The notes under the pieces were generated by a model. That model was not told the origin of the DNA. It was given only the letters and a program-made list of their open reading frames with translations, and ran no database searches. Positions 1-43,208 of a stretch of DNA of 43,208 nt are shown piece after piece (the stretch's first letter is position 1; each line of letters starts with the position of its first letter). The translations under genes were made by a program, and so were the position numbers. The DNA lies in contig CAMDED010000057.1 of assembly GCA_945893365.1 (NCBI GenBank), positions 1 through 43,208 of the forward strand, written 5' to 3'. The DNA is from Candidatus Sulfopaludibacter sp. SbA3 (lineage in GTDB: Bacteria; Acidobacteriota; Terriglobia; Bryobacterales; Bryobacteraceae).

Positions 1-1
1 C

Positions 2-657
2 GGCAAAGTGCACGACGTCAACATCCTCGACGAGATTCTGCCGGAGGCCGGGGCGTTCTACGTCATGGACCGCGGCTACGTGGATTTCGAGCGCCTTTGC
101 GTCTTCACGCTCAGCGCCGCCTTCTTCGTCGTGCGCACCAAATCCAACACTTTCTCCAGCGCCGCTACTCCCATCCCGTGGATAAGACCACCGGCGTTCG
201 GTCCGATCACACCGTCATCCTGACCGCCATCGACTCCGCCAAAGCGTACCTGGACACGCTGCGGCGCGTCAGCTATCTCGATGTGAAAACGAAAAAGCGA
301 TTCAAGTTCCTCACCGACAACTTCACGCTTCCGGCAATTACTATCGCCAAGATCTGCAAGTCGCGATGGCAGGTGGAATTGTTCTTCAAGTGGATCAAAC
401 AGCACCTGCGGATCAAGGCATTCTACGGTACCAGCGAGAACGCGGTGAAGACGCAAATCTGGATCGCGGTATCGGTCTATGTGCTGGTGGCCATCGTCCG
501 TAAGCGGCTGGCTCTGGAAACCAGCCTCTACCAAATTCTACAGATTTTCAGCGTGAACCTTTTCGAGAAAACGCCTGTTTTACAGGCACTTCACCCATCC
601 GACTCCCAAAAGAATTTACTCGACTTCTCCAACCAGTTGAATCTGTTCGACTTATAG
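2..657 (+). pseudogene. IS4-family transposase remnant, 5' cut by window edge and frameshifted
   Basis: DDE transposase of the IS4 superfamily; this is its C-terminal part. The first segment reads VHDVNILDEILPEAGAFYV in one frame, with the MDRGY motif that usually carries a catalytic Asp. At about 149-151 the reading moves to another frame, which continues as FLQRRYSHPVDK and carries the family signature RWQVELFFKWIKQHL (the YREK-like region with the catalytic Glu), ending LNLFDL-stop at 655-657. A single missing base at the AAC-AC-TTT junction explains the shift. The open frame also runs off the left edge, so the 5' half is not visible. The element probably cannot move by itself unless the shift is a sequencing error. 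No terminal inverted repeat could be identified downstream. Confidence 0.85.
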
Positions 658-799
658 CCGCACACTTGTGACCGCGTTAGAGAAGGCGTTGACGACGCCT
701 AAGGCTACCTCGGTTCTACCGACGTCAAACTCCTCAACAAGTCAGGCAGTTGGGCAACCGCCTTCCGACTCTTGGAAGGCTCTCGGTAGCTGGGAAATT

Positions 800-1257
800 A
801 TCAAGGACGGCAGATGTGCAGCAACTCGCCTCTGATTTTCCTCGCTCGATCGAGCGAGTAAATCGTTCGTCCCCGTACCGATGCTCTTCTTGTGAATGTC
901 GGTGGCGTAGAAACACGCGCAGCCCGGGCATCGCCGTCATATAGAGATCTCCTTGGCGATCCTGAAGGCGTTCCCACGATCGGCACCGGCTTAATCATAG
1001 GCGAGGACCGTGCCCGCCGGCTCCAGCTCGCGCTAAATTTCGGGCACGGCAACCACATGCGCGTGACCGGCCGGCATGGACGCGGTGCGGTGGATGGGCC
1101 TGGTCATCTGGAAAATTTCCGAATACAACAACACGCCCGGGCATTTGCTCGGCGCTGCCGGACGGAAGATGCAGGTGCGCATCGGTCCCGTGGGCGTGGG
1201 GAGGTCCTCAAATTCGCCGCCCTTGACGATCGCGAGTCCTTCAGAATCTCCGATCAT
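800..1257 (-). pseudogene. Degraded dienelactone hydrolase-family gene
   Basis: Reading the minus strand from about 1257 gives a recognisable dienelactone hydrolase (alpha/beta-hydrolase) start: MIGDSEGLAIVKGGEFEDLP, then GPMRTCIFRPAAPSKCPG, VLLYSEIFQMT and VVAVPEI. The reading then hits a TAG, continues as RELEPAGTVLAYD, hits a TAA, continues as AGADRGNAFRIAKEISI and hits a TGA. After a frame change come YDGDARAA and, in a third frame, ACFYATDIHKKSIGTGTND, then RARKIRGELLHI in another frame. The stretch between DARAA and ACFYATD, where the family has its nucleophile elbow, is missing, so an internal deletion is inferred. At least two in-frame stops and several frameshifts make it non-functional. 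It sits between the transposase remnant and the intact oxidoreductase gene, which suggests local decay after insertion. Confidence 0.75.
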
Positions 1258-1338
1258 ACCCGCGTGCCGCAAGCGCGCCCGGAGCAAGCGTGCCCGGAGA
1301 GAGGTAAGATGGAAAGCGCAAATTATCGGGAGGGTGCC

Positions 1339-2712
1339 ATGGAAGCAAAACCGGAAGCGAAACCAGCAAGACGCCAGTTCGTCCAGGCCGCGGCCGCGGC
1401 GATCGCGACGAGCCGTTTCCCCATACTGGGCGCGAATGACAAGGTTCAGGTCGGAATCGTCGGCCTCGGCGGACGAGGCAACGACCACATGAAGTTTTAC
1501 TCTTCACTCGATTCCGATTGCCGCATCGCGGCCGTGTGCGACGTGAATCAGGCCGCGCGAGAACGGGCCATCGCTCTCATCAAGAAGACCAAGGGCCACG
1601 ATCCGAAAGACTACTCCGACATGCGGACCATGTTCGAATCGAAAGACATCGACGCCGTGTCCGTCGCGACGCCCAACCACTGGCACGCGCTCGCGGCGAT
1701 CTGGGCCTGCCAGGCGGGCAAGGACGTTTACGTCGAGAAGCCGGCGAGTCATAATATTTACGAGAGCCGCCAAATGGTGGAGGCCGCGCGCAAGTACAAG
1801 CGGATGGTCCAGGTGGGTTCCCAAAGCCGTTCGATTCCGCACAAGATGCGCGCCATTCAGCTTATCCAGGAAGGCGCCATCGGCCAAATCTATTCCGCGC
1901 GGGCGCTGTGTTTCAGGAGGCGGTTTTCGATCGGGCATGCGCCGGACGAAGCGGTCCCCGCCGGTCTCGATTGGAGTCTGTTTCTCGGTCCCGCGCAATG
2001 GAAGCCGTACAGCAAGAACAAATTCGCCTACAACTGGCACTGGTATTGGGACACCGGCAACGGGGATATCGGCAACCAGGGCGTGCATGAAATGGACATT
2101 AGCTTGTGGGGCCTCGGCCGCACGGGTTGGCCGGCGTCCGTCTCCTCGAACGGCGGCAAGTTCGCATGGAAGGACGATCAGGAAACGCCCAACACGCAGT
2201 ACGCGGCGTTCGAATTCGGCGACGCGCAGATGACGTTCGACGTTCGCAACCTTCCGACGCCGCCCGAAGGGCTCGTCCCGCTCACCGGACCCAACTACGT
2301 GGGCAATATTTTCTTCGGCGACCTGGGCTTCCTCACGGTCGACCACGGCGGTTTCAAGTTGTACAAGAGCACGGCAGGCAACATCAGCGGCGATGCGGCG
2401 CGAGGCGCCGGCGCCGGGAGCCGCGAGAAATACGAGCTGGTCAAGGAAGAGAAGGGCTCCGGGGAAGATACCGCGCCGCATATGAAGAACTTTTTCGACG
2501 CGGTGCGCTCGCGCGATTACTCCAAGCTCAACGCGGAAATCGAGATCGGCGCGCGCTCGGCGGCATTTTGCCATTTGGCGAATATCGCTTATCGAGTGGG
2601 ACGTACGGTCCGCATGGACCAGTCCGCGGGACGGTTTCTCGGCGACGACGAGGCGAACTCTCTGCTCACGCGCAATTACCGCAAACCGTACGTGGTGCCG
2701 GAGAACGTTTAG
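1339..2712 (+). CDS. Gfo/Idh/MocA-family oxidoreductase with Tat-like signal
   Basis: Predicted NAD(P)-dependent sugar or inositol-type dehydrogenase, 457 aa. The N-terminus ARRQFVQAAAAAIATSRF resembles a Tat signal, as in the secreted Gfo/Idh proteins common in Acidobacteriota and Planctomycetes. The Rossmann fold starts at VQVGIVGLGGRGN (GxGxxG type), followed by VATPNHWHA and the EKPA motif that carries the family's active-site lysine. The ATG at 1339 follows GGGAGGG at a normal distance; an ATG at 1312 is also possible, and a longer open frame back to 892 crosses the decayed hydrolase and is not believed. The substrate cannot be told. Length and motifs fit an intact enzyme. Confidence 0.9.
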   Translation: MEAKPEAKPARRQFVQAAAAAIATSRFPILGANDKVQVGIVGLGGRGNDHMKFYSSLDSDCRIAAVCDVNQAARERAIALIKKTKGHDPKDYSDMRTMFESKDIDAVSVATPNHWHALAAIWACQAGKDVYVEKPASHNIYESRQMVEAARKYKRMVQVGSQSRSIPHKMRAIQLIQEGAIGQIYSARALCFRRRFSIGHAPDEAVPAGLDWSLFLGPAQWKPYSKNKFAYNWHWYWDTGNGDIGNQGVHEMDISLWGLGRTGWPASVSSNGGKFAWKDDQETPNTQYAAFEFGDAQMTFDVRNLPTPPEGLVPLTGPNYVGNIFFGDLGFLTVDHGGFKLYKSTAGNISGDAARGAGAGSREKYELVKEEKGSGEDTAPHMKNFFDAVRSRDYSKLNAEIEIGARSAAFCHLANIAYRVGRTVRMDQSAGRFLGDDEANSLLTRNYRKPYVVPENV

Positions 2713-2776
2713 CGCCGCCGCGCGACGGGGATTTCCGATCGCGCGTCTGCTGAGGCGTCGGATCAAGGAGCGAGTC

Positions 2777-3862
2777 ATGAATACGATGCAAGGATGGCGA
2801 CTGACGGCCGTCAGTTTTTTTGTTCTCGGAGTTGCCAGCGTCGATGCCGGAACGTACACATTGACGGACCTCGGAACGCTCGGCGGCAACTACAGCGGGG
2901 CGTTTGGAATCAACGACGCCGGGCAGGTTGTGGGCTATTCATGGACTACGGGCGACGTCTTCCACGCGTTTCTGTACTCCGACGGCGTGATGTCGGACCT
3001 CGGCACCCTAGGTGGCATTTTTAGTCAAGCGCATGGAATCAACGACGCCGGGCAGGTTGTGGGTGTTTCAGACCTCGCGGGCGACAACTCCTACCATGCC
3101 TTTCTGTACTCCGGTGGCGTGATGTCGGACCTTGGCACGCTCGGCGGTACCTATAGCTTCGCGAATGGAATCAACAACGCCGGGCAGGTTGTAGGTCTTT
3201 CAGGCATTGCGGATAACGATAACCAACACGCCTTTCTGTACTCCGGCGGTGTGATGTCGGACCTTGGCACCCTCGGCGGCTTCGGTAGCAACGCGATTGG
3301 AATCAACGACGCCGGGCAGGTTGTAGGTTCAGGTATTACGGGCAACGATGACCAACACGCCTTTCTGTACTCCGGCGGTGTGATGTCGGACCTCGGCACC
3401 CTCGGTGGAGCCTTTAGCCAAGCGCAGGGAATCAACAACGCCGGGCAGGTTGTGGGTTATTCAGATATTACGGTCGACGACTCCTACCATGCCTTTCTGT
3501 ACTCCGGCGGTGTGATGTCGGACCTCGTGGATCTCGGCACCCTCTTTGGGGGCAGAGTCCCCGCGATTGGAATCAACGATGCGGGGTACGTCGTCGGTTC
3601 CGGGTTGAGTGCCTTTCTGTATGACGGGAACGCGATGACAGACCTGAACACTTTCATCCCGAACGGGTCCGAGTTCACTCAATTGGGGTTCGCAACCGCA
3701 ATAAATGACCTCGGACAGATCGTAGGCTATGGCCTAACGGTATCCGGCGAGACGCACGCATTTCTCTTGACCCCGAGCGACGTGCCGGAGCCGGCTACGA
3801 TGCTGCTCTTCGCGTGCGGTCTGATAGGCCTTGCGGCGCGGTGCGCGCGAACCCGAATATAG
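2777..3862 (+). CDS. Secreted HAF-repeat protein with PEP-CTERM sorting signal
   Basis: Extracellular protein of 361 aa with no known catalytic motif. After a signal peptide (MNTMQGWRLTAVSFFVLGVA, processed near VDA) come about six tandem repeats of 43-44 residues with the pattern LGTLGG...GIN(D/N)AGQVVG...HAFLYSGGVMSD, the HAF repeat. The tail is VPEPATMLLFACGLIGLAA followed by RCARTR: a PEP motif, hydrophobic stretch and basic end, which is the PEP-CTERM signal handled by exosortase/archaeosortase-type enzymes. AAGGAG lies six bases before the ATG at 2777. The exosortase is not in this window. The role is likely at the cell surface or in extracellular polymer, by family inference only. Confidence 0.92.
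   Translation: MNTMQGWRLTAVSFFVLGVASVDAGTYTLTDLGTLGGNYSGAFGINDAGQVVGYSWTTGDVFHAFLYSDGVMSDLGTLGGIFSQAHGINDAGQVVGVSDLAGDNSYHAFLYSGGVMSDLGTLGGTYSFANGINNAGQVVGLSGIADNDNQHAFLYSGGVMSDLGTLGGFGSNAIGINDAGQVVGSGITGNDDQHAFLYSGGVMSDLGTLGGAFSQAQGINNAGQVVGYSDITVDDSYHAFLYSGGVMSDLVDLGTLFGGRVPAIGINDAGYVVGSGLSAFLYDGNAMTDLNTFIPNGSEFTQLGFATAINDLGQIVGYGLTVSGETHAFLLTPSDVPEPATMLLFACGLIGLAARCARTRI
2867..3531 (+). repeat. In-gene tandem repeats, period about 129-132 nt
   Basis: Five successive 43-44 codon units of the HAF gene are highly similar at DNA level as well as protein level; stretches such as CCTTTCTGTACTCCGG recur almost unchanged in each copy. This points to recent duplication or gene conversion between units, and to possible copy-number variation between strains. 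The units are coding and in phase, not CRISPR repeats. Confidence 0.85.
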
Positions 3863-3870
3863 GCGCCCCC

Positions 3871-3899
3871 TTGCGTTGCGTGCTGAGATTCGATATACA
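3871..3899 (+). promoter_or_regulatory. Predicted sigma-70-type promoter of the Oar-like receptor
   Basis: TTGCGT (3871-3876), a 17-nt spacer, and TATACA (3894-3899). Transcription would begin at about 3906, so the ATG at 3910 would have almost no leader. This favours 3910 over the in-frame ATG at 3901, which lies within the promoter. Confidence 0.5.
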
Positions 3900-3909
3900 T
3901 ATGCACACT

Positions 3910-6900
3910 ATGCGCTCGCTACGAGTAGTATCCCTGTCGATTCTCGCCGCCATAGCGGCCTTCTCTCAAACGTTCACCGGCTCCATCTCGGGTATTATCA
4001 CCGACCCCGCGGGAGCTGTCGTCGCCGGAGCTAACGTCGTCGTTACGGACCTCCAGCGGAACACGTCCTTCCGCACGCAGACGAACGATACGGGTTTTTA
4101 CATCGTGTCGCAGCTCCAGCCCAGTACCTTCAGCGTTTCGGTGGAGCAGGCGGGATTCAAGAAGCACACCCGCGACAATCTGCCTATCACGACGCAGGAG
4201 CGCGCGACCGTCAACATCGTGCTCGAGATCGGCGCGGTGAGCGATCAGGTTTCCGTCACCGCGCAAGCGCAATTGATCGAGACGGGCACGTCCACGCTGT
4301 CGGGCCTGGTGGAGAATAAACGTATCCTCGACCTGCCGCTCAACGGGCGCAACATTTTCTCGCTGGCGGGCCTGGTCCCAGGCGTCTTCTTCGTTCGCCA
4401 AACCAGCGGCGTCGCCGATAGCTTCACCGCCAACCGCTTTATCGTTAACGGCGGACAGGAATCGACGTCGGACATCATTCTCGACGGCGTGACGGCGACG
4501 GTTTCGCACAACATCACGAACATTCCGGCGGTGAGCGCGATCCCGTCGGTTGAGGGAATACAGGAATTTCGAATTCAGACCAATGCGTTTGCCGCGGAAT
4601 ACGGCCGGTCGGGCGGCGGGCTGGTGACGCTGGTCACGAAGTCGGGAACGAACTCGCTGCACGGCAGTCTGTTCGAGTTCCTCAGGAATTCGAAGCTCGA
4701 CGCCAACAACTTTTTCACGAACCGGGCGGGGCGGCCCCTGGCAAGCTTCAAGCGCAATCAGTTCGGCGCTTCGGCCGGCGCCCCGATCTCGATCCCGAAA
4801 CTCTACAACGGCAAGGACAGGACGTTCTTCTTTGCGGTCTATGAAGGACAGCGCATCAAGAGCGCGGGAATCGCGCAGCACACCGTGCCCACCGCCCTCG
4901 AGCGCGTAGGCGATTTCACGGAAACTCTGACGGCAACGGGCCAGGTGCGCCAGGTTTTCGATCCTTTTACAACTCGCCCCAACCCCGCGCAGCCCGGCCG
5001 CTTCATGCGCGATCCCTACCCGGGTAACCGAATTCCAGCCAGCGGGATCAGCCCCGTCGCGCAAAAGGCGCTTAGCTACTACCCGCTGCCGAACGCCCCC
5101 GGCCTGCCATTTACGCGGCAGAACAACTTCGTGGTGCAGGACGCTTACCCGCAGCCTCAGGACCGCATCGAGTTCAAGGTGGATCACAATTTTTCAGACC
5201 GCCGCCGCATGTTCGGACGGTACACGTTCATGGATTCGATTTATTCGAAGCCCAATTATTGGAAGAACATTGCCGATCCGGGCTGCTGCGACCCGATGAA
5301 TCAGCGTCTGATGAACGGCGCAATCGACTATACGGAGAACAGGGGCTCGAACACGGTAATCAATATCCGCTACGGCTTGGGCCGGGTCTCGGGGAACCGG
5401 GTTCCCTGGAGCTCCACGTTCGATCCGGCGAACGGATTCAAGGTAGCGAGCATGGGCCTGCCGAGCTACATCGACAACATCTCGGACCATCAGGTGTTCC
5501 CGACCATCACGATTCAGGACTACACGCAGCTTGGCCCGAACGGCGGCGACATTTATTTCATGGGCGACACGTCGCACTCGTTTATCGGCACGGTGTCGCG
5601 CGTACAGGGACGGCACTCGATGAAGTACGGCGTGGACGCGCGCTTCAACTACGTCAACTACGGCCAACTCGGCACACCCAGCGGCGGCTTCGATTTCACT
5701 CGCGCCCAGACCCAGGGGCCCGACCCGCGCACGCCTACCGGCAATGGCGGCGTGGGCTTCGCCTCCTTCCTGACCGGCTTCGGCACCGGCACCATCTCGC
5801 ACCAGATCCGGCCAGCCAACTACAACCGCTATTTCGCTTTCTACGTTCAGGACGACTTCAAGCTCAACTCCAAGCTCACGATCAACGTAGGCTTCCGCTG
5901 GGACTTTGAAGGCGGCGTCACGGAGCGCTTCGACCGCATTACCGGGATCGACCCATTCGCGAAGAATCCGCTCGCGGACCAGCTCAAACTGGACCTCCGC
6001 GGCATCGCGCAGTTCGCCGGCGATTCACTTGGCCGTCGCGGCGCGCGCAATGTGGATGGGAAGCAGTGGAACCCACGGTTCGGCATCGCGTATCAGCTGA
6101 ATGAAAAGACGGTTGTACGAAGCGGCTACGGAATCTTCTTCGGCCTGCCGTCATACGCCGCGAGCTCCGGTTATACGGGAGGCGCGTTCGCCTCCTCGAC
6201 GACATGGATCTCGTCCAGGGACGGAGACGGGATCACGCCGTCGAACCCCTGGACGGACCCGTTTCCGACCGGATTCTCCCTACCGCTGGGCTCGAAGGCG
6301 GGACCTAACGCCGCTCTCGGTCAGGGCTTAAGCGGAGCCTATGCGCCCTCGCTTCGCCCGATGTACAACCAGCAGTGGAATTTCACGATCCAGCGATCGC
6401 TGCCCGGTAATTCGGTATGGGAAATCGCCTACGCCGGGAATAAGGGAACGAGACTCTCGCAGACGTATCAATACAACCAGCTCGATCCGAGCCTGCTTTC
6501 GCAGGGCGACGCGCTTCTGCAACAGGTGCCGAACCCATTCTTCGGCATCATTCCCGCAAACCTCGGCTTGGGCACGCCTACCATCCAGCGAGGCAACCTG
6601 CTACGTCCCTATCCGCACTATGGCGGCGTCTCCGCGGTGAACGGCGGCTATGCCAATTCCAACTATCACGCCTTTCAGACCCGCTATGAAAAGCGCTTCT
6701 CCCTCGGCCTGAGCTTCCTCGCATCCTACACGTTCTCGAAGACGTTCACGGATGGTTCGGACGGGCTGTGGAACCGGGCGGACCTGATCCGCTCCTACTA
6801 CTGCCGCTCTTGCGAGAGGGCTGTTTCGTCCTACGATCAACCTCATCGCCTGGTCCTGAACAGCACCTACGAGCTCCCCTTTGGCCGCGGCAAGTCGTTC

Positions 6901-7386
6901 GCAACCACAATGAACAAACCCTTGAACGCGATGCTCGGCAATTGGCAGATGAACGGCATCGTTACTCTCTCCCAGGGGCTTCCGCTGTTTCTCTTCGGGG
7001 TCGCGAACAACACTTGTTTCTGCTTTGGCGGCAGCCAGCGGCCGGACGCCACAGGCATTAGTCCCAAGGTGAGCAACCCGACGGTGGATGTATGGTTTAA
7101 CACGGCGGCGTTCGCGCAGCCCGCGCCCTTCACGTTCGGCAACCTCGGGCGCACGGTCAATACGGTTCGCCAGTCGGCGGCGCACAATATCGACTTCTCT
7201 CTCTTTAAGAGTTTCCAGCCGCTGGAACGGCTTCGCGTCGAATTCCGGGCGGAAGCCTTCAATCTGACGAACACACCCATCTTCGGACTTCCGGGTACGA
7301 CCCTCGGCGGCCCGACTTTCGGTGTGGTCACCGGCCAGGAAAACACTCCGCGCCAGGTGCAGATGGTCCTGAAGCTCGTGTTCTAA
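3910..7386 (+). CDS. Oar-like TonB-dependent receptor with carboxypeptidase-regulatory domain
   Basis: Outer-membrane protein of 1158 aa. A signal peptide (MRSLRVVSLSILAAIAAF) precedes a carboxypeptidase-regulatory-like domain of about 85 residues (GSISGIITDPAGAVVAGANV ... GFYIVSQLQPSTFSVSVEQAGF). A plug-like region follows (LPLNGRNIFSLAGLVPGV; GIQEFRIQTNAFAAEYGRS), then a long beta-barrel rich in aromatic and Asn/Gly turns. The C-terminus ends in hydrophobic QMVLKLVF, as expected for BAM-dependent outer-membrane insertion. Acidobacteria carry many such proteins, thought to take up large carbohydrates or peptides or to act as adhesins. No SusD-like partner is adjacent, so the ligand is unknown. 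It faces the convergent amidase gene, with 15 bp between the two stops. Confidence 0.92.
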   Translation: MRSLRVVSLSILAAIAAFSQTFTGSISGIITDPAGAVVAGANVVVTDLQRNTSFRTQTNDTGFYIVSQLQPSTFSVSVEQAGFKKHTRDNLPITTQERATVNIVLEIGAVSDQVSVTAQAQLIETGTSTLSGLVENKRILDLPLNGRNIFSLAGLVPGVFFVRQTSGVADSFTANRFIVNGGQESTSDIILDGVTATVSHNITNIPAVSAIPSVEGIQEFRIQTNAFAAEYGRSGGGLVTLVTKSGTNSLHGSLFEFLRNSKLDANNFFTNRAGRPLASFKRNQFGASAGAPISIPKLYNGKDRTFFFAVYEGQRIKSAGIAQHTVPTALERVGDFTETLTATGQVRQVFDPFTTRPNPAQPGRFMRDPYPGNRIPASGISPVAQKALSYYPLPNAPGLPFTRQNNFVVQDAYPQPQDRIEFKVDHNFSDRRRMFGRYTFMDSIYSKPNYWKNIADPGCCDPMNQRLMNGAIDYTENRGSNTVINIRYGLGRVSGNRVPWSSTFDPANGFKVASMGLPSYIDNISDHQVFPTITIQDYTQLGPNGGDIYFMGDTSHSFIGTVSRVQGRHSMKYGVDARFNYVNYGQLGTPSGGFDFTRAQTQGPDPRTPTGNGGVGFASFLTGFGTGTISHQIRPANYNRYFAFYVQDDFKLNSKLTINVGFRWDFEGGVTERFDRITGIDPFAKNPLADQLKLDLRGIAQFAGDSLGRRGARNVDGKQWNPRFGIAYQLNEKTVVRSGYGIFFGLPSYAASSGYTGGAFASSTTWISSRDGDGITPSNPWTDPFPTGFSLPLGSKAGPNAALGQGLSGAYAPSLRPMYNQQWNFTIQRSLPGNSVWEIAYAGNKGTRLSQTYQYNQLDPSLLSQGDALLQQVPNPFFGIIPANLGLGTPTIQRGNLLRPYPHYGGVSAVNGGYANSNYHAFQTRYEKRFSLGLSFLASYTFSKTFTDGSDGLWNRADLIRSYYCRSCERAVSSYDQPHRLVLNSTYELPFGRGKSFATTMNKPLNAMLGNWQMNGIVTLSQGLPLFLFGVANNTCFCFGGSQRPDATGISPKVSNPTVDVWFNTAAFAQPAPFTFGNLGRTVNTVRQSAAHNIDFSLFKSFQPLERLRVEFRAEAFNLTNTPIFGLPGTTLGGPTFGVVTGQENTPRQVQMVLKLVF

Positions 7387-7401
7387 GATTCAGGGACGGT
7401 G

Positions 7402-8811
7402 TTAGAGCGCGTGGGACGGCGGCGAAGGAAGCGGTCCGCGCGCGGCTTCGAGGCGCGCCCCCACTTCGAGGAGCAACTCCTCGGAATAGGGCGCGCCGGC
7501 GAGTTGAATCCCGATGGGCAATCCGGCGTTTGAGAATCCGTAGGGGACGACAAGGCCGGGAAGTCCGAGAAGGTTGAACGGCGTCGCGGGCATCATGGCT
7601 TCGAAAAGACCGATGGATTTTTCGCCAACTGGCCAGCGGCGCTCGCGGTGACGGAAGGCCGTGACGCCGCACGGGGGCAGGAGCAGGACGGGATACCGCT
7701 CGAGTTGGCGAAGGAAACCGGCGCGCATCTTGTCGCGCACGGCCAGGTTTGTCAGCAGATGTTCGACGGTCGGTTCAGCCTCGTTGAGCGCTGCCTCCAT
7801 GAACTCGGTCGACGACCAGTGTGCGTCCTCTTCACACCCCAGGATAAGGCGTTTGGTGAAGCGCGCGGGCAGTTGGCCGAAGAAAAACCACCAGAGGTTG
7901 GGGGCGCGTTCGAGACCTTTTGGCTCGAAAGGGTCGACGGGAAAACCGAGCTGTTCGAGAGCGCGGGCGGCCCTCGCGACGGTTTCGCGAATCTCGGGAT
8001 GAACCGGCACTTTGTAGAACTGTTCCATGAGCCCGATTCGCAGGCCGTCGAGAGACGGCGCGCGAAGCGGCACGGGGGCCGAGAATGGATCGTCCGTATC
8101 GTAGCCGGAAAGCGCGCCGAACAGAATCCTGAGATCTTCCACGCTGCGTGCCATGGGACCCGCGACCCCGAGGAGGCCGCCGGGGTGGGAAATCTTCGGA
8201 AAATGGCCGGCGGCCGAGACGCGCCCCGGAGTGGGCTTGAGCCCGGCAATGCCGCAGAAATGCGCGGGAATGCGAATGGATCCGCCGCCGTCGCTGCCGA
8301 TGCCGCCCGCCGAGCAGTGCGCGGAGATGGCGGCCGATTCGCCGCCGCTCGATCCCCCGGAGGTGTAGTCGAGATTCCACGGGTTATTGGTGCGCCCGAC
8401 GATGAAATTGTCCGATTCGTAATTGGAGAGGAATTCGGGACAGTTGGTCTTGCCCAGAATGATGGCGCCGGCGGAGCGGAACCGCGCCGCGGCGGCGGAA
8501 TCGCGCGCGGCGCGATGGTCCCGGCGGAAGCGGCTGCCGCAGAGAGTGGGAAGGCCGGCGATATCAAAGCTGTCCTTGACGGTAACGGGCACTCCGTGGA
8601 GCGGGCCGAGCGGCGCGCTCTTCGTCGTTACAGCCCGCTCCGCGGCTTTCGCGGCGGCAAGGGCGGTTTCGGCTTCCACGCTGACGAAGGCGTTCAGGAG
8701 AGGGTTTACCTGGGCGATCCGGTCAAGATGCGTCTGGGTAAGTTCGACGGGAGAGAGCTTGCGGCCGCGCACGAGGGCAGCCATTTGCGCGAGAGAAAGG
8801 CGATGGGGCAC
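7402..8811 (-). CDS. Amidase, amidase-signature family
   Basis: Hydrolyses a C-N amide bond; 469 aa, a normal length for this family. The Ser-cisSer-Lys triad is visible: Lys79 in VTVKDSFD, cis-Ser154 in GGSSGGES and nucleophile Ser178 in GSDGGGSIRIP, with the expected 24-residue spacing between the two serines. It resembles GatA, but no gatB or gatC gene is nearby, so a stand-alone catabolic amidase is more likely. The start is GTG at 8811, and a TACGAT box lies five bases before it. It is transcribed away from the SMP-30 lactonase gene. Confidence 0.9.
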   Translation of the reverse strand: MPHRLSLAQMAALVRGRKLSPVELTQTHLDRIAQVNPLLNAFVSVEAETALAAAKAAERAVTTKSAPLGPLHGVPVTVKDSFDIAGLPTLCGSRFRRDHRAARDSAAAARFRSAGAIILGKTNCPEFLSNYESDNFIVGRTNNPWNLDYTSGGSSGGESAAISAHCSAGGIGSDGGGSIRIPAHFCGIAGLKPTPGRVSAAGHFPKISHPGGLLGVAGPMARSVEDLRILFGALSGYDTDDPFSAPVPLRAPSLDGLRIGLMEQFYKVPVHPEIRETVARAARALEQLGFPVDPFEPKGLERAPNLWWFFFGQLPARFTKRLILGCEEDAHWSSTEFMEAALNEAEPTVEHLLTNLAVRDKMRAGFLRQLERYPVLLLPPCGVTAFRHRERRWPVGEKSIGLFEAMMPATPFNLLGLPGLVVPYGFSNAGLPIGIQLAGAPYSEELLLEVGARLEAARGPLPSPPSHAL

Positions 8812-8816
8812 ATTCC

Positions 8817-8822
8817 ATCGTA
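8817..8822 (-). promoter_or_regulatory. Candidate -10 box for a leaderless amidase mRNA
   Basis: On the minus strand TACGAT stands five bases before the GTG start. This is the same arrangement as at several other genes in the window. Confidence 0.3.
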
Positions 8823-8909
8823 GTTCGTTTGATCGGGATTCGGCATCGCTTCCTCCGGGGCGGCCGGGCGGCTTGCGGCGCGGCTGTGGCCTGTGATGTA
8901 TTGGCTGAC

Positions 8910-9884
8910 ATGGCCGAATTCCGACGACGCTTTTTCGCTATTGCCGCCGCTCTCTCACTGGCCCGCGCCGCCTGCGGAGCGGATTTCCCGCTGCCTTCCG
9001 GAGCGCAGCCGGTGAATCTGGGACCGGTGGGCGCCGGGGAAGGTCCGGTGTGGAGTCCCGCGGGTGAGCTTTTCTTCACTGGCGGGAACCGGATTACGAA
9101 ACGCGATGCAAGCGGCGCCGTGTATGTGTTCCGCTCCCCTTCGGGCGGTGCAAACGGACTGCTCTTCGACAGAGAGGGCCGTCTGGTGGTGTGCGAATCG
9201 TCGAACCGCCGCATCACGCGCACGGAACGGGATGGAGCCATCACGGTCCTCGCAGACAATTTCGAAGGGAAACGTTTCAACTCGCCGAACGATCTGACGA
9301 TTGATTCGAAGGGCCGGATCTATTTTACCGACCCGCGTTACGGGAAGCGCGACACCATGGAAATGCGCGGCCGCGACGGCCGTCCGGTCGAAGGGGTCTA
9401 TCGGATTGACGCCCCTGGGCGAGTGTCGCGCATCATCGCGCGCGAGGTGGAGCGGCCGAACGGCATTCTGGTTTCGCCGCGAGACGAATTGCTGTACGTC
9501 GCGGATAACAACAACAACACGGTTGGGGGCGCGCGAAAGCTGTGGAGCTTCCATCTGCTGTCGGATGGCGCGATCGACCCCGCGAGCCGCAAGCTGATCT
9601 TCGACTGGAAGACGGGGCGCGGTCCCGACGGCTTTAAGATGGACGAATTGGGGAGGCTTTACGTCGCGGCCGGGCGCACGAAGGCCGCGCCGCCCTTCGA
9701 AGACGCGGGCGAGTTCAAGGGCGGCCTATACGTCTTGTCGCCAGAAGGCGCGCTGCTGACGTTCGTACCCATCCCGACGGATGAGGTGACGAACTGCGCG
9801 TTCGGGGGCGCGGATCGCAAGAGTCTTTTTCTTACCGCCGGGGGAACGCTCTGGAGCATCCCGGTTACGACTCGCGGCCGGTGA
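8910..9884 (+). CDS. SMP-30/gluconolactonase-family protein, secreted
   Basis: Predicted calcium- or zinc-dependent lactonase of the six-bladed propeller SMP-30/LRE family, 324 aa. The start at 8910 gives a proper signal peptide (MAEFRRRFFAIAAALSLARA, cut near ACGA); an upstream in-frame ATG at 8829 would add a non-signal stretch. Expected ligand and substrate residues are present: Glu44 (GEGPVW), Asn127 (SPND), Asn184 (RPNG) and Asp240 (GPDG). The exported form suggests hydrolysis of sugar lactones in the periplasm. It is divergent from the amidase gene across about 100 bp. The exact lactone is unknown. Confidence 0.88.
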   Translation: MAEFRRRFFAIAAALSLARAACGADFPLPSGAQPVNLGPVGAGEGPVWSPAGELFFTGGNRITKRDASGAVYVFRSPSGGANGLLFDREGRLVVCESSNRRITRTERDGAITVLADNFEGKRFNSPNDLTIDSKGRIYFTDPRYGKRDTMEMRGRDGRPVEGVYRIDAPGRVSRIIAREVERPNGILVSPRDELLYVADNNNNTVGGARKLWSFHLLSDGAIDPASRKLIFDWKTGRGPDGFKMDELGRLYVAAGRTKAAPPFEDAGEFKGGLYVLSPEGALLTFVPIPTDEVTNCAFGGADRKSLFLTAGGTLWSIPVTTRGR

Positions 9885-10120
9885 AGAACGGAGCGTTTTT
9901 CCAATCGAAGATCCTGAAATGCGGGTTCGTTTCCAATCCCAGCGTGATTCCAAAAATCGGTGTTGTTGTCGCTGAAGGCGTCTTCCTTTCGTTGAAATCG
10001 GATTTCGCGCGTGGTGGAAGGCAAGCGACGAAAGACGATCGCCTGCCCCGCCGCCTGCCGATTGCAACAGTTGTTTCATTCCAAGTCCTTGGCTCCCACT
10101 CGTCCGCCATTCGCATGTGG

Positions 10121-10126
10121 TAGACT
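10121..10126 (+). promoter_or_regulatory. Candidate -10 box for the csm operon
   Basis: TAGACT lies 24 bases before the cas10 ATG, preceded by TG one base upstream (extended -10 style). The same hexamer precedes three other genes here. No convincing -35 box is seen. The 266-bp gap 9885-10150 holds no recognisable gene, and no HD-domain gene precedes cas10. Confidence 0.35.
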
Positions 10127-10150
10127 AAGCGATTCGCGAGCCCTAGCTGG

Positions 10151-11575
10151 ATGTCCGAACAATTATTGCTCCAAGGTCAACTCTTAGGCATTGAAGAGTT
10201 CCTGCTGACTCCCTCCGGCATCTCGGACACGGACGGCGAGGACCTTCTCCCAGGCAGGTCCATGTGGGTGGCGCTGCTCTGTGAAGTGCTTCCGCGCGCC
10301 TTGTTGGCAGAGCTCGGGCTGCCGCGCATCATGTTGGGGTCGAGTGGAGGCGGGCAGTTCCTTCTACTGTTACCTGAAACTGCGCGGGCCGCCGCGGAGT
10401 CGGTTCTCGAAAGCGCCGCCGCCCAGATTGCGACCCTGGGGTCGAGCAGCCTCCGTCTGATTTGGAGCGGAACCGAAAATCTGGGCGATTGGACGGTGGT
10501 CCGCAAACGTCTCAACGACGAGTTGCGCCGAAAAAAGGACGCTCCTCTCGCCGCGGGCGTGCAAGGCGTTTTCGAGGCCTTTGACGCGGCCGCTCCGAAG
10601 CCCGGTGCGGAGTTTACGGCGCACCTTGGAGCAAACATTCGCCAGGCCTCTTCCGTGGGATGGTCTCCCGAGTCTCCGGCGCGGATTCTGATCGGCGAGG
10701 GAAAGCATAACTGGAAGCTTACGCCCAATCTTTCCCTGGAAGGAATCACGCTGGCCCGGCACGCGGCTCCCAGCGACGAGGGGAGCGGTCCGGCGGACCT
10801 GGCCACGCTCGCAGCCAGAGCCCAGGGAAGGCAGATCTGGGGCGTCTTGCGCGGCGACGTGGATAGTTTCGGAATCCGCCTGCGGCGTGTGGCCTCCATC
10901 GAAGAGCACGTGCAGATCTCCGTACTCTACAAACAGTTTCTTGAGAACGAGTTAGAGGTGCTGTGCTCCCTGCCTGAGTTTTGGCGGAAGGTCACCATAC
11001 TCCACTCTGGCGGCGACGATTTCGCGGTTTTCGGCGCATGGGACGCCCTGGTTGCGCTGGCCCGCGAGATGCAGCGTCTTTTCAGCCGTTTCACGGAGGA
11101 AAATCTCAAGGATTTTCCGGGAGCGGAAGGGAAGACGATCACCATGGCGCTCGCCGTGGCTCCAGAGGTAAATGCCTCTCTGTCTAGCGTTTACAGCGCC
11201 GCTGGAGCGGACCTGGAGCGGGCGAAGACGACCGGACGCGACTGTTGCTACCTGCTGGGACGCACGCTTGAATGGAAGCGGCTTTCCGACGCGGCCGATC
11301 TGAAGGATACACTGCTGAGGATGGCCGCCCAATTTCGCTCCTCCAAGCAGTTCCTGTTCGAGCTGCGCGGACTGTACGGCAAGCCGGGTTCGCAGAAAAT
11401 CTGGCGGTTTCAGCGCCGGCTCAGCGCCATTTTGAGCGGTTCGCGGGACCGAGAGGTTCAGAAGATGCGGGCGCGCCTGGTGAACGAGATCATCGGGCGG
11501 TACAAGACGGAAGTAAATTTGAGGCCGGCCAGTCTGGTGGCGCTCGAGTGGGCGCGGCTGGCGAGCGAGATTTGA
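10151..11575 (+). CDS. csm1: Cas10/Csm1-like large subunit, HD-less, GGDD present
   Basis: Large subunit of a type III CRISPR effector, 474 aa against roughly 750-850 for usual Csm1. The protein begins at Palm1: GIEEFLL (the usual GIQ-FI strand) at 13-19 and GSSGGGQFLLLLP at 63-75. Palm2 carries LRGDVDSFG (Asp236, Asp238) and HSGGDDFAVFG, with GGDD at 287-290, then the ERAKTTGRD segment. A helical C-terminal domain follows. The N-terminal HD DNase domain and the zinc-binding cysteines between the palms are absent. By family knowledge GGDD makes cyclic oligoadenylate when target RNA is bound, so that activity may remain while DNase is lost. It is the first gene of the five-gene operon; csm2 begins 20 bp downstream. 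Confidence 0.9.
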   Translation: MSEQLLLQGQLLGIEEFLLTPSGISDTDGEDLLPGRSMWVALLCEVLPRALLAELGLPRIMLGSSGGGQFLLLLPETARAAAESVLESAAAQIATLGSSSLRLIWSGTENLGDWTVVRKRLNDELRRKKDAPLAAGVQGVFEAFDAAAPKPGAEFTAHLGANIRQASSVGWSPESPARILIGEGKHNWKLTPNLSLEGITLARHAAPSDEGSGPADLATLAARAQGRQIWGVLRGDVDSFGIRLRRVASIEEHVQISVLYKQFLENELEVLCSLPEFWRKVTILHSGGDDFAVFGAWDALVALAREMQRLFSRFTEENLKDFPGAEGKTITMALAVAPEVNASLSSVYSAAGADLERAKTTGRDCCYLLGRTLEWKRLSDAADLKDTLLRMAAQFRSSKQFLFELRGLYGKPGSQKIWRFQRRLSAILSGSRDREVQKMRARLVNEIIGRYKTEVNLRPASLVALEWARLASEI

Positions 11576-11595
11576 CGAGCGAGGCTTAGATCCTT

Positions 11596-12108
11596 ATGGC
11601 ACAAGAGCAGGAAACAAAAACCCGGGAGAACCGCCCCCCGCGCGAAGGCCGCGGACCGGGCGGACCGGGTGGAGAAGGCGGCGCGCGCCGAGGCCCGGAC
11701 AGGGGCGGCGATCGCGGCGGCGACCGCGGCGGCGATAGAGGATACGACAGGGGGCGTCCCGAGGGCGCGCCGGAGATCGACATCGAAAAGCTGATCGGCG
11801 ACAGCCTGTATCTCGACAATCAGGCGCACGCCGTCGTCATTCGAATGCGCGACATGGACTCGGGGACGAAGAGTCAACTCCGCCGTCTGTATAACGCCGT
11901 GAGGCGGGCCTGCCGCGCGCCGGAGAACGAGCGCCAACACGAGTTCGTGATGCTGCGCGCGCGCCTCGCGTACACCATTGCCAGGCATTCCCTGCGCAGC
12001 CTCGACCAGATCGAGCGGCTGCTGTTGCAGGTGACGCGCAAGAACGACCAGCGCGGATATGAACGTTTCAAGGACCTGTTCGAGGCGATCGTCGCCTACA
12101 ACGAATAG
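11596..12108 (+). CDS. csm2: Csm2-like small subunit with RG/GD-rich N-terminal tail
   Basis: Small helical subunit of the type III-A complex, 170 aa. Residues from about 60 match Csm2: IDIEKLIGDSLYLDNQAHAV, TKSQLRRLYNAVRRACR, EFVMLRARLAYTIARH and a final FKDLFEAIVAYNE, close to the family's ending. Typical Csm2 proteins have about 120-140 residues. The extra length is residues 16-57, made almost only of Arg, Gly, Asp and Pro with repeated DRGG units, which is predicted to be disordered and resembles RGG RNA-binding tails. In the complex Csm2 lines the filament next to the Csm3 backbone. Confidence 0.88.
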   Translation: MAQEQETKTRENRPPREGRGPGGPGGEGGARRGPDRGGDRGGDRGGDRGYDRGRPEGAPEIDIEKLIGDSLYLDNQAHAVVIRMRDMDSGTKSQLRRLYNAVRRACRAPENERQHEFVMLRARLAYTIARHSLRSLDQIERLLLQVTRKNDQRGYERFKDLFEAIVAYNE

Positions 12109-12136
12109 TCCGCCGAAACGCGAACAAAGGGGAACC

Positions 12137-12970
12137 ATGAGCGCTCACACGCTGAAAACCGAACTGAAACTGATCGGCAAGTTGATCCTGCAGGCGGAAC
12201 TGCATTGCGAAACCGGGCTCCACGTGGGCGCGGGAAAGGGATCGCTCGAGATCGGCGGCTCCGACAATCCGGTCGTCAAGGACGCCTTTGGCCGTCCCTA
12301 CGTCCCCGGCAGTTCTTTGCGAGGGAGGCTGCGTTCGCTTCTTGAACAGGCATCGGGGCTGGCGGTTCCCTCCGAGTTGGTCTACATCTCGAAGCGCAAA
12401 GGCCAGGAGGTCCGCATCCATCAGAGCGACCGCCCGGACGACGAGATCTGCCTGTTGTTCGGCCGCGCGCCCGGGCGCATGGATCGCGTGCAGGGCGAGC
12501 CGCTCGACACCAATCACGCGACGCCCGCGAGGCTCGCGGTTTATGACGCGCCGCTCGATCCGGAAAGCATTACGCCGCAGATGCGCGAGAACCTCGACGA
12601 CGAACTAACCGAAGTGAAGAGCGAGAACGCGATCGACCGGATCACTTCGCAGGCGAATCCGCGCACGCTCGAGCGCGTGCCCGCCGGGGCGCGATTCAGG
12701 GTGCGGTTCGTGCTTGACATGCTCTGCGAAGAGGATTCGGTGCTGCTGGCGCGTCTGGTGGAAGGCCTCCGTTTGCTTGAGGACGACGCCCTCGGCGGCG
12801 GCGGCTCTCGCGGCAGCGGACGCGTCCGGTTTGCTTCCCTGAAGTTGGGATGGCGCAACCGGGCATACTATTCCACGGGCGGATCGGAGAAGGAACTAGC
12901 CTCGGGAGCCGATCTTGCGGCGCTGCAGGCTCAGATCGACGAGGCGGGCGATTCGTTCGTTCGCGAGTAA
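12137..12970 (+). CDS. csm3: Csm3-like Cas7 backbone RAMP, catalytic Asp kept
   Basis: Repeating backbone subunit that holds the crRNA and cuts target RNA, 277 aa. The N-terminal RAMP fold shows TGLHVGAGKGSLEIGGSDNP, with Asp43 at the place of the catalytic Asp known from Staphylococcus and Streptococcus Csm3. PYVPGSSLRGRLRSLLE follows, then TEVKSENAIDRITSQANPR, LERVPAGARF and the glycine-rich LGGGGSRGSGRV near residue 218. All family landmarks are present, so target-RNA cleavage is predicted. The ATG at 12137 follows AAAGGGGAA; an upstream in-frame ATG at 12059 lies inside csm2 and is not used. csm4 starts six bases after its stop. Confidence 0.92.
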   Translation: MSAHTLKTELKLIGKLILQAELHCETGLHVGAGKGSLEIGGSDNPVVKDAFGRPYVPGSSLRGRLRSLLEQASGLAVPSELVYISKRKGQEVRIHQSDRPDDEICLLFGRAPGRMDRVQGEPLDTNHATPARLAVYDAPLDPESITPQMRENLDDELTEVKSENAIDRITSQANPRTLERVPAGARFRVRFVLDMLCEEDSVLLARLVEGLRLLEDDALGGGGSRGSGRVRFASLKLGWRNRAYYSTGGSEKELASGADLAALQAQIDEAGDSFVRE

Positions 12971-12976
12971 GTAAGA

Positions 12977-14311
12977 ATGACCCCGGGATTCGTTTTCAAG
13001 CTGCGGCCGAACGGTCCATGGCGCATCGGACCGAATGACGGCGATCGCCAGAGGGCGGAGCTCGTCTACCACAGCGACGCGCTGTACTCGGCCATCACGG
13101 GCGCCATGCGGGATTTCGGCCTTCTCGATGCCTGGCTCGATGCGACCGCGCGTGCCGGCGATGGGTCGGCAGTCCGGTTCAGCTCGTGTTTTCCGTGGAT
13201 TGGAAAAACCAGGCTTGCCCCTCCGCCGAAACATATCTGGCCAGCTATGTTTTCAACGAAACTGCGCTGGAAAGGCGCGCGGTACATCCCACTCGCGCTG
13301 GTGGCGGACCTGCTCGCCGGGAAGGCTCCCGAGGATAGCCGGTGGATGGTGGATGGACCGAGCGGTTGCCTGCTCCCCGCGGGGAGCCCTGCGGGTCCGT
13401 TCCGCATGGCCGTTCGTTCGAGCGCGTCGGTCGACCGCTTTCTCGGTGGGGTTGCCGTGCATTCCGCCGCGTGCGTGGAATTCGCCCCCAACGCCGGTTT
13501 GTGGGGCGCCGTCTCGTTCGCGGATCGTGAAGCGGCGGAAAAGTGGTCCGGTCCCGTCAAGGGGGTGATCCGCCTGCTGTGCGATTCCGGTTTTGGAGGC
13601 GGACGGTCGAGGGGTTGGGGAAAATCCGACAGTCCCGAGTTCCGCGACGGGTTTCTCCCCGGATTGATTCTCCGGCCGGCGGAAACGGCAGCGACGGCCG
13701 AACGAGCAACGGCAACTGAACTTTCAGGGGCTGCCGAATCCGCGGCGGCGATCGAGCCAATGGGTGCGGTCGAATCTGGCACTGCGGCCCAACCGGAACC
13801 GGCAGGCGAACCTGCGGTGGCGATCGAACCGGCGGCGACCGAACCAATGGGAGCGGTCGAATCCGGCACTGCGGCCGAACCGGCAATGGCGCCTGCACTT
13901 GCAGGGGCTCCCGAATCCGCAACGGCGACCGAACCATCGGACGCGGTCGATTTCGGAACCGTAGCCGAATCCGTGGCGGCAGTCGAATTTGCACCGGAGA
14001 CTCGCGCGGGGAACGCCCGAGGAGAGACGGTTCACTGGCTGCTATCCCTGTTCACGCCCGGCGCGGCCGACGGCGTGGATTGGCGCCAAGGCAGCTATTC
14101 CCTTGTGACGCGCGCCGGACGCGTGGAGAGCAGCGTGCGTTCGGGTGACGAGAAAAAACGGCTGAATATGGTGGAGGAAGGATCGGTACTGGTTGCCCCC
14201 GGCCGGTTGCTCGGGGCGGCCGTCGATGTGGCGCCCGATGGATTCCCGCATCCCGTGTACCGCTTCGGCTGCGCGCTCTCCATTCCCGTGCCCCGGCGGG
14301 TGACGCCATGA
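12977..14311 (+). CDS. csm4: Csm4-like Cas5 RAMP with large low-complexity insertion
   Basis: Csm4 caps the 5' end of the crRNA and contacts Cas10. It is 444 aa, against about 300 in typical members. The N-terminal half has the HSDALYSAITGAM segment and the glycine-rich GFGGGRSRGWGK loop at about 205-215. The C-terminal half (HWLLSLFTPG, NMVEEGSVLVAP, HPVYRFGCALSIPVP) matches the Csm4 end. Between them residues 235-347 are an Ala/Glu/Pro/Thr-rich linker with duplicated blocks. Removing it leaves about 330 residues, a normal Csm4. The last four bases overlap csm5 as ATGA, so translational coupling is likely. Confidence 0.87.
   Translation: MTPGFVFKLRPNGPWRIGPNDGDRQRAELVYHSDALYSAITGAMRDFGLLDAWLDATARAGDGSAVRFSSCFPWIGKTRLAPPPKHIWPAMFSTKLRWKGARYIPLALVADLLAGKAPEDSRWMVDGPSGCLLPAGSPAGPFRMAVRSSASVDRFLGGVAVHSAACVEFAPNAGLWGAVSFADREAAEKWSGPVKGVIRLLCDSGFGGGRSRGWGKSDSPEFRDGFLPGLILRPAETAATAERATATELSGAAESAAAIEPMGAVESGTAAQPEPAGEPAVAIEPAATEPMGAVESGTAAEPAMAPALAGAPESATATEPSDAVDFGTVAESVAAVEFAPETRAGNARGETVHWLLSLFTPGAADGVDWRQGSYSLVTRAGRVESSVRSGDEKKRLNMVEEGSVLVAPGRLLGAAVDVAPDGFPHPVYRFGCALSIPVPRRVTP
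13679..14017 (+). repeat. Repeat-built insertion inside csm4
   Basis: In-frame low-complexity DNA encoding Ala/Glu/Pro-rich sequence. The block encoding EPMGAVESGTAA occurs twice with only a few base changes, at about 13757 and about 13844, an offset of 87 nt (29 codons). Shorter, more diverged blocks (AESAAA, PESATATEP, AESVAAVE) flank it. The pattern fits growth by tandem duplication, and the length is always a multiple of three. Confidence 0.8.
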
Positions 14312-15420
14312 GATACCGAGTGACCTGTCTCACTCCCGTGCTGGTTGGCGATGGAAACAGACTTTCCCCGATCGACTATATGGTGTGGAAAGATCAGGTC
14401 AACGTGCTCGACCAACATCGCATTTTCCGGCTATTGGCGAAGGGTCCGAGGCTCGATGGGTACCTCGCGCAATTGAAGAAGGCGGACAAACTGGATTTCG
14501 CGTCGTGGGGAGGGTTTGCGCAGAATTTCGCCGGCAGACGAATTCCCTTCGAGCACTCCTCGGCGGCGGCGAATTGGGCCAGGGTTGCGGGAGACGCTCT
14601 GTTTATTCCCACGTTCGCGTCGGGTGCGTCCGGTCCGTACCTGCCGGCGACCGCTGTCAAGGGCGCTCTGCGGACGGGCATGCTGTTCGCAAGCGCAAAG
14701 CCCGGCATGCTTACCGACTTAAAGCAGCGTCTGCAGGGACCGAAGCCGCCAAGGCGCGCTGCCGACGCCGCCGAGGAACAGGCGCTGGGACAGGCTGGCG
14801 TGGACCGCATGCGCGCCGTTGCGGTGGGCGATTCGGCTCCCGTGGGAAAGGACGCCTTCAAGGTTTACCAATTGCGGGTTTCGACTCTACAGGCGAAGGG
14901 CGCGGACGCTTATACACTCGGTTGGAAACAGACTTCTTTCGCCGAGATGGCCCCGCCGGGAACGGTGTTCGAAGGGAACTGGCGGGAGCGCGCATTTTTC
15001 ACGCAGCCGGAAGTGCGCCGCGCGTTGCGCTGGCCTGAGAAACTCGACCGGGTCTCGATCTTCTCGGCCGCCAACGAGCACTCCGGGCGCGTGTTGGACC
15101 TGCACAAGAAGTACGCCGCGTGGACGGGTCTCGATGCCTTGGCCGCAAGCGTCGCCGAGCTCGAGTCGCGCAGATCGGCGGCCCAGGCTACGGGAACCGC
15201 ATGCCTTCTTTCGCTCGGCTGGGGCGGCGGACTGATGTCGAAATCAGCCTGGCCGGACGCGGCCAACGAAGACTTGCGCGCGGTGCTCAAGAGCTTCCCA
15301 TTCTACAGCCGTCCATTGAACACCGGGCTGCCGTTTCCCAAGACGCGCAGGATTGTGTTCATGGCGGACAAGCCGGCTGCCCTCCCGGGATGGGTCCTGC
15401 TCGAAGTGGGCCAAGGCTGA
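14308..15420 (+). CDS. csm5: Csm5-like Cas7 RAMP
   Basis: Subunit at the head of the Csm filament, near the crRNA 3' end, 370 aa, normal for Csm5. It starts RYRVTCLTPVLVGDGNRLSP, a typical Csm5 opening. It carries the RAMP element YLPATAVKGALRTGM at 111-125 and a glycine-rich LGWGGGLMSKS near 300. The C-terminus NTGLPFPKTRRIVFMADKPA is also family-like. Csm5 in known systems recruits host nucleases that trim crRNA. It is the last certain gene of the operon; no csm6, cas6, cas1 or cas2 follows. Confidence 0.88.
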   Translation: MRYRVTCLTPVLVGDGNRLSPIDYMVWKDQVNVLDQHRIFRLLAKGPRLDGYLAQLKKADKLDFASWGGFAQNFAGRRIPFEHSSAAANWARVAGDALFIPTFASGASGPYLPATAVKGALRTGMLFASAKPGMLTDLKQRLQGPKPPRRAADAAEEQALGQAGVDRMRAVAVGDSAPVGKDAFKVYQLRVSTLQAKGADAYTLGWKQTSFAEMAPPGTVFEGNWRERAFFTQPEVRRALRWPEKLDRVSIFSAANEHSGRVLDLHKKYAAWTGLDALAASVAELESRRSAAQATGTACLLSLGWGGGLMSKSAWPDAANEDLRAVLKSFPFYSRPLNTGLPFPKTRRIVFMADKPAALPGWVLLEVGQG

Positions 15421-15430
15421 GGGGAGGCGG

Positions 15431-15682
15431 GTGAGCCGTGAAGCCTGGGCGTCTTACGCTCTTCTTAAAAGTTACGACGATCTCGTGTTTGCGGTGGAAA
15501 CGGCAAACTTCGCCCGTCCGGCGTTTGGCAACGGTGGAAGCCGGCGTCCGGTGGAAGAAGGCTACCGTTGGGACAGGCCTTCGAAAGTGCAAGTGACGGG
15601 CTCGTCTCGATCCGTCAAGGAGCGCCGAATGGATGTATACTACCGGGGATATAGATCCGCTGGCCTACGTGGGTTAGACTAG
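15431..15682 (+). CDS. Possible small ORF after csm5, unknown
   Basis: A GTG codon ten bases after the csm5 stop, preceded by GGGGAGG, opens a frame of 83 codons. The product (SREAWASYALLKSYDDLVFA...) matches no family I recognise. The first 55 or so residues look like ordinary protein; the end runs into the presumed promoter of the next gene and looks less coding-like. It may be a sixth operon gene, a decayed one, or non-coding. Confidence 0.3.
   Translation: MSREAWASYALLKSYDDLVFAVETANFARPAFGNGGSRRPVEEGYRWDRPSKVQVTGSSRSVKERRMDVYYRGYRSAGLRGLD
15675..15680 (+). promoter_or_regulatory. Candidate -10 box for the PEGA gene, leaderless
   Basis: TAGACT ends seven bases before the ATG at 15688 with no ribosome-binding site between, so the transcript would start at or next to the ATG. 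Confidence 0.45.
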
Positions 15683-15687
15683 TAGAC

Positions 15688-16257
15688 ATGAAAAAGAATA
15701 TTGGCGTTTCTGTTCTCGCCGCGTTGTCCATTCTCGCTATTGCCGCGCCAGCCGCGGACGAAAACGGATACATTCGAGGCCGAGGGAATCCTACCGGCGC
15801 CGGCCTGTTTGTGGATGGGAAGTACGTCGGTCCCGCCGGGAGATTCTCGGTCCCTGAAAAGTACCCCGTTGCACCGGGCGATCACGAAATCGTTCTCCGC
15901 GATCCGCGTTTTGAAGATTTCACCACCAAAGTATCGGTAAGGGCCAAGAAAACGACGAAGTTCAAGTACAAGTTGAAGCCGATCGAGCCCACCAAGCCGC
16001 CCTACGGCCGTCTGCGCTTCGGTGGCGGATCGCCCGAGTCGTTCATTTCAGTCACGGCGGGCGATACCAGCCCCGTTTACATCAACGACAAATTCTACGG
16101 CTTCGTCGATGAACTGAACAATGCCGGCGGCGGTCTCCTGCTTCCTCCAGGCACCTACAGACTGCGTTGCTCTTCGCCGATATACGGTGAATTCGATCAG
16201 GATGTGACGCTGACTGCGAACCAGGTCACCGTCGTTCCCCTGCCAAAGGGCAAGTAA
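15688..16257 (+). CDS. Secreted PEGA-domain protein
   Basis: Protein of 189 aa with a clear signal peptide (MKKNIGVSVLAALSILAIAA, cut near PAADE). Two PEGA-like beta units follow: GAGLFVDGKYVGPAGRFSVP ... LAPGDHEIVLRDPRF-type (about 35-75) and SPVYINDKFYGFVDELNNAG ... LLPPGTYRLRCSSP (about 130-165). PEGA domains are small extracytoplasmic beta folds without known catalysis, often in surface-linked proteins. It has its own promoter-like box, so it need not belong to the csm operon even though it follows it on the same strand. Confidence 0.8.
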   Translation: MKKNIGVSVLAALSILAIAAPAADENGYIRGRGNPTGAGLFVDGKYVGPAGRFSVPEKYPVAPGDHEIVLRDPRFEDFTTKVSVRAKKTTKFKYKLKPIEPTKPPYGRLRFGGGSPESFISVTAGDTSPVYINDKFYGFVDELNNAGGGLLLPPGTYRLRCSSPIYGEFDQDVTLTANQVTVVPLPKGK

Positions 16258-16556
16258 CGGCCGGCATAGCAGGGGTGATCGCGATGCCGGATCCGAAAAT
16301 GCGGCGTCGGCGCCCCGTTGGCCCGTAGCGCGACGGCTCTCTTTGTCCGTCGCGGGCTTGGCTGGGCGCCGCGTCCACACATACCGGCCCGAGGCTCTTG
16401 CTGTCACGCTGTCCAGCGGCGAGGGCCTGGCCTCTTTCGTTGGCGCGGCAATAATCGATGGCCTCGGCAGTCCGCAACCAAGGCTTCGCTGCCGCTTCGC
16501 GGCGAAAGGATCGCGGAGACCGGCTCGATCTCGACAGCGCGCGGCCTTATCGATCG
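16258..16556. other. Gap with no recognised gene
   Basis: GC-rich 299-bp stretch. Short open frames exist on both strands but none has a convincing start site or a product I recognise. No repeat or terminator was seen. Confidence 0.5.
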
Positions 16557-16778
16557 CTACTTCCGTTCGGCGGCCGCGAGTTCTTCGAGAATCGGCCGGA
16601 CCGCCGTCTGCGCCTCGCCGAATGCATGCAGGTAGTCTTGAAACTTGCGGTTCAGCTCAAGAGCCTGGTCCGGCGTGAGGCGCGAACGGACGATCATGTC
16701 GCGGACGTGAACCGGGTGAGGCAGTACGGCTTCTTCGGAGAGTTCTTCGATTGCGGTTCCTGGGTCGTAGTGGTACAT
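16557..16778 (-). CDS. Small hypothetical protein, 73 aa
   Basis: Acidic, probably helical cytoplasmic protein (MYHYDPGTAIEELSEEAVLP ... LTPDQALELNRKFQDYLHAF ... RPILEELAAAERK) with no signal peptide or membrane segment. I do not recognise a family. A GATAAT box ends five bases before the ATG on the minus strand, which supports it as a real, leaderless gene. It stands alone between two gaps. Confidence 0.5.
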   Translation of the reverse strand: MYHYDPGTAIEELSEEAVLPHPVHVRDMIVRSRLTPDQALELNRKFQDYLHAFGEAQTAVRPILEELAAAERK

Positions 16779-17320
16779 ACTTGATTATCGCCCTGCTACA
16801 GATTCGCCGCCCAGGCGGCAAGTCCCCGCATCTGCTTGACCCCTTCGCCCCGTTCCGGGCGGTACCTCGTGCACCAAATCAAGGCCAGTCGGGCAGCGCC
16901 AAAGCCGGTATTGTCCGAACACTAACACCTTGTTCAACGGCTCGTAACTTCGTCCTGCTCAAATGAGGGCGTGACCTCTCCCGATCCACTCCCGAAGTTC
17001 AGGATTTCAAGCTTCGTTGCGCCGGCATTTAGTACCGTGTTGTCACCGTTCGATCCGGCGCTTCAACGGGTACGCGCGGCCTCGACCGGCTCCGGAATCA
17101 ACTTCGCGACGCCGATAGCGGTGAGCGCTCCGGTTCCATTTTCGACCGTTTCCTGGAGCATCCCGATTCTTCCGAAGCAATATCTGAAAATCGGCGGCCG
17201 CCCGGTCGCCATGAATGTGGATCGCCGGTTCTCCGACGTAGTGGATGCGCTATTCGTCGCCTCGCTGGAGGACGCCCCTTCGGCGGCGCGGAATCGCTTC
17301 ATGCCGTCGGGCACAGCCGA
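16779..17320. other. Gap, 542 bp, no certain gene
   Basis: The promoter-like GATAAT of the small gene lies at 16784-16789 on the minus strand. A 133-codon plus-strand frame (16971-17369) and an overlapping minus-strand frame exist, but neither product is recognisable, and the plus frame overlaps the end of the GNAT gene on the opposite strand. Possibly decayed coding DNA. Confidence 0.4.
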
Positions 17321-18109
17321 TCAGCGGGCTTCGGAAGCGAAGACAAGCACCCGGCCCACCGTGCGATAGCCCATCCGCGTGTACAGGGGAAGACCTTGTT
17401 CGGTGGACTGCAGGATTGAGCGGGCGGCGCCATGGCTTTCGCGCGCGCGCTCCAGGGACATCCGCATCATGAATTCCGCGAAGCCCTTGCGGCGGCGTCC
17501 CGGCAGGGTCGCCACGTTGTAGATACCTACAACGCCACCCGCGAAGAAAGTCAGTGCGGTAGCGATCGGCTCCCCATCCAGGTACCCGACATAGCCGGCT
17601 GCCGCCGAGCCGGTCCACACGCTCTCCGGAAGGAAGATCTCGCGGAACCAGGTTGGCGGGACGTGAAAACATACACAGCCCACGTCGCAGAACGCCAGAC
17701 GCGTCTGTTCGTCGCCGACGCGGCGCACTTCGAGCGTGGGCAGCGAGTGGCGCGGCGGCCGAATGCCGTCCGCCACCATGGCGGGAAGATCCGAAGCGGC
17801 CGTCATGCGGTGCGCTTCGAAGATGCGCCGCGCGCGGCGGCCGGCCTTTGGGTCCAGCAGATGACTACATACCCAAAACGCCCAGTCGAGGCCGCGGGCG
17901 CCGAAATGGACTTCGGCGGAGACGATGCGGCGTTCGAGTTCCGGAGCGCTTAGCGCGCTATCGGGCGGAAGGAAGGCCGCATTAAACATCTGAAAGCTCG
18001 CGGCGGCCGATGCAATGCGCAGTCCCGCGGTTTCTCGCACTTCGCCCTCCGGGCGCCGCGCGGCGAGCCACTCGAATGTCTGCCGCAGGTTCTGTTCGAC
18101 GGACTCCAT
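17321..18109 (-). CDS. GNAT-family N-acetyltransferase
   Basis: Acetyl-CoA-dependent transferase, 262 aa. The C-terminal half carries the GNAT fold: GYVGYLDGEPIATALTFFAG, then motif A (GIYNVATLPGRRRKGFAEFM, with the pyrophosphate-binding RxxGxA-type loop) and the end QSTEQGLPLYTRMGYRTVGR. The N-terminal 110 residues are unassigned and may be a substrate-recognition or decayed GNAT half. GGAG precedes the ATG. The substrate is unknown. It is divergent from the MFS gene. Confidence 0.85.
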   Translation of the reverse strand: MESVEQNLRQTFEWLAARRPEGEVRETAGLRIASAAASFQMFNAAFLPPDSALSAPELERRIVSAEVHFGARGLDWAFWVCSHLLDPKAGRRARRIFEAHRMTAASDLPAMVADGIRPPRHSLPTLEVRRVGDEQTRLAFCDVGCVCFHVPPTWFREIFLPESVWTGSAAAGYVGYLDGEPIATALTFFAGGVVGIYNVATLPGRRRKGFAEFMMRMSLERARESHGAARSILQSTEQGLPLYTRMGYRTVGRVLVFASEAR

Positions 18110-18144
18110 CGCTCCGGTTGCAAACTCACGCTAAACGTGGTCTG

Positions 18145-19452
18145 ATGACGGTTCCTATGGCCTCTCAGACCCCGTTGCACCGCCAGACCGCCGAACGCCC
18201 TACTCACGTCCGCTATTGGGTGATCGTATTTGCCGTTACCCTCGCCATTGTCACCTATATCGACCGCGTCTGCATCTCCCAAGCCGCCGGGCCGATCCGC
18301 GCGGACATGGGGTTCACCGAAGTCCAAATGGGTTACGTGTTCGGCGCGTTCACGCTTGGCTACGCGCTGTTTGAGATTCCGGGCGGCGTGCTCGGCGATT
18401 GGATGGGCGCGCGCAAAGTGCTGATGCGGATCGTCATTTGGTGGTCGGTCCTGACGGCGGCGACCGGCTTTGCATGGAATTACCTCTCGATGATCGTGAT
18501 CCGGTTCCTGTTCGGCGCGGGCGAAGCGGGTTGCTTTCCGAATATCACGAAGGCGTTCACGGTTTGGCTGCCGCATGACGAGCGAGTGAAAGCGCAGGGA
18601 ATCTTATGGATGTCCGCGCGATGGGGCGGGGCGTTCACGCCGTTCCTGGTCTATCAGGTCCTGCAGTTCTTCAACTGGCGTGAGGCGTTCATTATATTCG
18701 GCGCGATCGGCGTGGTCTGGGCTGTGATTTTTTATCTTTGGTATAGGGACAAGCCACGCGACAACAAGAGCCTGAACGCGGCGGAGTTGAAGTTGCTCGA
18801 AAGCTCCGAACATTTCGCCGAGAGTCACGGCAATATTCCGTGGGGCTTGTTTGTCAGGTCGAAATCGGTGTGGCTGCTCTGCGCCCAGTATTTTTGCCTC
18901 TCCTACGGCTGGTATTTCTATATCACGTGGCTGCCCACCTACCTGAAGCAGGCGCGCGGTCTCGATCTCGCCAAGGGCGCAGTACTGGCGGGGCTGCCGC
19001 TGTTTCTGGGCGGAGTGGGATGTCTGTTTTGCGGGTTGATTTCCGCGCGCGTAACGCGTTCCATCACGGGAAGCGTCGCCAAAACGCGGAGGCTGATGGC
19101 GATCATCGGCTTCGCTGGCGCCTGCGGTCTTCTGCTCCTCTCCACGCGCATGGCCGACCCCGTTCTGGCGGTGGTCGTGGTGGGACTCGCAAGCTTTTGC
19201 AACGATCTGGTGATGCCGGGAAGCTGGGGCGCCTGCATGGACGTGGGCGGCAAGTACGCGGGAACGCTTTCCGGGGCCATGAACATGATGGGAAATCTTG
19301 GCGGCGTCGTGTCGCCTATCCTCATCGGCTACATCCTGACCTGGACGAACCGGAACTGGGATATGGCGTTGTATGTTTCGGCGGCGGTCTACTTCGCCGG
19401 GACCTTCTGCTGGCTGGCGCTCGACCCGGTAACATCGCTCGAAAAGGCGTAG
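18145..19452 (+). CDS. MFS transporter, anion:cation symporter type
   Basis: Inner-membrane carrier of 435 aa with about 12 predicted membrane helices. The first helix WVIVFAVTLAIVTYIDRVCI has the YxDR pattern of the ACS subfamily (hexuronate, glucarate, galactonate, phthalate transporters). The loop between helices 2 and 3 reads GVLGDWMGARKVL, the MFS signature. Organic-acid or sugar-acid uptake is inferred. The ATG at 18145 is chosen because an open frame from 18010 would run through the promoter region shared with the divergent GNAT gene; an ATG at 18157 is an alternative. Confidence 0.9.
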   Translation: MTVPMASQTPLHRQTAERPTHVRYWVIVFAVTLAIVTYIDRVCISQAAGPIRADMGFTEVQMGYVFGAFTLGYALFEIPGGVLGDWMGARKVLMRIVIWWSVLTAATGFAWNYLSMIVIRFLFGAGEAGCFPNITKAFTVWLPHDERVKAQGILWMSARWGGAFTPFLVYQVLQFFNWREAFIIFGAIGVVWAVIFYLWYRDKPRDNKSLNAAELKLLESSEHFAESHGNIPWGLFVRSKSVWLLCAQYFCLSYGWYFYITWLPTYLKQARGLDLAKGAVLAGLPLFLGGVGCLFCGLISARVTRSITGSVAKTRRLMAIIGFAGACGLLLLSTRMADPVLAVVVVGLASFCNDLVMPGSWGACMDVGGKYAGTLSGAMNMMGNLGGVVSPILIGYILTWTNRNWDMALYVSAAVYFAGTFCWLALDPVTSLEKA

Positions 19453-19481
19453 GCGGTTTTGCATTCCGCCCCGGCATGTGC

Positions 19482-20092
19482 TAATTTTTTGGCATGTCTG
19501 CCGGTCGGCGCGTCCTCGCGCTTGCTCTTTTTCGTCCTCCTGCTCCTTGCGGGAGCCGGCTTCGCTGTGGGCAGGCCGCGGACGTATCGCCTGGCATCCC
19601 GCTAAAGACTCGCAGGACCGGAGCCGGATACCGGCCCCGGGCGCCGGCTGAGATCGACGGGCAAGCCTGTTTGCGCGGCAGGAAGGCGACCGATGAGAGG
19701 CGCGGGGTGTTTCGCGCCGGGTTTTCGAGGATGGCGCGCCGCAGCGCAGCGGAGCGATACTCATCCAACGGCATGATCCGGAGACCTACGACGAGCCTCG
19801 CCGGCAACCGCGACGATCCCCAACCATAGTCTTTCCGCTCACCTCCAACAAATCGACTTGCGCTCGCTCCCCGCGCAACTGGAAACCCTGTCCGGAACCT
19901 TCCTCGGACGCCCGGTAGATCCGTCGTGAGCGGCTTCCGCCCGGCGCCAACATCCCTTCGAAACTTCCCTTCTCACCTCGGAATCGTTTTCCGTTCTTGC
20001 GCACGCCTTGCGAAGGGCCGGCGAACCCACTCCCCAACGGTGAAGCGCTCCCGCCCCGGACGCTCGATGTCCGTCTCTTCGGTTTCCGATGG
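19482..20092 (+). pseudogene. Probable decayed gene for a secreted protein
   Basis: TAATTT (19482-19487) lies six bases before an ATG at 19494. The frame begins MSAGRRVLALALF, and with a one-base shift near 19533 it continues VLLLLAGAGFAVG, together a perfect signal peptide. Beyond it the reading changes frame and meets stops; one later frame gives HLQQIDLRSLPAQLETLSG, then a TGA at 19927. No family could be named. The reading is an inference from frame-switching and could be wrong. Confidence 0.4.
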
Positions 20093-22345
20093 TCACTCCG
20101 CAACCGATTCTTTCAGCCGCTGCGCGTAAGCCTCACGCGCCTTCCGGTAGGCAAGCTCCGCGTCGGCCCGCTCCGCCGGTCGGATCCTCGGCAGCTTGTT
20201 GGTCAGACATTGATCGACGGATTTCAAACACCACTCGGCGCTTTTGCGCGAGGCGCGGATCGGCTTATCTCCCACTATCACGAACACGGGATTCGTGTGC
20301 GACGAAGGCAGAATGCGCAGCGCGATCCAACTGCTCTTGTCCACCGCGTAATCGAACGATAGGGGCCTCAATGTTCCGTCCGCAACGAACTCCTGCCTCG
20401 CGACAGACTTACCGTTCACCACCAATTCGAGCGGCACTTTAGGGGAATCGCCGATGCGCGATCGCTCCAGATCCCAGTAAGGCTTCTGGTCGTATGGCTT
20501 GCTCCGTACCGACTCGTTCGGCTTTTCGTCGAGCAGCGCCCCCACGTTTGCCGTAATGCGAATCTTGCCCGGCGCGGAGAGCTTGACGTCGCTTGAGCCC
20601 ATCTCAACGCCATCCACCTTGAAATCGATGAGATGGCTCTTGCCGTCCGAGGCGTAATTGCGGCCTTCGCGAATGCCATCGACCCAGTCGCGGTAGTCGA
20701 GCGCCTTGCGCTGGCGAACGTAGCTCCGCCCGAGTCCCACCTTGTCGCCGTAAATGCAGGGAAAATCCGTCTCGCCGCTGATGCGCGGGCGGTAGCCGAC
20801 GTTCAGCGTGTGATACCAGATATTAAGCTCCCACGCATATGGGGTGTCGACGGTGGAAATGAAATCCACCAGATTTTCCGTGACTCCGACGATGAACTCA
20901 TTGGCGCCGATGCCGTCGAAGGGGGGAATTTCATCGGTGAGCAGCTTCTCCTGCTTCAGTTGAAGACCCCAGCCGGAATGCGCAAATCCGGTAACCGCGT
21001 TCTGCGCCTTGGCCCAGCGGAACACGGGGATGCCCCAGCTCGGCCAGTCCTCGATGCGTTTGGTGCCCGGATAATCCTGCTCGCGCAAGCCAAGCAGACA
21101 GATGTGGCCGGTGTGGCTCGAAGGGAAACCCGATACCTCCACGTCATACCTCATCAGGTTTTCCTTGGTCGAAAGGGCATGATCCTTACCTTCGAAGAAC
21201 GTCTTCTGGAAATACCAGCTCGGTCCCCAGGAAAGCACGCTGCCGACCTTGAGGTCTTCGCCCAGGATGTGACGCATCATGTCCTGCGGGAAGACGCCCT
21301 CGGTGGGCTTCTCGTAGTGGGCGCAGCCGGCGGCGTGAATATGGTGGTCGCCCGAATACCAACCCATCTTCGCGGGATCGATCCAGCGTTCCAGGCGGAA
21401 CGCGATCTCGATCGGCTTGGTTTCGACGGTCACCGTCTGCGACTTCCTGCGGTACTCGGGGCCGCGGCCGTATTCGAAGGTATACCGGCCGGGAGGCAGC
21501 AGAACGGATTCGCCGTTTGCGCGGTAGATCTGCGGGTGGAAGGCGAAGTCCGGCGCGAGACGCTTCGCCTGGGAAGGATAAACGCGGCCGGCGGTATCGC
21601 GGATGAGAAAGGAACCGGTGGTGGGGCGATCGTCGAAGTCGAGGACCCGCAGCGTGACCTTGGCGGCGGGTTTCGCGGTGAAGAGGATGTCGGCCTCGTT
21701 GCGGAAACCAAGGTCCTGCGTGCCCTGCCCGACGTCGAAGGCGAGCTTGGCTTCGCGCTTCCCGGCGTCGCGCGAGAACAGCTGCAGGATGCGGTATTCG
21801 ACTTCGAGCCCGGAGAGCCGCGCTCGAAGCGGCTGTTTGTCGAACATCAGAACGTCGAGAAAGCGCCGCCCCACCAGGCCCGCGGGCGAACCGTGAAGCC
21901 GCCCCGCATTTGGGCTGTCCGCGGCCAGCACCGCCGTGACACCGGCTTCGTTGTGCACCTTGACCAGAAAGGTGCGCCAACCCTGCTCCACCAGTTCAGG
22001 CCGCGCCGCGCCTTCCTGTACCTTGACGCGGCTTTCCGGATTGATGTTGACGCCGGTCAGGCAGTGGGCATCGAGGATCTGCTGCATCGCGGCGACCGCC
22101 GCTTTCTGGCTCTTCGCGACGGCGGCCGCGCCGGCAGTCGAAGGAATGCTCGCGAGGCGGCGCAGTTCGGCGGTTTCCGCCGCGGGCAGAGGCTCGCCGA
22201 GCATCTCGAGGGCTTCGATGACGCGAAGCACCTGAGCCGAAAAGGGCTGGTGTTCCACGGAATCGATCACCGGCAGGACGTCGGCTTGAACGAGAGTGGC
22301 GCGCACAAGGGCGGCGGCGATCAGGACGAGAGGAAAGTGTCGCAT
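20093..22345 (-). CDS. CehA/McbA-like metallohydrolase, secreted
   Basis: Protein of 750 aa related to the CehA/McbA metallohydrolases (PHP-like fold). A signal peptide (MRHFPLVLIAAALVRATLVQ) is followed by about 300 residues of beta-rich accessory domains (e.g. KVTLRVLDFDDRPTTGSF, a carboxypeptidase-regulatory-like piece). The metal site starts at GDHHIHAAGC, residues 332-341, with HxH. Further His residues occur in SSHTGHICLLG and GFAHSGWG. Known members hydrolyse esters such as carbaryl, but most are uncharacterised, so the substrate here is open. A CACAAT box stands seven bases before the ATG. Confidence 0.82.
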   Translation of the reverse strand: MRHFPLVLIAAALVRATLVQADVLPVIDSVEHQPFSAQVLRVIEALEMLGEPLPAAETAELRRLASIPSTAGAAAVAKSQKAAVAAMQQILDAHCLTGVNINPESRVKVQEGAARPELVEQGWRTFLVKVHNEAGVTAVLAADSPNAGRLHGSPAGLVGRRFLDVLMFDKQPLRARLSGLEVEYRILQLFSRDAGKREAKLAFDVGQGTQDLGFRNEADILFTAKPAAKVTLRVLDFDDRPTTGSFLIRDTAGRVYPSQAKRLAPDFAFHPQIYRANGESVLLPPGRYTFEYGRGPEYRRKSQTVTVETKPIEIAFRLERWIDPAKMGWYSGDHHIHAAGCAHYEKPTEGVFPQDMMRHILGEDLKVGSVLSWGPSWYFQKTFFEGKDHALSTKENLMRYDVEVSGFPSSHTGHICLLGLREQDYPGTKRIEDWPSWGIPVFRWAKAQNAVTGFAHSGWGLQLKQEKLLTDEIPPFDGIGANEFIVGVTENLVDFISTVDTPYAWELNIWYHTLNVGYRPRISGETDFPCIYGDKVGLGRSYVRQRKALDYRDWVDGIREGRNYASDGKSHLIDFKVDGVEMGSSDVKLSAPGKIRITANVGALLDEKPNESVRSKPYDQKPYWDLERSRIGDSPKVPLELVVNGKSVARQEFVADGTLRPLSFDYAVDKSSWIALRILPSSHTNPVFVIVGDKPIRASRKSAEWCLKSVDQCLTNKLPRIRPAERADAELAYRKAREAYAQRLKESVAE

Positions 22346-22387
22346 GGTGAGGATTGTGCCACGATGCGAGCGAAAATGCCACCAAAA

Positions 22388-23158
22388 TCAGCGGGAGCGG
22401 CCCAGTTGGTAAACGCCGCCGTCGGCGAGGATGGCTTCTCCGGTCATTGATGTGGCCTCGACGGCGAGGAAAAACACGAGGCCCGCGACGTCTTCGACAG
22501 TGACAAGGCGGCCGATGGGAGTTACTTCCCTGGCCTGTTCGAAAGCCTCTTCCGGCCATCCGGCGAAACGGGTGCGGATGAGGCCCGGGCAGACGGCGTT
22601 CACGCGGACCTGGGGAGCGAAAGCGCGCGCGAGCGACTTGGTCATCGACACCATCGCGGCCTTCGACGCGGCGTACACGATCGAACTTCCAGCCGAGCTG
22701 AATGCCGCGGCGGACGCCACATTCACAATGGCCGGCGCGGGAGATTTCCTCAGTAGCGGCATGGCCGCGCGGACACAGTAGAATGCGCCGCGCAGATTCG
22801 TGTCAAGGGTTCGGTCCCAGATCTCGTCGGTGAGGTCTTCGAGCTTGTGGTGCGGGACGCGGGTGCTCCATCCCGCATTGTTCACGAGGATGTCGAGCCG
22901 TCCGAAGCGCGTTTCGATCTCCGCGATCATCGCCTTCACGCCGGCCTCGCTCGTGACGTCGCCTTGAAGAGCGGCCGAGCCTGCTCCAAGGCTTGGCTGC
23001 AACGCTTCGATTTCGCGCACCGTAGCTTCGGCGTCGTCGCGAGAGCGCGCATAATTGACAATCACCGCCGCGCCTTCGCGGGCAAAGCGGAGCGACATCG
23101 CCCGCCCCATTCCCGTGCCGCCGCCCGTAACCAACACTACCCGATCCGTTAGCCTCAT
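22388..23158 (-). CDS. Short-chain dehydrogenase/reductase
   Basis: NAD(P)-dependent classical SDR, 256 aa. TGGGTGMG at 11-18 binds the cofactor and NNAG is at 93-96. The catalytic set is Ser149 (NVAS), Tyr162 and Lys166 (YAASK). NAVCPGLIRT and the C-terminal ILADGG are also typical. It resembles FabG-like and glucose-dehydrogenase-like enzymes; the substrate cannot be fixed. It lies 42 bp from the metallohydrolase start on the same strand and may be cotranscribed with it. Confidence 0.92.
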   Translation of the reverse strand: MRLTDRVVLVTGGGTGMGRAMSLRFAREGAAVIVNYARSRDDAEATVREIEALQPSLGAGSAALQGDVTSEAGVKAMIAEIETRFGRLDILVNNAGWSTRVPHHKLEDLTDEIWDRTLDTNLRGAFYCVRAAMPLLRKSPAPAIVNVASAAAFSSAGSSIVYAASKAAMVSMTKSLARAFAPQVRVNAVCPGLIRTRFAGWPEEAFEQAREVTPIGRLVTVEDVAGLVFFLAVEATSMTGEAILADGGVYQLGRSR

Positions 23159-23166
23159 GAGCTAAC

Positions 23167-23172
23167 AGTCTA
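23167..23172 (-). promoter_or_regulatory. Candidate -10 box for the SDR gene, leaderless
   Basis: On the minus strand TAGACT, preceded by TG, ends eight bases before the ATG at 23158; no ribosome-binding site fits between. Confidence 0.45.
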
Positions 23173-23470
23173 CATCACACTGTCCCGCGGATTCCCGCCA
23201 GGCGTCTTGAAAGCGCTGGCGAAGACGCCTGGAAGAAGACATTGACTGGAGATCGGCAGCCACTCCGAATACGACCGTCCGGTCTGACGGTGGCCGGATG
23301 CGCGGGCCGTCGAATTTTTCGGAGAGACGGGGCGCCCGCTCATCATGAGCCGGGAGGCGCACATAACTCCTTTCTCTGCAAAGCGCGCGCCCACATTTGG
23401 AATCCTCGTGAGCGGACGCCCTGCGCAGCGGCGCTCGCTGGCGGTCAAGGCACTCCCAGCGCCGCTGGCT
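23173..23470. other. Gap between divergent SDR and sigma genes
   Basis: About 300 bp that carries the promoters of both genes at its edges. A minus-strand open frame crosses it but overlaps the sigma gene antisense and gives no recognisable product. Nothing else was seen. Confidence 0.4.
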
Positions 23471-23496
23471 AACCGATGCCGCGCGGCGTAGTCTAA
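23471..23496 (+). promoter_or_regulatory. Predicted ECF-type promoter of the sigma gene
   Basis: AAC (23471-23473), 18 nt, TCTAA (23492-23496). The same AAC-N18-TCTAA spacing recurs before the TPR gene with a full GGAAC. It resembles ECF promoters of the GGAAC/TCT type and suggests autoregulation. The -10 box ends seven bases before the ATG, so the mRNA should be leaderless. Confidence 0.5.
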
Positions 23497-23503
23497 AGGT
23501 CGG

Positions 23504-24067
23504 ATGGAAGCGATTGAGGACGACGCGGCGATTGTCGCCGTCGTAAAGGCGGGCGGAGAGAGTGCATATCGCACGCTGGTCGAACGCCATGGCCGAAACG
23601 TCTTCCGTTTGGCTTTTCGCATGACGCAAAACGAACAAGACGCCGAAGACGTGGTCCAGGAAACCTTCCTGCGAGCTTACCGGAACATCGGTTCGTTCCG
23701 CGTGGAATCGAGCTTCGGCACCTGGCTGTACCGGATCGCCGCAAACTGTTCGCTCGATTTTGTAAGGGCGAGGGAGCGGCGGCGCACGAATCCGATGCCG
23801 GAAACCGACGTGTTTCCCGCTCCCCATCCGGAACCGGAGCGCCTGGCTTACAGCGGAGAATTGCGCGATCGCATCGCGTCGGCGCTTGGGGAGCTTAGTC
23901 CGATGGAGCGGGCGGCGTTTTCGCTAAGGCATTTCGACGGGCTTTCGATCGACGAAATCAGCCGCCGGCTCGGCCCAAGCGGCGGGGCCATCAAGAACAG
24001 CATTTTCCGCGCGGCAACGAAGTTGAGACAAGCGCTTGAGCCTGTCCTGAGCGGAGCTACAAGATGA
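23504..24067 (+). CDS. ECF RNA polymerase sigma factor, RpoE-like
   Basis: Group 4 sigma factor of 187 aa. Region 2 is YRTLVERHGRNVFRLAFRMT ... AEDVVQETFLRAYRNIGSFR ... FGTWLYRIAANCSLDFVR, the RpoE-type core and -10 recognition helix. Region 4 is ALGELSPMERAAFSLRHFDG, then IDEISRRLGPSGGAIKNSIF, the -35 helix-turn-helix. Its stop overlaps the next gene's start by four bases (ATGA), the usual coupling of an ECF sigma to its anti-sigma factor. Confidence 0.93.
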   Translation: MEAIEDDAAIVAVVKAGGESAYRTLVERHGRNVFRLAFRMTQNEQDAEDVVQETFLRAYRNIGSFRVESSFGTWLYRIAANCSLDFVRARERRRTNPMPETDVFPAPHPEPERLAYSGELRDRIASALGELSPMERAAFSLRHFDGLSIDEISRRLGPSGGAIKNSIFRAATKLRQALEPVLSGATR

Positions 24068-24822
24068 AGCATCTCAAAGAAGAGCAGCTGGTATTGCATT
24101 ACTACGGTGAAGGCGAGGATCCAGCCGGGATTACGGCGCACCTGATGGATTGTGAAGATTGCCGGCAGGCATTCGCGCGTTTTGAGTCGGTGCTGAACGC
24201 GGTGGCTGAGGAACCTCTTCCGGAACGGGACGAAGCTTACGGAGCGGAGGTGTGGCGGCGGTTGGCGCCCCGTCTGCCTGAAACCGTAAAGCCGGAATGG
24301 TCCTTCTTTCCGCGTTGGAGTTGGGCTCCGGCGATGACGGCGGCGGTGGCGTTGCTCGTCACCGTGGCCTTTTTCGCAGGGCGGGCGTCGAACGAGCGCC
24401 GTGTTCCCCCGGCCGTTGCCTCGGCTTCCCCGGCGGAACGGGAGAGAGTGCTTCTGATCGCCGTCGGAGATCATCTGGACCGGTCGCAAGTAATGCTTAT
24501 GGAGATTGTCAACGCTCGCGGCGGAAGGGCCCTCGATATGTCGGACGGGCGTGCGGCGGCTGAGGATTTGCTCGACGCCAATCGCCTTTACCGCCAGACG
24601 GCCGCGTCGTCGGGCGATGAAACGGTCACCTCGATGCTCGACGAGCTCGAGCGCGTGCTGCTCGAGATCGCTCACAGTCCCGACGCGCTGTCCCGCAAGG
24701 ATCTTGATGGATTGCGCGAGCGGCTGGAAGCGAAAGGAATCTTGTTCAAGGTTCGCGTCGCCGGTACTAGAATTCGCGACAGAGAGCGCGGCGAAGCGTC
24801 CGCGCCGAAAAACAATCTCTAA
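24064..24822 (+). CDS. Anti-sigma factor, zinc-finger type with one membrane helix
   Basis: Protein of 252 aa that should hold the adjacent ECF sigma at the membrane. The N-terminus has the zf-HC2 pattern H-x3-C-x2-C (His26, Cys30, Cys33 in HLMDCEDC). A hydrophobic helix at about 87-106 (SWAPAMTAAVALLVTVAFFA) follows, then a periplasmic helical domain (about 110-252) that may sense the signal. The ATGA overlap with the sigma gene supports the pairing. Its input signal is unknown. Confidence 0.87.
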   Translation: MKHLKEEQLVLHYYGEGEDPAGITAHLMDCEDCRQAFARFESVLNAVAEEPLPERDEAYGAEVWRRLAPRLPETVKPEWSFFPRWSWAPAMTAAVALLVTVAFFAGRASNERRVPPAVASASPAERERVLLIAVGDHLDRSQVMLMEIVNARGGRALDMSDGRAAAEDLLDANRLYRQTAASSGDETVTSMLDELERVLLEIAHSPDALSRKDLDGLRERLEAKGILFKVRVAGTRIRDRERGEASAPKNNL

Positions 24823-24838
24823 GAGGAGTAATCAAGCT

Positions 24839-26338
24839 ATGAAAGGAATTAAGGCTGTGAAAGTAATCAAAGCTGCGAATTGGATCTCGAAAAGTTCTTT
24901 GCCGGCCATTTTCTGCGTGGCGCTGGGCGCGGCTCAGCCGGCGCCGCCCGCGCCTGCGCCGCATCCCGAGCCGGCCTTGGCTCCTCTACCGCCAGTCCCA
25001 CCGCTGCCGCCCCTGCCGCCCGTGCTCGAGTTGGACGGGCTGCGGTTTGAGATTGACGGCATCGCCGATGAGGCTCGCAGGATGGCAGCCGATATTGCAG
25101 CATCCGTGCGGGACAACGTGAAAGTGGACATGGAGGCCGTGAGGCAGCAAGTCAAGCAGGCGACGCTTTTTGCGCAGAACTTCGACAGGGATTTCAAGTT
25201 CGAATGGAAGCCAGGCGGCTCCGAGGATGGGCGCTACCGCGAGGGAACCCGGCTGCTCGACGATCGCAAGTGGGACCGCGCCGTGGATGTGTTCTCCGAG
25301 ATCGTTTCCCGCGGCGGCTCGCGAGCGGATGGCGCGCTCTATTGGAAGGCTTACGCGCTGCACAAATTGGGACGCCGTCCCGAGGCTCAGACGCTGCTCG
25401 CCGAACTGGCGAAGACTTATCCCAACAGCGGCTGGTTAAACGATTCGAAAGCGCTTTCGGTGGAAATCAGTCAGGCGGCCGGCCAGCCGGTCTCTCCGGA
25501 AAGTCAGGACGACGACGAGTTGAAGCTGATCGCGCTGAACGGTCTGGTGAATTCGGACCCAGAGCGCGCCGTGCCTTTGATCGAGAAGCTGCTCTCGGGC
25601 AGCCACTCGCCAAAGATGAAAGAGAGGGCGCTGTTTGTGCTCGCGCAGAGCGGGTCGGTGCGGGGACGCGAAGCGCTGACCCAGATCGCTCGCGGCAAAT
25701 CGAACCCGGATCTGCAATTGAGAGCCTTGCGCTATCTGGGCACTGCGATGAAAGGGAAAGAAAGCCGCCAAGTGCTGGGCGAGATTTACAGTTCGGCGAC
25801 GAGCGTGGAAGTGAAGCGGGAGATCCTGCGCGGCTTCATGTCCAACGGCGACCGGGAGCAGGTGGTGAACGCGGCGAAGACGGAGAGCGCGCCTGAGTTG
25901 CGCCGCGAGGCGATCCGGCTGATGGGTGAGATGCGCGCCGACGCGGAACTGTGGCAGATGTACCAGGGATCGGCGGCCGACATGAAGCAGGAGATTCTGC
26001 GAGCCATGGCCGGCGGCGGAAATTCCGACAAGCTGCTCGAGATTCTGAAGACCGATAAGGATTCGAAGCTGCGCCTCGAATCGATCCGCGCCCTACAGCG
26101 GCGCGACGCGGCCAAGAACGGAGAGGCGATCGCCGCGCTCTACCCCGGAGAGGCGGACGCCGAGGTAAAGAAGGAAATTCTGCGGGCGATGGCGCGGCAG
26201 AATAACGTAAAGATTCTGGTGGATCTGGCCCGCAAGGAAACCGACCCCGCCCTGAAGCGGGAGGCCGTTCAAAACCTGTCGCGCATGAAATCGAAAGAAG
26301 CGACCGATTTCCTGTTGGAAGTGCTGGGCAACAAGTAG
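24839..26338 (+). CDS. Secreted TPR/HEAT-repeat protein
   Basis: Protein of 499 aa. A basic, hydrophobic N-terminus (about 1-33) acts as signal or anchor, followed by a Pro/Ala-rich linker (about 34-66). A TPR-like segment comes next (GTRLLDDRKWDRAVDVFSEI, ALYWKAYALHKLGRRPEAQT), then many HEAT-like helical pairs of about 30 residues (KEILRAMARQNNVKILVDLA and similar) to the end. AAGAGGAG precedes the ATG at 24839. It sits 16 bp after the anti-sigma gene in the same operon. Such HEAT proteins recur beside this sigma type and may serve envelope-stress protein contacts; that is inference. Confidence 0.82.
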   Translation: MKGIKAVKVIKAANWISKSSLPAIFCVALGAAQPAPPAPAPHPEPALAPLPPVPPLPPLPPVLELDGLRFEIDGIADEARRMAADIAASVRDNVKVDMEAVRQQVKQATLFAQNFDRDFKFEWKPGGSEDGRYREGTRLLDDRKWDRAVDVFSEIVSRGGSRADGALYWKAYALHKLGRRPEAQTLLAELAKTYPNSGWLNDSKALSVEISQAAGQPVSPESQDDDELKLIALNGLVNSDPERAVPLIEKLLSGSHSPKMKERALFVLAQSGSVRGREALTQIARGKSNPDLQLRALRYLGTAMKGKESRQVLGEIYSSATSVEVKREILRGFMSNGDREQVVNAAKTESAPELRREAIRLMGEMRADAELWQMYQGSAADMKQEILRAMAGGGNSDKLLEILKTDKDSKLRLESIRALQRRDAAKNGEAIAALYPGEADAEVKKEILRAMARQNNVKILVDLARKETDPALKREAVQNLSRMKSKEATDFLLEVLGNK

Positions 26339-26350
26339 CGGAGCATCCAA

Positions 26351-27238
26351 ATGACATTTCCGAAACCGTGGGTCCTGGGAGTAGTGTGTCTGCTGGCCGC
26401 GGCGGAAGAGCCGCGCATCCGGAACGCCCGGACTGAGACGCGCGCCGTGTCCGGAGATTTCGAAGCGGCAGTGGCTGCGATTGCGCGCCAACAACCAAGC
26501 GGCTGGTTCGGATATTCCATCGCGGTCGCCCGGGACGGCGGTTGGCAAAACTGTTCGAACGTGGTTCATCTCGAGGGCGCTGAGCGCGCGCTTGTGCTCG
26601 GCCGAATCGAGGGCGGGGCCGTCACGAGAATAAGAACTCTGCCCGTCGAGTGCGAGATCGACGCGGGCGGGCAGAGCTTCACCTGGTTTACCGGGGTGAC
26701 GCAGGCGCAGAGCGTTCGGCTGCTCACCGGAATCGTGAAGGCGGCGAATTCGGGAAACCGCGAACGCCAGCGCCTGCGGGATTCGGCGTTCTCGGCGCTC
26801 TCGCAGCACTCCGGCGCGGAAGCGGAACAGGCGATCGAGCAGTTCGCGGACGCGGCACAGCCCGACTGGATGAGGGAGCGCGCCATTTCCGCGCTCGCCC
26901 AGAACCGCGAGCCGAAGGCAACCGCGGCGTTGACTGCGATTGCGCGTAACGACAAGACGGTCCGGATGCGTTCTTTCGCCGTGGGAAGGCTCGCGGACAA
27001 GCTGGGGCCGGACGCGATTCCCACTCTCAAGGCGATTATTCGAAACGATCCTTCCGATGAAGTCATGCGTCAGGCGGTGCAGGGACTGACCCGTGTGGGC
27101 GAAGAACACGGCGTTCCGGCGCTCATCGAGATTGCGCGTGCGCGGGACAATCCGCCGGCTCGCAAAGAGGCCATGCGGCGGCTCGGGCAAGCGAAGGACA
27201 CCAGGGCCCGGGCCTTCCTCGAAGAATTCGTGAAATGA
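26351..27238 (+). CDS. Secreted HEAT-repeat protein
   Basis: Protein of 295 aa with a short signal-like start (MTFPKPWVLGVVCLLAAAEE). The first 130 residues form an unassigned domain (PSGWFGYSIAVARDGGWQNC). The C-terminal half is HEAT repeats (AQPDWMRERAISALAQNREP, TVRMRSFAVGRLADKLGPDA, DEVMRQAVQGLTRVGEEHGV). It starts 12 bp after the previous HEAT gene and is the last gene of the sigma operon. No catalytic motif is visible. Confidence 0.8.
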   Translation: MTFPKPWVLGVVCLLAAAEEPRIRNARTETRAVSGDFEAAVAAIARQQPSGWFGYSIAVARDGGWQNCSNVVHLEGAERALVLGRIEGGAVTRIRTLPVECEIDAGGQSFTWFTGVTQAQSVRLLTGIVKAANSGNRERQRLRDSAFSALSQHSGAEAEQAIEQFADAAQPDWMRERAISALAQNREPKATAALTAIARNDKTVRMRSFAVGRLADKLGPDAIPTLKAIIRNDPSDEVMRQAVQGLTRVGEEHGVPALIEIARARDNPPARKEAMRRLGQAKDTRARAFLEEFVK

Positions 27239-27250
27239 GAACCAAGCGTT

Positions 27251-27317
27251 TTTCCGCGATTCGCCGTCTAAGTTACGGAACAAATTTCCGCGAACGCCGT
27301 CTAAGTTAGGGAACAAA
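27251..27317 (+). repeat. Two tandem 34/33-nt direct repeats
   Basis: Copy 1 at 27251-27284 and copy 2 at 27285-27317, each starting TTTCCGCGA and ending GGAACAAA. They differ by a TT-to-A change near the start (34 versus 33 nt) and a C/G substitution. They lie in the 159-bp gap between the HEAT and TPR genes. Confidence 0.85.
27277..27304 (+). promoter_or_regulatory. ECF-type promoter formed at the repeat junction
   Basis: GGAAC (27277-27281) from repeat copy 1 and GTCTAA (27299-27304) from copy 2. The E. coli sigma-E-like form is GGAACAA, 16 nt, TCTAA. The start would fall near 27311, giving a leader of about 87 nt before the TPR gene. The spacing matches the promoter before the sigma gene. 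Confidence 0.5.
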
Positions 27318-27397
27318 ACGCGCGGAGAATTCGTAACTCCGCAAGTAGCCGTTACTACTGCACGTCAGCTCATCGCGCAGTTATCTCTGGAGCACAA

Positions 27398-29182
27398 ATG
27401 CGGACTCTCGTCTTAACAGGATTATTGTGCGCAGTCGCCTGCGCGCAAACGCAGGAGTGGGAAGAATTCATGGCGAAGGGCAGCGCGCTTCGCCGGGAGA
27501 GCAAGTTCGTGGAGGCCGAGCAGTGGTATCGCCGCGCGCTCGCCGAGGGCTCGGACACGCCGCGAGCACTGAACAGCCTTGGAGTGCTCTTCTACGAGAC
27601 CGGACGCTACGCGGAAGCCATCGCCTTCTACGATCGCGCGCTCGAAATCTGGCGGAGCCGCCTGGGAGAGGACCACGCGGACCTTGCCGCTACGATAAAC
27701 AATTTGTCCACGGCGTTTTATGCAATGGGGCGTCATTCCGAAGCCGAAGGGCTCGCTCGCCGCGCTCTGGCGATTCGCGAGAAGGCGTATGGACCCGGCG
27801 ATCCGCAGGTGGCGGAGACTCTGGACAATCTCGCTTCCTACCGGGCCGCGCAAGGAGCGCTTGCGGAGGCGGAGGAGATTTACCGCCGCGTCCTGGCCAT
27901 ACGGGAGAAGGCGCTCGGAGACGGGAGTCCGCCCGTCGCGGCGACGCTCAACAATCTCGCGGTCGTGTTGAGTCAGGCGGGTAAGTACACCGAATCGGAA
28001 CGGCTTCAGACAAGGGCTCTCCTAATTTGGGAGAAGGTGCTTGGCCCGGAGAATCCAAGTGTCGCCACGTCGATCTCGAATCTGGCGGACATCCGGATCA
28101 AGCTCGGGCTCCAGGAGGGCGTGGAAACGCTCTACCTGCGCGCTCTGTCGATACGCGAGCGGGCGTTCGGGAGCGAGCATCCGCTGGTTGCCAACACTCT
28201 GAATAATCTTGGGAGCGCCTACGCAAACCAACGGCGCTTTGCCGAAGCGGAACCGATGTACCGCCGCGCGCTCGCTATCGAAGAGAAATCTCTCGGCCCT
28301 TCGCACCCCTCAACGGCGACGGTGCTGAACAATCTCGGCGACCTGCGCCGGCTGCAAGGACGGCTGCCCGAAGCGAAGGAACTGTACTTGCGAACAATGC
28401 GGATTTGGGAGAAGTCGCTCGGTCCGGAACATTCGAATGTGGGGCGGCTCTGGAATAACCTCGCGGCTATCTCCCGCGGCGAGGGCAACCATGAAGAATC
28501 CGTAGCTCACTACGGGAAGGCGGTGGCCATTTTCGAAAAGGCGCTCGGGCCGGACCACCCCGACACCGGCATGATCCTGACGAATCTGGCGGACCTGCGC
28601 TTTTTGCAGGGGCGCGTCGAACAGGCCGAGACTCTCAGCCGGCGGGCGCTCGGGATCGCCCAAAAATCCTTCGGCGAGAACCATGCGGCCACCGCCGAAG
28701 CCTCCGGCCGGTTAGCGACGGCGCTCGTGGTCCTGCGCCGCCTCACCGAGGCGCCGCGCTTCTATGCGAGGGCGTTGGCGATCCGGGAAAAGCTGTCGGG
28801 TCCGGCACACTCGTCACTCGCGCCCACGCTGGCGGCTCTCGGCCACACCTATCAACTTGACTCGCGGCCGGCGGCGGCGGAGCCTCTCTACCGGCGAGCG
28901 CTCGCCATCTGGGAAACGGTTCCCGACAACGATATTGAGCTCCAGGCAAGCACGCTCAATAGTCTGGCGATGCTATGTAGCGAGATGGGGCGCTTCGAAG
29001 AGGCGGAGCCGCTGTTTCGCCGCGCGGCCGGCTTGACCGAGAAGGCGCTCGGGCCCGCGGACCGCAATCTCGCGGTTGTGCTTCAGAATCTGGCCGTCGC
29101 CATGCGCAAGAATAATCGCGCGGGCGACGCGAAGAAGATCGAGTCCCGGGCGAAGTCCCTATTAAAGGATGAAAGGGACTGA
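27398..29182 (+). CDS. Secreted TPR-repeat protein, kinesin-light-chain-like
   Basis: Protein of 594 aa with a signal peptide (MRTLVLTGLLCAVACAQTQE) and about twelve tandem 42-residue TPRs of the kinesin-light-chain type. Their pattern is (A)LAIREKxLGxxHPxxAxxLNNLxxLxxxxGRxxEAExLYRRAL, seen for example as YRRALAIEEKSLGPSHPSTA. The fold binds peptides or proteins; no enzyme domain is attached. GGAG stands before the ATG. The ECF-like promoter in front suggests that it belongs to the regulon of the sigma factor encoded upstream. Confidence 0.9.
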   Translation: MRTLVLTGLLCAVACAQTQEWEEFMAKGSALRRESKFVEAEQWYRRALAEGSDTPRALNSLGVLFYETGRYAEAIAFYDRALEIWRSRLGEDHADLAATINNLSTAFYAMGRHSEAEGLARRALAIREKAYGPGDPQVAETLDNLASYRAAQGALAEAEEIYRRVLAIREKALGDGSPPVAATLNNLAVVLSQAGKYTESERLQTRALLIWEKVLGPENPSVATSISNLADIRIKLGLQEGVETLYLRALSIRERAFGSEHPLVANTLNNLGSAYANQRRFAEAEPMYRRALAIEEKSLGPSHPSTATVLNNLGDLRRLQGRLPEAKELYLRTMRIWEKSLGPEHSNVGRLWNNLAAISRGEGNHEESVAHYGKAVAIFEKALGPDHPDTGMILTNLADLRFLQGRVEQAETLSRRALGIAQKSFGENHAATAEASGRLATALVVLRRLTEAPRFYARALAIREKLSGPAHSSLAPTLAALGHTYQLDSRPAAAEPLYRRALAIWETVPDNDIELQASTLNSLAMLCSEMGRFEEAEPLFRRAAGLTEKALGPADRNLAVVLQNLAVAMRKNNRAGDAKKIESRAKSLLKDERD

Positions 29183-29208
29183 ACGGATTCGCGGCGGCAG
29201 CCCTGGCG

Positions 29209-29214
29209 TACAAT
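29209..29214 (+). promoter_or_regulatory. Candidate -10 box for a leaderless TIGR03437 mRNA
   Basis: TACAAT ends five bases before the ATG at 29220. It supports that start over the in-frame ATG at 29169, which lies within the end of the TPR gene. Confidence 0.45.
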
Positions 29215-29219
29215 GGGGT

Positions 29220-32200
29220 ATGGGCCAAGCTGCCAGCGCTTCCTTCAAATTCTTCCTGCCGTTCGCCATCGCACTGTCAGTTGGCGCGCAGACAACGCCG
29301 GTGATCACCGCCGTCACTCCTTCCACGGTCGCGGCAGGTGGCCCGGATCTCACGATCACCATCACCGGTAGCGGCTTTCTACCGCTGACTGCCGGCACCA
29401 TCTCCGTCGTCGGATCGCAGGTTCGGTTCAACGGAAACGCCTTGGCGAGCACCTTTGTCAGCAGTACCGGAATGACGGCTGTGATACCGGCGGCGCTCAC
29501 TGCCCGTGACGGCACTGGGCAGATTCAGGTGTTGAACACGTCCGTTAGCAGTCCCACCGCATCATCAAATGCGGTGTCGTTCGTCATCGGTACGGGGATC
29601 TCCGGTGGGCCGGAACCTGTGCGGATAACCGTCACGCCTTCTCAGGTAGCGCCGGGCGGGCCCGACCTCACGATTACGATTAGAGGTGCTGGTTTTCAGA
29701 GAAGTGAGGGCGGCATCGCCGCCAACGGGTCGCGGGTTCGCTGGAACGACACCCCGTTGACCACCACTTTTGTCAGCGCGACTGAGTTAAGAGCGGTGGT
29801 TCCCGCGGCGCTCACCGCCAGCGCGGGTATCGCAACCATACAGGTAGTGACCAGCTCCGCTGGAACCGATCCGGTGAATTCGGACAAAGCGACTTTCCTT
29901 ATCGGCACGGCGATCGCGATCGGGACCACTTCCCCTCTGCCGCCGGCGGTCCTGAACGCGCCGTACACGCCCGTGACGCTGGCCGTCACAGGCGGCGTCG
30001 CGCCCTATCGATTTGCTCTGGCAGCGGGACCGGGCTTACCGGCGGGTGTCACTTTGAGCGTGTCCGGCGTGATCTCGGGAACTCCCACAGTTTTGGGTAA
30101 ATTCGATTTCTCCGTCCAGGTAACCGATGGCGGGCAGGGCACTGGCCTGAAAGCCCTTTCACTTTCGGTGGTTCCGGCGGTGGCTCTTAAGCTCTCGGAG
30201 ACGAGCTTAAGCTTCGACGGTATTGTCAGCGGCGACCAGCCTGCCGCGCAGCGCGTGCTGGTGACAGCCGAAGATGCGCGTCTACCCTACACGGTCCGTA
30301 CAGACGGAGCGAGGTGGCTCACGATCAGGCCCGTCGCGGGCGTCACACCGGGCGGATTCGCCGTTTTCGCGGACCAAACGGGTCTCGCCCCTAGCGCCGC
30401 CAACGCGCCTTACAAGGCGGTCATCACCGTGGTGGGTCCCGCCGGAACCCTGGACATTCAGGTAAGCTTCACGGTGCGCGACATCCCGCCGGCCCTCACC
30501 GTTTCTCCGAGTCTGCTGAAATTTGCCTCGCGCCTTGGAGGTCCCGCCCCCCGTCCCCAGTCGATTCTCGTGCGCAGCGGCGGCGGCGGCGGCCCGCAGA
30601 ACTTCACTGCCGCCGTACTGGGAGCGAACTCTTGGCTGCGCCTGCCGGTAACCAGCGGCCGCACGGTGGCCGGCCGGCCGGCGACCCTCGAGGTCACGGC
30701 GGTTCCCACCGGGCTCGCGATCGGAACCTATCGCGAGGTGGTGCGGATCGCTTCCGCCTCGTGCGTTCAACCGAACTGCGATGTCGCCGTCAACCTGGTG
30801 GTAACCCCCGCGGGCGGAAGACTGGTTCTCAGCCAAACGGGCATACTATTTGAGGCGAAGCGAGGGAGCACCGTTACGCTGCAAAATACCATCGCGATCC
30901 GGAACGCGGGTGAGGGAACGCTTAATTGGAGCGCTGAGGTTCTTCCCGGAGCGTCGACGGCCTTCTCCATCAGCGGACCGGCGGCGGGCACTGCGGGAGC
31001 CGCCGCGAACGGATCGCTCACGATAGAGGCGAATCCAGCGGGATTGTTGAGCGGCGCCGTGTACGGACGCGTTCGGGTGACCGCGCCTGAGGCGCCGAAT
31101 TCGCCGCAACTGTTGATCCTGGTCCTCAATGTAGTACCGGCCGACGCGCCGAACGTTCCCGTCCTCGATAACGGCGGGATGGTATTCGTTGCACCTACTG
31201 GGACGGCGGCGCGCGACCAGCAGACCCGGTTGACCACGGCCAGCCTCACGCCCGTGCCTTATTCGATTTCCGCCTCCACGTCCGACGGCGGTTCGTGGCT
31301 GTCCGCGAGCCCGGTCTCCGGCACGATTTCAAGCGGAACTCCCGTAACGATTACGGTGAGCGCGGACGCCGCCCAGTTGGCGCGCGGGGTGTTCACGGGT
31401 GAAGTGAACATCTCTTTGGGTGGATCTCTGCGGTCGATCAACGTGCTGTTTATCGTCATTCCAAAACCGCCGGCGGCGGCCTTCGCAGCTGGACCGGGGG
31501 CGGCTGGCTGCACACCCGAGAGGCTTGTGGCCGTGAGCAACGTTCCGGGTAATTTTTCGAGTCTGGTGGCGTGGCCGACGCAATTACAGGTGCGCGTCCT
31601 CGACGATTGCGGCGACGCCGCGGCCTCCGCTCAAGTGGTGGCGTCCTTCACGAACGGCGATGCTCCGATCGCGCTGCAGACAAGCGACGCCGTGAACGGA
31701 CTCTACGCCGGCACGTGGACTCCCGCCAAGGCCGCAACGAAGATGACGGTCACGTCCACGGCATCCACCACTACGGGGCTGGCTCCGGCGACGGCGCAGA
31801 TTTCCGGCGCGGTCAATGCCAATAAGGCGCCGGTCCTGTTTCCCAATGGAACGCTGAGCAACCTCAATTCCCAGGTTGGAGCCGCCCTCGCGCCAGGAAC
31901 GGTGGCGGCGATCTTCGGGTCCGAACTCGCGACTTCGACCGACGCTCCCCCGACGGTCCCGCTGCCGACTTCCTTTAGAGGAACCAGCGTGTTGATAGGC
32001 GGTCTGGAAGCTCCGCTCTATTTTGTGAGCAGCGGCCAGATCAACGCACAAATTCCGGCTGAACTCGCGCCGGATAAGGAGTATCAGGTCCTCGTGATCG
32101 TGGACGGCGCTCTTACGGTTCCGGATGCGATCTCGCTTTCTCCCGTTCAGCCCGGTGTCGCGGCCTTCGCGAACGGACGCGTCATCGCGCAGCATGGCGA

Positions 32201-32528
32201 TTTCAGCCTGGTCGACACGAACAATCCCGCAAGGGCGGGCGAAGCGATAGTCGTTTACCTGATCGGTCTGGGAGAAACGAATCCTAAGGTGCCGTCGGGC
32301 ACGGCGTCGCCGGCATCTGAACCGCTGGCGCGCGTGGTGTCGCCGGTTACGGTGACGGTCGACGGCAGGAACGCGGAAATCTTCTTCGCGGGACTGACTC
32401 CGGGAGCGGTCGGTCTCTATCAGATCAACTTCCGCGTACCGCCCGAATCGCCCACGGGCGATCTGCCGGTCGTCATCACGCAGAAGGGCGCCGCGGCGAA
32501 CGCGACGGTCTTGCAGGTACGTCAATAG
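29220..32528 (+). CDS. Large secreted IPT/TIG-type protein with TIGR03437 C-terminal domain
   Basis: Extracellular protein of 1102 aa. The start at 29220 gives a signal peptide (MGQAASASFKFFLPFAIALS). Two IPT/TIG-like domains come first, each opening PSxVAxGGPDLTITI(T/R)GxGF. A putative Ig-like segment follows (LPPAVLNAPYTPVTLAVTGG ... GLPAGVTLSVSGVISGTPT), then several BACON-like beta domains. The last 220 residues match TIGR03437 of Solibacter: LAPGTVAAIFGSELA, LPTSFRGTSVLIGGLEAPLY, SSGQINAQIPAEL, VVYLIGLG. The function of this family is unknown; surface or matrix roles are inferred. threonine synthase starts 14 bp downstream. Confidence 0.88.
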   Translation: MGQAASASFKFFLPFAIALSVGAQTTPVITAVTPSTVAAGGPDLTITITGSGFLPLTAGTISVVGSQVRFNGNALASTFVSSTGMTAVIPAALTARDGTGQIQVLNTSVSSPTASSNAVSFVIGTGISGGPEPVRITVTPSQVAPGGPDLTITIRGAGFQRSEGGIAANGSRVRWNDTPLTTTFVSATELRAVVPAALTASAGIATIQVVTSSAGTDPVNSDKATFLIGTAIAIGTTSPLPPAVLNAPYTPVTLAVTGGVAPYRFALAAGPGLPAGVTLSVSGVISGTPTVLGKFDFSVQVTDGGQGTGLKALSLSVVPAVALKLSETSLSFDGIVSGDQPAAQRVLVTAEDARLPYTVRTDGARWLTIRPVAGVTPGGFAVFADQTGLAPSAANAPYKAVITVVGPAGTLDIQVSFTVRDIPPALTVSPSLLKFASRLGGPAPRPQSILVRSGGGGGPQNFTAAVLGANSWLRLPVTSGRTVAGRPATLEVTAVPTGLAIGTYREVVRIASASCVQPNCDVAVNLVVTPAGGRLVLSQTGILFEAKRGSTVTLQNTIAIRNAGEGTLNWSAEVLPGASTAFSISGPAAGTAGAAANGSLTIEANPAGLLSGAVYGRVRVTAPEAPNSPQLLILVLNVVPADAPNVPVLDNGGMVFVAPTGTAARDQQTRLTTASLTPVPYSISASTSDGGSWLSASPVSGTISSGTPVTITVSADAAQLARGVFTGEVNISLGGSLRSINVLFIVIPKPPAAAFAAGPGAAGCTPERLVAVSNVPGNFSSLVAWPTQLQVRVLDDCGDAAASAQVVASFTNGDAPIALQTSDAVNGLYAGTWTPAKAATKMTVTSTASTTTGLAPATAQISGAVNANKAPVLFPNGTLSNLNSQVGAALAPGTVAAIFGSELATSTDAPPTVPLPTSFRGTSVLIGGLEAPLYFVSSGQINAQIPAELAPDKEYQVLVIVDGALTVPDAISLSPVQPGVAAFANGRVIAQHGDFSLVDTNNPARAGEAIVVYLIGLGETNPKVPSGTASPASEPLARVVSPVTVTVDGRNAEIFFAGLTPGAVGLYQINFRVPPESPTGDLPVVITQKGAAANATVLQVRQ

Positions 32529-32542
32529 GCGAAACGGGATCG

Positions 32543-33844
32543 ATGGCATCCGAACTCGTCTGTTTCGAGCCTCGCTGCCGCGAGCGTTTCGCGATCACCG
32601 AGGCGATTTACAACTGCCGAAAGTGTGGCGGCTTGCTCGAGGCCGCCTATACGAACGCGATCGATCCCGTCGCGCTCAAACGCATCTGGCGCGAGCGGCG
32701 GATGAGCAATGCCGCGATCGACCAGAGCGGCGTCTGGCGCTACCGCGAGTTAATTCCGTTTCTCGATAGCGAAGCGCGCATCGTGACCCTGCGGGAGGGC
32801 AACACTCCCCTGCTTCCCGCCCCGAAGGCGGCCGGATACGGCGGCCTCGAACGGCTGGTTTTCAAGCACCAGGGCTTCAACCCGACCGGATCTTTCAAAG
32901 ACAACGGCATGACCTGCGGCGTGGCGCAAGCTCTGCGGCTCGGCATGAAGCGCGTGGCGTGCGTGTCGACCGGTAACACTTCGGCTTCCATGGCCGCCTA
33001 TTCGAGCGCCGCCGGGCTCGACCCGATCATCTTCATTCCGAACGGCAACATCTCCTACGGCAAGCTGGCGCAGGCTCTCGAGTACGGCGCCCGTACTCTC
33101 CAGGTGGAGGCGAACTTCGACCAGATTCTGGCGCTGGTCCGCGTGCTTGCGGACCGGCTGGGCATCTATCTGCTCAACTCGATCAACCCATTCCGGATCG
33201 AGGGACAGAAGACCATCGTCATCGAGATGATGGACCAGCGAGATTGGAACCCGCCCGATTGGATCGTGCTGCCCGGCGGCAATCTTGGAAACACAGCCGC
33301 TTTCGGCAAGGCGCTGCGCGAATTGCGGGAGCACGGCTTCATCGATCGCATCCCAAGGCTTGCCGTGATTCAAGCGGCGGGGTCGGCTCCGTTCTACGAC
33401 TTGGTGCGCCGGCCGGACGGGTCGGCGCTTGTCCCGGTGGGGCATCCTGAAACGCTGGCGACGGCGATCAAGATCGGCGATCCCGTGTCCTGGCCGAAGG
33501 CGCTCCATGAGGTGACGTCTTCAGGGGGCGTCGTCGAGAAGGTGACGGAGCAGGAGATCGCCGACGCGAAAGCGGTGATCGGGCTCTGCGGAATCGGCTG
33601 TGAGCCCGCCTCGGCCGCGACGCTCGCGGGTATCCGCAAGTTGACGGCGGCGGGAGTCATCGATCGGGGCGCGGACGTGGTTGCCGTACTGACGGGGAAT
33701 GTGTTGAAGGACCCCGATTATATCTATCGCTATCACACCGGACAACTTGAGATGCCGGACGGCGCCGCGATTCGCGCCACGTTCGGCAACGCGCCAACGG
33801 TTGTACCGAACGACGCGGAGAAGATCGCCGCGCTCCTTGGTTAA
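32543..33844 (+). CDS. thrC: Threonine synthase
   Basis: PLP enzyme that turns O-phosphohomoserine into threonine, 433 aa. A zinc-ribbon-like N-terminus (CFEPRC ... CRKCGG) precedes the fold-type II core. GFNPTGSFKDNGM holds the PLP lysine, Lys119. CVSTGNTSASMAAYSSAAG and LPGGNLGNTAAFGKAL (phosphate-binding loop) follow. All parts of a class 1 short threonine synthase are present. No other threonine-pathway gene is nearby; its position 14 bp after the TIGR03437 gene suggests cotranscription without functional linkage. Confidence 0.93.
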   Translation: MASELVCFEPRCRERFAITEAIYNCRKCGGLLEAAYTNAIDPVALKRIWRERRMSNAAIDQSGVWRYRELIPFLDSEARIVTLREGNTPLLPAPKAAGYGGLERLVFKHQGFNPTGSFKDNGMTCGVAQALRLGMKRVACVSTGNTSASMAAYSSAAGLDPIIFIPNGNISYGKLAQALEYGARTLQVEANFDQILALVRVLADRLGIYLLNSINPFRIEGQKTIVIEMMDQRDWNPPDWIVLPGGNLGNTAAFGKALRELREHGFIDRIPRLAVIQAAGSAPFYDLVRRPDGSALVPVGHPETLATAIKIGDPVSWPKALHEVTSSGGVVEKVTEQEIADAKAVIGLCGIGCEPASAATLAGIRKLTAAGVIDRGADVVAVLTGNVLKDPDYIYRYHTGQLEMPDGAAIRATFGNAPTVVPNDAEKIAALLG

Positions 33845-33938
33845 TTGATTGGGTCAATCGGCCTCGGTTAGGAGCCGCGCGTAAGAGGTGCAACCGCTCA
33901 ATTGAACCTGAATTCCGAAGTTGAAGCCAAGGTCAGTG

Positions 33939-33944
33939 TAGACT
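33939..33944 (+). promoter_or_regulatory. Candidate -10 box before the transposase remnant
   Basis: TAGACT, preceded by TG, ends six bases before the ATG at 33951, the same arrangement as at host genes in this window. Confidence 0.35.
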
Positions 33945-33950
33945 GGGCGG

Positions 33951-34552
33951 ATGGAAGCTGAAGGGACACGGATATTCGGCGGGCAGAAGGTGGTGTTGAA
34001 GGAAACGGACACAGCGCTGACGCCCTTTGGGGGGATGGTGGTGTTTCTGGAGTTTCTGAATAAGATCGGGTTTGGGAAGAAGGTGATCGAGTGTATACCG
34101 GTCACGCATCGGTCTCCGAACTCGATCCCTCCGGCGCAAACGTTTGTCGCATTTTTGGTTTCGGTAGCGGCGGGAGCGCGACGCTTCGCACAGACCAGCC
34201 GGCTGCGTGGGGACCGGGCGTTGCATGGCCTGTTGGGAATCGACCGATTTCCCAGCGACGACACGATCCGCAATCTATTTCTTCGGTTTGGGATGGGGGA
34301 AGTGCAACGATTCTTTGAGCCGATGACGGAGTGGATGATGGAGCGGTTGCCGCAACGGAGCGAAGGGCATAGTCTGGACTTGGATTCGACAGTATTCCAA
34401 CGCCATGGACAACAACAGGAAGGAGCGCTGAAAGGCTACAACCCCGGCGTCCGGGACGGCTGAGTCACCATCCGCTGTTAGCGGTGCTGGCGGAAAGTCG
34501 CTTTGTGATGCACGGCTGGATGCGCAGCGGGAACAGCGGGACAGGACGGAAG
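33951..34552 (+). pseudogene. Truncated IS1380-like transposase
   Basis: N-terminal third of a DDE transposase that I place in the IS1380 group. Recognisable parts are TPFGGMVVFLEFLNKIGFGK, RLRGDRALHGLLGIDRFPSD, IRNLFLRFGM and SLDLDSTVFQRHGQQQEGAL, the last with the first catalytic Asp (LDSTV). The frame stops at 34463 because one C is missing near 34446. The next frame continues the family reading as RLSHHPLLAVLAESRFVMHG, WMRSGNSGT. Homology then ends abruptly at about 34550, where the Shedu remnant begins. The element lacks the rest of its catalytic core and cannot move itself. Confidence 0.75.
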
Positions 34553-35249
34553 GAACAATGGAAGCCAAGCTACGCACCAATTTGGGCTGAGACTGATATT
34601 CTCGCGGCGGTCGTAGCCAATCGATCTCAGGAAGAGCAATTTCTGAGGCTTGATCCCAACGTCACAGCCAGGCGCGAGTGGCCCTGCTCCTGAAGAAGTA
34701 CAATGACCTACTCGACTCTAACCCGGAACGCGAGGAGATTTTGCAGGCATTCCTATAAAGAGAATCCGCTCCTCCTTTGCCCGGCTCAAGTGCGCGCGTG
34801 GCCGAAACTCGCGCTCGGCGCATGGGAAACAGATTTCGTGTTCCAGGAAGCGGCGGGCGATTATCTGCTTGTCGAGCTTGAACGATCCACTCGCCGGTTA
34901 TCCATCGCTGATGGGCGCCTCAAGTGAGTTGAACCACGCGCGCGGACAAATCGCAGACTGGAAGCGCTATTTGGAAGACAATTTGCCGGCCGTTCAGCGC
35001 GAACTAGGATTGACGGGAATTTCTTCAAACCCGAAGAGCTTGGTGGTGATCGGGCGCTCCGCATCTCTCACGCCGGAGAATCGGCGCAAGCTTGTAACAA
35101 TGGAAAATGAGAGTCCGAAGCTGAAGGTAGTCACATACGACAATGACAACGCGAAAGCCCTCATTGAAAATCTGCTCGGACCGATTATTTTGGGCGCCGT
35201 GGGAAATACCGAGGTTTACGTCCTACCGAGAATGCCGCACCAAGAATGA
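34553..35249 (+). pseudogene. Shedu/SduA (DUF4263) nuclease, frameshifted and 5' truncated
   Basis: Read across frames, the region gives ILAAVVANRSQEEQFLRLDP, then (shift near 34670) ARVALLLKKYNDLLDSNPER, then (shift near 34757) YKENPLLLCPAQVRAWPKLA and ETDFVFQEAAGDYLLVELER, then (shift near 34917) SSELNHARGQIADWKRYLED, VVIGRS, LTPENRRKL, VVTYDNDNAKALIENLLGPI. That order (helical part, NP motif, DFVF...VELER, Q-x-x-DW, VVIGR, TYD) is the DUF4263 core of Shedu anti-phage proteins, a PD-(D/E)XK-like nuclease fold. At least three frameshifts and joining to a broken transposase make it non-functional. Confidence 0.75.
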
Positions 35250-35869
35250 CGCATTTTGAAACTGACTCGCTTCTCGCCGCCATTTCCCATTGACAGCTTT
35301 GCAACTAATTTTCCGCGTTGATTCCACTCGCGTTAGCGCCAAAACCGCCCCGCCTCGAACCTCCCAGGGATGTACAATCCACATAGAAGGGTGAGGTGCA
35401 TAGCCCGAACCAAAAAAAGGACAAAATTCACTCTTTGCTCCGACCAATCCCAAGCACATGATAAACAGCCACTTACAGGACCATCTCGCAGTGCAGCCAT
35501 ATTTTCGCATGCTGCGCCACCCACCGCCACCGCGACCCGCACACTGCAAGCAGCCGGGAAACCCACTCCTCGCACCTTTCCACACGAAAACTTACTTTCT
35601 GCGTCACCCCCCCACTCAAGCACTTCACTCAAAACAGCTTACGCCCCTCCTCTCCCTCCTTGCTCTGCGTCACCCCCTTCACCCAACCCATCCACTACCA
35701 GACTATGCCCCAGCCCATCCCTAGCCTATCCGAACCCCATCCGCTCAGCCTTAGGCCGGGCCACTTTGAACCCCAAAAAACGCCATTCGATGGTTTCTCA
35801 TTCCCTATCAACGGCTTGCGGGCGATCATGCAGAATCGGACGATTTTTAGAGGTCTACGAGGTCTAACT
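35250..35869. other. 620-bp leader region before the dehydratase operon
   Basis: No supported gene. The open frame of the next gene extends back to 35660 but encodes proline-rich non-conserved sequence, so it is taken as leader. The middle part is strikingly C-rich. GGTCTA occurs twice close to the ATG (35851-35867). Confidence 0.5.
35521..35745 (+). promoter_or_regulatory. C-rich, G-poor leader, possible Rho-utilisation site
   Basis: Over 35521-35700 a hand count gives about 88 C and about 20 G in 180 nt, unlike the balanced GC of nearby genes. Such a 'C over G bubble' without structure is the mark of rut sites. TGCGTCACCCCC occurs twice (about 35610 and about 35667). The region would be transcribed as a long leader of the dehydratase operon, so Rho-dependent attenuation is possible. 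Confidence 0.4.
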
Positions 35870-37633
35870 ATGAGTACCCAGCCCTTCGAACCAAAACCCA
35901 CGCCGCCCGTCGGCCTGGTCCAGATCGACTCCATCGAGGACATCATCAGGAAGCGGCTCGCCGATGAGCGGGCGCGCCTCGAAGCCGAAGCGGGTGTCGC
36001 CAGGCGCGATGCTCATCACTTCAAAAAGCCCGTCGAGCGCCCGTTCACAAAGGACCAGCGCGGCCACACCACCCTCCTGTTCGGCGGCCTCACCTGGAAG
36101 CACGAAAAGCTCGTCCACGGCGCTTTCGAAGGCCTCGGCTACGTCTCGGAGGTCATCCCCACCCCCGATGTCCGCGCCTTCCAGGCCGGCAAGGAATACG
36201 GCAACAACGGCCAGTGCAATCCCACCTATTTTACGGTCGGAAACCTTGTCCAGTATCTCCAGACACTTGAGGAGCAGGGGCTCACCAAGCAGGAGATCAT
36301 CGACCGCTACGTCTTCCTCACCGCCGGCGCCTGCGGCCCGTGCCGCTTCGGCATGTACGAAGCCGAATACCGGCTGGCCCTCCGCAACTCCGGTTTCGAC
36401 GGCTTCCGCGTCATGCTCTTCCAGCAGTCCGGCGGCCTCAGCCAGTCCGACGCCGAAGCCGGTCTTGAGATGAATCTCGACTTCTTCCTCGGCATCCTCA
36501 ACGCGCTCAACTGCGGCGACGTCATCAACGAAGTCGCCTACCAGATCAGGCCCTTTGAGGTGAACGCCGGCGAGACCGATCAGCGCCTCGACGAAGTCAT
36601 GGACTACATGCACGAGGTCTTCCGCAAGAAGCAGCCCTGGCAGCTCGGCGACAATCTCGCCAAATACCTCGGCGGCTTTTCCGATACCGCGGAATACATC
36701 GGCAAGTTCGTCAATCAGCTCAAGGGCGAGGACCTCATGCCGTCCCTCCGTCGCGCGCGCGACATGTACGACGTCATCGAAGTGGACCGCCTCCGCGTGA
36801 AGCCGATCGTCAAGATCACCGGTGAATTCTGGGCTCAGACCACCGAGGGCGACGGCAACTTCAACATGTTCAAATTCCTCGAGCGCGAAGGCGCGCAGGT
36901 GATCGTCGAGCCGATCGGCACCTGGATCATGTACATGATTCACCAGGTCGTGCAGAAGTACAAGGACCTGAAGGGTCTCGAAGAAGGCGCGGTGATGCCT
37001 CCGCTATGGCGGCTCGACAAGCGCGCGAAGATCGAGTTCAACTTCCGTAACAAGGTCGCTAAGCTGAAGCTGGCGGAAGCGATCTTCAAGAACGAGTATC
37101 ACAAGATCGTAGACGCGCTCGGCGGCGTGGGCCATCACCTCATCGATCAGTACGAATTGCAGCGCATCGGCCATCCTTTCTACAACTCGCGCGCCGGCGG
37201 CGGGGAAGGCCATCTCGAAATCGCCAAGAACATCTATTACACGAACAAAGACCTCGCCCACATGGTGCTCTCGGTCAAGCCGTTCGGCTGCATGCCTTCC
37301 ACGCAGTCCGATGGAGCGCAATCCGCCGTCGTTTCGAACTACAAGGACATGATCTACCTCCCGGTCGAAACCTCCGGCGAAGGCGAGATCAACGCTCATA
37401 GCCGCGTGCAGATGGCTCTTGGCGAGGCCAAGGCGAAGGCCAAGCGCGAGTTCGCGGAGACCCTCGAAAAGACCGGTCTTACGCTCGACGAATGCCGCGC
37501 CTTCACCGCCGCGCATCCGGAAATGAATCGCGCCCTGTACAAGGTCCCTCACACCAAGGGCATCGTCGGCACAGCTGCGAATTTCGTGATGCACATCGCC
37601 GAACGCATGAAGAAAGAGACCGTAGTTCAGTAG
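35870..37633 (+). CDS. 2-hydroxyacyl-CoA dehydratase-like iron-sulfur protein
   Basis: Protein of 587 aa related to the 2-hydroxyglutaryl-CoA dehydratase D component/benzoyl-CoA reductase group (COG3580/3581 type). These use one-electron reduction, driven by an ATP-dependent activase, on a bound iron-sulfur cluster. Candidate cluster cysteines are Cys116 (NGQCNPTYF), Cys155 and Cys158 (AGACGPCRFG) and Cys474 (PFGCMPSTQSDG). The first 60 residues form a charged helical lead-in. The ATG at 35870 starts the conserved part. The activase gene begins 12 bp downstream, so the two form an operon. The substrate is unknown, and no CoA-transferase gene is nearby. Confidence 0.8.
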   Translation: MSTQPFEPKPTPPVGLVQIDSIEDIIRKRLADERARLEAEAGVARRDAHHFKKPVERPFTKDQRGHTTLLFGGLTWKHEKLVHGAFEGLGYVSEVIPTPDVRAFQAGKEYGNNGQCNPTYFTVGNLVQYLQTLEEQGLTKQEIIDRYVFLTAGACGPCRFGMYEAEYRLALRNSGFDGFRVMLFQQSGGLSQSDAEAGLEMNLDFFLGILNALNCGDVINEVAYQIRPFEVNAGETDQRLDEVMDYMHEVFRKKQPWQLGDNLAKYLGGFSDTAEYIGKFVNQLKGEDLMPSLRRARDMYDVIEVDRLRVKPIVKITGEFWAQTTEGDGNFNMFKFLEREGAQVIVEPIGTWIMYMIHQVVQKYKDLKGLEEGAVMPPLWRLDKRAKIEFNFRNKVAKLKLAEAIFKNEYHKIVDALGGVGHHLIDQYELQRIGHPFYNSRAGGGEGHLEIAKNIYYTNKDLAHMVLSVKPFGCMPSTQSDGAQSAVVSNYKDMIYLPVETSGEGEINAHSRVQMALGEAKAKAKREFAETLEKTGLTLDECRAFTAAHPEMNRALYKVPHTKGIVGTAANFVMHIAERMKKETVVQ

Positions 37634-37645
37634 CCCGGGGAGAAC

Positions 37646-41221
<3,576 letters not shown>

Positions 41222-41689
41222 TCGCGGGGTCGGAACAAGGCTCGCAACATCTTTCGAGTTGTTCTCGCAACCGTCGGCAGATTCGGAGCGGGCCTGCGAT
41301 TCGAGCAGAGTGTTTGTTCTGAAGGTGCAGTCACCTCCGATATCGGTAGTGTCCATGCACGTCACACTACTGTTGAATGGAGTCGGTTAGACGGCATTGA
41401 CGGCGCACGATGAGAATGTTGCCCCAATTGGTCCTGAATTCTGCAGCCCTACACGGTAACGGACTGAGAGCAAGATCAATGGCAGTCAGTGCCATGGTGA
41501 GACATAGACGAAAAGGCATTTTAGCTCCAAGGAGACATCGCTTGTAAACCGGAATTACCATTTTCGCTCCCGGCTCTTGGATAAGCATACACCCAGCGGC
41601 ACATCCAGCCTTGACGGTCCGGCCGCCAGTCGTTAAAACGCGCGTCTCGGGCGACTGAACCGCAGCTACAGCAGCATGTCGGCGGGTTG
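41222..41689. other. Gap between activase and reductase genes
   Basis: 468 bp. It holds copy 2 of the 36-nt repeat (41623-41658) and a 7-bp inverted repeat GTAGTGT/ACACTAC around 41347-41370. A minus-strand frame (41367-41588) contains a signal-peptide-like stretch (MPFRLCLTMALTAIDLALSP) followed by only 30 residues; it may be a fragment of a secreted-protein gene, but I do not call it. Confidence 0.45.
41623..41658 (+). repeat. 36-nt direct repeat, copy 2
   Basis: Starts CCGCCAGTCGT and ends GGGCGACTGA; it repeats the 3' end of the activase gene, including the stop codon, 33 of 36 bases identical. Confidence 0.85.
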
Positions 41690-42637
41690 CTACACCGCCG
41701 GCGCCGGCACGAAGGCGTCACAATTGATCTCGCGGCTTGCCATGCCCGCAAGAAAGAGGCTCTTCTTCAACAGGTTGACGATCTGCGGATCGCCGCAGAC
41801 GTAACCGCGCCACCCCGCCAGTTTCGGATGGGCAGCGAGCACGACTTCCGGTAGCGGGCCATCGCGGTTCAATAGCGCCGGCCGGTAATGGAAGTTCGGA
41901 TGCCTGGCGTGCAACGCCTCCAGCTCTTTCACCAGGTAGAGGCCGCGTTCGTCAAGCGCGCCGTGATAGAGCCAGACCGGTCCGTCGTGACCTTGCCCGA
42001 GCGCGTCGCGCACGATGCCGTAAAGCGGCGCCAGTCCCGTTCCGGTCCCAATCAGAAGGAGCGGCTGCCCGGGCGCGCCAGTCGTGTAGAAGCAGGTTCC
42101 GGCCGGTCCCTGCACGGTAAGCTCGGCTCCCGGTTGAGCGGCGCCGGCAAGCCAACTGCTCATCCGCCCGTTCGGAATCACGCGAACGTGAAGCTCAATC
42201 ATCCCGTCCTCCGGCAGACTGGCAATGGAGTAGCTGCGGCCCAAACCGTCGGCTCGGAACAGCGTCAGATATTGACCCGCCCGGTGGCGGAGCGGCTCAG
42301 CGCATTCGAGCGCTACGCGAAGCACGGTATCGCTCAGCCAACTGGTGGCCACGAGCCTTGTCGCGGTCCGAACTCCGGGGTCGGGCAGTGTGGCGGCGAA
42401 ATCCTGTTCCGGACGGCAGACGCAGGCAAGGAAGTAGCCCTGCTCGGCGAGCGCGGGCTTAAGTCCGGCTTGTGAGGCGGGTGGGACTGGGCCTTCGGTG
42501 GCGTGCAGGAGGCAGCTTTGGCAAACGCCCGCGCGGCAGGAGTGGGACACCGGAGCCCCGGCGCGGAGCAGCGCGTCGAGAACCGTTTCAGAGGGCAGCA
42601 CCTCGATTTGCTGCGTACCCCAGGTGACAACCGGCAC
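41690..42637 (-). CDS. Ferredoxin-FAD-NAD(P) reductase, oxygenase-reductase type
   Basis: Electron-transfer protein of 315 aa with three modules. First is a plant-type [2Fe-2S] ferredoxin at about 1-80, cluster Cys34, Cys39, Cys42 (SCRAGVCQSC) and Cys72. Second is an FAD domain with GRSYSIAS (RxYS). Third is an NAD(P) domain with GTGTGLAPLYG, ending CGDPQIVNLLKKSLFLAGM. The order matches the reductases of bacterial ring hydroxylases. No oxygenase is nearby; the gene lies directly after a truncated haemoglobin on the same strand (3 bp apart), so it likely reduces that globin. Flavohaemoglobin does the same job in one chain. Confidence 0.88.
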   Translation of the reverse strand: MPVVTWGTQQIEVLPSETVLDALLRAGAPVSHSCRAGVCQSCLLHATEGPVPPASQAGLKPALAEQGYFLACVCRPEQDFAATLPDPGVRTATRLVATSWLSDTVLRVALECAEPLRHRAGQYLTLFRADGLGRSYSIASLPEDGMIELHVRVIPNGRMSSWLAGAAQPGAELTVQGPAGTCFYTTGAPGQPLLLIGTGTGLAPLYGIVRDALGQGHDGPVWLYHGALDERGLYLVKELEALHARHPNFHYRPALLNRDGPLPEVVLAAHPKLAGWRGYVCGDPQIVNLLKKSLFLAGMASREINCDAFVPAPAV

Positions 42638-42640
42638 GGG

Positions 42641-43006
42641 CTAGCGGTTCAACACGTCGGCGCGCGTGGATTCGGCGATTGCCGCAACTTGCGCGATCAG
42701 ATGCGGGGCGACGCCAAGTTCGGCGAGGCTCGCGCCGAGCAGTTCCACTACCGCGTCGAAGTGGGAGTCGTTCAGCCCGCGCTCGACCAGGTGAGCGTGG
42801 CCGCGCCGCATATCTTGGCCGGTATAGTTTGCAGGGCCGCCAAACGCCATGGTGAGAAAAGCCTTCTGTTTGGCGATCTGCCGGTCCATGTCGACGGCGT
42901 CGAAGAAGCGGCTGACGCGGTCGTCCGTAAGCACCTTTCGATAAAAGACGTCCACCGCGGCTTCGACGGCGGCCGATCCACCGAGTTGTTCGTAAAGAGT
43001 AGGCAT
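42641..43006 (-). CDS. Group 1 truncated haemoglobin
   Basis: Small haem protein of the 2/2 globin fold, 121 aa from the start at 43006. It opens MPTLYEQLGGSAAVEAAVDV, the usual group 1 start. FFDAVDMDRQIAKQKAFLTM supplies the B/E-helix region, FGGPANYTGQDMRRGHAHL carries the proximal His (HAHL), and the helical tail is normal. The longer frame to 43054 would cross the promoter and operator-like palindrome, so 43006 is preferred. Together with the reductase 3 bp downstream it probably oxidises nitric oxide to nitrate with O2. Confidence 0.9.
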   Translation of the reverse strand: MPTLYEQLGGSAAVEAAVDVFYRKVLTDDRVSRFFDAVDMDRQIAKQKAFLTMAFGGPANYTGQDMRRGHAHLVERGLNDSHFDAVVELLGASLAELGVAPHLIAQVAAIAESTRADVLNR

Positions 43007-43015
43007 AGTTGGAAT

Positions 43016-43036
43016 CGAAGCATTGATGATGCATCG
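43016..43036 (-). promoter_or_regulatory. Palindrome before the globin gene, possible NO-responsive operator
   Basis: On the minus strand CGATGCAT, five bases, ATGCTTCG: arms match at 7 of 8 positions. The ATGCAT-type half resembles NsrR sites. It ends nine bases before the ATG and covers the candidate -10 box. Confidence 0.35.
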
Positions 43037-43054
43037 TTTGCGGAGGCAAGTCAA
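43026..43054 (-). promoter_or_regulatory. Candidate promoter of the globin-reductase operon
   Basis: On the minus strand TTGACT (43054-43049), a 17-nt spacer and CATCAT (43031-43026). The -35 is good and the -10 weak, as often found at repressed or activated promoters. The palindrome overlaps the -10. Confidence 0.4.
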
Positions 43055-43111
43055 CCCGCGGTGTGCGACATCAAAGTGCGATGGCGGTAGGTTTCTTTTT
43101 TGTGGCGTAAA

Positions 43112-43135
43112 TCTTAGCGTTGTTATACGCTAAGA
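43112..43135 (+). promoter_or_regulatory. Perfect 8-bp inverted repeat before the last gene
   Basis: TCTTAGCG, an 8-base loop TTGTTATA, and CGCTAAGA. The loop side holds a possible -10 (TTATAC). The right arm ends next to the GAGGAGG ribosome-binding site of the gene at 43150. It could be an operator for autoregulation or an RNA hairpin near the ribosome site. Confidence 0.45.
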
Positions 43136-43149
43136 GAGGAGGCCCCACC

Positions 43150-43208
43150 ATGAACGACTCTTTGCCTCAGTTGGAAGCCCAAAAAGCCGCTCTGCTGCAC
43201 CAACTCGC
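43150..43208 (+). CDS. 5' end of a small gene, possibly DUF6788 family
   Basis: ATG at 43150 after a strong GAGGAGG site; the visible product is MNDSLPQLEAQKAALLHQL, an amphipathic helical start, cut by the window edge. It recalls the N-terminus of DUF6788 proteins, often found near mobile elements, but 19 residues are too few to be sure. Confidence 0.5.
   Translation, partial: MNDSLPQLEAQKAALLHQL

Follow-up and report, generated by a model that had tools for sequence, protein, structure and literature searches.

One question raised by the csm operon of Candidatus Sulfopaludibacter sp. SbA3 is why its Csm2 protein begins with a long stretch rich in Arg, Gly, Asp and Pro, and what such a stretch could do for a Csm complex. 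The window analysed is contig CAMDED010000057.1, positions 1-43,208, that is, the whole stretch of 43,208 nucleotides; below, the family is Bryobacteraceae, G000 is the window's own genome, and other G and L numbers denote genomes and loci of relatives. An initial annotation had proposed that an RG/GD-rich disordered tail precedes an otherwise normal Csm2 core and could, in the manner of RGG tails, capture RNA or cluster complexes, an interpretation that as a whole is partly supported. The reading preferred here, to which we give a probability of roughly 0.4, is that selection maintains the tail as a disordered arm through which Csm2 contacts RNA, on a core Csm RNP of the family. The features on which the argument rests are as follows.

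10116..10126, forward strand: putative promoter-like TGTGGTAGACT box (TGTGSTARASTGA-like) ahead of cas10, read by eye
10151..11575, forward strand: cas10/csm1, 474 aa, without the HD region but with Palm2 GGDD (profiles, structure model)
11596-12108, forward strand: csm2 ORF, ATG start, 170 aa
11596..11772, forward strand: N-terminal tail of csm2, residues 1-59 (59 aa; translation, composition, pLDDT)
11773..12105, forward strand: core of csm2, residues 60-170 (111 aa), six-helix Csm2 fold (profiles, structure model)
12131..12970, forward strand: csm3 with the GGSDNPVVK (RNase Asp) motif (TIGR02582, 199.8 bits)
12977..14311, forward strand: csm4 (TIGR01903; Csm4_C PF17953)
13743..14006, forward strand: Ala/Glu/Pro-rich repeat insert in csm4, three ~87-nt units (repeat family in window)
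14308..15420, forward strand: csm5 (TIGR01899, PADLOC)

Elsewhere in the window, an ORF at 97-657, found by eye, is presumably the C-terminal part of an IS4-type transposase, and the protein encoded at 2777-3862 contains about five ~132-nt repeats (DLGTLGG...GINDAGQVVG) and is, we assume, HAF-type with a PEP-CTERM-like end.

The translated tail runs from an MAQEQE head through RPPREGRGPGG into five DRG units, and 37 of the 42 residues at positions 16-57 (88%) are Arg, Gly, Asp or Pro (G18, R10, D5 and P4, together with E3, A1 and Y1). The remainder of the protein is an ordinary Csm2: Pfam Csm2_III-A (PF03750) matches residues 76-168 at 44.2 bits against a cut-off of 24.8, NCBIfam TIGR01870 and six PADLOC Csm2 models also match the core, and the core model scores Z 11-13 against known Csm2 structures, with L. 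lactis Csm2 (6xn3_D) as the best fold match (Z 13.2, rmsd 2.2 over 107 residues, aligned residues 62-170). In the structure model of the window protein the tail has pLDDT values of 40-57 in 10-residue blocks and lacks secondary structure, compared with 81-94 for the core, and it is predicted to be disordered, as the initial annotation had expected. An RG-rich tail on a normal Csm2 core is thus confirmed, with RG present in 83 of 86 distinct tails of relatives and disorder modelled for the window protein alone.

Conservation was assessed in 110 csm2 loci, 30 of them from family genomes and 80 from named records, most of which bear Bryobacterales, Bryobacteraceae, Solibacter or Acidobacteria in the title; the two locus searches overlap in genomes, and counts are given for the 86 distinct Csm2 proteins among these loci, with start codons picked by a script that put ATG plus a Shine-Dalgarno-like motif first. 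An N-terminal tail is present in all 110 loci, so that close relatives keep it, and its length is 32-165 aa (median 64.5), compared with a core that measures 111 aa in 85 proteins and 110 aa in the remaining one. The R+G fraction of the tails is 0.22-0.56, with a median of 0.46 versus 0.17 in the cores, I+L+V+M+C make up a median of 2% and at most 11%, and aromatics reach no more than 4% of any tail. Charges nearly balance over the tail as a whole, a polyampholyte with a median net charge of +2, and the net charge over the last 50 tail residues lies between +1 and +5 in 86/86, never negative. Through most of the tail, order and length vary and it is mainly composition that is kept, the longest tails having, by eye, an extra Ala/Pro/Glu-rich stretch ahead of the RG part. 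The recurrent motifs are RG (83 of 86), GDR (71), DRG (68), RPPR (60) and strict RGG (49). A plain RGG-domain label is weakened by these figures: RG is nearly universal, but the strict form is found in 49/86, aromatics are at or below 4% and the median net charge is only +2.

For comparison beyond the family, 297 genomes of the phylum were searched with the Pfam Csm2 profile, which matched in 14, three of them family members; ten of the remaining 11 were readable, no csm2 ORF having been located in L152. None of these ten carries, by eye, a long RG-rich tail, their N-termini being short and polar, as in MNFNRQGQNYQGGAGGRGDSSAAG of L154, or absent. By this comparison the RG arm seems to be an addition to Csm2 that is peculiar to the family. 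The earlier statement that no such tail was known holds for RG tails on Csm2 among the matches listed from open-licence literature, where titles and the beginnings of abstracts report neither such a tail nor a family-wide Csm, but it does not extend to N-terminal extensions as such, which are not new: T. onnurineus Csm2 (6mur_B, 187 aa) has an extension of ~54 residues, its core likewise beginning near residue 54, a likeness of core position, not of composition.

The complex that bears the tail is conserved in its own right. The order cas10-csm2-csm3-csm4-csm5 is found in 73/73 loci of at least 6 kb, with all five genes in 65, and the remaining 8/73 end, by position, ahead of csm4 or csm5. A box similar to that at 10116-10126 recurs, by eye, ahead of cas10 in many relatives, and the TGTGSTARASTGA-like box of the window is perhaps the operon promoter. 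Shared-neighbour clustering of 80 loci found no flanking gene family common to csm loci apart from cas10-csm5, and a search for a conserved effector gene beside the operon likewise ended without one common to the loci. A gene for an ExeA-like AAA ATPase, named by eye, was seen in 18/80 csm loci, for example after csm5 at L089:9900-10832.

Csm3, Csm4 and Csm5 of the window each score above the curated NCBIfam cut-off. Cas10 reaches 156.4 with TIGR02578, below the cut-off of 170, as is expectable because ~240 N-terminal residues are missing. Compared with Csm1 structures, the Cas10 model shares the fold from Palm1 on (Z up to 33.3, 444 residues), and because the first residues of the model already fall on residue 213-263 (mostly 230-249) of the Csm1 chains, it is the HD region that is missing. 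This is not peculiar to the window, as Cas10 is 471-506 aa long in 78 full-length copies of relatives. Two catalytic motifs have had different fates. Csm3 keeps GG[AS]DNPV in 79/79 distinct copies, the Asp of the GGxDNP motif being presumably D33. In 76 distinct Cas10 copies, Palm2 reads GGDD in 66, AGDD or GGDE in 2 and a degraded form in 8 (GGND, GGDG, EGDG, AGDG, GSSD or DTAD), and on a quick Csm3 plus Csm2-core tree with 73 rows, parsimony requires six or more changes to account for the 8 losses. By motif, Palm2 is intact or an effector-associated variant in 68/76 copies of the family. For comparison, in excerpts of a Cas10 survey (PMC11229360) AGDD and GGDE variants occur with effectors and an HD nuclease is present in 65% of III-A Cas10, and the 2025 classification puts predicted-active Cas10 at ~97% overall in the part available (PMC12669027). 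With loss of the cyclase motif recurring, cOA signalling looks dispensable. Given this, the missing HD region and an Asp motif that never varies in Csm3, the activity of the family Csm most likely to be under selection is, on the motif pattern, guided RNA cleavage.

CRISPR effectors are normally patchy and fast-evolving; csm2 was found in 109/121 family genomes and in 0/80 others in the same search. In 24 genomes Csm3 (mean distance 0.20) comes near RecA (0.17) in conservation, and Mantel correlations with RecA are r 0.40 for Cas10 (16/2000 permutations) and r 0.34 for Csm3 (21/2000). Among genomes of multi-member genera, the nearest row is a congener in 13/15 cases for Cas10 and 10/15 for Csm3. 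RecA is duplicated in the family, and its paralogues blur it as a marker. Vertical descent of the csm complex is supported by these distances, if not proven at every node. Two full-length RecA genes lie in tandem at G000:C26:2568-3530 and 3714-4670, and other members have paralogues as well.

A further question is where guides for such a complex could come from. No CRISPR array is present in the window, and the five flagged in loci L031-L110 are all tandem repeats without unique spacers. Across 131 family genomes, Cas6 (PF10040, any match counted, with two or more in several genomes) was detected in 112, including G000:C165, and Cas1 (PF01867) in 71; of the two three-copy array patterns, TTGRAAC matched in 24 genomes and RTTGARRC in 57; they see only these repeats in three copies and in some positives rest on a single match, and the backward control of RTTGARRC matches in 5 genomes. 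In 121 genomes csm2 co-occurs with cas6 (both in 99, csm2 alone in 10, cas6 alone in 5, neither in 7; Fisher p=1.6e-4), such that 99/109 csm2 carriers have Cas6; the association with cas1 is weak (65, 44, 3 and 9 in the same order; p 0.03), and with arrays there is none (50, 59, 4 and 8; p=0.54). These p values are optimistic, as related genomes are not independent. Related Cas6 is also present in five csm2-negative family genomes, and G065 lacks both csm2 and cas6. The other Cas6 proteins read diverge faster than Csm2 (mean distance 0.47 vs 0.10 for the core), G058:C7 being an outlier of the set at 33% at best, and Cas6 and Csm2-core distances correlate (r 0.60, 1/2000, 9 genomes).

Neither cas1 nor either three-copy array pattern was detected in 37/109 csm2 carriers, 34 of which have cas6, a claim of array absence limited to what the patterns see. 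A two-copy pattern with other type III handles matched in 39/131 genomes and, among the 37, once each in G024, G038, G042, G048 and G061, about as often as its backward control, which matched five times in 4 of these 37 genomes. Up to ~6 kb on each side of Cas6 in 20 of the 112 Cas6 genomes, no array was found and neighbours were not shared; synteny with the five neighbours of the Cas6 of G000 was absent except for one weak sulfatase match. By hand, Cas6 was found adjacent to an array in G009:C13 and at distances of 1.6 kb in G204:C42, 3.5 kb in G075:C9, 4 kb in G003:C13, 7 kb in G028:C3 and G058:C7, 8 kb in G056:C13 and 9 kb in G060:C534, several of these genomes holding more than one Cas6. 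The G058:C7 array falls just beyond the flank that was read around its Cas6. In the csm2-less G009:C13 (L143), a related Cas6 lies beside two arrays with the repeat GTAGAAATACCTTCCCCGATTCGGAGGGGATTGAGAC, which offers a lead to the Cas6 substrate. Two candidates for a local guide were set aside: GATTGGAAAC-like stretches ahead of cas10 in 9881-10150, seen by eye and considered as a possible mini-array or guide RNA, recur in 1/72 relatives' upstream regions, and scans for repeat stem-loops (two patterns) or handles (L111-L130) at csm loci gave one chance-like handle match. In the window's own genome an array and cas1 lie on contig C204, its repeat looking I-C-like to us, and because of them crRNA supply in trans is possible there.

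An ordinary crRNA supply for the family Csm is possible, with array patterns matching in 50/109 carriers and some Cas6 genes within 10 kb of an array. A bolder proposal is that Csm and Cas6 have been domesticated into a core-gene RNP whose Csm2 arm clasps RNA and which, independent of its own CRISPR memory, would cleave or hold RNA through non-array guides, or through other systems' arrays in trans, in housekeeping or standing defence. We regard this as unlikely, its probability having been lowered because some family Cas6 genes lie near arrays. The family genome F-183 is described as reporting no CRISPRs in the portion available (PMC8759368), which is no evidence for an array-free Csm.

Csm2 is present in several copies along a single Csm complex. 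In the preferred reading, several flexible, weakly positive R/G/D arms, one per Csm2 copy and presumably exposed to solvent, would hang off the Csm backbone and engage RNA through weak, multivalent contacts, be it the target, the neighbouring transcript or RNA-rich particles such as ribosomes. Such contacts could raise residence time and the capture of target or transcript. The carrier would be a core Csm RNP that lacks the HD DNase, for which cOA synthesis would be dispensable and which retains the Csm3 RNA cleavage motif, its crRNA ends presumably being cut by the Cas6 encoded elsewhere in the genome. According to the excerpt available of PMC13060164, Csm2 of S. marcescens and L. lactis stays mobile as long as no target RNA has bound. 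Against this reading stand the near charge balance and few aromatics, which make the tail weaker than classical RGG domains, the base composition considered below, the chance of an ordinary crRNA supply, the 10/15 congener count for Csm3, and the presence of similar tails on ribosomal protein uS3 in genomes without csm2.

The uS3 tails came to light in a strict DRGGDRG codon scan of the window's own genome, which would miss less regular RG tails and which hit six places: three in csm2, two in the uS3 C-terminal tail and one in an 89-aa frame. The uS3 gene at G000:C169 ~10329-11333 (L199, L219, L229) encodes a ~130-aa C-terminal tail with DRGDRGGDRGGDRG, near the Csm2 tail motif, and a long uS3 C-tail, mostly with R/D/G-rich stretches, is present in 26/26 family copies read, including those of the csm2-less G009 and G065. 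Like the Csm2 tail, it combines the DRGGDRGGDRG motif with low-complexity composition; unlike it, it sits on the ribosome and exists without Csm2. DRG counts of the two proteins give a raw Spearman of 0.44 (p 0.037, n=23), three other measures are not significant, and covariation beyond phylogeny is absent (partial Mantel 0.01, 842/2000), on which grounds co-evolution of the two tails was rejected. The likeness does not demonstrate a link; as a sequence pattern it suggests that the family uses R/D/G arms on RNA-facing proteins.

The main rival sees in the tail an arm on which a protein docks, with a housekeeping RNase, a helicase or a ribosomal protein as possible partners. A precedent exists in S. 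epidermidis, where Csm5 requires a segment predicted to be disordered, IDR2, for PNPase binding and stimulation according to the available part of PMC9762709, and the short motif RPPR recurs in 60/86 tails. Against docking stand a tail in which composition is mainly what is kept and order and length vary, and the lack of any neighbour gene family common to the loci beyond cas10-csm5, and we consider docking possible but doubtful.

Unlikely as well is a tail that acts as a linker for solubility or spacing, or that arose by GC-driven low-complexity expansion and has hardly any specific role. Within csm2 of the window, GC is 0.80 in the tail vs 0.62 in the core, 11704-11736 inside the tail is a tandem array with a period of 12 nt, and base shuffles within codon positions average 0.74 R+G+D+P, reaching the observed 0.88 in 13/5000, so that codon-position base composition alone explains much of the enrichment, whereas free base shuffles reach the observed value in 0/5000. 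Furthermore, the Csm complex has a second variable-length segment, of other composition, in the csm4 insert (21-306 aa in 55/68 relatives having both anchors), and past codon 23 the DRG parts of the tails of the window and its congener G002 diverge in residue order and length. Composition of this kind is rare in the window, as R+G+D+P of at least 0.80 over 42 aa occurs in 1/403 stop-to-stop frames of at least 60 aa, and that frame is csm2. The decisive evidence that the tail is not chance is its conservation in 110/110 loci, to which may be added the median of 2% I/L/V/M/C, the last-50 charge that is never negative, and the five DRG units with their different Arg codons (AGG, CGC, CGC, AGA, AGG). 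A by-eye comparison of the first 23 codons with G002, with 9 synonymous and 0 non-synonymous differences, points the same way for the tail head only.

Condensate formation, in which RG-rich phase separation would concentrate Csm complexes and which the initial annotation had raised, seems very unlikely: the tail is RG-rich and predicted disordered, and multi-copy Csm2 would make it multivalent, but aromatics at or below 4%, near-balanced charge and strict RGG in 49/86 tails speak against it. Lastly, the idea that the start codon is misassigned and the true protein begins at the core has nothing in its favour beyond a near-core start in 11/110 loci and the weakness of the Shine-Dalgarno-like GAGG (by eye) 11 nt upstream of the window csm2 start, and it is rejected as having practically no chance of being right, there being no in-frame ATG, GTG or TTG between tail start and core in the window (the next Met is residue 84, within the core), no start codon in the last 30 codons ahead of the core in 99/110 loci, and a tail head kept despite synonymous divergence from G002.

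With the RNA-contact arm retained as the preferred reading, the system can be set beside those already described. Like the type III-A Csm of L. lactis, E. italicus, S. epidermidis and T. onnurineus, it has the cas10, csm2-csm5 operon, the Csm2 core fold, the Csm3 RNase Asp motif, Palm2 GGDD in most copies and the Cas10 fold from Palm1 on; unlike them, it has an RG/GD-rich tail, lacks the HD region, is near-fixed in its family, has Cas6 elsewhere and has no array or cas1 in the window. The S. epidermidis Csm5 IDR2 is likewise a disordered segment on a Csm subunit, but in the available part of PMC9762709 it is a predicted, positively charged region at residues 310-320 on which PNPase binding depends, compared with a 32-165 aa RG-rich arm on Csm2 here. 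The array-less subtype III-G also has no adaptation module beside the effector, and crRNA in trans is suggested for it in the part available of PMC12669027. In III-G it is HD that is retained, while Palm catalysis and the Cas7 Asp are lost; here the reverse is found, with HD absent, the Csm3 Asp kept and Palm2 mostly kept, and membership of that subtype was rejected. The Cas10 survey, as excerpted from PMC11229360, also contains 133 type III loci that lack both HD and an effector, and the family Csm resembles these in combining a cyclase with a missing HD and, as judged from shared-neighbour clustering, in having no recognised effector next to the operon. For those loci signalling to another locus is proposed; in the family Csm, cyclase loss recurs. 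Present in 109/121 genomes, HD-less, with recurrent cyclase loss and, in 37/109 carriers, with neither cas1 nor an array found, the family Csm offers a natural test of type III use without DNA cleavage or signalling, and bears on whether CRISPR complexes can become core cell machinery.
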